Of a DNA stretch of 55,393 nucleotides, positions 1-55,393 are shown in pieces. Where the stretch lies: assembly GCA_011525805.1 (NCBI GenBank), contig WYBR01000048.1, forward strand, positions 1 through 55,393, read 5' to 3'. The notes under the pieces are model-generated. The model ran no database searches and was not told where the DNA came from. It worked only from the letters and a program-made list of their open reading frames with translations. The stretch comes from Vicinamibacteraceae bacterium. GTDB lineage: Bacteria > Planctomycetota > Phycisphaerae > Phycisphaerales > UBA5793. The translations under genes and the position numbers were made by a program. Positions within the stretch are counted from its first letter, which is position 1; every line of letters starts with the position of its first letter.

Positions 1-1277
1 ACGGTGCTGTTGCGCATGATGAGTTTGGCGACGGCGCCGCCCATCGTCTCGATGCCCAGGCTCAGCGGAATCACGTCGAGCAGCAGCGCCTGCGCGTGCG
101 AGCCGGCGAGGATGCCCGCCTGCACCGCCGCGCCCAGTGCGACGACCTGATCGGGGTCGATGGCGGTGTAGGGGCGGGTCTGGAAGAACTCGCCGACGCG
201 CTCGCGCACGAGCGGGATGCGCGTCGAGCCGCCGACCATCACGACGCGGTCGATCTGCTTCGCTTCCAGTTTCGCGTCGCGCAGCGCCCGGCCACACGCG
301 TCGATCGTGCGCTCGACCCAGGGGGCGATCATGGCCTCGAACTCGCGCCGCTCAATCGTTCGCTGGTAGCGTCGGCCTTCGCCGAGGTCGATCTCGATGC
401 GCGCGGAGTCCTCGCTGCTCAGGCGGATTTTCGTGGACTCCGCAAAGCGGCGCAACGCCTGCTGCGTGCTCGGGGGGAACTGGAGGTCGAGGTCGAACTG
501 GCCGCGGATCTCGTGCTGGACAAGTTCGACGATCATCCGATCGACATCGTCGCCGCCAAGGTGCGTGTCGCCGGCGGTGGAGCGGACCTGGTAGAAGGCG
601 CTGTCCACGGCCTCAGCGCCGCCCGCCGCGCCCTCGGAGGGGATGATCTGGAGGATGGAAATATCGAAGGTGCCTCCGCCGAGGTCGTAGACAGCGATGG
701 TCTCCGGCTCGCCCGAGCGGCCGATGCCGTAGGCGAGGGCGGCGGCCGTGGGTTCGTTGATGATGCGCACCACGTCGAGACCGGCAAAGCGGCCGGCGTC
801 GCGCGTCGCCTGCCGCTGGGCGTCGTCGAAGTAGGCGGGAACGGTGATCACCGCCTTGCTCACCTCCCGGCCGAGCGAGCGCTCGGCGATTTCGCGCAAT
901 CGTTTGAGGATCGCCGCACTGATCTCCTGCGGACTGAGCAGGCGATCGTGGATGCGGAGGCGTGCGGCCGAGCCGTCGCCGGAGACAACGGAGTAACTGA
1001 GATAATCGACGTCGCCGCGCACCTGGTCGATCGTCTGGCCCATGAGGCGTTTGACGCTGTGGACCGTCTCGCTCGGAAACTCGACGATGTGCTCGCGCGC
1101 CTCGCGGCCGATGACCATCGACCCGTCCGCCCCGATGCGGACGACGGAAGGGAGGAGAACGTCGCCGGACTCGTCGGCGAGGATGCGCGGCCCGCGCTCA
1201 TCGCAGAAAGCGACGAGGCTGTTGGTCGTGCCGAGATCGATGCCGACGATGGGGCCGTTGGAGTGCGAATCGCTCAT
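1..1277 (-). CDS. Hsp70-family chaperone, DnaK/HscA-like (3' end outside window)
   Basis: ATP-dependent Hsp70 chaperone of the cytoplasm. The visible 425 residues are the nucleotide-binding domain and the first part of the substrate domain. The phosphate-binding loop DLGTTNS lies at residues 14-20, followed by [32 protein letters not shown] and [10 protein letters not shown], and the window ends in the linker/beta-domain sequence [17 protein letters not shown]. The ATG at 1275-1277 gives the usual short N-terminal tail. The gene runs off the left edge, so the substrate lid is not seen. It follows the lipoprotein gene on the same strand after 23 bases, so the two may be co-transcribed. The sequence is as close to HscA-type as to housekeeping DnaK by eye, and no grpE, dnaJ or isc gene is in view to decide. 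Confidence 0.93.
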
Positions 1278-1300
1278 CGGTGGATCGTAGGGTCGGCGGA

Positions 1301-1819
1301 TCAGGGCATGAGCGCCAGTTCGCTCAGCCGCGCGCGGAGGCGTTCGGCGGCGGGCGGAAGGGCGCCAGCGGCCCCGTCGAAGCGCGCGCCGCGCTCAACG
1401 CCGGCGTCGCGCACCCAAAGGAGCATCGAGAGCGAATCGGCCGGGGGAGGTTCGTGCAGCCACTGCGTGGGGAGGGTGGCGCGGTCCTGGCCGGCGGAGG
1501 CGACGGCCTGCCGCGCGAGATTGAGCAGTTCGACCATCTGCGTCGGCGAGAGTTGTCTCGCCAGGCCGGGGTAGTGGGTCGGGGTCGCCTGCCGTCCCCG
1601 CCCCGCGCGAAGGGCGCCGTCGGCGTGCAACACGAAGTGGCGCGCCTCCTCGCCGCCCGACGAAGCCGGCGCGAGCACCGCCGCGTCGAGGCTGAAATCG
1701 TCGGGAATGCCCTGCGTCGCCTTCGGCCCGGCGCAGCCGGTGAACGCGAGCAGCATCAGGGCCAGCGCGGACACCCGCCGGGGCGGTCGCCGACGAAAAG
1801 CGGTCGCAGGGTTCATCAT
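1301..1819 (-). CDS. Hypothetical lipoprotein
   Basis: Encodes 172 residues with a basic N-terminus, a short hydrophobic stretch and a lipobox (LAFTGC, Cys29), so it is probably a lipid-anchored envelope protein. The rest is soluble and I recognise no domain. Two consecutive ATG codons (1817-1819 and 1814-1816) are possible starts and neither has a clear ribosome binding site. It lies between the polysaccharide-export gene and the chaperone gene, all on the minus strand, with short gaps (61 and 23 bases), so a three-gene transcript is possible. Function unknown. Confidence 0.75.
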
Positions 1820-1880
1820 GCGACAGTGTAGGCCCGGGGATCGGGCGTCCGGAGCGGGACCGCGTCAGGATCGCGATCCG

Positions 1881-3476
1881 CTACTGCCCGAAGCGGTTCG
1901 TCGGCGGGGCGCCGAAGACGTCGTTGCCGAAGTTGCGGTCGAGCAGGAACCCGAAGCCGTAGGAGGTCCGGAAGCCGTTGCGCAGGACGGCGAGGGGCGC
2001 AGCGTACCACGTCGTGCCGACCTTGATGAGATCGTCGGGCTTGAGGTAGACGTCCGGCTCGGCGCCCTCGCTGATGGCGCGGTAGTTGAGCATGACGATC
2101 GCCTCCTGGTTGTCGCTGAGCATGCGGTGAATCTCGACGCGCTCGGGAATGGCCAGCGGTCCGAGGCCGCCCGCCGCCGCGATGGCGCGTTTGAGCGTCA
2201 GGCGGCCGTTCGTCGGGATCGCGAGCGTTCCGCCGCGGGCGATCTCGCCGTCGAGGTGCACAAGGCCCTGCCTGGGCGGCGGAATCATGATGATGTCGTT
2301 GGGCCGGATGACGATGTTGTAGGACGCCAGGCCGTCCATCAGCGGCTCGACGGGAATCTCGATCACCCGCTGCGTGACGAGTTGATCGAATTCCTGGGCC
2401 CGCTCCTGCGCCTCGGCCTGCGCGCTCATCGCCGCGGCCTCGGGGCTGCGCGCCACGAAGACCCACTTGCCGCCGAGGTAGGCCCACTCGCCTTCCCCTT
2501 GGCCGGCCTGGCCTCCGGGCGGCGCGATGTCGATCGCCGGCTGATTGCCGGCGTCCGGCTGGCGCGAGGTTCGCTGCGTGCGGTCCGAGTCGCCGCTGGA
2601 GCCCAGCGCCGCGGGTCGCCCTCCCTCGCCCTCGATGGCGCGATCGATAAGGTCGAGGATGTCCTCTTCTTCGGTCGGCGGGGGCGCGGGGACATCGACA
2701 TCAAGGGGAGGTGAGGTCTCGTCCTCCGGCCGGCCCGGGCTGCCGTGACCGAGTTCCACCTCGCGCTTCAGCGGCACTTGCCTCACGATGCGGATCTTCT
2801 TGACGGTGTCCGGGATGCCCCCGGCCGTGGCGATCGCGTCGAGGAGTCGGAAGTTGGGCTCGGGGATGTAAAAGGCGTTCGAGGCGCCGACGCCTCCGAT
2901 CACGTTGTAGGAACTGCGCCGCTTCGTCTCCGCCACCACGCTCACCACCGGATCGCGGACAAAGTCGGGGTCGAGGAGGTCCGCGATCTTGTTGCGGATT
3001 TCCGCTTCGGTCAGTTCGGAGACGTTGACCGCGCCGATCTGGGGGATAGTGATGAACCCGCGCTCATCGACGCTCCGTTGAATGACGTAGGGCTGCCCCG
3101 GCGAAATGAACTCGAAAATGTCGATCGTGAGCAGGTCGCCCGGGCCCACCTTGTAGATCGCCGGCTCGGCGATGAGGTCGGATGGTTGAATTTCCGTAGG
3201 CTGAATCGTGTCTTCCTGATCCGCCTCGATGACCGCGATGCGGTCGAGAATGGGCACGCGAATGGCCGTTTCTTCGAAGCGCCCCGTGACGGAGGGGTCC
3301 ATGAAGGAATCCCACTCGCAGCCCGCGAGGCCGAGCAGCGGCAGCAGCGAGGCCGAGAGGACAAGACGTCGACCCACCGCCCGCCGTGCGAACCATCGGC
3401 GGCGGAAAGTCTGCGTCAACGCTTCGGAGGCGATGCGCCCGTTGTGGCGTTCGGGAGATCGGGAATCCGCGATCAT
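1881..3476 (-). CDS. Polysaccharide export lipoprotein, Wza-like (Poly_export/SLBB)
   Basis: Outer-membrane polysaccharide export protein of the Wza/OPX type, which forms the exit channel for capsule or exopolysaccharide. A lipobox (LLGLAGC, Cys53) follows a basic leader. The Poly_export domain begins at about residue 107 with [15 protein letters not shown], and beta-grasp SLBB-type segments follow ([19 protein letters not shown]; later [16 protein letters not shown] with [11 protein letters not shown]). Between them is a roughly 100-residue acidic, Pro/Gly-rich linker (about 220-320) that is absent from classic Wza. At 531 residues it is longer than Wza (about 380). The start at 3476 is preferred over an in-frame codon at 3557 because GGAG lies nine bases upstream. 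No tyrosine kinase or glycosyltransferase genes adjoin it in the window. It is divergent from lipA. Confidence 0.85.
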
Positions 3477-3718
3477 CGTGTCAGACTCCGTTCGGAAGAG
3501 ATGCGGGACGCCGGCGCCGACCGCGTGGGCGGGGGCGCAGGCTCCTGGGCGAATCATGCCACCGCCATCTTATCCGCCGCGTCCCGCTCGTGCAGGACCG
3601 CCCGCGTTGCCGATGTGCGCCGGCCGGATGTGCATGGTATCGTCCCGACTCGGGAAGGGACCGCACTCTTTCGTCCGGCGGCGAGGCGCGCCGCAGGCCG
3701 CATAGACTCTGGAGACCC

Positions 3719-4666
3719 ATGGCCGGCGTCAACCTTTCCAGCATGATCCTCGCCGCCGATCCTCCGGCAAGTCCGCAGCGAAAGCCCTCGTGGATTCGCG
3801 CCCGGCTGCCCGGCGGCGCGAAGTACCACGACCTGCGCCGCCTGATCGAGGATCACAACCTCCACACCGTCTGTGAAGAGGCCCGCTGCCCCAACATGGG
3901 CGAATGCTGGGCCGACGGCGTCGCCACCATCATGATCCTCGGCGACGTTTGCACGCGCTCGTGTGGCTTCTGCCACGTCAAGACCGGCCGGCCGCCGACG
4001 CTCGATCTGGATGAGCCGGCCCGCGTGGCCGAGACCATCCGCATCATGGACCTGCGTCACGTCGTCATCACCAGCGTCAACCGCGACGAGTTGCCCGACG
4101 GCGGCGCCTCGGTCTGGGCCGACACCATCCTCCGCACCCACGCCGCCTGCCCCGACACGAGCGTCGAGGTGCTCATTCCCGACTTCTGCGGCAAGTGGGG
4201 GGCGCTTCAGGTCATCATCGACGCCTCGCCCGAAGTGCTCGGCCACAACATGGAGACGGTCCGCCGCCTGTACCGCGTCGTGCGGCCTCAGGCCAAATAC
4301 GACCGCTCGATCGAACTGCTCCGCCGCAGCAAAGAGGCCGGCCTGGTCACCAAGACCGGCATCATGGCCGGCATCGGCGAGACGGACGATGAAGTGCTTG
4401 AACTGATGGATGACGTGATTGCCGGCTCGGGCTGCGACATCCTCACCGTCGGCCAGTATCTCCAGCCGACGCGCAACCACCTGCCCGTCGAGCGCTGGGT
4501 CGATCCGGAGCGATTCGAGTTCTTCCGGGAGGAGGGGCTGCGCCGCGGCTTCAAGGTGGTGGAGAGCGGCCCGATGGTGCGGTCGAGTTATCACGCCGAC
4601 AAACAGGCGAGCCAGATCGTCAAGCCCGGCACGCGGCGGCTGAATCTCGACGCCGCCCGGCCGTGA
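3719..4666 (+). CDS. lipA: Lipoyl synthase
   Basis: Radical SAM enzyme that inserts two sulfurs into protein-bound octanoyl chains to make the lipoyl cofactor. The 315 residues carry the auxiliary-cluster motif CX4CX5C (Cys52, 57, 63), the radical SAM motif CX3CX2C (Cys78, 82, 85), and the conserved C-terminal RSSYHA serine motif that ligates the auxiliary cluster. The start is the ATG at 3719, with GGAG six bases upstream; the open frame extends further upstream but that part has no family similarity. No lipB or dehydrogenase-complex gene adjoins it. The 242-base gap to the divergent export gene should hold both promoters. Confidence 0.97.
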
Positions 4667-4746
4667 CGAATCACGCATCAGGGAAACGACACTGTTTCGC
4701 CCATGCTCACAGTTGACCGCGGCGCTCCGCCTGCGATGCTTGCGGC

Positions 4747-5691
4747 ATGAATCATCGACAACGTCTGCTCTCGATTGCGGTGATGTGCATTGCGGCGGGG
4801 TGCCGGGGAGGCGGTGATCGCGCGGTGATGCCCCGGCCGGTCTACGTCATTGAGGAGCCTGCGGAGGTGGACGTTCACGACCTTCGGCTCTTCAACGGCA
4901 TGAGCGGAGCGGCGATGTCGTGGGACGACCTCGTCTCAGCCGCGAGCGAGGCTGACATTGTCCTCATCGGCGAGGTCCACGGCCATCCGATCGGCCTGTC
5001 GGCCGCGGCGGAGTTGTTCGAGCAGGTCGCGGCCGGTGCGGCGACCGCGGCCCTGAGCCTCGAGTTCTTCGAGCGCGATGAGCAGTTGGCGCTGGACGAC
5101 TACCTCACGGGCGTCGTGAAGAAGGAAGAGGACTTCCTCGCGGCCGCGGGCCGGCGCCAGAGCAACTACCCAGCCGGCCACCGCGCGATGGTCGAGACCG
5201 CGAAGGCGGGAGGGCTGCCCGTGATCGCCGCCAACGCGCCGCGCCGCTACGTTTCCATCGCCCGACTCGAGGGCTTCGACGCACTGCGCCGACTCAGCGA
5301 AGCGCAGCGGCGCCTCTTTGTCATTCCCGAGTCGCTTACCGAGGGCCGCTATCGCGAGAAGTTCTTCGAGATGATGGAGGAGCACGCGGATCCCGAGGCG
5401 CCGCCCGTCGACGGTGAAGGGTACTTCCGCTCGCAGTGCATGTGGGATGCGACGATGGCGGACTCGATTCTCAACGCCGTCGCTGAGGGTCGCCGCCCCG
5501 TCGTTCACGTCGTCGGCCAGTTTCATTGCGACTACTCGGGCGGGACGGTTTCGCGCATCGCAGCGCAGCGCAGCGATGTGCTGGTCTGGACGATTTCCAT
5601 GGTGACGGAGTGGTCGGAGTCGCTGCGCGAGGAGGATCAGGGCCGCGCGGATTGCGTGATCTACGTCGGGCCCAGTAAGGAGCCGGGCTAG
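4747..5691 (+). CDS. ChaN-like haem-binding lipoprotein family protein
   Basis: The 314-residue product belongs to the ChaN/PF04187 family of envelope proteins, implicated in iron/haem handling in some bacteria. A signal sequence with lipobox CIAAGC (Cys19) precedes the domain. Family landmarks are IVLIGEVHGHPI (Glu76, His78, His80), SLEFFERDEQ, the NYPAGHRAMVETAKAGGLPVIAANAPR segment split over about residues 140-170, and VVHVVGQFHCDYSGG near the C-terminus. It follows lipA by 80 bases on the same strand. Substrate binding is inferred from the family only; related folds also include erythromycin-esterase-like proteins. Confidence 0.85.
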   Translation: MNHRQRLLSIAVMCIAAGCRGGGDRAVMPRPVYVIEEPAEVDVHDLRLFNGMSGAAMSWDDLVSAASEADIVLIGEVHGHPIGLSAAAELFEQVAAGAATAALSLEFFERDEQLALDDYLTGVVKKEEDFLAAAGRRQSNYPAGHRAMVETAKAGGLPVIAANAPRRYVSIARLEGFDALRRLSEAQRRLFVIPESLTEGRYREKFFEMMEEHADPEAPPVDGEGYFRSQCMWDATMADSILNAVAEGRRPVVHVVGQFHCDYSGGTVSRIAAQRSDVLVWTISMVTEWSESLREEDQGRADCVIYVGPSKEPG

Positions 5692-5716
5692 AGCCATTGC
5701 AGTTCGTGTCTGGCGT

Positions 5717-5852
5717 GGGTGCCGTGGTCTGGAGGTCGGCTCTGCGACCGGAAGGCCACGCCAGCGAGCGGCCGGCGCCCAACCTGATTCGATTGTCGAT
5801 CGCGCGCTCGCGTGGCCTGCGCTCCCAAAGCCTCGCTTAGACCACGGCACCC
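5717..5852. repeat. 136-nt foldback element (14-bp perfect terminal inverted repeat)
   Basis: Bases 5717-5730 (GGGTGCCGTGGTCT) are the exact reverse complement of 5839-5852. Nested inside, 5753-5770 is nearly complementary to 5805-5818 (AGGCCACG and GCGAGCG arms with a short bulge), and 5734-5749 can form its own small hairpin (GGTCG/CGACC). The element lies in the 267-base gap between the chaN-like gene and the small gene on the other strand. It could be a structured RNA, a bidirectional terminator or a miniature inverted-repeat element. No coding function is seen. Confidence 0.6.
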
Positions 5853-5958
5853 GCTACACATGAGGTGGGAACGCTCGAGCGGCCGCGGGCGTTCACGTGC
5901 TTTCCGTGCTGTTCTCATCGGGCGCGTGGCGGATGCTCGAGGATGTCGCAAGTCTCCT

Positions 5959-6261
5959 TTACGTCTCGATTTCCACGCCGGGGTAGACCTGCCGGAAGAA
6001 GTCGTCGCCCCAGTAGATTCTGTTGCGCGCCAGGCGAATCTGCTCCGGAGTGTAATCAGGATGGCGCGCCCGCACGCCGGCCTCGACGATCGTCCGCAAC
6101 TGGTCGATGAGTTCGAAGGTGAGTTTCATGCGACCCTGCGGGCCGAGCCGTTCGAGCGCCAGGCGCTCGACGCGCGCCGCCTCGGGAGACGTGTCCGCCG
6201 GCGCCAATGAACACCGGGCATTTCGCTGCCGGGGAATTGAGTTCTCGGAGGATTCCGGCAT
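5959..6261 (-). CDS. Small conserved helical protein
   Basis: Up to 100 residues. The last 65 or so look like a real protein: a predicted helix (ERLALERLGPQGRMKLTFEL), a basic stretch, then RHPDYTPEQIRLARNRIYWG and DDFFRQVYPGVEI. I recall this helix-RHP-acidic pattern (MTF.L...RR.HP..S.EE) from many uncharacterised small proteins encoded beside nucleotidyltransferase-like or toxin-antitoxin genes, but no such partner is here. The start is uncertain: the ATG at 6261 gives an unconvincing first 20 residues, and a TTG about 20 codons in is an alternative. It ends 27 bases upstream of an inverted-repeat-rich gap. Function unknown. Confidence 0.6.
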   Translation of the reverse strand: MPESSENSIPRQRNARCSLAPADTSPEAARVERLALERLGPQGRMKLTFELIDQLRTIVEAGVRARHPDYTPEQIRLARNRIYWGDDFFRQVYPGVEIET

Positions 6262-6288
6262 GGTTGAGTCGCCCGAATGATATCGCGC

Positions 6289-7800
6289 TCACTCAAACTC
6301 GATCCCCTGCGCCAGCGGGAGGTCTTCGCCCCAGTTGATGGTGCAGGTCTGTCGGCGCATGTACGCCTTCCACGCGTCCGAGCCCGACTCGCGTCCGCCG
6401 CCGGTGTCCTTCTCGCCGCCGAAGGCGCCGCCGATTTCGGCGCCGCTCGTGCCGATGTTCACGTTGGCGATGCCGCAGTCTGAGCCGGCGTGGCTCAGGA
6501 ATCGCTCCGCCCGCCGCACCGAGTCGGTGAAGATCGCACTGCTCAGCCCCTGATCGACGGAGTTCTGCTGTGCGATCGCTTCATCGAGATCGTCGAACTC
6601 GATTACGTAGAGAATCGGCGCGAAGGTTTCCTCGCGGATGATCGGCAGCGACGCCGTCGCGCGGATGATCGCCGGCTCGACGAAGTGGCCCGGTCGGTCG
6701 AGGCGCTTGCCGCCGAAGAGAATCTCGCCGCCCTGTCGTTTCGCCGTTTCGATCGCCTTCATCATCGTCTCGACGGCATTGGCGTGGATCATCGGCCCCA
6801 TGAGCGTCTTCGGATCGAGCGGGTCGCCGATGCGCGGCAGGATCGTCTCGTACGCGCGTTTCAGCCTCGACACGACCTCCTCCGCCACGCCGCGCTGGAC
6901 GAAGAGCCGGCGCGTCGTGGTGCAGCGCTGTCCCGTGGTGCCCACCGCGCCGAAGACAACCGCGCGGACCGCGAGGTCGAGATCGGCATCATCGCAGATG
7001 ATCAGCGCGTTGTTGCCGCCGAGTTCGAGCAGCGTGCGCCCGAGCCGCGCCGCCACCACCTGCCCGACATGCCGGCCCATGCGGCACGAACCCGTCGCCG
7101 AAATCAGCGGCAGTCTCCGGTCGCGGATCATCGCCTCGCCGACCTGCTCATCCGTCCCGATCACCAGTTCGAAGACGCCTTCGAGATCGTGTCGCCGCAT
7201 GACCGACTCGACGGTCTCATGCAGGGCGATGGCGGTGAGGGGCGTGAGCAGCGACGGCTTCCAGACCATCGTGTCGCCGCACACCGCCGCGATCATCGCG
7301 TTCCACGCCCACACCGCGGCGGGGAAGTTGAACGCGGTGATGATGCCGATGACGCCCAGCGGATGCCACTGCTCGTACATGCGGTGCCGCGGCCGCTCAG
7401 AGTGAGTCGTCATGCCGTAGAGTTGGCGCGACAGGCCGACGGCGAAGTCGCAGATGTCGATGCACTCCTGAATCTCGCCGATCCCCTCGGCCCTGATCTT
7501 GCCCATTTCGAGGGAGATGAGTTCGCCCAGCGCCTCGCGCTTCTCGCGCAGCGCCAGGCCGATGAGGCGCACGATCTCACCGCGCTTGGGCGCCGGCGCC
7601 ATCCGCCAAGTGCGAAATCGCTGTGAAGCGCTCGCGACCGCCGCGTCAAAGGCGATTCGATCCGCCAGGCGCGCGGAGGCGATCGCCTCGCCGGCGCTCG
7701 GATTCTCCGAGACGATCCACCCCGGCTCGCGGCAGGCCCCGGTCCGGACGAGTGGGTGGCGATCGAGTTGGAGTTGATGAAGGAGATCGTGACCCGTCAT
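6289..7800 (-). CDS. Aldehyde dehydrogenase, ALDH7 type
   Basis: NAD(P)+-dependent aldehyde dehydrogenase of 503 residues. The fold landmarks are all present: AFNFP (Asn158), VWKPS (Lys181), LELGGNNA with general base Glu259, GTTGQRCTTTRR with nucleophile Cys293, and EETFAPILYV. The GGNNA and GQRCTTTRR variants point to the ALDH7 (alpha-aminoadipic semialdehyde dehydrogenase, AmaB/Pcd) branch, which oxidises aminoadipate semialdehyde in lysine catabolism or related aldehydes. The start at 7800 removes a low-quality 25-residue extension. No lysine-degradation gene is adjacent, so the physiological substrate is open. Confidence 0.93.
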   Translation of the reverse strand: MTGHDLLHQLQLDRHPLVRTGACREPGWIVSENPSAGEAIASARLADRIAFDAAVASASQRFRTWRMAPAPKRGEIVRLIGLALREKREALGELISLEMGKIRAEGIGEIQECIDICDFAVGLSRQLYGMTTHSERPRHRMYEQWHPLGVIGIITAFNFPAAVWAWNAMIAAVCGDTMVWKPSLLTPLTAIALHETVESVMRRHDLEGVFELVIGTDEQVGEAMIRDRRLPLISATGSCRMGRHVGQVVAARLGRTLLELGGNNALIICDDADLDLAVRAVVFGAVGTTGQRCTTTRRLFVQRGVAEEVVSRLKRAYETILPRIGDPLDPKTLMGPMIHANAVETMMKAIETAKRQGGEILFGGKRLDRPGHFVEPAIIRATASLPIIREETFAPILYVIEFDDLDEAIAQQNSVDQGLSSAIFTDSVRRAERFLSHAGSDCGIANVNIGTSGAEIGGAFGGEKDTGGGRESGSDAWKAYMRRQTCTINWGEDLPLAQGIEFE

Positions 7801-7973
7801 GGGGAAGTTGTAGCAAGGCTGCGGCTGCGTTTCTGAATGAGCCTGCGGCCTTGCCATTTGACCTTGAGCGGGCAAAGATTATCCGAACAAGACCCGTACA
7901 CGGGTCGCCGGGCCGTCTGAGTCGGCCGGCCCGGGCCTTCGCGTCCCCGACATCAACGTCCAGGAGATTGAAA

Positions 7974-8654
7974 ATGAAGCGTCACATGCTGATCGGTCTG
8001 GTCGGTGCGGGCTGCATCGCCCTGATGATGACTCCGCCCCTGCTCTCGCTCGTGCAGCCCCCGGGAGAACATCCGTCGGATCATCCCAAGAAGGATCATC
8101 CCGCCAAGGAGCACCCCGCCGGGGAGCATCCGGCCGCTGGCCAGCCGGAAATGGAGGCCTGGCTCGCGCAGAACCAGCCGGGCGAGCATCACAAGCACCT
8201 CGAGAAGTTCGTCGGCACCTTCACCACCAGGCAGAAGTTCTGGATGGCGCCCGACACGGAGCCCGAGGAGTACACGGGCAAGGCGGTGAACCGCATGATC
8301 CTTGGCGGGCGCTACCTCGAATCCGAATACACCGCCGAGGTCTTCGGGGCGCCTTTCACCGGCCGCGGCCTGACCGGCTACGACAACATGGCCGGCAAGT
8401 ACGTCTCCATCTGGATCGACACCATGTCCACCGGCTTCACCATCGCCGAGGGGCAGTGCGCGCGCGAGGGGCATGAACTCAACCTCGCGGGCGAAATGGA
8501 CGCGGGCGAAATGGACGCGGGCGAGATGGGCAAGATGAAGTACCGCGAGGTCTTCACCATCCTCGATGAGAATTCCTACAAGTTCGAGTGGTTCGACTCC
8601 GCCGCGGGCGAAGAGCACAAGTCAATGGAGATCATCTACACCCGCGTGAAGTGA
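7974..8654 (+). CDS. Secreted DUF1579-family protein with His-rich N-terminal region
   Basis: 226 residues. A hydrophobic signal-like stretch (about residues 5-27) is followed by five HP dipeptides spaced four to five residues apart (residues 33-53), a possible metal-binding or flexible segment. The remainder matches the DUF1579 pattern: EKFVGTFTTRQKFWM, ILGGRYLESEYTAEVFG, GRGLTGYDNMAGKYVSIW and a C-terminal FKFEWFD-like strand. A 15-base unit is repeated three times within the gene, giving AGEMD repeats. The start has AGGAG seven bases upstream. A strong hairpin follows the stop. The biochemical function of the family is not known. Confidence 0.85.
   Translation: MKRHMLIGLVGAGCIALMMTPPLLSLVQPPGEHPSDHPKKDHPAKEHPAGEHPAAGQPEMEAWLAQNQPGEHHKHLEKFVGTFTTRQKFWMAPDTEPEEYTGKAVNRMILGGRYLESEYTAEVFGAPFTGRGLTGYDNMAGKYVSIWIDTMSTGFTIAEGQCAREGHELNLAGEMDAGEMDAGEMGKMKYREVFTILDENSYKFEWFDSAAGEEHKSMEIIYTRVK
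8487..8531 (+). repeat. 15-nt in-frame tandem repeat (3 copies)
   Basis: The unit GCGGGCGAAATGGAC occurs at 8487-8501 and 8502-8516, and as a diverged third copy at 8517-8531. It is in frame and encodes AGEMD/AGEMG repeats within the DUF1579 gene. Its length is likely to vary between strains by slippage. Confidence 0.85.
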
Positions 8655-8678
8655 CGCGGGCGCGATGGTTGCACTCAA

Positions 8679-8720
8679 CGCCGAAGCCCACGTCCATTGA
8701 ACGTGGGCTTCGGCGGTTTC
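8679..8720. terminator. Bidirectional Rho-independent terminator
   Basis: A perfect 15-bp stem, CGCCGAAGCCCACGT at 8679-8693 with ACGTGGGCTTCGGCG at 8701-8715, closes a seven-base loop and is followed by GTTTCTCT. It lies between the stop of the DUF1579 gene and the convergent end of metF, so it can end both transcripts. Confidence 0.85.
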
Positions 8721-8738
8721 TCTGCAGCACCGTCGCGT

Positions 8739-9626
8739 TCACGCGCGCAACTCTCCCGAGTGCTTGATCCCGAGGCTCTCGTAGATGCGCCTTGTCGCCG
8801 CGGACTTGTTGAGCGTGTAGAAGTGCAGGCCGCGCACCCGGCGATCGAGCAGGTCGCGGCACTGCTCCGTGGCCCAGTGGGCGCCCACGCTCGCCACCGC
8901 CTGCGCGTCCTCCCCCGCTCGCTTGAGCGCCCGCAGCAGCGGCGCCGGCAGCCGCGCCCCGCTCAGCCCCGCCATCCGCTTCACGCCCGAGATCGACTGG
9001 ATCGGCATGATCCCCGCCACGATCGGCACGCGGATCCCCGCCAGTTCACATCGCTCCACGAAGTCATAGAAATCGCGATTGTCGAAGAACAACTGCGTGA
9101 TGACGACATCGGCGCCCGCGTCGACTTTGGCTTTGAGGTGGTCGATGTCCGCGAGTTTGTCCGTCGTCTCGGGGTGGCCCTCCGGATAGCCCGCCACGCC
9201 GATGCCCAGCGTCGGGAAGTGCTTGCGGATGAAGGCGACGAGATCGCCGGCGTACCCGAAGCCGCCCGGCGTGGTCTCGAAGCGCCCCGCGCCCGGCGGA
9301 TCGCCTCGCAACGCCAGCACGTTCTCAATCCCGCCTTCCGCATACGTCTGAAGAACCTCGCCGATCTCGTCCCGTGTCGAGCCTACGCACGTCAGGTGCG
9401 GCACCGTCGTCAGCGACGTCTCGCGGCGGAGGCGCAGCACCAGGTCGCGGGTGCGCTCGCGCGTCGAACCGCCGGCGCCGTAGGTCACGCTCACGAAGGA
9501 GGGGCCGAGCGCCTCAAGACTCGCGGCGCTGGCGTAGAGCGCCTCCGCCGCCTCGTCGGTCTTCGGAGGAAAGAACTCGAAGGAGATGCTCGGTCGGTGA
9601 TCGGCCAGTATCCGGTCGAATCGCAT
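8739..9626 (-). CDS. metF: 5,10-methylenetetrahydrofolate reductase
   Basis: FAD enzyme that reduces 5,10-methylene-THF to 5-methyl-THF for methionine synthesis. The 295 residues match bacterial MetF in length and motifs: SFEFFPPK with catalytic Glu17, FVSVTYGAGGST, THLTC-like PHLTCVGSTRDE, VLALRGDPP, GVAGYPEGHPE, DAGADVVITQLFFDN and the PIVAGIMPI loop. The start at 9626 has AGGAG seven bases upstream. The gene stands alone between a hairpin terminator and a divergent lipoprotein gene. I looked for a SAM-type riboswitch in the 175-base leader and saw none. Confidence 0.96.
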   Translation of the reverse strand: MRFDRILADHRPSISFEFFPPKTDEAAEALYASAASLEALGPSFVSVTYGAGGSTRERTRDLVLRLRRETSLTTVPHLTCVGSTRDEIGEVLQTYAEGGIENVLALRGDPPGAGRFETTPGGFGYAGDLVAFIRKHFPTLGIGVAGYPEGHPETTDKLADIDHLKAKVDAGADVVITQLFFDNRDFYDFVERCELAGIRVPIVAGIMPIQSISGVKRMAGLSGARLPAPLLRALKRAGEDAQAVASVGAHWATEQCRDLLDRRVRGLHFYTLNKSAATRRIYESLGIKHSGELRA

Positions 9627-9801
9627 TCGCGCTCCTGCGGGCCGCGCCTCGCCGCGGCCGTCTCGTGAACCCTTGCAGTGTAAACGGCGGCCGCGAAGGG
9701 TCAACGTGTCTCCAGCGCTTGACTGCGGCCGCGCATCCCATCATCATCGTGGGGTCGGCGTCCGCCGGCCGCGACACACCTTGCTTTGAGAGGGCCTGCC
9801 C

Positions 9802-10416
9802 ATGCACCGCATCTCCACTCTGCTCATCCTGCTCGCGGCGAGCCTGCTCACCGCGTGCTCCTCCGTCTCCACGCCCCACCTGCTCGGCGAAGCGATCGAC
9901 GACGCCACCGCTGAGGAGTTCAATGGCGTCTGGAAGGCCGGCGACACGCTCTTCATGGTCCGGCACCTCGGCGGCGGCGAGTTCCGAGCCGGCACGTCCA
10001 GGTGGAATGAGGGCGATCGGAAGTTTGAGTTCGATCAGGGCCTCCTGCACATCCGCGCCTTGGGCGATGTGATGCTCCTGCACCTGCAGGAAGATGAGGA
10101 AGGGGAAGTCGAAGGCGCCGCCGAGTATTCGCTCGCCCGCGTGATCCTCACGGAGACTGACGAGATTCTCCTCATCCCCGCCGATGCCAGGCGCTTCGCC
10201 GCCGCGGTGCGGGCGGGCGAACTCAAGGGCGAAGTCTCCGGCGGCGGCGCCGGAAACGCCCCGGAGGGATTCGTCGAAGGAAGCGCCACCAACGTGCAAC
10301 TCATGGGAACCAAAGAGGAGATCGACGCCTACCTCACCGCCGACCGCGTGCCTCTGCTCTTCAATGTTTCAGACTGCGGCGTGATGCGGCGAATCGAGGG
10401 TGCGAAGATCGAATAG
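9802..10416 (+). CDS. Hypothetical lipoprotein
   Basis: 204 residues with a clear lipoprotein signal (LLTAC, Cys19). The mature part is soluble and mixed alpha/beta, beginning with an LLGEAIDDATAEEFNGVWKA segment that may be lipocalin-like (a GVW motif early in a strand-rich domain), but I cannot name a family. It is divergent from metF and convergent with rtcB, whose stop lies 15 bases away. Function unknown. Confidence 0.78.
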   Translation: MHRISTLLILLAASLLTACSSVSTPHLLGEAIDDATAEEFNGVWKAGDTLFMVRHLGGGEFRAGTSRWNEGDRKFEFDQGLLHIRALGDVMLLHLQEDEEGEVEGAAEYSLARVILTETDEILLIPADARRFAAAVRAGELKGEVSGGGAGNAPEGFVEGSATNVQLMGTKEEIDAYLTADRVPLLFNVSDCGVMRRIEGAKIE

Positions 10417-10431
10417 CCGCCTCGCCGGCGC

Positions 10432-11619
10432 TCAATCCTCAGCGCGCTCGCCTTCCGGGGCCATGCGCACGATCGCGGGATCGAAGCGGGCGATGATCTC
10501 GACGAGATCGGCCTGCTGCGCCATGACCTCGTGGATGTCCTTGTAGGCCATGGGCACTTCGTCGAGGCCGGCGCTGAGCAGCGTCACGCCGCGCTCCTCG
10601 AGCAGTTTCTTCACGTGGCTCCAGCGGAAGGAGTGCTTCGCGGCGGTGCGCGACATCGTCCGCCCCGCGCCGTGCGCCGCCGAGCAGAGCGAATCCGCCG
10701 ACCCCTTGCCGCGCACGACGAAACCCGGCGCCGCCATCGAGCCGGGGATCATCCCGAGCACGCCAGCGCCCGCCGGCGTCGCCCCCTTGCGATGCACGAT
10801 CACCTCGACGCCGCCGTGAACTTCCTTCCACGCGAAGTTGTGATGATTCTCCACGCCCGTCAGCACGCGCGCGCCGAGATGGCGCACGATCGAGTCGTGG
10901 ATGATCGCGTGATTCGCCGAGGCGTACAACCCCATGAGTTCCATCGCCGCCCAGTATTCGCGCCCCGCATCGGTGTCGAGATCGAGCCAGGCGAGGTGCC
11001 GCAGTTCTTTGGGCAACTCGGGATGCAGGTCCATTGCGAGTTTCGAGTAGTGGCTCGCCACGGCGTAGCCCGTGCCCCGGCTGCCGCTGTGGCTGAGCAG
11101 CGCGACGTACACGCCCGCGTCGAGGTCGAGTTCCGGCTCATCGAGCGTCAGCGTGCCGAACTCGACAAAGTGATTGCCCGAGCCGCTCGTGCCCAGTTGC
11201 GACCACGCCTTGTCGCGATTGAGTTGCGTCACGGGGCTGACGGACCAGTCCTCCTCCATCACGGCGTGCTCACGGCGATCGCTCCACTTCGCGCCTATAC
11301 CGAAGGCTGTCTCTGCCTTGAGCACGTTGGAGAGGCGGTCGATCTGCCCGCGCAGAGCATTGACCGGAAGATCGAGCACGGTGAGTTTCATGCGGCAGGC
11401 GATGTCTACGCCGACGGCGTAGGGGATGACGGCGTTGTCCGTCGCCAGCACCCCGCCGATCGGCAGGCCGTAGCCCACGTGCGCATCAGGCATGAGAGCC
11501 GCCGCGACCGACACCGGCAGGCGGCAGGCATTTCGCATCTGGTCGATGGAAGCGGGATCGAGGTCCAGCCCCCACGACTTCCACTCGATCCCGCCGCACT
11601 GTTCAGTCCGGAAGGGCAT
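10432..11619 (-). CDS. rtcB: RNA-splicing ligase RtcB
   Basis: Mn2+/GTP-dependent ligase joining RNA 2',3'-cyclic phosphate or 3'-phosphate ends to 5'-OH ends. Metal-site residues are visible: Asp72 and Cys75 in GVDIACRM, His150 in GSGNHFVEF, His177 in LLSHSGSRGTG and the ENHHNFAW histidines (259-260). The guanylylated histidine is His316 in the AHGAGR motif. The protein is 395 residues, like the short bacterial RtcB group. The start at 11619 has GGAG; an ATG at 11652 is a weaker alternative. No archease, rtcA or rtcR gene lies nearby, so regulation and RNA targets are not indicated. Confidence 0.95.
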   Translation of the reverse strand: MPFRTEQCGGIEWKSWGLDLDPASIDQMRNACRLPVSVAAALMPDAHVGYGLPIGGVLATDNAVIPYAVGVDIACRMKLTVLDLPVNALRGQIDRLSNVLKAETAFGIGAKWSDRREHAVMEEDWSVSPVTQLNRDKAWSQLGTSGSGNHFVEFGTLTLDEPELDLDAGVYVALLSHSGSRGTGYAVASHYSKLAMDLHPELPKELRHLAWLDLDTDAGREYWAAMELMGLYASANHAIIHDSIVRHLGARVLTGVENHHNFAWKEVHGGVEVIVHRKGATPAGAGVLGMIPGSMAAPGFVVRGKGSADSLCSAAHGAGRTMSRTAAKHSFRWSHVKKLLEERGVTLLSAGLDEVPMAYKDIHEVMAQQADLVEIIARFDPAIVRMAPEGERAED

Positions 11620-11698
11620 GGGTTCTCCGCGATTGGATTCGCGATGGGGCATCGTAGACCGATGCTCGGCGAGTGAACGGGGCGCTCGCGCACGACCA

Positions 11699-11724
11699 AC
11701 CAGCCGCAGGCGCAAGCCTGCACG
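11699..11724. repeat. Dispersed imperfect palindrome, copy 1
   Basis: The 23 bases 11702-11724 match 37708-37730 at 20 positions by hand alignment. Two of the three differences are a compensatory pair in the inner stem (GCAGGC/GCCTGC here, GCGGGC/GCCCGC there), which suggests selection for a hairpin. A third partial match is at 35041-35055. Confidence 0.5.
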
Positions 11725-11904
11725 GATGGCAAGCGGGGTGAAGCGTCATAGGTCGGGCCAAGGCTCAGCGCCGGCCCGGCGGTTGGGCGACTGAGTCGCT
11801 CTTAGGGCACGAGGGCGTGGAGGCGCGGAACTGCAAGTTACCCCCGACCCGTTTTGTTTCGTGCCTGCAAAAGTGTGAGATTCCTGCGAATTCAAGGGAT
11901 TCCA

Positions 11905-11934
11905 GCGACACTTCGCCTGGGCATGAGGTATACT
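11905..11934 (+). promoter_or_regulatory. Putative sigma-70 promoter for the 12.0-15.6 kb cluster
   Basis: GCGACA (4 of 6 to TTGACA) at 11905-11910, an 18-base spacer, then TATACT (5 of 6 to TATAAT) at 11929-11934. The expected start of transcription is about 60 bases upstream of the first gene of the cluster. Prediction only. Confidence 0.4.
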
Positions 11935-12000
11935 GGTTATGACGGCCGAGGAGCGGCGGCAACTCGCTGGCCGCAGGGCCGGGAGCGAGGAGGGCGAGAC

Positions 12001-12348
12001 GTGACCTTTGTTCAGTCCGATCACCACAGCGTCGATGAGGCTGGCTACAAGGCGGTGACGCCCGCCGCGCGGTGCGGTCTTGCAACCGCCGCGACTTCCA
12101 TCCCCGGATCATCAACGATTCCGTTGCGGAATCCGACCGTCCGCAAGCGCTCGCACCTGCTCATCCGCCACCACACCGGTCCCGGCAATACGCTCTACAT
12201 CGGCGGCGACGGCGCCTCCACGGCGCAGGGCTATCCGCTCGCGCTGGGGCAGGTGCTCGACCTGCCCGTGAGTCCGGGCGTGATGATCACGGCCGTGACC
12301 GGGGCTCAGATCTCCAACACCGGAGTCCGCACACTTGAAGCAGGTTGA
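12001..12348 (+). CDS. Small phage-structural-like beta-domain protein, cluster gene 1
   Basis: 115 residues from a GTG at 12001 with AGGAGG seven bases upstream; an in-frame ATG at 11923 is possible but lacks a good site. The C-terminal 70 residues show the pattern KRSHLLIRHHTGPGNTLYIG, GYPLALGQVLDLPV, then a strand ending VRTLEAG. I know this layout (LLI+N..TVYIGG..VTT..GYPL..GE.L.+...LYAI....ADVR+LE) from small phage head or tail decoration proteins. There is no signal peptide. It is the first of four related genes in a row. Assignment to a phage-like family is inference from the motif. Confidence 0.6.
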   Translation: MTFVQSDHHSVDEAGYKAVTPAARCGLATAATSIPGSSTIPLRNPTVRKRSHLLIRHHTGPGNTLYIGGDGASTAQGYPLALGQVLDLPVSPGVMITAVTGAQISNTGVRTLEAG

Positions 12349-12407
12349 GCACGGCCCGGAGACCGTGCCATCACGACGCAAATCCATCAACCAGATCGGA
12401 GTCAATC

Positions 12408-12773
12408 ATGCCCACACCCAGCAATCTTCAGAACCTCGATGAACGCGGCTACGTCTTCGTCACCGACGCCGCCGACTGTCAGATCTTGGCGAGCCAGAAA
12501 GAAATCGACGTTTCGACGGCCCCGACGCCGATCCCGCAGGACGCCACGGGCAATCCGCGCAACCTGCCCGGGAGGCGTCGCTTCTACTTGAAGAACTTCA
12601 ACCCAGCCGCAGGCGACACCGTGTACATCGGCGACGCTTCGGTGACCACGGCGACGGGCTATCCGATCGTGGCGCAGGATGAACTCATTCTCGACATCAC
12701 GGATAACATCCAGTTGTACGCGATCGTCGCCTCGACGGAGAGCGCGGACTTGCGCATGCTGGAACTCGCCTGA
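12408..12773 (+). CDS. Small phage-structural-like beta-domain protein, cluster gene 2
   Basis: 121 residues; GGAG lies seven bases before the ATG. This is the clearest member of the series: RRFYLKNFNPAAGDTVYIGD, then VTTATGYPIVAQDELILDI, then LYAIVASTESADLRMLELA. It shares this three-part pattern with the gene 59 bases upstream and the one 14 bases downstream. No signal peptide or membrane segment. The N-terminal 50 residues differ between the paralogues. Likely a small beta-sandwich that multimerises or binds a partner, by analogy with phage decoration proteins; not demonstrated. Confidence 0.7.
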   Translation: MPTPSNLQNLDERGYVFVTDAADCQILASQKEIDVSTAPTPIPQDATGNPRNLPGRRRFYLKNFNPAAGDTVYIGDASVTTATGYPIVAQDELILDITDNIQLYAIVASTESADLRMLELA

Positions 12774-12787
12774 CGGGAGATCGCTCC

Positions 12788-13141
12788 ATGCCCGCGAAGG
12801 GGATTCAGATCGATGCATCGTTTGATTGCGCCATGCGCGCGACCTCGACGCTGATCACCGCCGGGCCGGGCGGTCCGCCGCAACCCGTTCCCGCCCGGCC
12901 GATGCCCGGCCGCCGGTGGCTGCGGATCATGAACAACGGACGGATCGTGGACGGCCAGCGAGTGGACGTTCAGGTGATGATTGGCAATCTGGACGTCACT
13001 TTTGTGAACCCGATCGAAGGTTTTGGACTTGAGATTGACGAATTCATCGACCTGCCGTTTGACGACTCGACTATCGTGTACGCCATCGTCAACGTGACGA
13101 GCGACCAGACGGCGGACTTGCGGACCATTGAACTGAGATGA
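12788..13141 (+). CDS. Small phage-structural-like beta-domain protein, cluster gene 3
   Basis: 117 residues, GGGAG seven bases before the ATG. The sequence GRRWLRIMNNGRIVDGQRVD, then VMIGNLDVTFVNPIEGFGL, and a C-terminal VYAIVNVTSDQTADLRTIEL aligns with the two preceding proteins, although YIG has become MIG and the middle is diverged. Its TGA overlaps the ATG of the next gene (ATGA at 13138-13141), so translation is coupled and the series is an operon. Confidence 0.68.
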   Translation: MPAKGIQIDASFDCAMRATSTLITAGPGGPPQPVPARPMPGRRWLRIMNNGRIVDGQRVDVQVMIGNLDVTFVNPIEGFGLEIDEFIDLPFDDSTIVYAIVNVTSDQTADLRTIELR

Positions 13142-13545
13142 GCCCGAGATCAGGAATCCTCAACGGAAAGCGAACACCGCGCGGAATCGGCATCACGCGT
13201 GCGGTTGCGTGCCAGATGCAGGCGATCTGGAATCCGAACATGCACGGCCAAGGCAACTGGGCAGCCGACGTTCCTAACCCTCCGAGGCGCCGGCTGCGTG
13301 TGCGGCAAGCGTTGATCGTCAAGTACTTTGACGCTGGCGATCCGGCGGGCATCTTTTATCTTGTCGGAGTTCAGCTGACGCGCATGAAAGCCAGTGATGT
13401 GGGATATCCGATCGTGGGCGTTTCGGGATCCGAGACCCGCCGCCAGAAGCGGCTCAAACAGATCAATCTTCCGATTACAGGAGCAGTCCGCGTCTTTTCC
13501 GGCCAGCTTGCCGTCGAATTCGGATCGACACTTGAATACGGTTGA
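13138..13545 (+). CDS. Small basic protein, diverged cluster gene 4
   Basis: 135 residues, starting in a four-base overlap with gene 3. It is basic (many Arg/Lys) and the most diverged of the four: a central FYLVGVQLTRMKASDVGYPI echoes the YIG...GYP core, and the end (LAVEFGSTLEYG) resembles the ...LE tails of the others. No signal peptide. Local base composition is somewhat less GC-rich than in the surrounding housekeeping genes. Function unknown; placed with the phage-like series by position and the weak core motif. Confidence 0.6.
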   Translation: MSPRSGILNGKRTPRGIGITRAVACQMQAIWNPNMHGQGNWAADVPNPPRRRLRVRQALIVKYFDAGDPAGIFYLVGVQLTRMKASDVGYPIVGVSGSETRRQKRLKQINLPITGAVRVFSGQLAVEFGSTLEYG

Positions 13546-13573
13546 TTGACCTGATAGGTAAGGTGAGATCATC

Positions 13574-14593
13574 ATGGTTGGAAACGCACTTTGGAATGTA
13601 GGCTTGACCGTGCTTCTGTCCACGCAGCCACTCGGCGCACAGGATCGCTTGGATGGCATGGCTCATCGCGGCGACTATCCGTCCCTGCACCCGAGTCAAG
13701 CGACGCACCACAATCCATCGTCAGGCCCGGTCTGCTTCTACGGCGGTGACTTCGCGGGCAGAGCTGCCCTGAACTCGCAGCGCAATACGCTTGTCGACGA
13801 ATCGTGGACGTTCGATGACGTGCAGTGGCCGGGCGGACGGGCATCGGTCGCCTGGGCCAACTTTCTCCTTTTTGAAGGCGCCGTCACGCCCGTTGCAGGT
13901 GACATCGCCATCTACCAAGGCATGGGAGAAGGAAGGTGGGGGACTCAGATCATCGAGATCTGGGACATCACCGATGGGCTTTCCTGGAAGCCCACGGGTC
14001 GCATTGGTTTTGGAAGGGTCGAGTACGAACTTCGCTTCAATGTGGACTTCGCACTGGCCCCGGGCGGGTATCACGTCGGCATTCGACTCGTCGGAACAGG
14101 CTCGGGGGAGGCATTCATCACTGTATCCAACGGCGGAAACGCGCAGGGTGAGCCGATCGGCAACGGCAACTCGTTCTTTCAGTCGTACTTTTTCGGATTC
14201 CCGGTTCCGACAGATTGGCAGAACCTTAAGGGCGCCGGACTTTGGGATGTGTCCATTGGCCTCTGCGGCGACGCGGGTGTCGCGCTGGCTCTTGACGGCG
14301 AGTGCCCCGGGGTGATGACGGCTCGGGTCAGTGGTGCGACGCCGGGCGGGCGTGTGGCACTCATCCACTCCGCGCCCGGGCGCTGCGGCGGCCAGACGAC
14401 CATCCCGCCGCCGAATCCATGCTCCGGAGCCGTCCTCCCCCTCGGCGGCGCTTCGCTCGTCGGCATCATCACCGCCGACGGGCAAGGCAACGCCGCCGTC
14501 ACCGGCAACGTCCCCGGCGCCGTCTGCGGCCGCGTCTGCCTCCTCGCCCTCGACCTGCCCACCTGCGAAGTGAGCAACGTCGTCGAGTTCTGA
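13574..14593 (+). CDS. Secreted protein: jelly-roll-like domain plus shared C-terminal module
   Basis: 339 residues. A signal sequence ends near PLGAQ (residue 23). A variable 30-residue spacer follows, then a strand-rich domain from CFYGGDF to SIGLCGD (about residues 50-235; motifs SWTFDDVQW, GDIAIYQGMGEG, YELRFNV, GGYHVGIR, PIGNGNSFFQSYFFG). The last 100 residues form a Cys-containing module (CPGVMTARVSGATPGG ... PCSGAVLPLGG ... ADGQGNAAVTG ... CEVSNVVEF) also found in three other secreted proteins here. It is 28 bases after gene 4 of the cluster, with AGGTGAG upstream. The next gene is a paralogue. Function unknown; presumably surface-exposed or released. Confidence 0.8.
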   Translation: MVGNALWNVGLTVLLSTQPLGAQDRLDGMAHRGDYPSLHPSQATHHNPSSGPVCFYGGDFAGRAALNSQRNTLVDESWTFDDVQWPGGRASVAWANFLLFEGAVTPVAGDIAIYQGMGEGRWGTQIIEIWDITDGLSWKPTGRIGFGRVEYELRFNVDFALAPGGYHVGIRLVGTGSGEAFITVSNGGNAQGEPIGNGNSFFQSYFFGFPVPTDWQNLKGAGLWDVSIGLCGDAGVALALDGECPGVMTARVSGATPGGRVALIHSAPGRCGGQTTIPPPNPCSGAVLPLGGASLVGIITADGQGNAAVTGNVPGAVCGRVCLLALDLPTCEVSNVVEF

Positions 14594-14624
14594 CTCAGAA
14601 GGCCGGTTTCGCGGAGGCTTCATA

Positions 14625-15557
14625 ATGAAGAAGGTCACGACAGCCTGTGCGCTCGCAATGATGACCACCAGCATGGCCGCCGGACAGAACTGCTTCTACG
14701 GCGGCGACTTTGACTTCCGATCGGCTGTGTCATCCGATCGGAACACGCGTGTCAGCGAGTCATGGGTGTTTGACGATGTAGAGTGGAGTGGCGGGGAAGT
14801 CAGTCGGATCCGAGCACACTTTGTCACTGATAGAGATACGGGAGTGCCGGTTGCGGGTGACGTTGCTATCTACAGGGGAATGGCAGAAGGCATCTGGGGG
14901 GAGCGGGTTGTCGATATCAGAGATGCAACAGATGGTCTATCGTGGTTGCTCACCGGACGGCAGCATGTTGGGCGCGATGAATACGAACTCCGATTCAATG
15001 TCCGATTCGACCTTCCGCCGGGGTCATATCACGTCGGCGTTCGACCTGTCGGGACCGGTACCGGGCAAAACTGGATCTCATCTACGAGTGGTGAGAACTC
15101 GGAGGGCGCGCCAATTGGGAATGGCAACTCGTTTTTCCAATCGCTTCACTTTGGGTACGCGGTCCCCACTGACGTTCAGAACCTGATTGGGCAAGGCGTC
15201 TGGGACTTCTCCCTTGGTCTGTGCGGCGAGGCTGAGCCGAGTTTGACTCTGTCGCTGGAAGGCGGCTGCCCTGGCGTGATGACGGCTCGGGTCAGCGGGG
15301 CGACGCCGGGCGGGCGCATTGCCCTCATCCGATCTGCGCCGGGCGGCTGCGGGGGGCAGACGACGATCCCGCCCTCCAACCCCTGCTCAGGCACCGTCCT
15401 CCCCCTCGGCGGCGCTGCGCTCGTGCGCATCATCACCGCCGATGGCGAAGGTAATGCAGCAGTTACAGGCGACGTCCCCGGCGCCGTCTGTGGCCGCGTC
15501 TGCCTCGTGGTTCTTGACCTGCCTACCTGCGAGGTGAGCAACGTCGCGGAGTTTTGA
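14625..15557 (+). CDS. Secreted protein, tandem paralogue of preceding gene
   Basis: 310 residues with a classic signal peptide (MKK start, cleavage near MAAGQ). Same architecture as its neighbour: CFYGGDF...ESWVFDDVEW, GDVAIYRGMAEGIWG, DEYELRFNVRFDLPPGSYHVG written across residues 115-140, IGNGNSFFQSLHFG, then the same C-terminal module. The N-terminal domains are about half identical, whereas the C-terminal modules are nearly the same at DNA level. The coding sequence of the N-terminal domain is noticeably less GC-rich than its surroundings. It closes the six-gene run, 31 bases after its paralogue; convergent with ogt with no obvious terminator in the 31-base gap. Confidence 0.8.
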   Translation: MKKVTTACALAMMTTSMAAGQNCFYGGDFDFRSAVSSDRNTRVSESWVFDDVEWSGGEVSRIRAHFVTDRDTGVPVAGDVAIYRGMAEGIWGERVVDIRDATDGLSWLLTGRQHVGRDEYELRFNVRFDLPPGSYHVGVRPVGTGTGQNWISSTSGENSEGAPIGNGNSFFQSLHFGYAVPTDVQNLIGQGVWDFSLGLCGEAEPSLTLSLEGGCPGVMTARVSGATPGGRIALIRSAPGGCGGQTTIPPSNPCSGTVLPLGGAALVRIITADGEGNAAVTGDVPGAVCGRVCLVVLDLPTCEVSNVAEF

Positions 15558-15588
15558 ACCGCGACCGATCAGCCTCGCTCGACAAATT

Positions 15589-16128
15589 CTAGCGCGCGGC
15601 CAGGACGGGCATCGCGTGGCGCTCAAGTTCGAGCAGGCCGCGCTTGATGCGCAGGGCGTGGCTGTCGCCGTCGGTGGTGCCGGCGTAGCCGTGGAGGCGG
15701 CCGCCGCTGCCGACCACGCGGTGGCAGGGGACGATCACCGATAGCGGGTTGGAGCGCATCGCCTGACCGGCGGCGCGCGAGGCCATGGGCGAGCCGGCCA
15801 TCTCGGCCAGATCGGCGTAGGTCATCACTTCGCCATGGGGGATGCGCCGGCACGCCTCCCAGCACGCGCGGTGAAAGGGCGGACCATCGGGCGTCGGCAC
15901 GTCCGACCAGTCCGGCACGTCGCGGCCGGCAAAGTAGGCGCGCAATCGATCCGCCACGTCATCGAGCCAGGTCGAGTTGCCGTGCGAGCGTTCCCGCGCG
16001 ATGGCAATCTCTGCAAGTTCGCGCCAGTGCGAGGAGAGCGAGCCGTCGGAGGCGAGCGTGAGGACGAACGCGCCGACGGGTGAAGGGATGATGCGTGTGG
16101 CCGAGGCGCTGCGATGGGTTCCGTTCAT
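15589..16128 (-). CDS. ogt: Methylated-DNA--[protein]-cysteine S-methyltransferase
   Basis: DNA repair protein that transfers the alkyl group of O6-alkylguanine to its own cysteine. The active-site motif VIVPCHRV places Cys135. The helix-turn-helix segment RIPHGEVMTYADLAEMAG and the Arg finger region SPMASRAAGQAMRSNP match the family. The 179 residues fit Ogt/AGT length, and there is no Ada N-terminal domain, so it is not itself a regulator. It lies 33 bases downstream of tyrS on the same strand and may be read from the tyrS promoter. Confidence 0.95.
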   Translation of the reverse strand: MNGTHRSASATRIIPSPVGAFVLTLASDGSLSSHWRELAEIAIARERSHGNSTWLDDVADRLRAYFAGRDVPDWSDVPTPDGPPFHRACWEACRRIPHGEVMTYADLAEMAGSPMASRAAGQAMRSNPLSVIVPCHRVVGSGGRLHGYAGTTDGDSHALRIKRGLLELERHAMPVLAAR

Positions 16129-16161
16129 GGATCATGCTCCTCCCGAAAAACGATGCCTCGC

Positions 16162-17370
16162 TCACTTCACGACGACGCGGCAGATGCGGCGCTTGCCGAC
16201 CCGGAGGATGATACCGTCGCCGCCGATGCGCACCGGCGCGGTCGCTTCCGACGCCTTGTTCTCATCAATGCTCACAGCCCCCTGCGCCACAAGCCGCCTC
16301 GCTTCGTTGCCGCTGGACGCGAATCCCACTTCGCGCATGAGATCGACCAGCGACATTTCAGAAGACATGACGGTCACGGTCTGGAGGTCGGCAGGCAGGT
16401 TGCCGGCGCTGAAGCGCGAGGCGAACTCCTTTGAGGCCGCCTGAGCCGCCGCCGCGCCGTGGAAGCGCTCGACGATGGCCCGCGCCAGCCGGTCCTTGGC
16501 CTCGCGCGGATGCGTGCGGCTTGCGTCGCCGAGCACCGTGATCTCCTGCGGGTCGATCGTCGTGCAGAGCGTAAACCACTCGTGCATGAGCGCATCGGGG
16601 ATCGACATCGTCTTGCCGAACATCTCGTCGGCGCTTTCGCTCACGCCGATGTAGTTGCCCAGCGACTTGCTCATCTTCTCATGCCCGTCGAGGCCGCGGA
16701 GGATGGGCATGGTGATGACGACCTGCGGCTCCTGCCCGGCCGCGGTCTGGAAGTCGCGGCCGACGAGGTTGTTAAAGGTCTGGTCGGTGCCGCCGAGTTC
16801 GACATCGGCCTGGATGCAGACCGAGTCCCACCCCTGCATGAGCGGATAGAGGAACTCGTGCAGGGCGATCGGCTGGCCCGCCTTGTAGCGCTTCTCGAAG
16901 GTGTCGCGCTCGAGCATCCGGGCGACGGTCATTTGGCTGGCGAGGCGGAGGGTGTCGGCGAAGGTCAGTTTCGAGAGCCACTCGCTGTTGCGGCGGACTT
17001 CGAGTCGCTTCGGGTCGGCGTCGAGGACGCGGGTGGCCTGGTCGAGGTAGGTTCGGGCGTTGGCCTCGATTTCCTCGTCGGTGAGCATGGGGCGGGTCTT
17101 GGTCTTGCCCGAGGGGTCGCCGATTCGGGCCGTGTAGTCGCCGATGATGAGCACGGCAGTGTGGCCGAGGTCCTGAAAGCGCCGCATCAGGCCGAGGACG
17201 ACGGTGTGGCCGAGGTGGATGTCGGGGCTGGAGGGGTCGAGGCCGAGTTTGATGCGAAGCGGCCGCCCGGCGCGCGCGGCGGAGGCGAGTTTCCGCGAGA
17301 GTTCTTCGCGGGTGTAGACCGCCGCGGTTCCGCGAAGGAGTCGATCGAGAGAGGCGTTCAATTCGGACAT
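16162..17370 (-). CDS. tyrS: Tyrosine--tRNA ligase
   Basis: Class I aminoacyl-tRNA synthetase charging tRNA-Tyr. HIGH-type HLGH lies at residues 52-55 in DPSSPDIHLGHTVVL, tyrosine-pocket motifs include GDYTARIGDPSGKTKTRP, and the KMSKS loop is at 232-236. The C-terminal 60 residues form an S4-like RNA-binding domain (LMREVGFASSGNEARRLV). At 402 residues it fits the TyrZ-like branch. No T-box leader is apparent upstream. The ATG at 17370 begins immediately before conserved sequence. Confidence 0.96.
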   Translation of the reverse strand: MSELNASLDRLLRGTAAVYTREELSRKLASAARAGRPLRIKLGLDPSSPDIHLGHTVVLGLMRRFQDLGHTAVLIIGDYTARIGDPSGKTKTRPMLTDEEIEANARTYLDQATRVLDADPKRLEVRRNSEWLSKLTFADTLRLASQMTVARMLERDTFEKRYKAGQPIALHEFLYPLMQGWDSVCIQADVELGGTDQTFNNLVGRDFQTAAGQEPQVVITMPILRGLDGHEKMSKSLGNYIGVSESADEMFGKTMSIPDALMHEWFTLCTTIDPQEITVLGDASRTHPREAKDRLARAIVERFHGAAAAQAASKEFASRFSAGNLPADLQTVTVMSSEMSLVDLMREVGFASSGNEARRLVAQGAVSIDENKASEATAPVRIGGDGIILRVGKRRICRVVVK

Positions 17371-17566
17371 GCCCGGATCGTAGGCGGCGGTCGCGGACGG
17401 CCACGAGTCCTGGCGACCGGGGCACCGCGACGTCTCGGGGGTGGCGGGAATACAATTGGCGCTACCGGGGTTACCAATGGCGAAATGCTGCCGCGGCAGG
17501 GTCGCCAGGGTGGATCGGCGGTCGTTTCGGGGGGCCTCTCAGTTTCTATATGCGGGGGATTCGGCC

Positions 17567-18367
17567 ATGGTCACTTCGACTGACCAGCGCGACCTGCTCA
17601 GCGCGCTGACGGATTGTGTTGTTGAGATGTCGCGCATCCGAGGTGGCGGGCCGGACGAATGGCTCGCGCGGGCTGCCGACGTCGTTCGCGTTCACCTTGT
17701 TCCCCGACAGGTGGTGTCCCTCTGGGACGGCGCCGCGGTCAACGGGAGCCGCTGGTCGAGCGTGCACCTCGGCGTGAGTGCGGCCCAGCCCGAAGCGACG
17801 GAGAGGTGGAACCGGCAGTTCATGGAAACGCTCGCGGATGCGGGCATCACGCCCGCCGTCGTGGCGCAGTCCGCGCAGACGCCGATTTCCGGCCGATTGA
17901 CGCGCAATCGCTACCAGAACGACGACGAGCGCCGGACGATCGAGTCGTACTGGAAGCGCCTGGGCGTCGAATCGCTCGAGTACTTTGGCGGGCCGCTCCC
18001 GCCCGAGGCGAAACTCAACGGAGGCGGCCGCACCTTCTTCCTCTCCGTCTGGTCGCAGGATCGCGTGACTGCTGATGACGCGACGCGCCGGGCGCTGCTG
18101 TCGCAGGCGTGGCGCGCGGCCGAGCGCCTCTACCTCGACGCGACCAGGTCAAACGGACGGAGCGCCTCCCTCGCCTCCCGCCTCACGCCCGGACAGGCGC
18201 GCGTCGCCGAGTTGCTCGGCCAGGGATTGAGCAAGCGCGAGATCGCCGGCATGCTCCAGCGCAGCGAGCACACCATCCACGACCACACCAAGTCCATCTA
18301 CAGCGCGCTGCAGGTCAACACGCGCGCCGAGTTCATGGCGCTGTGGGCGGGGACCAGGCCCAGTTAG
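17567..18367 (+). CDS. LuxR-family transcriptional regulator
   Basis: 266 residues from the ATG at 17567. The C-terminal 55 residues are a GerE/LuxR helix-turn-helix: RLTPGQARVAELLGQGLSKR, EIAGMLQRSEHTIHDHTKSI, then YSALQVNTRAEF. The N-terminal 200 residues have no receiver phospho-acceptor pattern or autoinducer-binding consensus that I can recognise; they may be a GAF/PAS-like sensory domain. An upstream in-frame start at 17441 would add 42 unlikely residues. The gene is divergent from tyrS and convergent with the permease gene (15 bases). Target genes unknown. Confidence 0.85.
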   Translation: MVTSTDQRDLLSALTDCVVEMSRIRGGGPDEWLARAADVVRVHLVPRQVVSLWDGAAVNGSRWSSVHLGVSAAQPEATERWNRQFMETLADAGITPAVVAQSAQTPISGRLTRNRYQNDDERRTIESYWKRLGVESLEYFGGPLPPEAKLNGGGRTFFLSVWSQDRVTADDATRRALLSQAWRAAERLYLDATRSNGRSASLASRLTPGQARVAELLGQGLSKREIAGMLQRSEHTIHDHTKSIYSALQVNTRAEFMALWAGTRPS

Positions 18368-18382
18368 CGGCGGCAACCCCCG

Positions 18383-20125
18383 TCAAAGGCGAAAGAGCGC
18401 TCCCACCCGGCGACCCAGCAGCGCCCCGGCGCCGCACAGGGTGATCGCGAGCAGGAGCATCCCCCAGACGCCCATCGCCGACGCGATGTACTCGCCGTCG
18501 CCGAGGCGCTGGTGCAGTGTGTAGATCGCCTTGGTCATCGGGTAGTGAATCTCGCGCTGCGCCAGGATGAGAGAGTCGGAAACCTCGAGCATCGAGAAAC
18601 TGAAGACGAGCAGACCGCCGGCGATGAGGTTGGCGGTGATCAGCGGGACCGTCGCGGCGAGAAACGCCCGCACCGGGCCGGCGCCGAGGTTGCGCGCGGC
18701 TTCTTCAAGTTCGACGGCGGTCTGCTCCAGTCCGGCCGCCACGGATCGGACCATGTACGGCAGGCGGCGCACGGCATAGGCGATGACGAGCAGCAGCAGG
18801 GGGTCCGCCTGCGGGCCAAGCACGTCGAACCGGGCCGCGATCGGTGCGAACCACACCTGCCAGCCGACTGCGGCCTCCGTCCGCCACGAGAAGGGCGGGT
18901 GCAACGTCATCGCTACGTATCCGAAGGCCAGCACCAGCCCTGGCACCGCCAGAGGCAGCATCGCCAGCGCATCAAGAAGGCGCCGGCCCAGCGCCTTGCC
19001 GCGCACGACGAGGTACGCGATGAGCGTCCCGACGACCAGCGTCAGGATCATCGAAAGCGCCGCGTACTTGAGCGAGTTGGCGATCGAGCCCATGGCGAGG
19101 GCGTGGCCGAGCGCATCGTGGTAATGGCCCGTCGTCCAGGAGGTCGGGAGGATGGATCGATACCACTGGCCGGGCTGGGCGAAACTGACCGCGATGACGC
19201 CGAGATGCGGGATCATCGCCGGGAGGATGACGAGGCCGAACGCGCCCCAGGCGGCGAGAGTGGCGAGCGGTCCAAGGCGCCGCCCCGGGGCGCCGACTGA
19301 TCCCTTGCCGAGCATCGCGTGGCCGCGCGCTCCGAAAACGCCCTTGCCCAGCAGGTAGAGCAGCATCACCGAGCCGAGCATCACGATCGTGAGGGCGTAA
19401 GGCTGCGCCGAAGACTCCATCTCCTTGAGTTGGTAAAACACCTGCACAGGAAGGACGTGGCGCAGATCGAAGATCAGCGGCGTGCCGAGTTCCGTGAAGG
19501 ACCAGACGAACGCGATCGTCGCGCCCGCGAAGAGGCCGGGCCGGATGAGCGGCAAGGTGATGCGGCGAAAGCGCTTCCAGCGCGAGGCGCCGAGGTTCCG
19601 CGCGGCCTCGTCGAGGGAAGGGTCAAGGTTGGCCAGCGCCGAGAGCGCGTTGAGATAGACGATCGGGTAGAGGTGCAGCGCCTCCACGACGACCACGCCC
19701 CAGAACCGACCCTGGCCGAGAAAGTCCCACTCCGTGCCGAGCAGCGCGTTGAGGGCGCCGAAGCGGCCGAGAACATGCTTCATCCCGATGGCGCCGACGA
19801 ACGGAGGAAGGACCAGCGGCACGAGCGCCAAAGCCCCCAACGCCTGCTTGCCGAAAAACTCGCAGCGGGCGCTCAGGACGGCCAGGGGCAGGGCGAGCAG
19901 CAGGCTCAGAATCGTCGTCGCGGCGGCGATCTGCGCCGAATTGTAAAGTCCGGCCCGCAGCGCCGGATCGACGAAGACCAGCCGCAGCGCTTCGAGCGTA
20001 AGGCGGCCGTCCGGCCCGATCACGCCTCCCCGCACCGTCAGCACGATCGGCCAGATGAGAAACACGCCGAGCAGCGCCAGCAGGAGGAGAACGAGCGTCT
20101 GTTGACCGACGAATCGCCAGCGCAT
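18383..20125 (-). CDS. Fused two-domain ABC transporter permease, FbpB/iron(III) type
   Basis: 580 residues with about twelve membrane segments forming two homologous permease halves. Each half has an EAA loop that contacts the ATPase: EAARNLGASRWKRFRRITLP in the first and EAARNLGAGPVRAFLAATVP in the second. This duplicated layout is typical of FbpB/SfuB-like Fe3+ (or thiamine, ThiP) importers. The start at 20125 is chosen because the open frame upstream of it runs antisense through mgtE and has no membrane character. Neither the binding protein nor the ATPase is adjacent: the neighbours are luxR (convergent) and mgtE (divergent). The substrate is therefore unproven. Confidence 0.87.
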   Translation of the reverse strand: MRWRFVGQQTLVLLLLALLGVFLIWPIVLTVRGGVIGPDGRLTLEALRLVFVDPALRAGLYNSAQIAAATTILSLLLALPLAVLSARCEFFGKQALGALALVPLVLPPFVGAIGMKHVLGRFGALNALLGTEWDFLGQGRFWGVVVVEALHLYPIVYLNALSALANLDPSLDEAARNLGASRWKRFRRITLPLIRPGLFAGATIAFVWSFTELGTPLIFDLRHVLPVQVFYQLKEMESSAQPYALTIVMLGSVMLLYLLGKGVFGARGHAMLGKGSVGAPGRRLGPLATLAAWGAFGLVILPAMIPHLGVIAVSFAQPGQWYRSILPTSWTTGHYHDALGHALAMGSIANSLKYAALSMILTLVVGTLIAYLVVRGKALGRRLLDALAMLPLAVPGLVLAFGYVAMTLHPPFSWRTEAAVGWQVWFAPIAARFDVLGPQADPLLLLVIAYAVRRLPYMVRSVAAGLEQTAVELEEAARNLGAGPVRAFLAATVPLITANLIAGGLLVFSFSMLEVSDSLILAQREIHYPMTKAIYTLHQRLGDGEYIASAMGVWGMLLLAITLCGAGALLGRRVGALFRL

Positions 20126-20192
20126 GACGGCGCAACGGTAGCGCCGCGCGTCGAGCGCCGCATCGCACGCGGCGCGACCTACACTCCTGTCC

Positions 20193-21719
20193 ATGTCGGC
20201 GGAACAGGACAAGAAGCATCCGGCGGAGCGCGCGGCCGATGCGGGGTCGAGCGGTTCCGCGCATGAAGGGCCGTCCACGCCCGAGGGCGAGCCCGCTCGC
20301 CCGGTGCTCGAAGACGTCACGGCGGACTCGACGCACGACCAGGAGATCGCCCGGCTGCTTTCGGAGCCCGAAGCGGTCAGTCTGGAGATCCTCGCCCCGG
20401 CGCTGACGGCGCTCGAGCCCGCCGACGCCGCCGACGCCCTCGAAGAGATCGATTCCGATGCCGCGGCCGACGTCGTCGTGCGCCTTCCCGAAGACGACGC
20501 CGCCGCCGACATCGCGGCGATGGAGACGCACTGGGCCGTCGAGATCCTCCGCCAGGTCATGATCGACTACGGCGCAGAGGCGGTCGCCCGCTACCTCGCG
20601 CGGATGGAGGCGGACGACGCCGTCGACATCCTCCAGGCCCTTCCGGAAGAGGAGCGAGAACGCGTTCTCGACGTCATCGAGCCGAAGCGCGCCGTCCAAC
20701 TCAAGCAGTTGATGCGCTTCGACCCCGAGACGGCCGGCGGCATGATGACCACCGAGTTCGTCTCCGTGGACGCCGACCTCACCGTCGGACAGGCGATCGA
20801 GTCCATCCGTCGCCAGCACGACATCGAGTTCAGCCAGGTCTACTGCGTCGACGGGCGCCGCCACCTCGTCGGCACGCTCTCGCCCAAGAGCCTTCTGACC
20901 GCCAGCGCCGACGATCCCGTTCGGAGCCTCATCGACGAGGATCTCGACTACCTCCGTCCAGACACCGACCGCGAGGAGATCGCGGCGGCGTTCGAACGCT
21001 ACGACTACACGGAGATGCCGGTGGTCGATCGTGCCGGGAGGCTCCTGGGCATCGTCACCGTCGACGACGTGCTCGACATCATCCGTGCGGAGCACACCGA
21101 AGACGCGTACAAGATGGTCGGCGCCAGCGTCGGCGAGGCGGTGTACAGCAGCGTGTGGCGGAAGTTCCGCGGGCGCTTCCCCTGGCTGGTGATCAATGTG
21201 TTCACTTCGATGGTGGCGGCCGTGGTCGTGCTCCAGTTCGACTACCTCATCGCGCATCTCGCCATCCTTGCGGTGATGATGCCGGTGATTGCGAACCAGG
21301 CGGGCAACGCCGGCCAGCAGAGCCTCGCGGTCACGCTGCGCGGGTTGGTGCTGGGGGAGGTGCGCGGCCGGCGCGCCTGGCCGCTCGTTCGCCGCGAAGT
21401 GGCGGTCGGAGTTCTCAACGGCTTGATCGTCGGGACGGCGGTCGGGGCGATGGTGGCCGCAGCCTCGCTCGCGGGCCTTCATCAGGTGCCGTGGACGCTG
21501 GGGGTCATCATCGCCGTGGCCATGACCGCCTCGGTCGGGGCGGGCTGTCTCGTCGGCTCGGCCATGCCTCTCGTGCTCGACCATTGGGAGTTCGACCCGG
21601 CGACGGGCTCGACGATCTTCCTGACCATGGTGACCGATTCCGTCAGTTTTCTGACGTTTCTTGGCCTGGCGAGCCTCCTGCAGCATCTCCTGCTCGGGGC
21701 GACGGGGTCGCCTGCGTAA
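20193..21719 (+). CDS. mgtE: Magnesium transporter MgtE
   Basis: Mg2+ channel/transporter of the inner membrane, 508 residues. The acidic N-domain (about 45-180) has superhelical repeats (LEPADAADALEEID; EADDAVDILQALPEEE), followed by paired CBS domains (about 185-305; MMTTEFVSVDADLTVGQAI and YTEMPVVDRAGRLLGIVTVD). The C-terminal five-helix pore contains the family signature MMPVIANQAGNAGQQSLAV. The first 45 residues are a low-complexity charged tail. It is divergent from the permease gene with only 67 bases between starts; this leader is too short to hold an M-box riboswitch. Confidence 0.96.
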   Translation: MSAEQDKKHPAERAADAGSSGSAHEGPSTPEGEPARPVLEDVTADSTHDQEIARLLSEPEAVSLEILAPALTALEPADAADALEEIDSDAAADVVVRLPEDDAAADIAAMETHWAVEILRQVMIDYGAEAVARYLARMEADDAVDILQALPEEERERVLDVIEPKRAVQLKQLMRFDPETAGGMMTTEFVSVDADLTVGQAIESIRRQHDIEFSQVYCVDGRRHLVGTLSPKSLLTASADDPVRSLIDEDLDYLRPDTDREEIAAAFERYDYTEMPVVDRAGRLLGIVTVDDVLDIIRAEHTEDAYKMVGASVGEAVYSSVWRKFRGRFPWLVINVFTSMVAAVVVLQFDYLIAHLAILAVMMPVIANQAGNAGQQSLAVTLRGLVLGEVRGRRAWPLVRREVAVGVLNGLIVGTAVGAMVAAASLAGLHQVPWTLGVIIAVAMTASVGAGCLVGSAMPLVLDHWEFDPATGSTIFLTMVTDSVSFLTFLGLASLLQHLLLGATGSPA

Positions 21720-21933
21720 TCTCGGGTGAGGAGCGCCCATCCGGCGGCGTGCAAAATCCTCACGTCCGTTCACTTGACGACGCCCCTTCTGGGCGCGACA
21801 GTGTTAGGCCCCAAGGGCCGCGCCGCGGCCCGCGCGGTATGTGCCGACCGGTCCCGACGGGGTCCGGCGGCTCCCCTGTAGAGGTTGACTCATCCGGGCC
21901 GGCCACGGCCCCGGATCCTCGGAGGTCTCAAGC

Positions 21934-23304
21934 ATGGCGTCGCGATCGAACAGTGGAATGGGCGTGCTGGTGGCGCTGGTCATCTTCATCATGCTCACCA
22001 TCACCCTTCTCCTGCTGGTGATGCTCTTCTACACCAAGGCCGACAAGGAAGCCCAACTCAAGGACGCCGCGGAGACCGCCGCGCGGGAGTTCATCCGCAG
22101 CGAGGAGCGAAATCGCGACGACATCGTCCGGCTCAAGTCCGAGGCGCAGGAGAAGAGCATGAGCGTCGTCATGTACTTGCGCACGCAGATGCAGGACCTC
22201 ATGCGCGACGTTGCCGGCAACCAGAACCTCTCGCCCTCCCGGCTGCGCACGCAACTGGATCAACTCGGCCTGCGCGAGGGCGAGTCGCTCACGGGCTTCG
22301 TGACCACACTGAGCACCCAGGTGAGCGACCGCGATGACCGCATCAAGGCGCTGGAGAACGAACTCGCGGCGGCCCACACCCGCCTGGGCGAAGAAGTGGC
22401 GCGCCGCGAGGAGTTGCAGCGCAGCCAGGAGGCCGCGCTCGCCGCCGCCAACGCCGAAATCGACCGCGTCAAGCAGCGCGCGGACCGCTACCAGCAGCAG
22501 GTGCTCGACTCCGAGCGGGACATGCAGGATCGCGTGCGCGACATCCGCGCCCAACTCGACGCCGAGATCGCCAGCCTCAAGGAGCAGATCGAACGGCGCG
22601 ACGTGACGATCGCCGAACTCACCGACAACGTCCGGGCGCTCCAAAGCCGCGTGCGGGGCGTGACTCAGAGCAACATCGATGAGGGTTCGCAGGTGGACGG
22701 CCACGTCGTGCGCCTCGTCGGCAACGACGAAGTCTTCATCGACCTCGGCAAGCCGCAGCACCTTGTGCTGGGCATGACCTTTAACGTCTACGGCTCGATC
22801 TCCGAGATGCGTCCCGACGCGCAGGGGAACGTGCCGCAGGGCAAAGCCACCGTCGAAGTGACGCGGATCGGCGAGACGACGTCCACCGCCCGCATCATCC
22901 GCTCCACGCCCGGCCGCGCCGTCGTCGAGGGCGACGTGATCGTCAACCCGGTCTACGACCGGAACAAGAAGTACTCCTTCTTCCTCTTCGGCCAGTTCGA
23001 TCTCGACGGCGAGAACGGGCCGAGCGAGTTTGAGACGGAAATCGTCCGTTCGCGGATCCGCGAGTGGGGCGGGGAACTGCGCAGCGAGTTCGCCGGCGAC
23101 ATGGACTTCCTCGTGCTGGGCGTCGAGCCGGCGCTCCCCGCCGAGCCGCGCCCGAACGCGACCGGACCCGAGGTCATCGCCTACCGCCGCGCCCGGCAGT
23201 TCTACGAGGATTACAACGCCCATCTCGACCGGGCCCAGCGCCTCTCGATCCCCGTCCTGAACCAGAATCGCCTGCTGACGCTCATCGGCTACTACGGCAA
23301 CTGA
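21934..23304 (+). CDS. Membrane-anchored coiled-coil protein with FlgT-C-like and BRCT-like C-terminus
   Basis: 456 residues; GGAGG lies eight bases before the ATG. One membrane helix (about 10-33) is followed by a long heptad-rich coiled coil (about 35-245). A beta domain (about 250-345) reads GHVVRLVGNDEVFIDLG and LGMTFNVY and ends VVEGDVIVNPVYD, resembling the C-terminal domain of FlgT. The last 105 residues match the BRCT pattern: FFLFGQFDLDG, REWGGELRSEF, MDFLVLG, and a final IPVLNQNRLLTLIGYY. BRCT domains normally act in DNA repair inside the cell, so the combination with a membrane anchor is unexpected. Topology is not settled by the charge distribution. Domain calls are by eye. Confidence 0.75.
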   Translation: MASRSNSGMGVLVALVIFIMLTITLLLLVMLFYTKADKEAQLKDAAETAAREFIRSEERNRDDIVRLKSEAQEKSMSVVMYLRTQMQDLMRDVAGNQNLSPSRLRTQLDQLGLREGESLTGFVTTLSTQVSDRDDRIKALENELAAAHTRLGEEVARREELQRSQEAALAAANAEIDRVKQRADRYQQQVLDSERDMQDRVRDIRAQLDAEIASLKEQIERRDVTIAELTDNVRALQSRVRGVTQSNIDEGSQVDGHVVRLVGNDEVFIDLGKPQHLVLGMTFNVYGSISEMRPDAQGNVPQGKATVEVTRIGETTSTARIIRSTPGRAVVEGDVIVNPVYDRNKKYSFFLFGQFDLDGENGPSEFETEIVRSRIREWGGELRSEFAGDMDFLVLGVEPALPAEPRPNATGPEVIAYRRARQFYEDYNAHLDRAQRLSIPVLNQNRLLTLIGYYGN

Positions 23305-23336
23305 GCGCTGCGGCCCGCTGTCGGTGAATCATTCCG

Positions 23337-23364
23337 CCCCGCGCCCCGGCGCGGGGCTTTTCTT
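23337..23364 (+). terminator. Rho-independent terminator
   Basis: An 8-bp GC stem (CCCCGCGC / GCGCGGGG, 23337-23344 and 23349-23356) with a four-base loop is followed by CTTTTCTT. It is 32 bases after the stop of the coiled-coil gene and 40 bases before the next start. Confidence 0.85.
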
Positions 23365-23405
23365 GGAGTTCCTTTCCGCCGCGCGCCGATCTTCCGCGCC
23401 GCACC

Positions 23406-24440
23406 ATGGCCCGCAACGAGTCCTACATCGTCAACCAGGCCGCCTACGTCGCCCTGCGAACGCTCGGTACGGCGATGCAGTGCTTTGGCGTCAACGAAGT
23501 GATGGCGGCGGTCGGGTCCGTCGGGGATCTCTGGTTCCGATTCGATCGACGCCGGCGCGAGCGCTCCCTCGACCACATCCGCCTCGCCCTGCCGGAACTG
23601 AGCGAGGAGCAGGCGCTCGATCTCTGCCGCGCCTCGATGCGCCATCTGCTCCAGACGTTTTCGGCGGAGGTGATCTTCGCGCCGCGCCTCATCACGCCGA
23701 CGACCTGGCCGAACTACGTCCGTTTCGGCCGAGTGCGCGAGGCGATGCCGATCCTCACGGCCAACCGCCCTGCCATCTTCCTCTCCGGGCACTGCGGCAA
23801 CTTCGAACTCCTCGGCCTGGCGCTGGCGACGGCAGGGTATCCCATGACGGCGCTGGCGCGCCCCCTCGACCTGCCCCGCATTAACGACTGGCTCCTGGGC
23901 GTTCGGCAGAGCCGGGGCATGACGATCCTGACCAAGTTTGGCGCCACCGGGCACATCGCCTCGCTCATTGAGCGCGGCGAGCGCGTCGCCTTCATCGCCG
24001 ACCAGAACGCGGGCGACCGGGGGCTGTTCGTTCCCTTCTTCGGGCGTCTTGCCTCGGCGTACAAGTCGATCGGATTGCTCGCGATGCGGTTCGAGACGCC
24101 GATCGTGTGCGGCGTGGCGCATCGCCGCCGGCCCGACGTCTTCTCCTACGAGATCGATCTCACTGACGTGATCAATCCGCAGGACTGGAAGGACCAGCCG
24201 GACCCGCTCTACTACATCGCGGCGAGGTACACGCGATCGATCGAGGAGATGGTCCGCCGTGCGCCCGAGCAGTACTTCTGGGTTCATCGTCGGTGGAAGT
24301 CGCGCCCCCCGCACGAGCGAACCGGGCGGCCGATGCCCGAGTCGCTGCGCGAGAAGATCGCCGTGCTGCCGTGGATAACCGATGAAGCGCTGGCGCGGAT
24401 CGTCGATGCCAGCGAGCGCGAGTCGGCGCTGGCCCGATAG
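23406..24440 (+). CDS. Lipid A lauroyl-type acyltransferase (LpxL/HtrB family)
   Basis: 344-residue inner-membrane acyltransferase of the LpxL/LpxM family, which adds secondary acyl chains to lipid A. The catalytic HX4E motif is SGHCGNFE (His129, Glu134). Other family blocks are RRRRERSLDHIRLALPE, VAFIADQNAGDRGLFVPFFG and APEQYFWVHRRWKSRPP. It supports an outer membrane containing lipid A or a similar lipid. A terminator separates it from the upstream gene, so it should have its own promoter. Family assignment is firm; the exact acyl donor and position are not. Confidence 0.9.
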   Translation: MARNESYIVNQAAYVALRTLGTAMQCFGVNEVMAAVGSVGDLWFRFDRRRRERSLDHIRLALPELSEEQALDLCRASMRHLLQTFSAEVIFAPRLITPTTWPNYVRFGRVREAMPILTANRPAIFLSGHCGNFELLGLALATAGYPMTALARPLDLPRINDWLLGVRQSRGMTILTKFGATGHIASLIERGERVAFIADQNAGDRGLFVPFFGRLASAYKSIGLLAMRFETPIVCGVAHRRRPDVFSYEIDLTDVINPQDWKDQPDPLYYIAARYTRSIEEMVRRAPEQYFWVHRRWKSRPPHERTGRPMPESLREKIAVLPWITDEALARIVDASERESALAR

Positions 24441-24613
24441 CCCGCGCCGGCGCTGGCGGCGGGCCCGCAGCGCGAAGACGGGTGGGGGCGGCGCAAACGC
24501 TGCCTCCGGAGACTCGCCGACCTTAACCCCGGTGCGGATTGTTCCGATGTTGCCTGTTGTTCATGCCCGGAGGGATTGTCGGGCTGCGACGCTTTCAACA
24601 GGGGACAACAGCC

Positions 24614-25192
24614 ATGCCGCGCGAGAAAGATGTGCTGACGACGGGGGAAGTCGCCAAGATCTGCAACGTCGCTCCCCGGACCGTTTCAAAGTGGTTCGAC
24701 TCGGGACAGCTGCGAGGTTATCGGATTCCCGGCTCCAAGGACCGGCGAATCCCCCTCAACGGCCTCATCCGCTTCATGAAGCAGCACGGTATCCCCCTCG
24801 ACGGCCTCGTCTCCGGACAGACCCGCATCCTCGTCGTCGACGGCGAGCAGGAGATCGTCGACACCCTTCAGAAACTCCTCACCGAACACGGCAACTACGA
24901 GGTCCGCTCCGCCACCACGAGTTTCGGCGCCGGCATCGAGTGCGAGCGCTTCCGCCCCAACGTCCTCCTCACCGACATCGACCTCGAACGCATCGACGGC
25001 CGCGGCCTCGCCAAAATGGTCCGCTCGCAGGATGACCTCCAGATGACCAAGATCATCGGCATGAGTTCCAAACTCACCGACGGCCAGACGCATCAACTCC
25101 GTATGTCGGGTTTCGACGGCTTCCTCAAGAAGCCCTTCAACCTTCGCCAGGCGATCGCGGTGATCGAAGAAGTCCTCGCGCTGGTCTACTGA
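24614..25192 (+). CDS. Regulator with N-terminal HTH and C-terminal receiver domain
   Basis: 192 residues. The N-terminal 65 are a MerR/excisionase-type winged helix (LTTGEVAKICNVAPRTVSKW, then RGYRIPGSKDRRIPLNGL). Residues 71-190 are a response-regulator receiver: LVVDGEQE, phospho-acceptor Asp121 in LLTDIDL, Ser151, and Lys173 in FLKKPF. The order is reversed from typical response regulators. One of the two conserved acidic Mg2+ ligands is Gly77 (DG instead of DD/DE), so phosphorylation may be altered. The start at 24614 has AGGGGA upstream; the open frame can extend to 24539 without similarity. I know this fusion type mainly from planctomycetes. No partner kinase adjoins it. Confidence 0.88.
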   Translation: MPREKDVLTTGEVAKICNVAPRTVSKWFDSGQLRGYRIPGSKDRRIPLNGLIRFMKQHGIPLDGLVSGQTRILVVDGEQEIVDTLQKLLTEHGNYEVRSATTSFGAGIECERFRPNVLLTDIDLERIDGRGLAKMVRSQDDLQMTKIIGMSSKLTDGQTHQLRMSGFDGFLKKPFNLRQAIAVIEEVLALVY

Positions 25193-25252
25193 CCTCGCCC
25201 CGCACGACATGCTGATCTTCCTCGGCGTCCGCTCCCCGCTTGCGTCTTCGCC

Positions 25253-25951
25253 TCAAAGAGGTCGGCGCTTCGGTTCCCCCGGCGCCCGCGGGTACATCCG
25301 CGGCGTCTGGCGCAACTTCTCGATGACCACAACGCGCCCCGTCGGCGTCGCGATCGTTCGCGAGTGCGCCGCGTGCAGCGCGTGCAGCGCCGCCTTCGCC
25401 TCCACCAGTTCGTCCTCGGCCTTCTGGCCCTTGATCGCGAAGACGAATCCGCCGACCTTCGCCAGCGGGACTGTCAGTTCGAGCAGGACGCGAAGCGGCC
25501 CGACCGCTCGGGCCATCACCGCGTCGAACCGACCGCGGAAGCGGTGGTGATCCTGGCCGAGCGTCTCGGCTCGCTCCTGCACGACTTCGACGTTGCGCAG
25601 GGCGAGGCGCTCGACGCACTCGCGCAGGAACGCCGCCTTCTTGCCGGTCGCCTCGATGAGGGTGAATCGCACGTCGGGCAGACAGACGGCCAGGGGAATG
25701 CCCGGCAGCCCGCCGCCGCTGCCCACGTCCGCGACATTGCACGCTTCGAGGCTCGCCAGTGGCGCGATCAGCGTCAGGCTGTCGAGAATGTGCCTCTCCC
25801 ACGCCTCCGCTTCGTCGCGCACCGCCGTCAGGTTGAACTTCGCGTTGGTTTCCAGCAGGTGCGCGAGATAGGCGTCGAGGCGGTGCGCCTCGCCCGGTTC
25901 GAGTTCAACGCTGATGGCCGCGAGGCGCGACGTGAGGTCCGTCGGGATCAT
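25253..25951 (-). CDS. rsmG: 16S rRNA (guanine527-N7)-methyltransferase RsmG
   Basis: SAM-dependent methyltransferase modifying G527 of 16S rRNA. The SAM-binding motif VADVGSGGGLPGIPLA covers residues 73-88, preceded by the family segment KFNLTAVRDEAEAWERHILD and followed by LIEATGKKAAFLREC and VMARAVGPL. The 232 residues are of normal length. Its ATG overlaps the stop of the upstream SGNH hydrolase gene (ATGA, 25948-25951), so the two are translationally coupled. It is convergent with the HTH-receiver gene. Confidence 0.95.
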   Translation of the reverse strand: MIPTDLTSRLAAISVELEPGEAHRLDAYLAHLLETNAKFNLTAVRDEAEAWERHILDSLTLIAPLASLEACNVADVGSGGGLPGIPLAVCLPDVRFTLIEATGKKAAFLRECVERLALRNVEVVQERAETLGQDHHRFRGRFDAVMARAVGPLRVLLELTVPLAKVGGFVFAIKGQKAEDELVEAKAALHALHAAHSRTIATPTGRVVVIEKLRQTPRMYPRAPGEPKRRPL

Positions 25952-26925
25952 GCCGCCCGTCGCCGCCGCGCCGTGGCGATGAAGCAGGCGCCGATCAGAA
26001 CTGCCGCGGCGCTGCCCGGCGACGGAATGCGCCAGCCGCCGTTGAGCGCGAAGTCGATCAGTTCGCCCTCCGAATAGAACTCAAAGCCCGCATCCCACTT
26101 CTGGTTCATCAGCGCGATGATCTCGTTGGCGATGAGGGCGTTGCTGACCGCGGTCGGATGAATCTCGTCCGCAAAGAGGTGCGTCGTCTCGCCGTGGTGC
26201 GGGGGCCCGAGGAGTTGAACTTCGCCAAGACGCGGCGGGTCGGCGACCATCTCCGCCAGGATCGTCCAGAGGTCCAGGACCGCGACGTTGTCGAATCGCC
26301 CCAGCGACCGGATGAAGCGGTTCGCCCGCTGCGTGTGCGCCCGCAGATTCGCCTCCTGCGTCGGCGAGAGCGTCTGCCAGTAGCGCGGCGTGAGCGTGAT
26401 GTCGGGGAGGGTCCAGACGACGGCCCGGGCGTCCGGCCGCGCCGTGCTTGCCAGGTCCTGCGCGTAGGTTTTCCAGTTGCGGATCAGGTCGGTGATGACG
26501 CGGTCAGCCGATCCGTTCGTCCCCGGCGCGTTGTTGTACAGGCGCGAATCGTTGTTGAGAATGTCGTTGCCGCCCATTTCCAACTGGAGCAAGGTGGCGC
26601 GCTGCTCGAACCCGAAGAAGATGTTGAACTGGTAGAGATCGATCTGCAATCCGACGTTTGACGACGTGAATCCCGCCACGGCGTAGTCGGACAATTCGTT
26701 GCCCGGCAGCCCGTTCTTGTCGAACACCAGTTGCATCGGGTCGTGGCCGTAAAGCGTCGGCGGAAGGCCCGTGTAGCGCGGCAGGATGCTCTGGTTGTCC
26801 GTCAGGCTGTCGCCGAAGGTGACGACGTGGCCGAGATTCACATCCGCTTCGCCGGCCGACGCGAAGCCGCAGATGATCGCGGCCGCGGCCGCGGTTCGCG
26901 CCATGACTCGCCGAGTGTGGTTCAC
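25948..26925 (-). CDS. Secreted SGNH/GDSL hydrolase with PEP-CTERM-like sorting tail
   Basis: 325 residues from a GTG at 26925 chosen because AAGGGGGAAGAAGC lies directly upstream. A signal sequence ends near FASAGEA. Catalytic blocks of the SGNH esterase/lipase fold are FGDSLTDN (Ser40), LEMGGNDIL (118-121) and DEIHPT (Asp253, His256). The C-terminus has IPSPGSAA (300-307), a hydrophobic segment and RRRR, the layout of PEP-CTERM-type exosortase substrates. An extracellular or envelope esterase is likely; the substrate is unknown. It is coupled to rsmG by a four-base overlap and lies 85 bases after the APC permease gene. Confidence 0.87.
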   Translation of the reverse strand: MNHTRRVMARTAAAAAIICGFASAGEADVNLGHVVTFGDSLTDNQSILPRYTGLPPTLYGHDPMQLVFDKNGLPGNELSDYAVAGFTSSNVGLQIDLYQFNIFFGFEQRATLLQLEMGGNDILNNDSRLYNNAPGTNGSADRVITDLIRNWKTYAQDLASTARPDARAVVWTLPDITLTPRYWQTLSPTQEANLRAHTQRANRFIRSLGRFDNVAVLDLWTILAEMVADPPRLGEVQLLGPPHHGETTHLFADEIHPTAVSNALIANEIIALMNQKWDAGFEFYSEGELIDFALNGGWRIPSPGSAAAVLIGACFIATARRRRAA

Positions 26926-27010
26926 GCTTCTTCCCCCTTCCATGGTCGACGCTGCCACGTACGCAATGCTAGCGCGCCAGCGCCGGTGCATGACCTCCAC
27001 TCCGACCGAC

Positions 27011-28369
27011 TCAGGTGCGCCGACTTCGGAGCCACCAGCGACCGGTCAGGCCGGCGCCGAGGAGGAGCAGTCCGACGACCCAGATGCGCGGCTCGACCCA
27101 GAACGCCAGGCCGAGGCATCCCGCCAGCCCCACCCACGCGATCGCGGGGTGGTAGAGGCGCTGCGCCTTCGACATGCGAATCGCCGCCAGGTTCGTGATG
27201 GCGTAGTAGATGAGCACGGTGAAGGCGCTGAACGACCACGCCACCTTGATGCTGCCGACCATCACGAGGCCGAGGATGATCACGCCGACGGCGAGGACGG
27301 CGGCGGCGGGCGTGGCATGGCGCGTGCTTAGCCGCGAGAAGACGGCGGGCAGGTCGCCGCGCCGTCCCATCGCCAGCGCGACGCGCGACAGGCCGAGGAT
27401 GAGGTTGAGCAGCACACCCAGCATCGCGGTGATCGCGCCGATGGAGAGGATGGCGCCGACGGCCGGCAGGTCGAACCCGCGCGCCACGACGACCAGCGGC
27501 GCTGCCTCCGCCGTGCCCGCAACCCCCAGCGCGGACGCGCCCGCGGCCGCGATCCCCACCAGCCCGACCCCCATGTAAAGCACCATCGACGCCCCCAGGG
27601 TGACGATGATGGCGCGCGGGATGGTCCGCCGCGGTGCGCGGACTTCCTCGCCCAGCGTCGCGATCCGCCCGTATCCGGTGTAGGCGACGAACATGAGTGC
27701 GGAGGCCTCGAGCAGTCGAGCAAGGGCCGGGCGGCCGTCTCCGGCTGGGCTCTCAAAGAAGGGCGAGAGGTTCTCCGCCCCGCGGTGCAGCGCTCCGCCC
27801 AGGCCGCCGAAGATGAACAGCGCCAGCGACCCGAGCGTGACGGAGACGATCAGGATGTTGGCGAGATTGGACCGCCGGATGCCGCCGAGAACGATCGCGG
27901 TGAGCGCGACGACGGCGCCGGCGGCGAGCAGGGTGCGCCAGAGAGGGGGCGGTGAACCGGCCACGGCGAGCGCGTAGCCGGCGAAGCCCAGCGCCGCCGT
28001 CGCCGCCGAGGCGCTCTTGGCGCAGAGGAACATCCAGCCCGCGGCAAAGCCAAGCCACGGCCGCAGGTAGACGTAGCCGTACTCGTACGTTCCGCCGCTC
28101 GTCGGGTGGTTCGCGGCCAGTTGCGCGCTGCTCAGCGCGTTGCACACCGCCAGGATTGCGGCGACGGCGATCGCCAGGATGACGGAAGGCCCGGCCACGC
28201 CGGCCGCAATCCCGATGCTCACGAAGATGCCTGTGCCGACGATCGAGCCGAGGCCCATCATCGCGGCGCCGAAAAGCCCCAGTTCGCGCCTCAGTACCGG
28301 AGCGGACGCCGCAGCCGGTGCGGTCCCGCTCACGAGGCGCCGCCCACATCGTGAGAGCGCCGGCGCCAC
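27011..28369 (-). CDS. APC-family amino acid permease
   Basis: 452 residues with about twelve membrane segments. The first helix carries the APC signature GLGSIVGTGIFVSIG, helix 3 has SGGTYEYGYVYLRP, and helix 6 has MFVAYTGYGRIATLGEEV. These match cationic or general amino-acid permeases of the APC superfamily; the substrate cannot be read from sequence. The start is uncertain: a GTG at 28369, or a GTG at 28333 that gives a shorter and more typical N-terminus. It is divergent from the glycosylasparaginase gene (145 bases between). Confidence 0.9.
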   Translation of the reverse strand: MAPALSRCGRRLVSGTAPAAASAPVLRRELGLFGAAMMGLGSIVGTGIFVSIGIAAGVAGPSVILAIAVAAILAVCNALSSAQLAANHPTSGGTYEYGYVYLRPWLGFAAGWMFLCAKSASAATAALGFAGYALAVAGSPPPLWRTLLAAGAVVALTAIVLGGIRRSNLANILIVSVTLGSLALFIFGGLGGALHRGAENLSPFFESPAGDGRPALARLLEASALMFVAYTGYGRIATLGEEVRAPRRTIPRAIIVTLGASMVLYMGVGLVGIAAAGASALGVAGTAEAAPLVVVARGFDLPAVGAILSIGAITAMLGVLLNLILGLSRVALAMGRRGDLPAVFSRLSTRHATPAAAVLAVGVIILGLVMVGSIKVAWSFSAFTVLIYYAITNLAAIRMSKAQRLYHPAIAWVGLAGCLGLAFWVEPRIWVVGLLLLGAGLTGRWWLRSRRT

Positions 28370-28514
28370 CGATTGCCGCAGCCGGGGTTGCAGGTTGTGG
28401 AGTCGACGCTCGTCATCGGGCCGAGTATATGCTGCTCTCTCCGCCCGCCCCGCGGGCCCCGCACCGCGCGGCGGCGCAATGGCGGGGCGGCGGGCCTGCG
28501 GCTACGCTGTCGTC

Positions 28515-29594
28515 ATGAACGACATCGATCGACGCACGTTTCTGGCGGCGGGCGCTACGGCGGCCGTGCCGCTGGTCCTGGGGACATCACCCGCGGCCGC
28601 AGCGCGCGAAGCGCGCGGCTGGCGACCACGGCCGTTCGCCGCCGGGCCTGTCGTCATCTCCAGCGGCAACGGACTGCCCGCCGTGATTAAGGCGATGGAG
28701 GAGTTGAAGCGGGGCGCCGATCCCGTCGATGCCGTCGTCGCCGGCGTGACGCTCGTCGAGGACGATCCCAACGACATGAGCGTCGGCTACGGCGGCCTGC
28801 CCAACGAGGACGGCGTCGTGCAACTCGACGCGTCAGTCATGCACGGCCCCACGCACAAGGCCGGGGCCGTCGCCGCCATCGAGAACATCCGCAACCCGGC
28901 CCAGGTCGCCCTGCGCGTCATGCGCCGGACCGATCATGTCCTCATCGTCGGGGCGGGGGCGCTGGCGTTCGCGAAGGCGCATGGTTTCAGGGAGGAGAAC
29001 CTCCTCACGGAGCAGGCGCGTGAAGCGTGGCTCAAGTGGAAGGAGAACCTCAACCGGGACGACGACTGGCTCAACGACGAGCAACACCTGGAGCGCGACG
29101 CCCGGGCCGAGATCGCCGAGCAACTCGGCATCCCCTGGCACTACGGCACGATCCACTGCGCCGCCGTCAACGCCGACCGCAACCTCGGCGCCTGCACCAC
29201 CACCAGCGGGCTGAGTTACAAGATTCCCGGGCGCGTCGGCGATTCGCCGATCGTCGGCGCGGGGATGTTCGTGGACAACGAAGTGGGCGCGGCGGGAGCG
29301 ACGGGGCGCGGCGAGGCGGTCATCCAGTCCTGCGGCGCGTTCCAGACCGTCCAGCACATGGCCGCGGGCCTCGAACCGCAGGAGGCGTGCCTCAAGACGC
29401 TCAAGTGGATCGCCGACCACACGAAGCGCCGATCACTGCTGACGAGCGCGGGCCGGCCGAACTTCAACGTGACGATGTACGCCCTGCGCAAAGACGGCGC
29501 GTGGGGCAGCGCCTCCATGCTCCCCGGCGGCACGTTCACCATTCACGACGGGACCGAAGCAAGGCGGCTGCGCAGCACGCCGCTCTTCGAGTGA
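28515..29594 (+). CDS. Tat-exported N4-(beta-N-acetylglucosaminyl)-L-asparaginase family protein
   Basis: 359-residue Ntn-hydrolase that autocleaves to expose an N-terminal threonine and hydrolyses glycosyl-asparagine or isoaspartyl bonds. A Tat signal is visible (DRRTFLAAG, residues 5-13, then a hydrophobic stretch ending in AAAA). Family blocks are SSGNGLPAVIKAMEELKRG, DDPNDMSVGYGGLPNEDG and HYGTIHCAAVNADRNLGACT, with predicted nucleophile Thr212; GRVGDSPIVGAGMFVDNE and GAAGATGRGE follow. Only seven bases separate it from the ABC ATPase gene, so the three genes are probably one operon. The exact substrate (glycoasparagine or isoaspartyl peptide) is inferred. Confidence 0.9.
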   Translation: MNDIDRRTFLAAGATAAVPLVLGTSPAAAAREARGWRPRPFAAGPVVISSGNGLPAVIKAMEELKRGADPVDAVVAGVTLVEDDPNDMSVGYGGLPNEDGVVQLDASVMHGPTHKAGAVAAIENIRNPAQVALRVMRRTDHVLIVGAGALAFAKAHGFREENLLTEQAREAWLKWKENLNRDDDWLNDEQHLERDARAEIAEQLGIPWHYGTIHCAAVNADRNLGACTTTSGLSYKIPGRVGDSPIVGAGMFVDNEVGAAGATGRGEAVIQSCGAFQTVQHMAAGLEPQEACLKTLKWIADHTKRRSLLTSAGRPNFNVTMYALRKDGAWGSASMLPGGTFTIHDGTEARRLRSTPLFE

Positions 29595-29601
29595 GTTACG
29601 C

Positions 29602-30522
29602 ATGGCTGAAGCGCAAGACCGCGACAAGGCGATGATCGTCGTCGATCGACTCTGCAAGTCCTTCGGCGAACTTAAGGCCGTGCAGGACGTGTCATTCGAC
29701 GTGCATCGGGGCGAGACTTTCGGTCTGCTCGGGCCCAACGGCGCCGGCAAGTCCACCACCATCAGCATCATTGTCGGCGCCCTCGAAGCCGACGGCGGGC
29801 GCGTCACGATCGGCGGCCGCGACATCCGCGAAGGGGTCTCCGTCCGCCGTCTCATCGGAATCGCGCCCCAGGCCCTGGCGCTCTACGACGTTCTCTCGGC
29901 CGAACGGAATCTCGCGTTTTTCGGGGCACTTTACGGCCTGAGCGGCGAGCATCTCCGAGAGCGCATCGACTGGGCGCTCAACTTCGCCCAACTCGAGGAT
30001 CGCCGCCGCGACCTCATCAAGACCTTCTCCGGGGGGATGAAGCGACGACTCAATCTCGCCTGCGCCCTCGTGCATGACCCGCAGGTCATTCTGCTCGACG
30101 AGCCGACGGTCGGCGTCGACCCGCAGTCACGCAACCACGTCTTCGAATGCATCGAGCAACTTAAGGCCGAGGGCCGCACCATCATCTACACCACGCACTA
30201 CATGGAAGAGGCCCAGCGCCTGTGCGACCGCATCGCCATCATGGATCACGGGCGGCTGCTCGCGCTCGACACGCTTGAGGCGCTGTTGGTCGCACACGGC
30301 GGGGCGTCGCTCGTGGCCGCCGACCTCGTCGCCGCGCCGGCTGACGTCTCCATTCTCCCCGAGGTGCTCGACGGCCTGCACCTGCGATTCACCTCCGATC
30401 GGCCGCTTGAGGAGGTCAGCCGCCTCGCCGGCGCCGGCGTCGCCTTTGCCACGCTCAACGTGACGCGGCCGAACCTCGAAACCGTCTTTCTCTCGCTCAC
30501 CGGACGGAGCCTGCGGGACTGA
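29602..30522 (+). CDS. ABC transporter ATP-binding protein, ABC-2 exporter type
   Basis: 306 residues. Walker A is GPNGAGKST (44-52), the signature is FSGGMKRR and Walker B is VILLDEPTVGVD, followed by the switch histidine in IIYTTHYMEEA. The family is that of DrrA/NatA-like ATPases driving ABC-2 export of drugs, lipids or sodium. The stop codon overlaps the start of the permease gene by one base (TGATG), so they form one transporter. Confidence 0.94.
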   Translation: MAEAQDRDKAMIVVDRLCKSFGELKAVQDVSFDVHRGETFGLLGPNGAGKSTTISIIVGALEADGGRVTIGGRDIREGVSVRRLIGIAPQALALYDVLSAERNLAFFGALYGLSGEHLRERIDWALNFAQLEDRRRDLIKTFSGGMKRRLNLACALVHDPQVILLDEPTVGVDPQSRNHVFECIEQLKAEGRTIIYTTHYMEEAQRLCDRIAIMDHGRLLALDTLEALLVAHGGASLVAADLVAAPADVSILPEVLDGLHLRFTSDRPLEEVSRLAGAGVAFATLNVTRPNLETVFLSLTGRSLRD

Positions 30523-31838
30523 TGCGCTCCATCCTGCTCATCGCGATCAAGGACCTCCGCGTCGTCGTGCACGACAAGATCGGCCTCTTCTTCATCGTCG
30601 CCTTCCCCGTGCTCATGGGCGTGCTCTTCGGTTTCATGAGTTCCTCCTTCTCCTCGGACTCGGAGTCGGTGCAACTCGAAATCGCGGTGATCGACGGCGA
30701 TCAGAGCGCCATGTCGCGTCGCTTCATCAAGGCGCTCGAAGACACGGGCAACGTCAAGGTGCGCACCGACCTCGGCGACCGGTCCGCGGTGATTGACGCC
30801 ATCCGCCGCGGCCGCCTGCTCGGCTTCATCGGCCTGCCCGCGGGCTTCGGTGAGACGGTCGGCATCATGTGGATGGAGCAGCCTGCGATCGAACTGGGCG
30901 TCGATCCCTCACGCTCCTCCGAAGCCGGCCTGCTCAAGGGGATGATCATGCAGGCGAGCGGTGAACTCATGGGCGAGCGCTTCATGGACCCCGACTCGAT
31001 GCGCCCGATGATCGAGCAGTCGCGCCGCGACATTCTCGCCGATGACAGCCTCTCCCCCGCGGCACGGGCGCTGCTCGGCGGTTTCATGGGCACGCTCGAC
31101 GGTTTCCTCGGCTCGCTCGATCAACTGAACGAAGGGCTGGAGGCGGAGGGCGAGGGTGGCGGCCGGCCGAGCATGCAACTCGCCACCATCAAGATGGTCG
31201 ACGTTACCGCGCCGAAGGCCGCCGATGACCTGCTCGACCGCCTTCGGTCGCCATGGGACATCAGTTTTCCCTCGGCCATGCTCTGGGGCGTTCTCGCCTG
31301 CGCCGCCGCCTTCGCCATCACGATGGTGCGCGAGCGCACGCAGGGGACCTTCGCCCGCCTCAAGGTGGCGCCGATCGCGCGCTTTCACATTCTCACGGGC
31401 AAGGGGGCGGCGTGCTTCGCGGCGGTCGTCCTCGTCAACGTGCTGATGATCGCGCTGGGGCTGGCGCTGGGGATGCGGCCGGGCAGTTACTCTCTGCTCG
31501 CGCTGGCGGTGGTGTGCGTCGCCTGCTGCTTCGTCGGGATCATGATGCTCATGAGCGTGATCGGCCGCAGCGAAGAGGCGGTCGGCGGCGCGGCATGGGG
31601 GGCCAACGTGACGATGGCCCTCTTCGGCGGCGGGATGATCCCGCTCGCCTTCATGCCCCCCGTCATGCAGACGGCCAGCCACTTCAGCCCGGTGAAGTGG
31701 GGGGTGCTCGCGCTGGAAGGCGCGATCTGGCGCGGCTTTTCGCTCACCGAGATGCTCCTGCCATGCGCGATACTCATCACGATCGGCGCCGCCGGCACGA
31801 TCGTCGGCTCGGTGATTCTCAACCGCGCGGCGGATTAG
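30522..31838 (+). CDS. ABC-2 type transporter permease
   Basis: 438 residues. One membrane helix near the N-terminus (IGLFFIVAFPVLMGVLFGFM) is followed by a large extracytoplasmic domain (about 45-240) and then five C-terminal helices with the ABC-2 membrane pattern (VRERTQGTFARLKVAPIARF; LFGGGMIPLAFMPP; FSPVKWGVLALEGAIWRG). This matches NatB/YhaP-like permeases that pair with the ATPase immediately upstream. Substrate unknown; linkage to a glycosylasparaginase is unusual. Confidence 0.92.
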   Translation: MRSILLIAIKDLRVVVHDKIGLFFIVAFPVLMGVLFGFMSSSFSSDSESVQLEIAVIDGDQSAMSRRFIKALEDTGNVKVRTDLGDRSAVIDAIRRGRLLGFIGLPAGFGETVGIMWMEQPAIELGVDPSRSSEAGLLKGMIMQASGELMGERFMDPDSMRPMIEQSRRDILADDSLSPAARALLGGFMGTLDGFLGSLDQLNEGLEAEGEGGGRPSMQLATIKMVDVTAPKAADDLLDRLRSPWDISFPSAMLWGVLACAAAFAITMVRERTQGTFARLKVAPIARFHILTGKGAACFAAVVLVNVLMIALGLALGMRPGSYSLLALAVVCVACCFVGIMMLMSVIGRSEEAVGGAAWGANVTMALFGGGMIPLAFMPPVMQTASHFSPVKWGVLALEGAIWRGFSLTEMLLPCAILITIGAAGTIVGSVILNRAAD

Positions 31839-32046
31839 CGGTGGAGGTCGGGCCCGCTGCTCTGAGCGCGGCCCGGCCGTTCGGCGCTTGCGCGACTTGG
31901 TGCGCTATGGGCAGGTCGGTCACCCTACTGCCGGGCCGGCGCGGAGCCTTGACCCGATGTGCCGCGCTTCGATGCACCCCACGACTCGCAGAGCCTCATC
32001 GTGGACGTGGCCCCAAGTCTCAAGCCCCCGCATACACTCCCCACCC

Positions 32047-33348
<1,302 letters not shown>

Positions 33349-33565
33349 ATCAGGCATAAGACGAACCGGTGCAGAGTCTTTTGGACCGGCGATTGTCCGA
33401 GCCGAGGGCGGAAGCGGTCGTTCGCACCTTTTCCGGCTCGTGCCTCTTCCGGCTCTCGCTCGTGCCGGGCGGCGCGGGCGTTCAACCTGCATGATCGTAC
33501 AGGCTGAAAGCCGGTACCACCGACTTTGTTCCCACAGGCCTTGCCGGGCGGTATAGTGATGCACC

Positions 33566-34945
33566 ATGAACACCACCCGCCGCACACTCACTCGCCGTCA
33601 GTTCCTGCAGACCTCCGCCGCCGCGACCGCGTGGGCGATGACCGCATCGTCGTACGCGCGGATCTTCGGCGCCAACGCACGCCTCAACGTCGCGTACATC
33701 GGCGTCGGGGGCATTGCGAGCAATCAGCACATTCCGCCGCTGGCCGATCTCGGCGCCGGCTGCCCCTGCTTCACCGACGTGGACAAGACGCGCTGGGGGG
33801 CTTGCGTCGAGCGCTGGTCTTCCGCCGCGGGCTTCACCGACTATCGCCGCATGTTCGATGCGCATCACGCGGACATCGACGCCGTCATGGTCGGCACGCC
33901 CGATCATCATCACTTCCCCGCGACGATGATCGCGATGAGCCTCGACAAGCACGTCTACACGCAGAAGCCGCTGACTCACACGCCGTGGGAAGCGCGGCAA
34001 CTGACGCTCGCGCACAAGAAGTACAAACTCGCCACGCAGATGGGCAACCAGGGCCACGCCTCCGAAGAACTCCGCCTCACCATCGACTATCTCCGCAGCG
34101 GCGCCATCGGCGACCTCAAGGAAGCGCATGTCTGGACCGACCGGCCGTGGTGGCGTCAGGGCATCGCTCGCCCCGAAGGCGCCGAGGAGACTCCATCGAC
34201 GATGGACTGGGACTCCTGGCTCGGTCCGGCGCCGGAGCGACCCTATCGCCACAACCCCGCCGACCGCTGGGGCGGCCTGTATCACCCCTTCAACTGGCGC
34301 GGCTGGTGGGACTTCGGCTGCGGCGCGCTGGGCGACATGGCCTGCCACGAGGTCGATCCCGTCTACTGGGCGATGAACCCGGGCTATCCGACGGCCGTCG
34401 AACTCGTCGCCGGCGAGGCGATCGGCGACGGCGAGATGTACAACAAGGCGAGCACCGTGCGCTACGAGTTCCCCGCCGCGGGCGACCGCCCCGCGTTCGT
34501 CCTCTTCTGGCACGACGGCGGCCGCAAGCCGGAGCGACCCGAGGAACTCGCCGCGGATGTGCAGATGACCAATGAGGGGGCGCTCTACATCGGCACCAAG
34601 GGCAAGATGATCTGCCTGCCCAACGCCAAGTCCCCGCCGCGCCTCCTCCCCGCCGAGCGCCACGAAGAGTTCGGCAAGGCGCCGCAGATGATCGAGCGCT
34701 CCGCCGAGGGCCATCACAAGGAGTGGTTCCTCGCGTGCACGGGTGAGAAGCCTTGGGACTTCCCGAAGAGCAACTTCGCCTACGCCGGGCCGTTCACGGA
34801 GACGATCCTGCTCGGCTGCGTGGCGCAGAAGGTCGGCGGCCGACTGCTGTATGACCCCGAGTCGATGAAGTTCACGAACAACGACGCCGCCAACGCCTTG
34901 ATCTCCAAGGCATATCGCAAGGGGTGGGAGTACAAGTTGGATTGA
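33566..34945 (+). CDS. Gfo/Idh/MocA-family oxidoreductase, Tat-exported
   Basis: 459 residues. A twin-arginine signal (TRRQFLQTSAAATAW, residues 9-23) sends the folded protein across the membrane. The NAD(P)-binding Rossmann motif is YIGVGGIASNQH, and family blocks include MVGTPDHHHFPATMIAMSL, KHVYTQKPLTH and TQMGNQGHASEELR. The C-terminal half is the Gfo/Idh/MocA beta-sheet domain with WDFGCGALGDMACHEVDPVY. Tat-exported members are very numerous in planctomycetes and usually act on sugars or inositols; the substrate here is not known. Flanked by a CPA1 antiporter gene and the tRNA-Ala gene. Confidence 0.93.
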   Translation: MNTTRRTLTRRQFLQTSAAATAWAMTASSYARIFGANARLNVAYIGVGGIASNQHIPPLADLGAGCPCFTDVDKTRWGACVERWSSAAGFTDYRRMFDAHHADIDAVMVGTPDHHHFPATMIAMSLDKHVYTQKPLTHTPWEARQLTLAHKKYKLATQMGNQGHASEELRLTIDYLRSGAIGDLKEAHVWTDRPWWRQGIARPEGAEETPSTMDWDSWLGPAPERPYRHNPADRWGGLYHPFNWRGWWDFGCGALGDMACHEVDPVYWAMNPGYPTAVELVAGEAIGDGEMYNKASTVRYEFPAAGDRPAFVLFWHDGGRKPERPEELAADVQMTNEGALYIGTKGKMICLPNAKSPPRLLPAERHEEFGKAPQMIERSAEGHHKEWFLACTGEKPWDFPKSNFAYAGPFTETILLGCVAQKVGGRLLYDPESMKFTNNDAANALISKAYRKGWEYKLD

Positions 34946-35068
34946 CCATGACACGCGAACGCCCACGATGAGCGAGTCTTCGAGCGAATCGTGGGGTGCG
35001 TCTCCAACCTTCCGCCAGATGGCTCGCCATGAGCGACGCGCCGGGCGCCAGCCCGTCGCGGAGTCGAA

Positions 35069-35141
35069 TGGAGCCGAGGGGGCTCGAACCCCTAACCCCT
35101 GCCTTGCAAAGGCAGTGCTCTCCCAATTGAGCTACGGCCCC
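35069..35141 (-). tRNA. tRNA-Ala (anticodon UGC)
   Basis: Reading the minus strand, GGGGCCG pairs with CGGCTCC as the acceptor stem, including the G3:U70 wobble pair that marks alanine tRNAs. The anticodon arm CTGCC-TTTGCAA-GGCAG gives anticodon TGC, and GGTTCGAGCCCC supplies the T arm. The discriminator base is A. No 3' CCA is encoded. 73 bases. Confidence 0.97.
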
Positions 35142-35179
35142 GGGAAGCGTGCCGGACAGCGATCCCGGACGTCGGCTCG

Positions 35180-35208
35180 ATGATAGTCCCGGAGGGGCGG
35201 AATCACCA
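35180..35208 (-). promoter_or_regulatory. Possible promoter of the tRNA-Ala gene
   Basis: On the minus strand, TATCAT (5 of 6 to the -10 consensus) is at 35185-35180, and TGGTGA, a weak -35 box (3 of 6), is at 35208-35203 with a 17-base spacer. The predicted transcript would start about 30 bases before the tRNA. Prediction only. Confidence 0.35.
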
Positions 35209-35300
35209 TTTGCGGCCGCAATCGTCGATTCCCGCTAACGGAGGGCCGGGTCGTGCGTCAATAGGAGGGGGCTGTCCATGCCTGGCCCCGGGAGGTCGCC

Positions 35301-37682
35301 ATGAAGTGCCGTACTCGCCTGCTCATCGCCCTGACCCTTTGCTCCGCCCTCTTCCTCCTGATGCACGCTTCCAGCGCGGCGGCGTCGGGAGTGCTCGTCG
35401 TCGAGGGCGCCCGGCCCAACCCCCTCCAGATCCATGACCACCTCGTGCGCATCGGCATCACCGATCGCGTGGCCCTCACCACTATCAACCAGACCTTCCT
35501 CAACACCTCGCGCCAGCGCCTCGAGGCGACGTACATCTTTCCGATTCCCGAAGGGGCCGACCTCACCGACTTCCGCATGACCTTCAACGGCAAGATGGTC
35601 GAAGGCGAGGTTCTGCCGGCCGACAAAGCCCGGGAGATTTACGAGCGCATCGTGCGCGGCAACCGCGACCCCGGCCTGATCGAGTTCATCGGCCGCCGCC
35701 TGCTTCGCGCCCGCATCTTCCCCATCGAGCCGGGCGCTACGACGGAGATTCAACTGTCATATCAGCAGGTGACCGACACGGTGGCGGAGATGTGGCGCTA
35801 CCAGTATCCCCTGCGCACGCCTGGCGAGAACAGCATCGCGCACGGCACGGTGCGCTTCGACGTGACGCTCGCGTCGAGCACGCCGCTGCGCGGCATCTGG
35901 TCGCCGACGCACGAGGTCGAAGTCGTGCGCGACGGCGACACGAAGGCCCGCGTGGCCTTCGAGCGCAACAAGGTCAGCCTCGCCGACGACTTCATCCTCC
36001 TCTACGACGCGCAGCAGCGCGACGTGGGCCTCTCGGTCGTGACGTATCGTGAGAGCGAGGAGGAGCCGGGGCACTTCCTGCTCCTGCTGGCGCCCAAGCC
36101 GATCTGGGATGACGCCGTCGAAGTGCCGCAGGACTACGTCTTCGTCGTCGATACGTCCGGCTCGATGGCGAGCGACAACAAGATGGAGCAGGCGCGGCAG
36201 GCGCTCAACTACTGCATCGACCGCCTCGAACCGACCGATCGCTTTTCCGTCGTGCGCTTCTCAACGGGTTTTGATCTGATCTTCGACAAACTTCAGTTGG
36301 CCGACAAGGCGATTCGTGCCGAAGCGCGCAACCGCATTGAGCGATTCAAGCCCAGCGGCGGCACGAACATCAACGACGCCCTCAAGGCGGCCCTCGCCCT
36401 GCGCGACGCCAGCGCCACCGACCGCCCCTTCGTCATCATCTTCCTCACCGACGGCAAGGGCGATCAGACGCGCGAGGTCATCGAAGACATGTTCGCGAAG
36501 GAGACAAAGGACTTCCGCGATTCGGTCCGCCTCTTCCCCTTCGGCGTCGGGCACGATGTCAACACCAAACTCCTCGACGCCCTCGCCACCGGCTACGGCG
36601 GCATCCCGACCTACGTCCAGCCCGGCGAGAACCTCGAGCACAGCCTTGGCGACTTCTTCTCCGTCTTCAGCGAGCCGGTGCTCACCGACCTGCGCCTCAC
36701 GTTGCCCGACGCGGTCATCACCGAGCAGTATCCGCCGACGGTGGGAGACCTCTACCACGGGCGGCAGATTCTTCTCGCCGGCCAGTTTGAGAAGGCGGTG
36801 AAGGGAGCGGTGACGCTCAAGGCGAAGCGCGGCGACAAGGACATCGAGTACGTGTGGCCGAACGTGTCGTTCGAGCCGGCCGAGGATGCGACCTATGTGC
36901 CGCGCCTGTGGGCGGGTCGGAAGATCGCGTATCTCATCGACCGCATTCGGCTCGATGGCGAATCGACGGAGATGGTGCGCGAGATCGTGGACCTCTCGAC
37001 GAAGTACAGCCTCCAGACGCCGTACACGAGTTGGCTCGTGGCGCCGGAGTTGCGCGATGGCGGCCGGGGAAGAGGGCAGGAAATGCAGTTCCCATGGCAG
37101 TCCGGCGGGATGGAAGGGGCGCCCGCGGCGGCGCCGACTCGCGATGCGCTTCAACGCCTCGTCAGCGATGAGTCTCTGCGCGAGGCAGAGTCCGAGCAGC
37201 GAGACCGCGCCAACGAAGATGATGTGATGTTCTTCTTCGGCGGCGGCAAGGGCGGCGGAATGGAAGGCGGAGGCATGGAAGGCGGCGGCGTCCCTGCCGA
37301 TGCCGCCGGCGAGCGAGCCTTCCGTGTCGCGGCCCAACAGGCACGCCTCCGCGAAGGTCTCGCTCTCGAAGAACAGAACGTCAACACGACCTTCCTGAGC
37401 ATCCGCCGAATCGACGGCCGCACCTTCGTCCTCGTCTCCGGCTACCTCGTCGATTCCACCTTGACCGAGGAAGCGAAAGCGATCGAAGTGCAGTTCGGCT
37501 CCGTCGCCTACTTCGACCTCATCACCCTGCGCCCCGATCTGCGCAAGGCCCTCGCCGCGAGCCGCTTCATCGTCGTGATGGTCAGCCCCGACACGGCGAT
37601 CGTGGTCCGCAGCGAGGGCGGCGTCGAGCAGTTCGACGACGAGATGCGCGAGAAAATCAAGGCGGGCGCGCCGAAGCGGTGA
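35301..37682 (+). CDS. VIT- and von Willebrand factor A-domain secreted protein
   Basis: 793 residues with a signal peptide (cleavage near ASSAAASG, about residue 29). The VIT domain (about 35-165) shows TTINQTFLNTSRQRLEATYI, FPIPEGADLTDFRM and GRRLLRARIFPIEPG. The vWA domain (about 277-450) has the metal-binding site DTSGS (284-288), GGTNIND and LTDGKGD. The C-terminal third carries a glycine-rich low-complexity insert (FFFGGGKGGGMEGGGMEGGG, about 642-661), then a helical-to-beta end. GGAGG precedes the ATG. Bacterial VIT-vWA proteins are of unknown function; envelope or extracellular protein interaction is likely. It stands alone, downstream of tRNA-Ala. Confidence 0.9.
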   Translation: MKCRTRLLIALTLCSALFLLMHASSAAASGVLVVEGARPNPLQIHDHLVRIGITDRVALTTINQTFLNTSRQRLEATYIFPIPEGADLTDFRMTFNGKMVEGEVLPADKAREIYERIVRGNRDPGLIEFIGRRLLRARIFPIEPGATTEIQLSYQQVTDTVAEMWRYQYPLRTPGENSIAHGTVRFDVTLASSTPLRGIWSPTHEVEVVRDGDTKARVAFERNKVSLADDFILLYDAQQRDVGLSVVTYRESEEEPGHFLLLLAPKPIWDDAVEVPQDYVFVVDTSGSMASDNKMEQARQALNYCIDRLEPTDRFSVVRFSTGFDLIFDKLQLADKAIRAEARNRIERFKPSGGTNINDALKAALALRDASATDRPFVIIFLTDGKGDQTREVIEDMFAKETKDFRDSVRLFPFGVGHDVNTKLLDALATGYGGIPTYVQPGENLEHSLGDFFSVFSEPVLTDLRLTLPDAVITEQYPPTVGDLYHGRQILLAGQFEKAVKGAVTLKAKRGDKDIEYVWPNVSFEPAEDATYVPRLWAGRKIAYLIDRIRLDGESTEMVREIVDLSTKYSLQTPYTSWLVAPELRDGGRGRGQEMQFPWQSGGMEGAPAAAPTRDALQRLVSDESLREAESEQRDRANEDDVMFFFGGGKGGGMEGGGMEGGGVPADAAGERAFRVAAQQARLREGLALEEQNVNTTFLSIRRIDGRTFVLVSGYLVDSTLTEEAKAIEVQFGSVAYFDLITLRPDLRKALAASRFIVVMVSPDTAIVVRSEGGVEQFDDEMREKIKAGAPKR

Positions 37683-37704
37683 CGCGAAACACCGGTGAAC
37701 GCGC

Positions 37705-37730
37705 ACCAGCCGCGGGCGCCAGCCCGCACG
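37705..37730. repeat. Dispersed imperfect palindrome, copy 2
   Basis: Bases 37708-37730 match 11702-11724 at 20 of 23 positions, with a compensatory change in the stem. The core CGGGCGCCAGCCCG also occurs at 35042-35055. Confidence 0.5.
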
Positions 37731-37810
37731 CGTGGTGGCGTTCAGTCGGCGAGCGGCGAGTCTCCACGCGCCTCCACGTGGTTGCCTGTACTGTGCCCAA
37801 CTGCGGCCAA

Positions 37811-37865
37811 TCTGGCTCTCGCTTCGGGCTCGCGCCGTGTGCGTTCGCAGGCTCGCACGGGCGGG
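37811..37865 (+). repeat. 55-nt direct repeat flanking the FG-GAP gene, left copy
   Basis: By hand alignment this matches 39743-39797 at 47 of 55 positions; the right-hand half (GCAGGCTCGCACGGGCGGG) is identical in both. The two copies bracket the gene at 38019-39599. Confidence 0.65.
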
Positions 37866-38018
37866 CCCATGCTCCGCTCGCTCCTCGCTCCCACCCTGCC
37901 AGGGAGCCTCGGCCCCTGCTTGACGAATGGGATTCCACGTTCAGCACGAGCGCCGCCCTGGTAGAACTCTTGGAATAGTATTGGCGTTGCGGAGGTTCCT
38001 GTGCGAGGAGTGAGCGGA

Positions 38019-39599
38019 ATGAACCGTTGCATGAAGACGGCCAGAAGCCTGCATCCAAGTCCGTCTGAAGCCCGGCGAATGGCGTGCGGCTGGAGAACGG
38101 CCGCGGCTGTCGCGGTATGGACGCTCGTCGCGACGAATTCTCGGGCGGTCGCGCAGGAGTTGTGGCTCCAACGGCATTTCCTCTACCCTGCGGATGCGCA
38201 GAGTGATGACGAATTCGGATCGGCAGTTGCGGTGCAAGGACAGGTATCGGCGATCACCGCCCGGCTTGACGACGATACTGGGAGCAATGCCGGTTCTGTG
38301 TACCTCTACGACCTCGTGACGGGCGAGCAACTCCATAAGTTGAATCCGGGCGATCCGGTGAACAGCAAAGCATTTGGCAGCGCGCTGGCGATCGACGGCG
38401 GGCTGCTCCTCATCGGAGCGTATCTCGATTGGATCAACGGCATTCAGTCGGGCTCAGCCTACGTGTTTGACATTGCGACCGGCGAAGAACTTCGCAAGTT
38501 CGTTCCGCATGACGGCGAGTATCAGGATCGCTTCGGCCGGGCCGTGGCGCTGCGCGGCAATCTGGCGCTGATTGGCAGCCCGGACGGCGACGGCGTCGCG
38601 CCCGAAACCGGTGCGGCATATCTCTATGACGTGACCACGGGCGATCTCATTCACAAGTTCTTTGCCCCAGACGGCGCACACTGGGACCGATTCGGATTCG
38701 CCGTGGCGCTCAGTGACCGAATGGCGCTGATCGGCGCGAGCCAGGCAGACGCGATGGGAGAAGACTCGGGCGCGGCGTACGTCTTCGACCTGCAGTCTGG
38801 CGACTTCCTTCATAAACTGACGCCGGATGACGGAGTTGAGGACGATCACTTCGGGATTTCCGTCGCCGTGGAAGCCGACCGGGGGGTCGTGGGTGCGCAC
38901 TTCGGTGATGACAAAAAGACCGGGCCGGATTGCGGCACGGCGTATGTGTTCAACCTCGATACTGGAGCGCAGATTCACAAACTCGTCGATCCGCAGGGCA
39001 CCCCCGGCGCCTTTTTCGGATGGGCGGTGGGATTCTCCGGAGAGCGCATCGTCGTGGGCGCGTTCCATGACGATCCCCAAGGGTCGTCGTCCGGTTCGGC
39101 CCATGTGTTCGACGCCTCGACCGGGCTTCACGTGCAGGAGTTGTACACGACGAACGGTGAGGCGGGTGATTACTTCGGCGAAGCCGTGGCGATCGGTGGC
39201 GATTGGGTGGTGGTGGGGGCCCGTCACCACGAACCCCCCAACGGCCTCTACAACACGGGGGCCGCGTATGCCTTCGCTCGCGATACCTATGTGAGCATGG
39301 CGGCTGCCGGAGTCTGCCCCGGTACCGTGCGGGTGTCCTGGAATGGCGCCCGGCCGTCGACAACGCTGGGGCTTGTGCTCGCCCGTGCGCCAGGCGAGTT
39401 CGTGATCCCATCCGGGCCGTGCGCGGGGTTTCGCCTGGGGCTTGGATCCGACGGCATCCAGTTGATTAGCACGTTTGGCTCCGGAATCAACGGTTCGGGC
39501 CAGCGATCGGGCTTTGCGGGTGAGCCCTCGTGCCGCCGGTACCTGCAGATCGTGGAACTCCCGGGCTGCCGGACGAGCAACGTCGTTCGGATCCCATGA
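38019..39599 (+). CDS. Secreted seven-bladed FG-GAP propeller protein with shared C-terminal module
   Basis: 526 residues from the ATG at 38019 (AGGAG eight bases upstream; a GTG at 38001 is an alternative). A signal sequence ends near AVAQE. Seven FG-GAP repeats follow, each with an [D/K/A]xFG[x]A/S V core (EFGSAV, AFGSAL, RFGRAV, RFGFAV, HFGISV, FFGWAV, YFGEAV) and a GSAYVFD-like strand, enough for one integrin-alpha-like beta-propeller. The last 98 residues (from VCPGTVRVSW to TSNVVRIP) match the C-terminal module of the secreted proteins at 13.6-15.6 kb. Likely extracellular and adhesive or structural. The gene is bracketed by 55-base direct repeats. Confidence 0.88.
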   Translation: MNRCMKTARSLHPSPSEARRMACGWRTAAAVAVWTLVATNSRAVAQELWLQRHFLYPADAQSDDEFGSAVAVQGQVSAITARLDDDTGSNAGSVYLYDLVTGEQLHKLNPGDPVNSKAFGSALAIDGGLLLIGAYLDWINGIQSGSAYVFDIATGEELRKFVPHDGEYQDRFGRAVALRGNLALIGSPDGDGVAPETGAAYLYDVTTGDLIHKFFAPDGAHWDRFGFAVALSDRMALIGASQADAMGEDSGAAYVFDLQSGDFLHKLTPDDGVEDDHFGISVAVEADRGVVGAHFGDDKKTGPDCGTAYVFNLDTGAQIHKLVDPQGTPGAFFGWAVGFSGERIVVGAFHDDPQGSSSGSAHVFDASTGLHVQELYTTNGEAGDYFGEAVAIGGDWVVVGARHHEPPNGLYNTGAAYAFARDTYVSMAAAGVCPGTVRVSWNGARPSTTLGLVLARAPGEFVIPSGPCAGFRLGLGSDGIQLISTFGSGINGSGQRSGFAGEPSCRRYLQIVELPGCRTSNVVRIP

Positions 39600-39619
39600 G
39601 CCCGTTGTTTTGGCTCGAC

Positions 39620-39676
39620 GGAAGCGGCGGCAGGAAATTCGAAGCATGTCGAGTCGTTCGACTCGGTGCCGCTTCC
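39620..39676. repeat. Foldback downstream of the FG-GAP gene
   Basis: GGAAGCGGCGGCA (39620-39632) can pair imperfectly with TGCCGCTTCC (39667-39676), and inside it CGAGTCG (39650-39656) is the exact complement of CGACTCG (39659-39665). It lies 21 bases after the stop. No T run follows on either side, so it is only a possible terminator. Confidence 0.4.
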
Positions 39677-39742
39677 GAGCGCTCCGCGCCATCTCGTAGC
39701 CCGCACGCGCCGAGTTCCCCGGTTACCACGCGTCGATACAGA

Positions 39743-39797
39743 TCTTGCTCACGCATCGGGCTCGCTTTGGGTGCGTTTGCAGGCTCGCACGGGCGGG
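39743..39797 (+). repeat. 55-nt direct repeat flanking the FG-GAP gene, right copy
   Basis: Same orientation as the copy at 37811-37865, 47 of 55 positions equal. It ends 24 bases before the stop of the CysQ-like gene on the opposite strand. Confidence 0.65.
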
Positions 39798-39820
39798 ACG
39801 CCCGTGCCACTATCTGGGCT

Positions 39821-40819
39821 TCAGACACCCAGCACCTTGCGCACCGCGGCGATGACGCGGTCGTGAAGCACGCCGTTGGTCACCACCACACCGAGGTTGT
39901 TGCGCAGCGTTCGGCCGAGTGAGAAGTCGAGATCGGCGCCGCGCACGTCCGTCGCGCGGCCGCCGGCTTCGCGGATCACGATGCACCCCGCCGCGTGGTC
40001 CCAGATCTTTTCTTCGTAGCCCTTCTTCGTCGGCAAGCGGAGGTAGATGGAGGCGTCGCCGCGCGCCACGGCCGCGTACTTGCACTGGCTGTCGATGCGG
40101 TAGGGGGGCACGGTGATGCCCAGCAGTTCCGCGACCTTGGCCGAATCATCCTGGGCCGAGTGAGCCGATTCGACGGACTCGCAGAAACTCGCCCGGCTCG
40201 GATCGCTGATCGAGGTGACGTGGATGGGCCGCTCTGTGGGATCGTCGAGTTTGCGCATCACCGCGCCTTGGCCCTGCACGGCGATGAAGAGGCAGCCGGC
40301 CGGGCCGTCGGGCTTGTGACCGTCGTGCGGCAGACTCGGGCAGCCGAGCACGCCGAGGACGACTTTGCCCTCTTCGATGAGCGCGAGGGCGACGGCGTAC
40401 TGCTCATTGCGGAGGAAACCCTTGGTACCGTCGATGGGGTCGAGGGTCCAGTGGCGCCCCCTCGGTCCACCCTCGTACATACCGCGATCGATGGCGTCGA
40501 GGATCGCGCTCTCACTCATTTCCGGCTCGATCTTCTGCACGCTGGCGACGACCTTGCGGCGCAGGTCGGCATTCGCTTCGCCGCGAAGGGCGGCGGCGTC
40601 TTCCTCGCCCACGAGCGGGTCGTCTGCAAAGGCCCACCGCAGCCGGTTCGCCACGACGGCCTGGGCGCCGAAGTCCGCCACCGTCACCGGCGACTTGTCC
40701 TTCTTGGCGATCGACTCGGCGGAGATGAGCGTGGCCTGGACGGTGCGGCAGAGGCGGCAGGCGTTGAGGACCGCTTCCACGGCGGCCTGGCGTTCCTTGG
40801 CATACTTCATCGATTGCAT
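39821..40819 (-). CDS. 3'(2'),5'-bisphosphate nucleotidase / inositol-phosphatase-like
   Basis: Mg2+-dependent, Li+-sensitive phosphatase of the HAL2/CysQ group, which removes the 3'-phosphate of PAP(S) in sulfur assimilation. Metal-site blocks are VGEEDA (Glu72, Glu73), LDPIDGTKGFLR (Asp127, Asp130) and a late WDHAAG. The 332 residues resemble the longer plant/yeast HAL2 type rather than the roughly 250-residue enterobacterial CysQ. Two in-frame ATGs (40819 and nine bases later) are possible starts. No sulfur-assimilation gene is nearby. Confidence 0.92.
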   Translation of the reverse strand: MQSMKYAKERQAAVEAVLNACRLCRTVQATLISAESIAKKDKSPVTVADFGAQAVVANRLRWAFADDPLVGEEDAAALRGEANADLRRKVVASVQKIEPEMSESAILDAIDRGMYEGGPRGRHWTLDPIDGTKGFLRNEQYAVALALIEEGKVVLGVLGCPSLPHDGHKPDGPAGCLFIAVQGQGAVMRKLDDPTERPIHVTSISDPSRASFCESVESAHSAQDDSAKVAELLGITVPPYRIDSQCKYAAVARGDASIYLRLPTKKGYEEKIWDHAAGCIVIREAGGRATDVRGADLDFSLGRTLRNNLGVVVTNGVLHDRVIAAVRKVLGV

Positions 40820-40953
40820 CTCGCTTCGGGGGTTGGCGGCAGTGGGGGGCGGTGCGTGAAGAGTCGATCCTTGCCCGGCGCGGCGGCGACTTCCACACTG
40901 GCCAATGCCTGAAATGCAAGCGGCGCGCCGGGACGTGCCGATAGGACAGCATC

Positions 40954-41532
40954 ATGTTGACGCCCAGGCGACTGCTGGTCACGGATGGCTCACCCCTCGC
41001 GCTGGCGGCGTTGACGCTCCAGGAGCGGGCGGATCAGACAATCCTCTGGGCAACGCCGGCGCTCTCCGCAGCGCAGCGGAGCGCGATCGAGCGCCAGGCG
41101 GCGCACTTCGGCGTCGATCGCGTCGTCGGGCCGGGGCTTGAGCCGGCAAGCGATCGTGCGCCCGCTTCGCCCCGCACCATCGCGGAAGGGCGAATGCTCT
41201 TTGATGCGCTGCTGGCCGCGTGGCACTGCCGTTGCGGCCGCATCATCTGGCCGTGCCAGGCCGGACATGATCTCGAGCGCATCGCTCAGGTGCAGGAGGT
41301 CGTGCTGTGCGTCGGCCACGTCGCCCGGCTCGATCCCGCGTGGCGGACCGTCGGACCGGAGATTCGCACGCCGCTGCTCGACTGCACGGATGAACAGGTC
41401 GCGGACCTGATCGCGTCAGGCGGAGGCGGCATGGCGCTGGCGTGGTGGTGCGAGGGCCAGGCGGCAGCGCCCTGCGGAGGCTGCGGCGCCTGTCGACACT
41501 GGAGCGCGGTCAACCGGCTCGTGGCGGCTTGA
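40954..41532 (+). CDS. QueC-like protein with decayed nucleotide-binding loop
   Basis: 192 residues. The C-terminus has a zinc-site cysteine pattern CX7CX2CX2C (Cys166, 174, 177, 180; WCEGQAAAPCGGCGACRHW) preceded by RTPLLDCTDEQVADL, both like QueC (7-cyano-7-deazaguanine synthase). The N-terminus LLVTDGSPLALAAL aligns with the QueC ATP loop SGGxDS but lacks its glycines, so ATP-dependent activity is doubtful. The protein is also shorter than QueC (about 230). It may be a paralogue with another role. Divergent from the CysQ-like gene by 134 bases. Family placement is inference from the two motifs. Confidence 0.6.
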   Translation: MLTPRRLLVTDGSPLALAALTLQERADQTILWATPALSAAQRSAIERQAAHFGVDRVVGPGLEPASDRAPASPRTIAEGRMLFDALLAAWHCRCGRIIWPCQAGHDLERIAQVQEVVLCVGHVARLDPAWRTVGPEIRTPLLDCTDEQVADLIASGGGGMALAWWCEGQAAAPCGGCGACRHWSAVNRLVAA

Positions 41533-41647
41533 AACGGGCTGGCCCATTCCCGCGACAATTGGATCGCCGCGCGGTGGCATCGAACGCTGCGGCTCCGGGC
41601 GGCGTCCTATGGCGCGGGTGCAAGGGCTTTCGTTCACTCCTGCCCCT

Positions 41648-41689
41648 CGGCAAACATCGCCCGATGCGGGCCGATGTGTGGCGCCCTCC
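41648..41689. repeat. Dispersed hairpin repeat, copy 1
   Basis: The 42 bases match 49289-49330 at 37 positions by hand alignment. Arms ACATCG (41654-41659) and CGATGT (41672-41677) can pair around an inner CCC/GGG stem. It lies between the convergent QueC-like and membrane-protein genes; similarity fades on both sides, so the full unit may be longer. Confidence 0.65.
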
Positions 41690-41771
41690 TTTGCGCATGC
41701 GAAGCACGCCGTGCCTCGCGCGGCAGCGCGCGAGCGTGCAGTCGTGCCCGCCATGCCCGCACGGAACTTTT

Positions 41772-42719
41772 CTAGATCGGTCGGCGCGAAGGCGGATCGT
41801 CCATCACGACGGTGCGTGGAGCGGCGACGACGAAGGGATCGGGCTTCATCGCCACGGCCGCGGCTGACTTGAGCGTGCTCTCCAGCGCCCCGCCGATTCG
41901 CCCGGCGCCCATCAGGCTGCCGGCCTTGCGGTTGCTCGCCTCGGCGTCGATGGCGAGTTCCTCGGGAGTCGGCCCGGTGGCGACGATGCCTGTTTCGATG
42001 CCCGACGCGAATCGCAGCCCGATGAGCGTCGTCGCGGCGATGGCGGCCGCGGGCAGCAGGAAGAAGCGTCCATAGAAGAGCAGCCCGGGCATCGCCGAGG
42101 GTGAGCCGAGGGCATAGGCGTCGCTCGCCCCCGTCATCGTCTGGTAGGCGGTGAAGACGCCGCCGAACGGGAACTCGGCCGCGAGGCGTTCCCACGGCAG
42201 GCAAAGCGCCAGCAGCGCCATCGACCAGGCCTGGGCCGAGACCACGCGCCGCATGCCGTAGATGCTCGCTCCGGCCGCGACGACGGTTCCGACCGCGAGA
42301 TTCACGACCAGCGCCAGGCAGCCGGCAATTCCCGTGACCAGTGCGACTTGGTGCTGCACCCGGAACCAGACGTCATAGCGGCTGGTGGCGCGATTGGCGT
42401 CAGGCGCGGGCTCGATGTTGGCGCGGATGGGTGCCGCCGCCTCCACCGGCTCCTCCTCCGCAGCGCGCGGTTCATAGCCGGTGAGAGATCGCACCTCGGG
42501 CCGCTTCGCCGGTGTCTTGCGGACGACGGTGGGTTCATACTCCTTCGCCGCGGGCTCGACTCGCACCAGGCGCATGTCGGTGTAGTTCACCAGCGCCCAG
42601 GTGAGCACCTGAACAAAGAGCGAGAGCCCGACGATCCACCCGCTGACCGTAACGCTCAGACGAATGTGCCTCAGGGCCGGCGAGACGTGGGGCACTGGGA
42701 TGTGGGGCCGACCTTCCAT
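41772..42719 (-). CDS. Hypothetical multi-pass membrane protein
   Basis: 315 residues. One membrane helix near residues 20-45 (VTVSGWIVGLSLFVQVLTWA) is followed by a Pro/Glu-rich segment (55-110), then about four more helices (130-250) and a polar C-terminal tail of 65 residues. The AVG.V.AAGASIYGMRRV and GLLFYGRFFLLPAAAI segments lie in the membrane part. I recognise no family. AGGGA lies upstream of the ATG. It is divergent from mqnC across a 308-base gap. Confidence 0.75.
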   Translation of the reverse strand: MEGRPHIPVPHVSPALRHIRLSVTVSGWIVGLSLFVQVLTWALVNYTDMRLVRVEPAAKEYEPTVVRKTPAKRPEVRSLTGYEPRAAEEEPVEAAAPIRANIEPAPDANRATSRYDVWFRVQHQVALVTGIAGCLALVVNLAVGTVVAAGASIYGMRRVVSAQAWSMALLALCLPWERLAAEFPFGGVFTAYQTMTGASDAYALGSPSAMPGLLFYGRFFLLPAAAIAATTLIGLRFASGIETGIVATGPTPEELAIDAEASNRKAGSLMGAGRIGGALESTLKSAAAVAMKPDPFVVAAPRTVVMDDPPSRRPI

Positions 42720-43027
42720 CAGGCTCTTCCCTGGGGAGGATGACGCAGAAACGAACCAGCGCTCGGAGGTGCGCGTGGTCCGACCGCGCCCTCCCCGCCA
42801 TTGCAGGGTCTATCGGTCATCGGATCGGTGGATTGAAGCAGTGAGAGGCGGGAGCCGGCCGGGCAGAGCGGAGTGGCGCAATAACCGGACAGGCCGGCGC
42901 GATCGGGTCAATGCCGCGTTTTCGGACCTCACGTCTTCGATGGAGCCGCGCCAGGCATATGCTCATGGGCGAGCCGCGGCCCGCAGCGATTCCTGGCCGA
43001 CGTGGACACAGCCGACAGGGCCGGAGC
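42720..43027. other. Divergent intergenic region, nothing identified
   Basis: The 308 bases between two divergent genes must carry both promoters, but I found no box pair good enough to report. In-frame sequence upstream of mqnC back to 42911 has no family similarity. No RNA gene or repeat was seen. Confidence 0.4.
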
Positions 43028-44425
43028 ATGTTCCACCCCGATTCAACCGGACGCGACCTGACCCGCGACGCCTGCGGCTTCGACCCGGGCTGGCTCGGGG
43101 CGCTGCTCGCCGGCGAGGTTCGACTCGACCCCCGCGCGGCGCTGCGAATGTACCACACCGTCCCGCTCTTCACCCTCGGCTGCTGGGCGGATGAACGCTG
43201 CCGATCGCTCCACGGCGATCGCGTGCGCACGTACGTCATCGACCGCAACATCAACTACACGAACGTCTGCACCGCCCGCTGCACTTTCTGCGCCTTTCGG
43301 CGCGATGGCGACGAGGACGACGCCTACACGCTCTCGCTCGACGACATCAAGGAGAAGATCGCCGAACTCGTCGCGATCGGGGGCACACAGATTCTCATGC
43401 AGGGCGGGATGAACCCGCACCTGCCGCTTTCCTATTACGAGGATCTTCTCGCCGGCATCAAGGCCGCGTTTCCGCGAGTGCACGTTCACGCGTTCAGTCC
43501 GCCGGAGTTCATCGAGTTTGTCCGCTTCTTTGATCCTCCGGGCGACGGTCTCGAGGCGAAACTGGCGTACGTCTTCGAGCGGCTCATGAAGGCCGGGCTT
43601 GACTCGCTTCCGGGCGGCGGCGGCGAGATCTTTGCTCATTCGGTTCGGCGGCGCATAGGCCTGGGCAAAGCGACGGCGGAAGAGTGGCTGACCGTCATGC
43701 GCGTCGCGCACCGCCTGGGCATGAACACCTCGGCGACGATGATGTTCGGGCACATCGAGGGCGTCGCCGACCGCGTCCACCACATGGACCTGGTGCGGCA
43801 GTGGCAGGATCGTTCGATCGCAGACTTCGCGCGCGACGGCGGCGGGCGCTACAAGGCCTTCATTTCCTGGCCGTTTCAGCGCGAGAACACGCCGCTGGGA
43901 AGGCTGCCGGAGTGGGACGCGGCGGACGAGCAGGCCTTCCCCGGCGACGTCGTGGCCGAGGGCGGCGAGAGCGAACGCTTCGGCAAGGTCGTGCGCGTGG
44001 CCGGCGCCACGGACTACCTGCGCACGCAGGCGCTCAGCCGCCTCTACCTGGACAACGTCTATTCGATCGGCGCCAGTTGGGTGACGATGGGGCCGCACAT
44101 CGGCCAGGTCGCTCTGCACTTCGGCGCCAGCGACATGGGCAGCGTAATGATGGAGGAGAACGTCGTCTCCGCCGCGGGCACCACCTACTGCCTCACCGAA
44201 GCGGTGCTCTGCCGCCTCATTCGCAACGCGGGCTTCCTTCCGGCGCAGCGCGACAACTCCTACAACCTCCTGCGCCTGCACGATGGGCCCGAAGCGCCGG
44301 ACCGGCTCGTGACCGACTGGTCGCGGCAGCGGGCGCGGAAACTCGCCATCGAGGGGCGCCAGGCGCCGCCTGCGGCCGTGGAGGTTACGGTCTCGGCGGG
44401 AATCGACCGCCTGGCCGTTCAATGA
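43028..44425 (+). CDS. mqnC: Cyclic dehypoxanthinyl futalosine synthase
   Basis: Radical SAM enzyme of the futalosine route to menaquinone; it cyclises dehypoxanthinyl futalosine. The radical SAM cluster motif is CX3CX2C (Cys81, 85, 88) in INYTNVCTARCTFCAFRR. Other MqnC landmarks are GTQILMQGGMNPHLPLSYYE, MFGHIEGVADRVHHM and FISWPFQRENTPLG. The 465 residues exceed the usual 370 or so because of an inserted segment after the FQREN block (GRLPEWDAADEQAF through ERFGKVVRV). The start is the ATG at 43028. The other mqn genes are not in the window. Confidence 0.93.
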   Translation: MFHPDSTGRDLTRDACGFDPGWLGALLAGEVRLDPRAALRMYHTVPLFTLGCWADERCRSLHGDRVRTYVIDRNINYTNVCTARCTFCAFRRDGDEDDAYTLSLDDIKEKIAELVAIGGTQILMQGGMNPHLPLSYYEDLLAGIKAAFPRVHVHAFSPPEFIEFVRFFDPPGDGLEAKLAYVFERLMKAGLDSLPGGGGEIFAHSVRRRIGLGKATAEEWLTVMRVAHRLGMNTSATMMFGHIEGVADRVHHMDLVRQWQDRSIADFARDGGGRYKAFISWPFQRENTPLGRLPEWDAADEQAFPGDVVAEGGESERFGKVVRVAGATDYLRTQALSRLYLDNVYSIGASWVTMGPHIGQVALHFGASDMGSVMMEENVVSAAGTTYCLTEAVLCRLIRNAGFLPAQRDNSYNLLRLHDGPEAPDRLVTDWSRQRARKLAIEGRQAPPAAVEVTVSAGIDRLAVQ

Positions 44426-44430
44426 CTCAC

Positions 44431-45393
44431 TCAATGACTCGGTGATTCAAGCGGCTGAATGGAGACGGCCCAGACGCCCGTGTCGTTCGAGCCTTGCTTG
44501 AGGTCGTTGAGTTCGCGCGGCCGGTCGTCGAACGCGACGCGGTCCTGGCTCACCATCGTGTCGATGTCCCAGTCCTTGATCTCGTCGAAGACATTGGCGA
44601 CGAGTTCCTCGACCTGTCCGAGCGAGTTCGCCGAGAGCCACATCTCGATGCGGGCGCGGTCGGCGGAGTTGGGCTGATCGCGGCGGACGGCGAGCACGAC
44701 GACGTGCCAGAGCGTCACGCCGAGGTCGCGACCGGACTCGTCGGGATTTCCCTCGGGATCGACGTTGAGTTCCAGCCGCCACTGGCGGTGGAGGTGGACA
44801 ATGACGTCATCGAGCGTCATCAGCCCGTTCTTCTCCATGAGGACGCTGGCGAACTCGTCCATGCAGTCGTCGTCGTCGATCCAGTGGCTGGGCACTTCGT
44901 GAAGGCCGGCCGCTTCGAGTTCGGCTTCGAGCAGCCCGCTCTGGGCGCTGGCGATGTTGACGATGATGAACTTGTTCGCTTCAAGAAACACCTCGATGTA
45001 GGGCTCTTCGCTCATGGCGCCCGCGGCGAGCGCGCAGTCATCCAGCAGCAGCGGCTCCACTTCCGCCCAGGTGGCGAGAAACTCGTCGCGGGACATCGGC
45101 TCGGGGCTCATGAGCGTATCCACCGGGCGGTACGCATCGGTCGAGATGATCTCGAGGATGGGATAGACGCGCTCCGGAAGCAGCGCGAAGAGGCGGCGCA
45201 TCAGCGGATTGAGTCGCTCATGCGACACGGCGATCTGGAACTGGTGTGTGTCCGGCAGTTCGAGTTCGGACTCGAGGCGCGAGATCGTAAACCCCTCGAA
45301 AGGCCGCTTGCCGTCGCTTGGCTTCCAACCGAGCGGAAAGGCGAATCCGTCGACGACCAGTCGCTTCAGAGTTGGATCGATGAGGTAGTTCAA
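44431..45393 (-). CDS. Conserved hypothetical protein
   Basis: 320 residues, acidic and soluble, with no signal peptide or membrane segment. The frame begins at a TTG (45393); no ATG occurs near the N-terminus and no clear ribosome binding site is seen, so coupling to the upstream deacetylase gene (stop 14 bases away) may drive its translation. Regular mixed alpha/beta sequence, for example FEGFTISRLESELELPDTHQ and a C-terminal DEIKDWDIDTMVSQDRVAFD. No family recognised. It is convergent with mqnC with six bases between stops. Confidence 0.75.
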   Translation of the reverse strand: MNYLIDPTLKRLVVDGFAFPLGWKPSDGKRPFEGFTISRLESELELPDTHQFQIAVSHERLNPLMRRLFALLPERVYPILEIISTDAYRPVDTLMSPEPMSRDEFLATWAEVEPLLLDDCALAAGAMSEEPYIEVFLEANKFIIVNIASAQSGLLEAELEAAGLHEVPSHWIDDDDCMDEFASVLMEKNGLMTLDDVIVHLHRQWRLELNVDPEGNPDESGRDLGVTLWHVVVLAVRRDQPNSADRARIEMWLSANSLGQVEELVANVFDEIKDWDIDTMVSQDRVAFDDRPRELNDLKQGSNDTGVWAVSIQPLESPSH

Positions 45394-45407
45394 AGAGAGA
45401 GGTCGCG

Positions 45408-46373
45408 TCAGTCGTTCAAGCGTGATCGAATCGCACCCAGATACCGCGCCAGTCCTTCCCGCAGAGCGTGGGTATCGTATCCCCCTTCGAGCACGGTAAC
45501 GATCCGGCCGGCGGCGAGTTTCACCGCCGCATCAGCCAGGCGCTGGGCGACGGCTTCGTACGTCGTCGGAGTCCACCTCAGGCCCGCGAGCGGATCGCGC
45601 GCCTCGGCGTCGAACCCGGCGGAGACGAGAATCGTCTGCGGCCGATACGCCGCGAGGGCCGGCAGGACGAGTCGATCAAAGGCGTCGATGGCTTCGGCGT
45701 GTCCGCTGCCCGGAGGCAAGGGGATGTTGAGGGTCCGCCCTTCTCCCGGCGTGCCGCGCCGGCCGCGCTCCCACTCGTATCCCGTGCCGGGATACAGCGT
45801 TGCGGGATGCTGGTGGGTCGAGATGTAGAGGACGTCGCCGCGGTTCTCGAAGAGGTGCTGCGTGCCGTTGCCGTGGTGGACGTCGAAGTCGACGATTGCG
45901 ACGCGCGCCTGCGCGTGGGCGGCGATGAGCCGCTGGGCCGCGAGGGCGACGTTGTTGAAGAAGCAGAAGCCCATGGCCCGGTCCGCCTCTGCATGATGCC
46001 CCGGCGGCCGCATCGCCGAAAAGGCGCTCGAGCCCGGGCCGATCATGACCGCGTCCGCGGCCGCGAGTGCGCAGGCGGCCGCCGCCACCGCCGCGTCGAA
46101 GGATGCCGGGCCAATGGCGCAGTCCACCACGTCGAGATAGGGCCGCCCCTCGAGGCACGCCCACCGGAACCGCTCGATGTAGCCGACTTCGTGGAGCGTC
46201 GAGATGAACGCGATCGTCTCCTGCGGGTCCGACCACCTCGTCCCCGCGAGGGTGCGGGGGGCAAGATCGAGCGAGGCGAGCGCATCGGCGACGGCGTCGA
46301 GGCGGGCCGCTCGCTCCGGGTGATGCGGGCCGGTGTCGTGCCGCTGCGCCGCGGCGTCCTGAAAGACCAGCAT
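45408..46373 (-). CDS. Histone deacetylase-family protein (AcuC/HDAC type)
   Basis: Zn2+-dependent deacetylase of the arginase-like fold, 321 residues. Active-site blocks are MRPPGHHAE (His126, His127), VDFDVHHGNGTQH (zinc ligands Asp163 or Asp165 and His167 region), ISTHQHPATLYPGTG, VSAGFDAEARDPL and LEGGYD. Bacterial members deacetylate acetyl-CoA synthetase, polyamines or other small molecules. GGAG lies upstream of the ATG. It is divergent from the PD-(D/E)XK-like gene and in line with the hypothetical gene 14 bases downstream. Confidence 0.94.
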   Translation of the reverse strand: MLVFQDAAAQRHDTGPHHPERAARLDAVADALASLDLAPRTLAGTRWSDPQETIAFISTLHEVGYIERFRWACLEGRPYLDVVDCAIGPASFDAAVAAAACALAAADAVMIGPGSSAFSAMRPPGHHAEADRAMGFCFFNNVALAAQRLIAAHAQARVAIVDFDVHHGNGTQHLFENRGDVLYISTHQHPATLYPGTGYEWERGRRGTPGEGRTLNIPLPPGSGHAEAIDAFDRLVLPALAAYRPQTILVSAGFDAEARDPLAGLRWTPTTYEAVAQRLADAAVKLAAGRIVTVLEGGYDTHALREGLARYLGAIRSRLND

Positions 46374-46435
46374 GAGATCTCCATCCGCGCGGCCGCGGCG
46401 TGGTGCGGTCGCGCCTTGGACGTATCGTTGCGCTG

Positions 46436-47098
46436 ATGGACGAGCAAGTCGCCCCCATTGACTGGTCCCTGCCAGACCTCGCCGACGCCGTGGCCCGCGG
46501 TGTAGCGAGGCTGAGCGAAGAGGATCGCCTGGCGCAGGCGGTCCGCGGGCCGGACAGCCTCCCGGAACTCCGCTGGCACGCTGAACTTGCCGCGATCTTC
46601 GAGGCCGAGGGCTACGGTGTGCAGCGAGAGCAGCGCTATCCCGTCGCGCGGGGCAAGCGCCGGCGCAGCGAGGGGGAGCGCTGCGACTTCGTGCTGACCC
46701 CCGCCGGCCGGTCTCTCGAAGAAGAAGAGGCCGCCGCGACGCTCTTCGCGCCGCCGCACGCCGTAGCGCCGCAGGACGCGCTGTGGCTCGAAGTGAAGGT
46801 CGTGGCCCAGTTCACCGAAGAAGGACCGAACCGTTCCTACGCCTCCGACCTCCAGCAGCCCCTCCGCGGCGACGTCGCCAAACTCGCGCGAGAAGGCCTC
46901 ATCAGCCACGCCGCGCTGCTGCTGATCCTCTTTACCGCGGATGACGCCACGGCGGCGCATGACCTCGAGTTGTGGCGCGAGCGGTGCCTGCACCGCGGCC
47001 TCGACGTGCAGCCGCCCTCCGTGCGCCACGTCCGCATCGTTGACCGCCTCGGCAACGCCTGCTGCACGCTCGCGTTGTGGCGAGTAAAGGGGTGGTAG
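46436..47098 (+). CDS. Conserved hypothetical, PD-(D/E)XK nuclease-like
   Basis: 220 residues from the ATG at 46436 (GTG codons at 46400 and 46403 could extend it). The order E-D-ExK of the restriction-endonuclease-like fold can be read: Glu50 in LPELRWHAELAAIFEAEGY, Asp84 in GERCDFVLTP, and Glu119-Val-Lys121 in ALWLEVKVV. A later helix (SYASDLQQPLRGDVAKL) fits the pattern of such proteins. No methylase or other restriction gene adjoins it. Nuclease activity is inference; many members of this superfamily are uncharacterised. Confidence 0.65.
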   Translation: MDEQVAPIDWSLPDLADAVARGVARLSEEDRLAQAVRGPDSLPELRWHAELAAIFEAEGYGVQREQRYPVARGKRRRSEGERCDFVLTPAGRSLEEEEAAATLFAPPHAVAPQDALWLEVKVVAQFTEEGPNRSYASDLQQPLRGDVAKLAREGLISHAALLLILFTADDATAAHDLELWRERCLHRGLDVQPPSVRHVRIVDRLGNACCTLALWRVKGW

Positions 47099-47179
47099 AG
47101 GATGCGGCCGCGCGGGGTGGATCGCTCATACCATTGCCGGTGCGCGCCGCGCTTCGCGGCGGATCTTTCGGGAGCCTTC

Positions 47180-48280
47180 ATGAACCGCCCATCACGCTGC
47201 GCCCGCGTTGTTTCGCTGGTCGCGGCCGTCCTGCTCGCCGCCGCGGCGTCCGCACAGGATCGGCCCGCGGATGAGATTCTCGCGGAACTGCACGCGGCCG
47301 TCCTGCCGGCCTACAACGTCAATCTCGATGCGCCGAACACGAACTACCGCGAGGAGTTCTTTCGGCAGAGGCGCGAGGTGCTGCTGCGACGGGCCGACCT
47401 GATCGGCGAGCTCCATCGGGCCTATCCGGATCATCCCGCCGCGGCCGATTTCCTTCCCGAGCGCTGGGAGACGCTCTTCCAGTGGAAGGACGCATGGACG
47501 GAGGTGTTCGACGAGACGCAGGCCCTCCTCGACGCCGCGCCCGAGCATCCCATCGCGCGTTACGCGCGGTACTGGCGGGCCTTGAGCGCCATGCGACGCT
47601 TCAGCACGCCGCCTGAGCGCGACGACGCGAGGATCATCCAGGCCATCGACGAGTTCATTGCCCGCCATCCAGACGATTCGGAAGGCCCGTTCCTGCTCTT
47701 CGAAGCCGCGTCAAACTACATCGAAGATGCCGATCGCGCCGTCGCCATTCTCCGGCGCATCGTGGCCGATCACTCGGGGTCGCCGCTCGAGCGCCTGGCG
47801 AAGGCCCGGCTTCGCCGCCATGACGAGGTCGGAAAGCCCTTTTCGCTCGAGTTCAAGGATGCGGTGACGGACGCCGACGTCTCCCTCGCGTCCTTCAAGG
47901 GACGTATCGTGGTCATCGACTTCTGGGCCACGTGGTGCGCCCCGTGCGTCGAGGCGGTTCCGCGGCTCAAGGACCTCTACTCACAGTGGCAGCCCCTCGG
48001 CGTCGAGTTCATCGGCGTCAGCCTCGACCTGCCCGAGGAGCAGGGGGGGCTTCGCCGCCTCAAGTCCTTTGTCGAGGAACACGAGATCCCCTGGCCGCAG
48101 TTTTATCAGGGCGGAGGGTGGGAGAGCGAGTTCTCCTCCTCCTGGGGCGTCACCTCGATTCCCACCGTCTTCGTGATCGACCGCGAAGGCCGCCTTCACG
48201 CCACTGGCGCGGGCGATCGCCTGGAGCCGCTCGTCGAGGCCCTTCTCGCCGTTCCTTCGCAGGCTGAAAGCGACCAATAG
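47180..48280 (+). CDS. TlpA-like thiol-disulfide oxidoreductase, exported
   Basis: 366 residues with a signal peptide (cleavage near AAASAQD, residue 26). The N-terminal 200 residues are helical, with TPR-like character (SNYIEDADRAVAILRRIVAD). The C-terminal 145 form a thioredoxin domain of the TlpA/ResA/AhpC-TSA type with active site FWATWCAPC (Cys253, Cys256) and cis-Pro loop GVTSIPTVFVID. It probably reduces or isomerises disulfides in the envelope. GGGAG precedes the ATG at 47180. Confidence 0.9.
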   Translation: MNRPSRCARVVSLVAAVLLAAAASAQDRPADEILAELHAAVLPAYNVNLDAPNTNYREEFFRQRREVLLRRADLIGELHRAYPDHPAAADFLPERWETLFQWKDAWTEVFDETQALLDAAPEHPIARYARYWRALSAMRRFSTPPERDDARIIQAIDEFIARHPDDSEGPFLLFEAASNYIEDADRAVAILRRIVADHSGSPLERLAKARLRRHDEVGKPFSLEFKDAVTDADVSLASFKGRIVVIDFWATWCAPCVEAVPRLKDLYSQWQPLGVEFIGVSLDLPEEQGGLRRLKSFVEEHEIPWPQFYQGGGWESEFSSSWGVTSIPTVFVIDREGRLHATGAGDRLEPLVEALLAVPSQAESDQ

Positions 48281-48427
48281 GCCGTCGGCGGCATGGGTTT
48301 GGCGGCGGCGGTCTCTTCTCACGCGGCCCACCGGCGGCGGGGCGCTGAAATCCACCGGGCTTGATTCGGAAGAACCGGGAGCAGGCCGCATCGCGGCTCT
48401 TCCAGGTCTCCAACGGGAGCGCTTCCC

Positions 48428-48913
48428 ATGAAGAAAAATGAGTACGTCGCCCAGCCCACCGCCGCCGCCATCGACACCGCTATGGCTCGCGCTCTCTCCT
48501 TCGAATCCGAAAGCCACGAGCCCCGCGCTGGCGCCGATCGTGCTTCGCTCGCGGACCGCGTCCGGGAGGTGCTCGGTCAGTCCGGCTCGTTCGAGCGGGG
48601 ATTCGTCCAGGCGGCGGGTCTGCTGGTGGGTGGGCTGCTGCTTGGGCGCCTCGTGACGGACAACGCCGCGCTTCTCAGCGCCATCGTGCCGCTCACGCTG
48701 CTGGCGTCGCTGGTCACGCACAAGGTGCTGCGCGGCATCGAGCCGGCACGGCAGTGGCTGGCGACCCGGCCTCGCCAGATCGCCCTCGGCATCGCGTGCA
48801 GCCCGGCTCTGACCTGGCTCTCACGCGGCTCGTTCAGTCGCAGCGAGCGGGCGACGCTCTGGACGGCATGGACCGCGTCGCTCATCGGCCTCGTCGCGCT
48901 CACCGCCTCCTGA
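48428..48913 (+). CDS. Hypothetical membrane protein
   Basis: 161 residues; GGAG lies eight bases before the ATG. A polar N-terminal 55 residues is followed by about three membrane segments (GFVQAAGLLVGGLLLGRLV, LLSAIVPLTLLASLV, TLWTAWTASLIGLVALTA) with a basic loop (KVLRGIEPARQWLATRPRQ). No family recognised. Convergent with a very small gene 14 bases away. Confidence 0.7.
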   Translation: MKKNEYVAQPTAAAIDTAMARALSFESESHEPRAGADRASLADRVREVLGQSGSFERGFVQAAGLLVGGLLLGRLVTDNAALLSAIVPLTLLASLVTHKVLRGIEPARQWLATRPRQIALGIACSPALTWLSRGSFSRSERATLWTAWTASLIGLVALTAS

Positions 48914-48927
48914 CGGCCGCGACGCCT

Positions 48928-49128
48928 TCACCGGAATCGCCGCATCCGGAAGACCCATCGCCCATAGTCGAGCACGGCGCGACGGCGCTGACCCGGAGTC
49001 ACCGCGAACGGCCCGAACGCCGTCTCCCTTCGCCACTGCCAGTAGCGATTGCGCCGGTTGAGCGCGCCGCGACACCCCAGCCGCGCCAGAGCCAGCAGGG
49101 CGCCGAACGTCTCACGAATCATCCGCAT
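48928..49128 (-). CDS. Very small conserved protein (YWQWRRETAFG pattern)
   Basis: 66 residues, very basic, Trp-rich. The sequence ALNRRNRYWQWRRETAFG and the ending LDYGRWVFRMRRFR match a small protein I recall from planctomycete genomes with the consensus YWRWR.ETAFG...Y.RW.RRM. GGAG lies eight bases upstream of the ATG, which supports translation. The first 15 residues are moderately hydrophobic. Function unknown. Confidence 0.7.
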   Translation of the reverse strand: MRMIRETFGALLALARLGCRGALNRRNRYWQWRRETAFGPFAVTPGQRRRAVLDYGRWVFRMRRFR

Positions 49129-49288
49129 GCCGCCGCTCCGATCGCCGAATCAGTTTCCGCCGGCACAATGCTAGAGCGCTTCAACCCCACGCGTCCCGTC
49201 GCGCGACGCTCGGTGCCGTGCGTCGCCGCTTTGAGCTTTGAGCGGAGCATGGCGAACGATCAATTGTGAACGAGAACCCCCGCCCGAT

Positions 49289-49330
49289 CGGCACACATCG
49301 CCTGAAGCGGGTCGATGTGTGGCACCCTCC
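49289..49330. repeat. Dispersed hairpin repeat, copy 2
   Basis: Matches 41648-41689 at 37 of 42 positions. Here the outer arms CACACATCG and CGATGTGTG form a perfect 9-bp stem. It is upstream of the Na/Pi cotransporter gene. Confidence 0.65.
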
Positions 49331-49603
49331 ATTGGTCCTCGGCGGCATGAGGGGGGGCCCCACGGCATCGCGCGAGCGCGCCGTGTGCGACCGTGCAGGC
49401 GCCACGGCATCGCATGTCAACACCAGCCCCACGCGCCAGCGCGGACGAATGCCCTTACCCTTCGCGCCGCACGCTCGTTCACCGTCGCGAGCGTGTACCT
49501 TCCGCCGCCGGCTCTCGAACTGTCCCGTCCGCGGGCGGATTCGCCGAGCCGCGCCGGGAGGGCGAGTTCCCGGCGCGACCGCCCGCGACTTGGCGTCCTG
49601 TTC

Positions 49604-49612
49604 TGTTAGAAT
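49604..49612 (+). promoter_or_regulatory. Possible extended -10 promoter of the Na/Pi cotransporter gene
   Basis: TGTTAGAAT fits the extended -10 form (TG, one base, then TAGAAT, 5 of 6 to consensus). No good -35 box accompanies it. Transcription would start about 100 bases before the ATG at 49719. I saw no convincing Pho box. Confidence 0.35.
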
Positions 49613-49718
49613 CTGAACCAGTTGCTGACCGCCGGTGGCCGGGTGGACCGTCTTCGGCGGGTTGCAGGCGTGGTTCTCGACACGCTCTCTCAATCGGGAT
49701 CATGAGGCGCTTCACCCG

Positions 49719-51476
49719 ATGCTGAGCACTTCGAGTCTTGGCCACGCGGCGGCCACGCTGACTCTCGCGGAGGGCGAGGTCGCCGTCCTGGGCAACCTGG
49801 CGATGATGGTCATCGGCGGTCTGGGGCTCTTTCTGCTCGGCATGAAGTACCTCTCCGACGGCATGCAGGCCATCGCCGGCAGCAGCCTGCGACGCCTCAT
49901 CAGCGCCGTTACCGACAATCGCTTCCTCGCGGTCGGCACAGGTGTGACCGTCACCTGTTTCCTCCAGTCCAGTTCCATCACCACGGTCCTCGTGGTGGGA
50001 TTCGTCAACAGCGGGCTGATGGCCCTGCACCAGGCCATCGGCGTCATCATGGGCGCCAACATCGGCACGACGATCACCGGCTGGATTCTCGTTCTGCACG
50101 TGGGCAAGTACGGGCTGCCCATCCTCGGCGCCGGCGGCCTCTGCTACCTGTTCACGAAGCGCGAGCGGCTGCGCTACGCCGCGATGACGATCATGGGCCT
50201 GGGCATGGTCTTTTTCGGCCTCGAACTCATGAAGGACGGCTTCAAGCCCCTGCGCGACATGCCCGAGTTCATCAATGCCTTTGCCTGGTTTGCCGCCGAC
50301 TCCTATTTCGGCGTGCTCAAGTGCGCCCTTGTCGGCTGCCTGCTCACCTGCATCGTCCAGTCCTCCTCGGCGACGCTGGCGATCACCATCGGCCTCGCCT
50401 CGACCGGCGTCATTCCATTCCCGACCGCCGCGGCCCTGGTGCTCGGCGAGAACATCGGCACCACCATCACCGCCGTCCTCGCCTCCATCGGCGCCACCAC
50501 GAACGCCAAGCGCGCCGCCTACGCGCACGTTCTCTTCAACGTGATCGGAGTCGCGTGGATCACCGCCGTTTTTTCCATCTACATCCGCGGTGTCGATCAG
50601 TTCGTCGCCTTCGAGACCGGCCACCACCCAACCGGCCTGACGATGTCGGCGGCGACGAGCGAACACGAGTTCGCCCAGGTGGTCACCGTAGCGATCGCCG
50701 CGACCCACTCGGGTTTCAACATCATCAACACCATCCTGTTCCTGCCCTTCGTTCCGCTCTTCGCCCGCCTCCTCGAACGCCTCGTCCCGACGAAGCAGAC
50801 CAAGGAACTCGCGCATCTCTCTTCGCTGGACGTTCGAATGCTCGAGACGCCCGTCATTGCCATCGAGCAGTCTCACGCGGAGATTCTCAAGATGGCCGCC
50901 GGCGCGATGAAGATGATGACCTGGGCCGCCCGCATCGTCTTCACGACCGAGAAGGACGACCGCCGCATCGAGAAACTCTTCCACCGGGAAGAGGTCCTTG
51001 ACGCGATGGAGCACGAGGTCGTCAACTTCCTCTCCGACCTCCTCTCGGGCAGCGTTCCGCACAGCATCATCGAAGAGAGCCGCCTGCACCTGCGCGTCGC
51101 CGACGAACTCGAATCCATCAGCGACACGATCGCGGTCATCGTCAAGGCCGAACTCAAGATCCGCAACGCCGGCCTCGAACTCTCCGACACGCAGCGCAAG
51201 GACCTCGAGAGCCTCCACCTGCTGGTAACCGAGTACCTGCACCTGGTCATCGACGCCTTCGAGCACCACCGCGCCGAAGTCATGACTCGCGCCCACTCCG
51301 CCGGCGCCGCCATCACCCGGCGCATCAAGGACCTGCGCAGCATCCACCTCACGAGCCTGACCGCCGCGAAGATCGACCCGGTCGTAAGCACTTCGTATCT
51401 GACGATGCTGCTCAGTTACCGCCGCCTCAAGGACCACTGCCTCAACATCGCCGAGGCCGTGGCCGGCGACAAGTGA
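49719..51476 (+). CDS. Na+/phosphate cotransporter (NptA/PF02690) with PhoU-like C-terminus
   Basis: 585 residues. Two inverted membrane repeats each carry the QSSS phosphate/sodium motif: FLQSSSITTV (83-86) and IVQSSSATLA (214-217), with GANIGTTITGW and GENIGTTITAV as partner motifs. From about residue 370 the protein is helical and PhoU-like (HREEVLDAMEHEVVNFLSDL; VADELESISDTIAVIV). It imports inorganic phosphate with Na+. It lies 102 bases upstream of phoB and phoR on the same strand, which supports a role in phosphate homeostasis. Confidence 0.93.
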   Translation: MLSTSSLGHAAATLTLAEGEVAVLGNLAMMVIGGLGLFLLGMKYLSDGMQAIAGSSLRRLISAVTDNRFLAVGTGVTVTCFLQSSSITTVLVVGFVNSGLMALHQAIGVIMGANIGTTITGWILVLHVGKYGLPILGAGGLCYLFTKRERLRYAAMTIMGLGMVFFGLELMKDGFKPLRDMPEFINAFAWFAADSYFGVLKCALVGCLLTCIVQSSSATLAITIGLASTGVIPFPTAAALVLGENIGTTITAVLASIGATTNAKRAAYAHVLFNVIGVAWITAVFSIYIRGVDQFVAFETGHHPTGLTMSAATSEHEFAQVVTVAIAATHSGFNIINTILFLPFVPLFARLLERLVPTKQTKELAHLSSLDVRMLETPVIAIEQSHAEILKMAAGAMKMMTWAARIVFTTEKDDRRIEKLFHREEVLDAMEHEVVNFLSDLLSGSVPHSIIEESRLHLRVADELESISDTIAVIVKAELKIRNAGLELSDTQRKDLESLHLLVTEYLHLVIDAFEHHRAEVMTRAHSAGAAITRRIKDLRSIHLTSLTAAKIDPVVSTSYLTMLLSYRRLKDHCLNIAEAVAGDK

Positions 51477-51578
51477 CTCGGCCGCCGGGTCCGCCGGCAT
51501 GTGGATTCCTCATCGCCTCCTAACCGGACGCTCACGCCGCGACGCTAGAGTCTTGCGAACAAGTCGCGGGAGCCTCAC

Positions 51579-52268
51579 ATGTCCAAGGGCCACATCCTGG
51601 TTGTCGATGACGAGGAAGACCTGCTCGAACTCGTCTCCTACAACCTCCGGCGGGAAGGCTACGAAGTCGATTGCGTCACCACCGGCGAAACCGCCCTCCG
51701 GGCGGCCCGGTCGCGGCAGATCGACCTGATCCTCCTTGATCTCATGCTGCCCGGCGCCGACGGCCTTGAAGTCTGCCGCGCCCTGCGAAGCGATCCCCAG
51801 ACGCGCGACGTCTCCATCGTCATGCTCACCGCCAAGGGCGACGAGGCCGACGTCGTCGCCGGAATCGAACTCGGAGCCGACGACTACATCACCAAGCCCT
51901 TCAGTCCGCGGGTTCTCATCGCCCGCATCCGGGCCGTCCTCCGGCGCCGCTCGCGTTCGGCGGCGATCGACGACAACGAAGCCGTCCACGTCCACGAACT
52001 CAGCATCGACCCGATTCGCCACGAGGTGACCCTCGCCGGACGCCGCCTCGATCTGACCATCACAGAGTTCCGCGTTCTCTCCTGGCTGGCGCGGCATCCC
52101 GGCCGGGTCTTCACGCGGCAGCAGATCATCGACGCCGTTCGCGGCGACGACTATCCCGTGACGGAGCGGTCCGTGGACGTGCAGATCGTCGCGCTTCGCC
52201 GCAAACTCGAAGATCACGGGGACTACATCGAGACCGTTCGCGGGGTAGGCTATCGCTTCAAGGAGTGA
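51579..52268 (+). CDS. phoB: PhoB-like response regulator (OmpR family)
   Basis: 229 residues. The receiver domain has acidic pocket VVDDEED (Asp10-Asp11), phospho-acceptor Asp54 in LILLDLMLPG, Thr84 and Lys106. A winged helix-turn-helix (about 130-229) follows: LTITEFRVLSWLARHPGRVF, RQQIIDAVRG, ERSVDVQIVALRRKL and GVGYRF. GGGAG precedes the ATG. Linkage to a phosphate transporter and a PhoR-like kinase four bases downstream supports PhoB identity over other OmpR-type regulators. Confidence 0.9.
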   Translation: MSKGHILVVDDEEDLLELVSYNLRREGYEVDCVTTGETALRAARSRQIDLILLDLMLPGADGLEVCRALRSDPQTRDVSIVMLTAKGDEADVVAGIELGADDYITKPFSPRVLIARIRAVLRRRSRSAAIDDNEAVHVHELSIDPIRHEVTLAGRRLDLTITEFRVLSWLARHPGRVFTRQQIIDAVRGDDYPVTERSVDVQIVALRRKLEDHGDYIETVRGVGYRFKE

Positions 52269-52272
52269 GGCC

Positions 52273-53682
52273 GTGCTCCAGTCTTTCCCCGTAGTTGGGG
52301 CGATCGCTTCGCCCGCCGGCGTCCCCGCCGCTTCGCTCGCCGCGGAGAGCGGCCACCAGCCGCTCATTGCGCTCTGCCTGCTCCTCGGCGTGGCCCTCGC
52401 CGTGGTCACCGGGCTGCTCATCGCCCGCCTCCGCCGCGAGAACCGCGACCTCGAGCGCCTGCGCTGGGGGGCGGAGCGCTTCGCACGCGGCCGGCTCGAC
52501 CGCCGCATCGCCACCGCCGGCTCCGAGGAGTTCGCCCGCGTGGCCGAGGCCATGAACCACATGGCCCTGCAACTCGAGGACCGCTTCCGCGCCGTCGTCC
52601 ACCAGCGCAACGAACTTGAGGCCGTTCTCTCGAGCATGGTCGAGGGCGTCATCGCCGTCGATCGCGACGAGCGCGTTATGACGATCAATCAGGCGGCCAC
52701 GCGCCTGCTCAACGTGGCGCCCGACACCGCGATCGGCGCCAGCCTCCAGGCCGTCGTGCGCAGCCCGGCCCTGCATCGGCTCGTTGCCGACGCGCTTCAC
52801 GCTTCAGGCCCCGTCGAAGGAGAAGTGGTTGTCCGCTCCGCTGACGCCGCCGCCGACTCGCGGGATTCCGAGCGCATCCTCCTCGCGACCGGCACGGTTC
52901 TGCACGGCGCCGCCGAAGGGCGCATCGGCGCCCTCATCGTCCTCAACGACGTTACCCAGTTGCGCCGGCTCGAAACCGTGCGCCGCGACTTCGTCGCCAA
53001 CGTCTCGCATGAGATGCGCACGCCGATCACGGCCGTGAAGGGCGCTGTCGAGACCCTCCTCGACCAGGCCGGCCACTCGCCCGCAGACGTGCAGCGCCTG
53101 CTCGAGATGATCCGTCGTCACGCCGACCGCATGTTCGCGATCCTCGAAGACCTGCTCACGCTGGCGAAACTTGATCAGCAGGAAGGGCAGCCGCTGCTTG
53201 AACTCGAAGTCGGGGCGGCGGCGCCGCTGATGGCCGGCGCCGTCGAGGCGTGCCGCATGCTCGCCGAGTCGCGCCGCATGAAAGTGACCATCGACTGCCC
53301 CGCCGACCTGCGCCTCGCCATGAATCGCCGCATGCTTGAACAGGCGCTCGTCAACCTCATCGAGAACGCCGTGAAGTACAGCCCGCCGGGCGGAGAGGTC
53401 ACCGTCCACGCTCAACAAAGCGCCGGCGATGTGGTGCTGAGCGTGATCGACCGCGGCGAGGGGATCGAGCCGCAGCACCTCTCGCGCATCTTCGAGCGCT
53501 TCTACCGCGTCGACAAGGGACGAAGCCGCCAGATCGGAAGCACCGGACTGGGACTCTCCATCGTCCGGCACATCTGCCAGGCGCACGGCGGCCGCGTCGA
53601 AGTCGAAAGCCACCCCGGCAAGGGCAGCACCTTCCGCATGATCCTCCCCCGCGGCGAAGCGCCGAGAGAGTTGAACAGGTGA
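52273..53682 (+). CDS. phoR: PhoR-like sensor histidine kinase
   Basis: 469 residues from a GTG with AGGAG seven bases upstream (inside the end of phoB). One clear membrane helix (about 30-52), a HAMP-like linker (60-105), a PAS domain (about 112-230; LSSMVEGVIAVDRDERVMTI), then the HisKA domain with His246 in FVANVSHEMRTPITAVKG, and the ATPase domain with N box NLIENAVKY, G1 DRGEGI, F box ERFYRVD and G2 GSTGLGLSIV. This layout is that of PhoR. The stop codon lies within a GTTGAACAGGTGAACA repeat. Confidence 0.9.
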   Translation: MLQSFPVVGAIASPAGVPAASLAAESGHQPLIALCLLLGVALAVVTGLLIARLRRENRDLERLRWGAERFARGRLDRRIATAGSEEFARVAEAMNHMALQLEDRFRAVVHQRNELEAVLSSMVEGVIAVDRDERVMTINQAATRLLNVAPDTAIGASLQAVVRSPALHRLVADALHASGPVEGEVVVRSADAAADSRDSERILLATGTVLHGAAEGRIGALIVLNDVTQLRRLETVRRDFVANVSHEMRTPITAVKGAVETLLDQAGHSPADVQRLLEMIRRHADRMFAILEDLLTLAKLDQQEGQPLLELEVGAAAPLMAGAVEACRMLAESRRMKVTIDCPADLRLAMNRRMLEQALVNLIENAVKYSPPGGEVTVHAQQSAGDVVLSVIDRGEGIEPQHLSRIFERFYRVDKGRSRQIGSTGLGLSIVRHICQAHGGRVEVESHPGKGSTFRMILPRGEAPRELNR

Positions 53683-53737
53683 ACAGTTGAACAGGTGAGC
53701 GGCGGCGAGAGCGGTGAAAGTTGAACAGGTGAACAGG
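53670..53737 (+). repeat. GTTGAACAGGTGAACA repeats over the phoR stop codon
   Basis: The unit GTTGAACAGGTGA occurs at 53670-53682, 53686-53698 and 53720-53732; the first and third copies continue with ACA. The first copy supplies the last codons and stop of phoR. Simple, recently duplicated-looking sequence. Confidence 0.8.
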
Positions 53738-53752
53738 AAAACGCTGCCCGTC

Positions 53753-53847
53753 GATGCCTCGCTGCCTTGATGCCTTGATGCCTTCCTCCAGTGCCAAGTG
53801 CCTATTGCCTATTGCCCAGTGCCTATTGCCTGGTGCCTATCGCCTCG
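53753..53847 (+). repeat. Degenerate TGCCTATTGCC / TGCCTTGA tandem repeat
   Basis: About 95 bases built from TGCCT-centred units of seven to nine bases: first TTGATGCC copies (53768-53783), then TGCCTATTGCC-type copies (53799-53842). No hairpin potential and no reading frame of interest. Lies between phoR and the convergent HAF-repeat gene. Confidence 0.75.
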
Positions 53848-53887
53848 GGCCTCGGAGTCCCATCCGCTTGCTCACACGCGCGGCTCG

Positions 53888-55243
53888 TCACTCGAATCGA
53901 TGCACGACCAACTGGCTGATGGCGCATTCGTTCTGGACAACGGCCTGAAAGAGGATCGTCTGGCCACGGGCGATGACGGGCACGCTCCTCGTGATAGTTG
54001 CTTCACCATTGCCATCAGCGATTGCAGTGCCGATGATCTGTGGATTATCCAATTGCAGCGCGTTCTGCTGAAGGTCGCAGCCGGGGATTCGGGTTCCGCC
54101 GCTGTGAAGCGAGTAGAGAAAGACGACTCGGGCGCCCGGGGTAGCCCCAGTGAGGGTCAGCGTGTTCGGTCCGGGCGCAGCGCCCGGCACGGGTGAACTG
54201 AGTTCCATCGTGGGAGCGACCGGAGTGAGCAGGAACGGATACGCCTTGAGTGGCTGACCGATCACGTAGCCTTGTGCCGCGATCTGGCCAGCATCGTTGA
54301 TGTCCCACGCCATGTCGATGCGCCAGTTCTTTCGCGGTTTCGGGGGCATGAGGCTGTCAAGCGTGCGCATCCCGTTGTACTGATCCCAGACAAAGCCGTA
54401 GACGTTGGTCGGCTGGCGACCCACCCAACCGACGACCTGGCCTACGTTGTTGATTCCCCACGCGGAACTGCCGATGCCGAGTTCCGAGTTGTGCAAATCG
54501 ACAATCTGCTCATTGACCCACGCAACGGCATGAGCATTGTCGTTGGGCCCGTCGGATTGGCCAACAATCTGGCCAAGATCGTTGATCGCCAGAGCGGCGC
54601 TCGGATCCGATCTCAATATTGGCAGTTCCACGACTCCACCGTTCTCCCACAAGACGGCTTTTTGACGCCAATCAAATGTGGCGGATGACCCGACGATCTG
54701 CCCGGCAGCATTGATGTCGTAAGCTGCGCCACCGGATTGACCAAGGTTCGGCAATGCCGTCATTCGTCCATTCTCCCACAAGAATCCGCCGCCGCCCTCA
54801 ACCGCATCGGCGACACCTACAACTTGAGAAAGATCATTGATTGCGTTTGCTCTGCTTTCATTTCCACCCAGAGTTCCCAAATCAATCACCTGACCATTCC
54901 GCCAGAGTACAGCGTGCTCATCGCTGCTCCCGGGCAAGCTGCTCCAACCAACTGCCTCACCCAGGCTGTTAAGTCCCTTCGCTTCGCTGCGGATCCCGCC
55001 AAGCGTGCCCAGATCGAAGAGGTCGGACGACGTCCACCGAACTCCATGAAAGCCGACGGCGTCCGTGCTCGATGCGCCGACCACGTTTCCGACCGCGTCG
55101 ATCGCGCGCGTCCATGTGTGCGGTTCATCGCGATTGAGCAAGGATAGTTCAAGGAGTGCGTAGTGAGAGTCCTGCGCCGCGGCGAACGAACCACAGCACG
55201 CCGCACATACTGCCGCCACTAGAGTCACGAGTTTGAATGACAT
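53888..55243 (-). CDS. Secreted HAF-repeat protein with shared C-terminal module
   Basis: 451 residues with a signal peptide (cleavage near FAAAQD). About seven HAF-type extracellular repeats are seen, each with a GTLGG- or strand-like part and an [A/D/G]IN-[x]-[G/S]-Q-[V/I]-VG core (AINDLSQVVG, DINAAGQIVG, AINDLGQIVG, GINNVGQVVG, DINDAGQIAA). The last 105 residues (LTLTGATPGARVVFLYS ... IPGCDLQQNALQL ... IADGNGEATI ... CAISQLVVHRF) resemble the C-terminal module of the proteins at 13.6-15.6 and 38.0-39.6 kb. AGGAG precedes the ATG. Base composition is less GC-rich than in neighbouring genes. Confidence 0.87.
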   Translation of the reverse strand: MSFKLVTLVAAVCAACCGSFAAAQDSHYALLELSLLNRDEPHTWTRAIDAVGNVVGASSTDAVGFHGVRWTSSDLFDLGTLGGIRSEAKGLNSLGEAVGWSSLPGSSDEHAVLWRNGQVIDLGTLGGNESRANAINDLSQVVGVADAVEGGGGFLWENGRMTALPNLGQSGGAAYDINAAGQIVGSSATFDWRQKAVLWENGGVVELPILRSDPSAALAINDLGQIVGQSDGPNDNAHAVAWVNEQIVDLHNSELGIGSSAWGINNVGQVVGWVGRQPTNVYGFVWDQYNGMRTLDSLMPPKPRKNWRIDMAWDINDAGQIAAQGYVIGQPLKAYPFLLTPVAPTMELSSPVPGAAPGPNTLTLTGATPGARVVFLYSLHSGGTRIPGCDLQQNALQLDNPQIIGTAIADGNGEATITRSVPVIARGQTILFQAVVQNECAISQLVVHRFE

Positions 55244-55270
55244 CTGAATAATCTCCTGCGTTCATGAAGT

Positions 55271-55298
55271 CGGCGGAAGGGTCTTCACCCTTCCGCCG
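55271..55298 (-). terminator. Strong hairpin between two secreted-protein genes
   Basis: A perfect 12-bp stem CGGCGGAAGGGT / ACCCTTCCGCCG (55271-55282 and 55287-55298) with a CTTC loop, 13 bases after the stop of the truncated upstream gene on the minus strand. No T run follows, so its strength as a terminator is uncertain; it may instead stabilise the upstream mRNA. Confidence 0.6.
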
Positions 55299-55311
55299 GT
55301 GACTGATTGAA

Positions 55312-55393
55312 CTAATTACAGTCAGGACAGACGTCTTCGAGGTTGCAGCCTTCGCCGTGCGGCTCGAACCCGGAGATGTTGTACTTGCCACCC
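55312..55393 (-). CDS. C-terminal end of an unidentified protein (partial)
   Basis: On the minus strand an open frame enters from the right edge and ends at a TAG (55312-55314). The visible residues are GKYNISGFEPHGEGCNLEDV followed by CPDCN. Three cysteines in the last ten residues suggest an exported protein, in keeping with its secreted neighbour, but the gene cannot be identified from this fragment. Confidence 0.45.
   Translation of the reverse strand, partial: GGKYNISGFEPHGEGCNLEDVCPDCN

Follow-up and report, generated by a model that had tools for sequence, protein, structure and literature searches.

Tandem small proteins related to phage head-module proteins and a secreted partner form a repeated gene module in two related planctomycetes

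Why should four small genes with a likeness to phage structural genes lead directly into two genes for secreted proteins? This question is raised by a six-gene run in the window, i.e. the whole stretch of 55,393 nucleotides analyzed here, which is contig C26 of genome G000 (4.54 Mb in 138 contigs). All six open reading frames were found on the plus strand where the original prediction had placed them, and the gaps between them (59, 14, -4, 28 and 31 bases) were exact on recheck. The run and its surroundings contain the following features.

10432-11652, minus strand: rtcB, left flank of the module insertion.
11753-11775, plus strand: GC-rich inverted-repeat (REP-like) element, 226 bp upstream of g1.
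11929-11934, plus strand: -10-like box TATACT, from the promoter scan upstream of g1.
12001-12348, plus strand: g1, GTG start, 115 aa, member of the predicted small jelly-roll family (phrog_30212-related), single Cys25.
12408-12773, plus strand: g2, 121 aa, the best conserved gene of the module.
12788-13141, plus strand: g3, 117 aa, member of the small family.
13138-13545, plus strand: g4, 135 aa, diverged member of the small family with the insertion ETRRQKRLKQ; 4 bp overlap with g3.
13574-14593, plus strand: secreted protein a, with signal peptide, variable N-domain and conserved C-domain (CPGVMTARVSGATPGG...).
14625-15557, plus strand: secreted protein b, paralogue of secreted protein a.
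15589-16128, minus strand: ogt/MGMT-type methyltransferase gene, right flank of the module insertion.

None of the six proteins gave a significant match in Pfam or NCBIfam, and literature searches found no description of a module in which g1-g4 are followed by such a secreted protein.

On sequence comparison the four small proteins are members of one family. The products of g1 and g2 are 32% identical over 117 aa (BLASTP E 1e-14), and g2 matches g3 with a pairwise E of 1e-5. The pairwise comparison of g2 with g4 was not significant; a family alignment of g4 with the equivalent last small genes from other modules, however, matched the profile of the g1/g2 family in hhalign at 92-93% (E about 1e-7), and the maximum for 20 column-shuffled control profiles was 0.6%. 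Membership is thus established pairwise for g1-g3 and by profile for g4, and the tandem paralogy proposed for the four genes is upheld. The core motif that had been quoted as common to all four is present in g2, from which it was taken, and closely so in g1, but g3 and g4 have only partial versions of it. No export signal was found on any of the small proteins g1-g4.

The arrangement of the genes points to a common transcript. Upstream of g1 the promoter scan picked out the TATACT box alone; it also listed a weak site ahead of the first of the two secreted genes. Every one of the five module copies described below as type A has a similar -10-like box ahead of g1, and in two of the type B copies TTGCAT-17 nt-TATGCT or TACATT occupies the corresponding place. 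Because a TATACT-like box recurs upstream of g1 in the copies, the six genes are likely to form an operon; the operon-like spacing and the single promoter candidate noted originally agree with this.

The module is not confined to the window. A protein search of its own genome with g2 gave 15 places. Type A modules, with the order g1-g2-g3-g4-secreted protein, occur on contigs C26, C71 and C3 of G000 and on C38 and C48 of G004, the genome of a sister species in the same genus. Gene order is identical in all five, the three sites in G000 are unlinked, and the two copies in G004 bear out the conserved order that had been expected in related genomes. Type B modules (a possible s0, then s1-s2-s3-s4-secreted protein) are found on C5 and C15 of G000 and on C168 and C72 of G004, where the copy on C72 is cut by the contig end. 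The type B secreted protein has the N-domain type of type A joined to a different C-domain. In all nine arrays of both types from the two genomes a secreted gene follows downstream on the same strand. The five type A modules have 19 intact g1-g4 sequences, and in 17 of these a single Cys follows the N-terminal extension; several type B subunits have no Cys. The g1 gene on C3 carries a frameshift, and the s0 of the examined type B copies is damaged, which indicates that not every subunit is indispensable.

Conservation is uneven along the module. Across copies, the identity of the g1 and g2 proteins is 81-93% (frameshifted C3 g1 excluded) and that of the secreted C-domain 81-91%; the values for g4 (45-82%) and the secreted N-domain (55-81%) are lower, so that a variable core lies between constant ends. 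The idea that g4 and the secreted N-domain share a history was weighed and set aside, since their pairwise identities do not clearly track each other; we make no claim of co-variation. Values of dN/dS were 0.06-0.32 where they could be estimated, the synonymous distances being saturated for some g3 and g4 pairs. The module genes are under purifying selection.

The sites occupied by the modules were compared between congeners. In G003 and G005 ogt and rtcB are adjacent, about 29 bp apart, with no module between them; they are also adjacent and without a module in G002. G004 has a rearranged region here. The two genes are separated by about 3.9 kb in the window, whose module is an insertion relative to G002, G003 and G005. 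A second site, at selD/tolB, carries a type A module in both G000 (C71) and G004 (C48). Here nucleotide identity is 84% over the flanks and the stretch from g1 to g3, no blastn alignment of g4 and the secreted N-domain was obtained at the cut-off used, and the secreted C-domain aligns again at 79%. The REP-like element has 13 copies in the genome (at most 3 mismatches), three of which are at the edges of two modules: on C71 it lies 223 bp upstream of g1, in the same orientation as in the window, and again about 60 bp downstream of the module. The element may be a substrate for recombination, although this pattern was spotted after the fact.

The family has a very narrow spread. Among 397 genomes of the class, a search with profile A2 found it only in the window's own genome. 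The 301 genomes of the order yielded G000 and G004, i.e. two species, plus one weak match containing a stop, and the 392 genomes of the phylum yielded three further genomes with one distant member each. These counts are lower bounds, because the first-look search filter can miss diverged members. Profile A2 also matched designed 'Pizza' repeat proteins, but these matches are sums of short repeated matches and were discarded. Two of the three further genomes, G468 and G502, contain further small-protein arrays that end in a protein of 1,356 or 1,420 aa starting MA(R/C)GGSCGCGGSCGGEK; they are perhaps a parallel case.

Where do the small proteins come from? Of 17 family members, 11 match the profile phrog_30212 (best 2.3e-8), as do the phage homologues, and comparison of the family with the phage profile gave 99.2% (E 1.6e-19). 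Searching phages by tblastn gave nothing significant with g2 and a significant match with type B s1; a degenerate-pattern scan of IMG/VR was unsuccessful with g2, and with s1 it led to loci at E 7e-13 to 2e-7. Relatives occur in the Streptomyces phages phiCAM, phiScoe10 and Speedwell, in the last two directly after the portal gene. On IMG/VR contigs they lie between the major head protein (or an adjoining structural gene) and the head-tail adaptor, and some phage relatives form tandem arrays near tail-type genes. Two or three members stand close together on each of the single phage contigs L053, L056, L070 and L071, from which it follows that the tandem array is itself a phage arrangement. Judged by these profiles, the homology of the small proteins to small proteins of phage head/portal modules is genuine. 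The suggestion that they are phage head/tail decoration proteins is thus borne out as to phage-structural affinity; the term 'decoration' is too specific and names one possible role among others, given that the relatives vary in position in phages and have no annotated function.

A working phage module is not what surrounds these genes. The mapped copies are flanked by housekeeping genes and not by virion genes, the whole genome gave no match to the Pfam models Phage_portal and TerL_ATPase, and the flank maps together with these two models did not reveal the integrase, terminase, portal and capsid set of a functional prophage, in agreement with the original remark that phage genes are missing nearby. 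We therefore class the family as homologous to the phage family and not as a working virion module. The observations that had been named as fatal to the proposal, namely unrelated folds of the small proteins or genes scattered or inside complete prophages, were not made.

The predicted fold leads in the same direction. The model of g2 is an eight-strand jelly-roll with pLDDT 82, rising to about 90 for residues 26-121; its N-terminal 22 residues are of low confidence. In BFVD its top matches are small phage proteins (E 8e-7, TM (target) 0.85), which it resembles most closely. In a Foldseek search of the solved structures in the PDB, the first five places go to Ena2A (two chains), Ena3A, Ena1C and the Ena fibre 7a02 (E 4e-4 to 1.6e-3), followed by YomS, STIV A223 and PR772. 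VIA placed the PM2 spike P1 (Z 9.1) and Ena3A (Z 8.9) among cupins and other jelly-rolls, a group in which resemblance at Z 8-9 is little above the usual background. By sequence, the best credible match of the family profile to a solved protein is 'Penton base (GP14)' 9t9r (residues 93-177, E 1.6e-4). An identification of 9t9r with FLiP was dropped, since in FLiP gp14 is a transglycosylase and gp12 makes the penton.

The two downstream proteins are of a different kind. They are 68% identical over 293 aa and both begin with a signal peptide by inspection, as the paralogous pair of signal-peptide proteins in the original prediction should. Secreted protein b is closest to the secreted protein of the C48 module in G004 (77% overall, 81% in the N-domain). 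Homology between the secreted and the small proteins is absent (hhalign 0.2%), and the AF2 model of the secreted protein (pLDDT 45) is too poor for a structure search. The N-domain has 11 members in the genome and mostly occurs without small arrays outside these modules; the members on C12, C39, C100 and C1 and the checked ones elsewhere have no detectable small array adjoining. The coupling is thus a feature of these modules and not of the whole secreted family.

The reading which we favor, tentatively and at a little under an even chance, is that a phage-virion jelly-roll array was domesticated and has been kept and multiplied as a chromosomal cassette together with a secreted partner. The array would have spread through the genome as a non-autonomous cassette. 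This reading draws on the homology, gene context and fold shared with phage proteins, on the tandem members of single phage contigs, on the repeated synteny, on the low dN/dS and on the empty ogt-rtcB site. Its four paralogues would probably co-assemble into a ring, a cap or a short fibre, as jelly-roll subunits of virions and Ena do, with g1 and g2 presumably as the constant and g3 and g4 as the variable part of the assembly. The secreted protein would be exported and held outside by its conserved C-domain, so as to display the variable N-domain, and the small array would be in contact with it. Together the two halves would most likely yield an appendage, on the cell surface or released, with an adhesive or protective role, and in this sense the array may, as originally suggested, decorate or assemble a surface structure. 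The main difficulty for such a joint structure is that g1-g4 lack an export signal: an extracellular structure containing them needs lysis or an unknown export route. The poor model of the secreted protein, the occurrence of its N-domain mostly apart from small arrays, the damaged g1 and s0 copies and the very narrow spread also weigh against the favored reading. Spore appendages are made in the mother cell and released by lysis. The small proteins might be released in this way, or they might act inside the cell or against phages.

Several other explanations account for part of these data. The dispersed copies, the empty ogt-rtcB site in congeners, the presence of a module at selD/tolB in both species, where neither g4 nor the secreted N-domain can be aligned between the two copies, and the direct copies of the rare REP-like element that flank the C71 module and precede the one in the window would all suit a phage-derived selfish or satellite-like cargo cassette, moved by repeat recombination or helper phages, whose genes serve transfer (for example by altering the virion of the helper) and not the cell. 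We consider this unlikely: there is no integrase, transposase, terminase or portal gene in or near most modules, the last two being absent genome-wide by the models tried, a gene for a secreted, signal-peptide protein is unusual in a satellite, and purifying selection is strong at dS about 0.4 and above. A strictly Ena-type appendage, that is a disulfide-linked fibre with a ring anchor as in Bacillus ena1A/B/C and with the secreted protein as tip or anchor, is distinctly improbable, even though all five leading Foldseek hits and the Z of 8.9 to Ena3A speak for it, tandem paralogues lacking a signal peptide are Ena-like, and the one Cys after the N-terminal extension in most type A sequences has its counterpart in a weak alignment with Ena3A (E 0.17) that places the conserved Cys on an Ena Cys. 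The Pfam Enas model (PF13157) matched nothing in the genome at E up to 10, hhalign comparison of the family with Ena profiles reached only 1-33%, the N-terminal CC motif and the paired acceptor cysteines for the inter-subunit disulfides of Ena are for the most part absent, with one Cys in most type A subunits, and the structural resemblance is close to the jelly-roll background.

An anti-phage system, in which virion-like subunits made by the host spoil the assembly of an infecting phage, the exported protein masks the surface and the variability of g3, g4 and the N-domain reflects an arms race, seems to us quite improbable. It would draw on the homology to phage head-module proteins, the variable core between constant ends and the patchy distribution, but the flank maps contain no recognised defence genes beside the modules, and variability by itself is no proof of conflict. 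Least credible by far is an ordinary neighbourhood in which an unrelated secreted gene lies by chance downstream of a decaying prophage remnant. The frameshifted genes in some copies would fit such decay; it is contradicted by the repeated coupling, as each of the nine arrays is followed by a secreted gene in the same orientation, and this in two diverged lineages of array and secreted protein alike, by dN/dS far below 1, and by flanks without other recognised prophage genes.

Few cases are known of a cell that has kept structural proteins of phages apart from entire tails or capsids. It is possible, but doubtful, that the array represents an undescribed appendage or surface-display system, in which tandem phage-virion jelly-rolls and an exported partner with a swappable N-domain make up a repeat-flanked non-autonomous cassette. 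Should the array assemble, it would amount to a minimal self-assembling unit made of four proteins, each about 120 aa long, and would offer a concrete case in which to ask whether cellular appendages such as Ena have a common origin with virion vertex or decoration proteins. The occurrence of the family in tandem in phages as well as in a bacterium also draws notice to a common, uncharacterised virion component.

How does the module compare with known systems? Its phage relatives (phrog_30212; phiCAM, phiScoe10, Speedwell; IMG/VR L049-L056, L070 and L071) share the family by sequence and the predicted fold, but they sit among portal, head and connector genes without a secreted partner, and the planctomycete proteins differ from them in often having an N-terminal extension and, in type A, the conserved Cys. 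Tailocins, gene transfer agents and contractile injection systems are likewise phage-virion genes that the host has kept for another use; these keep tail or capsid machinery, whereas here only small jelly-rolls are present and no tube, sheath, portal or packaging genes were recognised with the modules. The vertex, penton and spike jelly-rolls of viruses (9t9r, PM2 P1, PR772 chain O, STIV A223) are similar, 9t9r by profile and the others in fold, but are single proteins of icosahedral viruses and not arrays coupled to a secreted protein. The nearest solved fold by Foldseek rank is that of Bacillus Ena (PF13157/DUF3992; tandem ena1A-B-C), whose cytoplasmic-looking tandem subunits of about 115 aa with an N-terminal extension may be similar to those described here. 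The planctomycete family has no significant sequence match to Ena and lacks its cysteine set, its host does not belong to a spore-former lineage, and its partner is a Sec-type secreted protein where Ena has a collagen-like tip protein. The Ena subunits are jelly-rolls with an N-terminal connector containing cysteines (PMC8619143), and a nonameric ring of Ena1C acts as the anchor of the fibre (PMC12921279). By analogy, and not as a classification, this ring and fibre may serve as a model for a division of labour among the tandem paralogues.

The module also occurs in a diverged second form (type B), whose small genes s0 to s4 precede a secreted protein with a C-domain unlike that of type A (g1-g4 plus secreted protein). 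Type B modules were located in the genome that contains the window (G000) and in a congener (G004):

7396-10287 of L025 (G000, contig C5), type B module
7236-10134 of L024 (G000, contig C15), type B module
7714-10195 of L029 (G004, contig C168), type B module
1226-3016 of L030 (G004, contig C72), type B module

The first small gene, s0, is readable in three copies and disrupted in every one of them, whether through a stop, frameshift or deletion.

A GC-rich inverted-repeat element, rare in the genome (13 copies genome-wide), is enriched at module edges; the type A module on contig C71 has copies on both sides. The window contains the element at two positions:

11753-11775, GC-rich inverted-repeat element
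31935-31957, GC-rich inverted-repeat element

In the type A copy on G000 contig C3 (L023), g1 is split by a frameshift (8264-8594); g2-g4 and the secreted gene are all intact despite this. Lone members of the small family, which have no N-terminal extension, were also seen:

7879-8154 of L026 (G000, C15), lone 91-aa member, about 2 kb from an IS3-type transposase pair
10332-10607 of L029 (G004, C168), lone 91-aa member, directly adjoining the type B module

The C-domain of the secreted pair resembles the C-terminal part of a further protein in the window:

53888-55141, minus strand, DUF3466-like protein

The same type ends other exported proteins (e.g. L031, 11818-13014) and is perhaps a shared retention domain. 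The N-domain type recurs in a tandem pair of secreted proteins (L094, G000 contig C39, 1308-3623), where the small array is absent; this contig is 5 kb long.

Distant planctomycetes (L138, G468 contig C25; L139, G502 contig C148) have arrays of small beta-type proteins that include one distant g1-g4-family member. Each array is followed by a protein of 1,356 or 1,420 aa with the N-terminus MA(R/C)GGSCGCGGSCGGEK and C-termini that differ between the two genomes. Family members without functional annotation are present in four IMG/VR loci (L053, L056, L070 and L071), where two to three of them, interspersed with other small proteins, form close runs inside phage structural regions.
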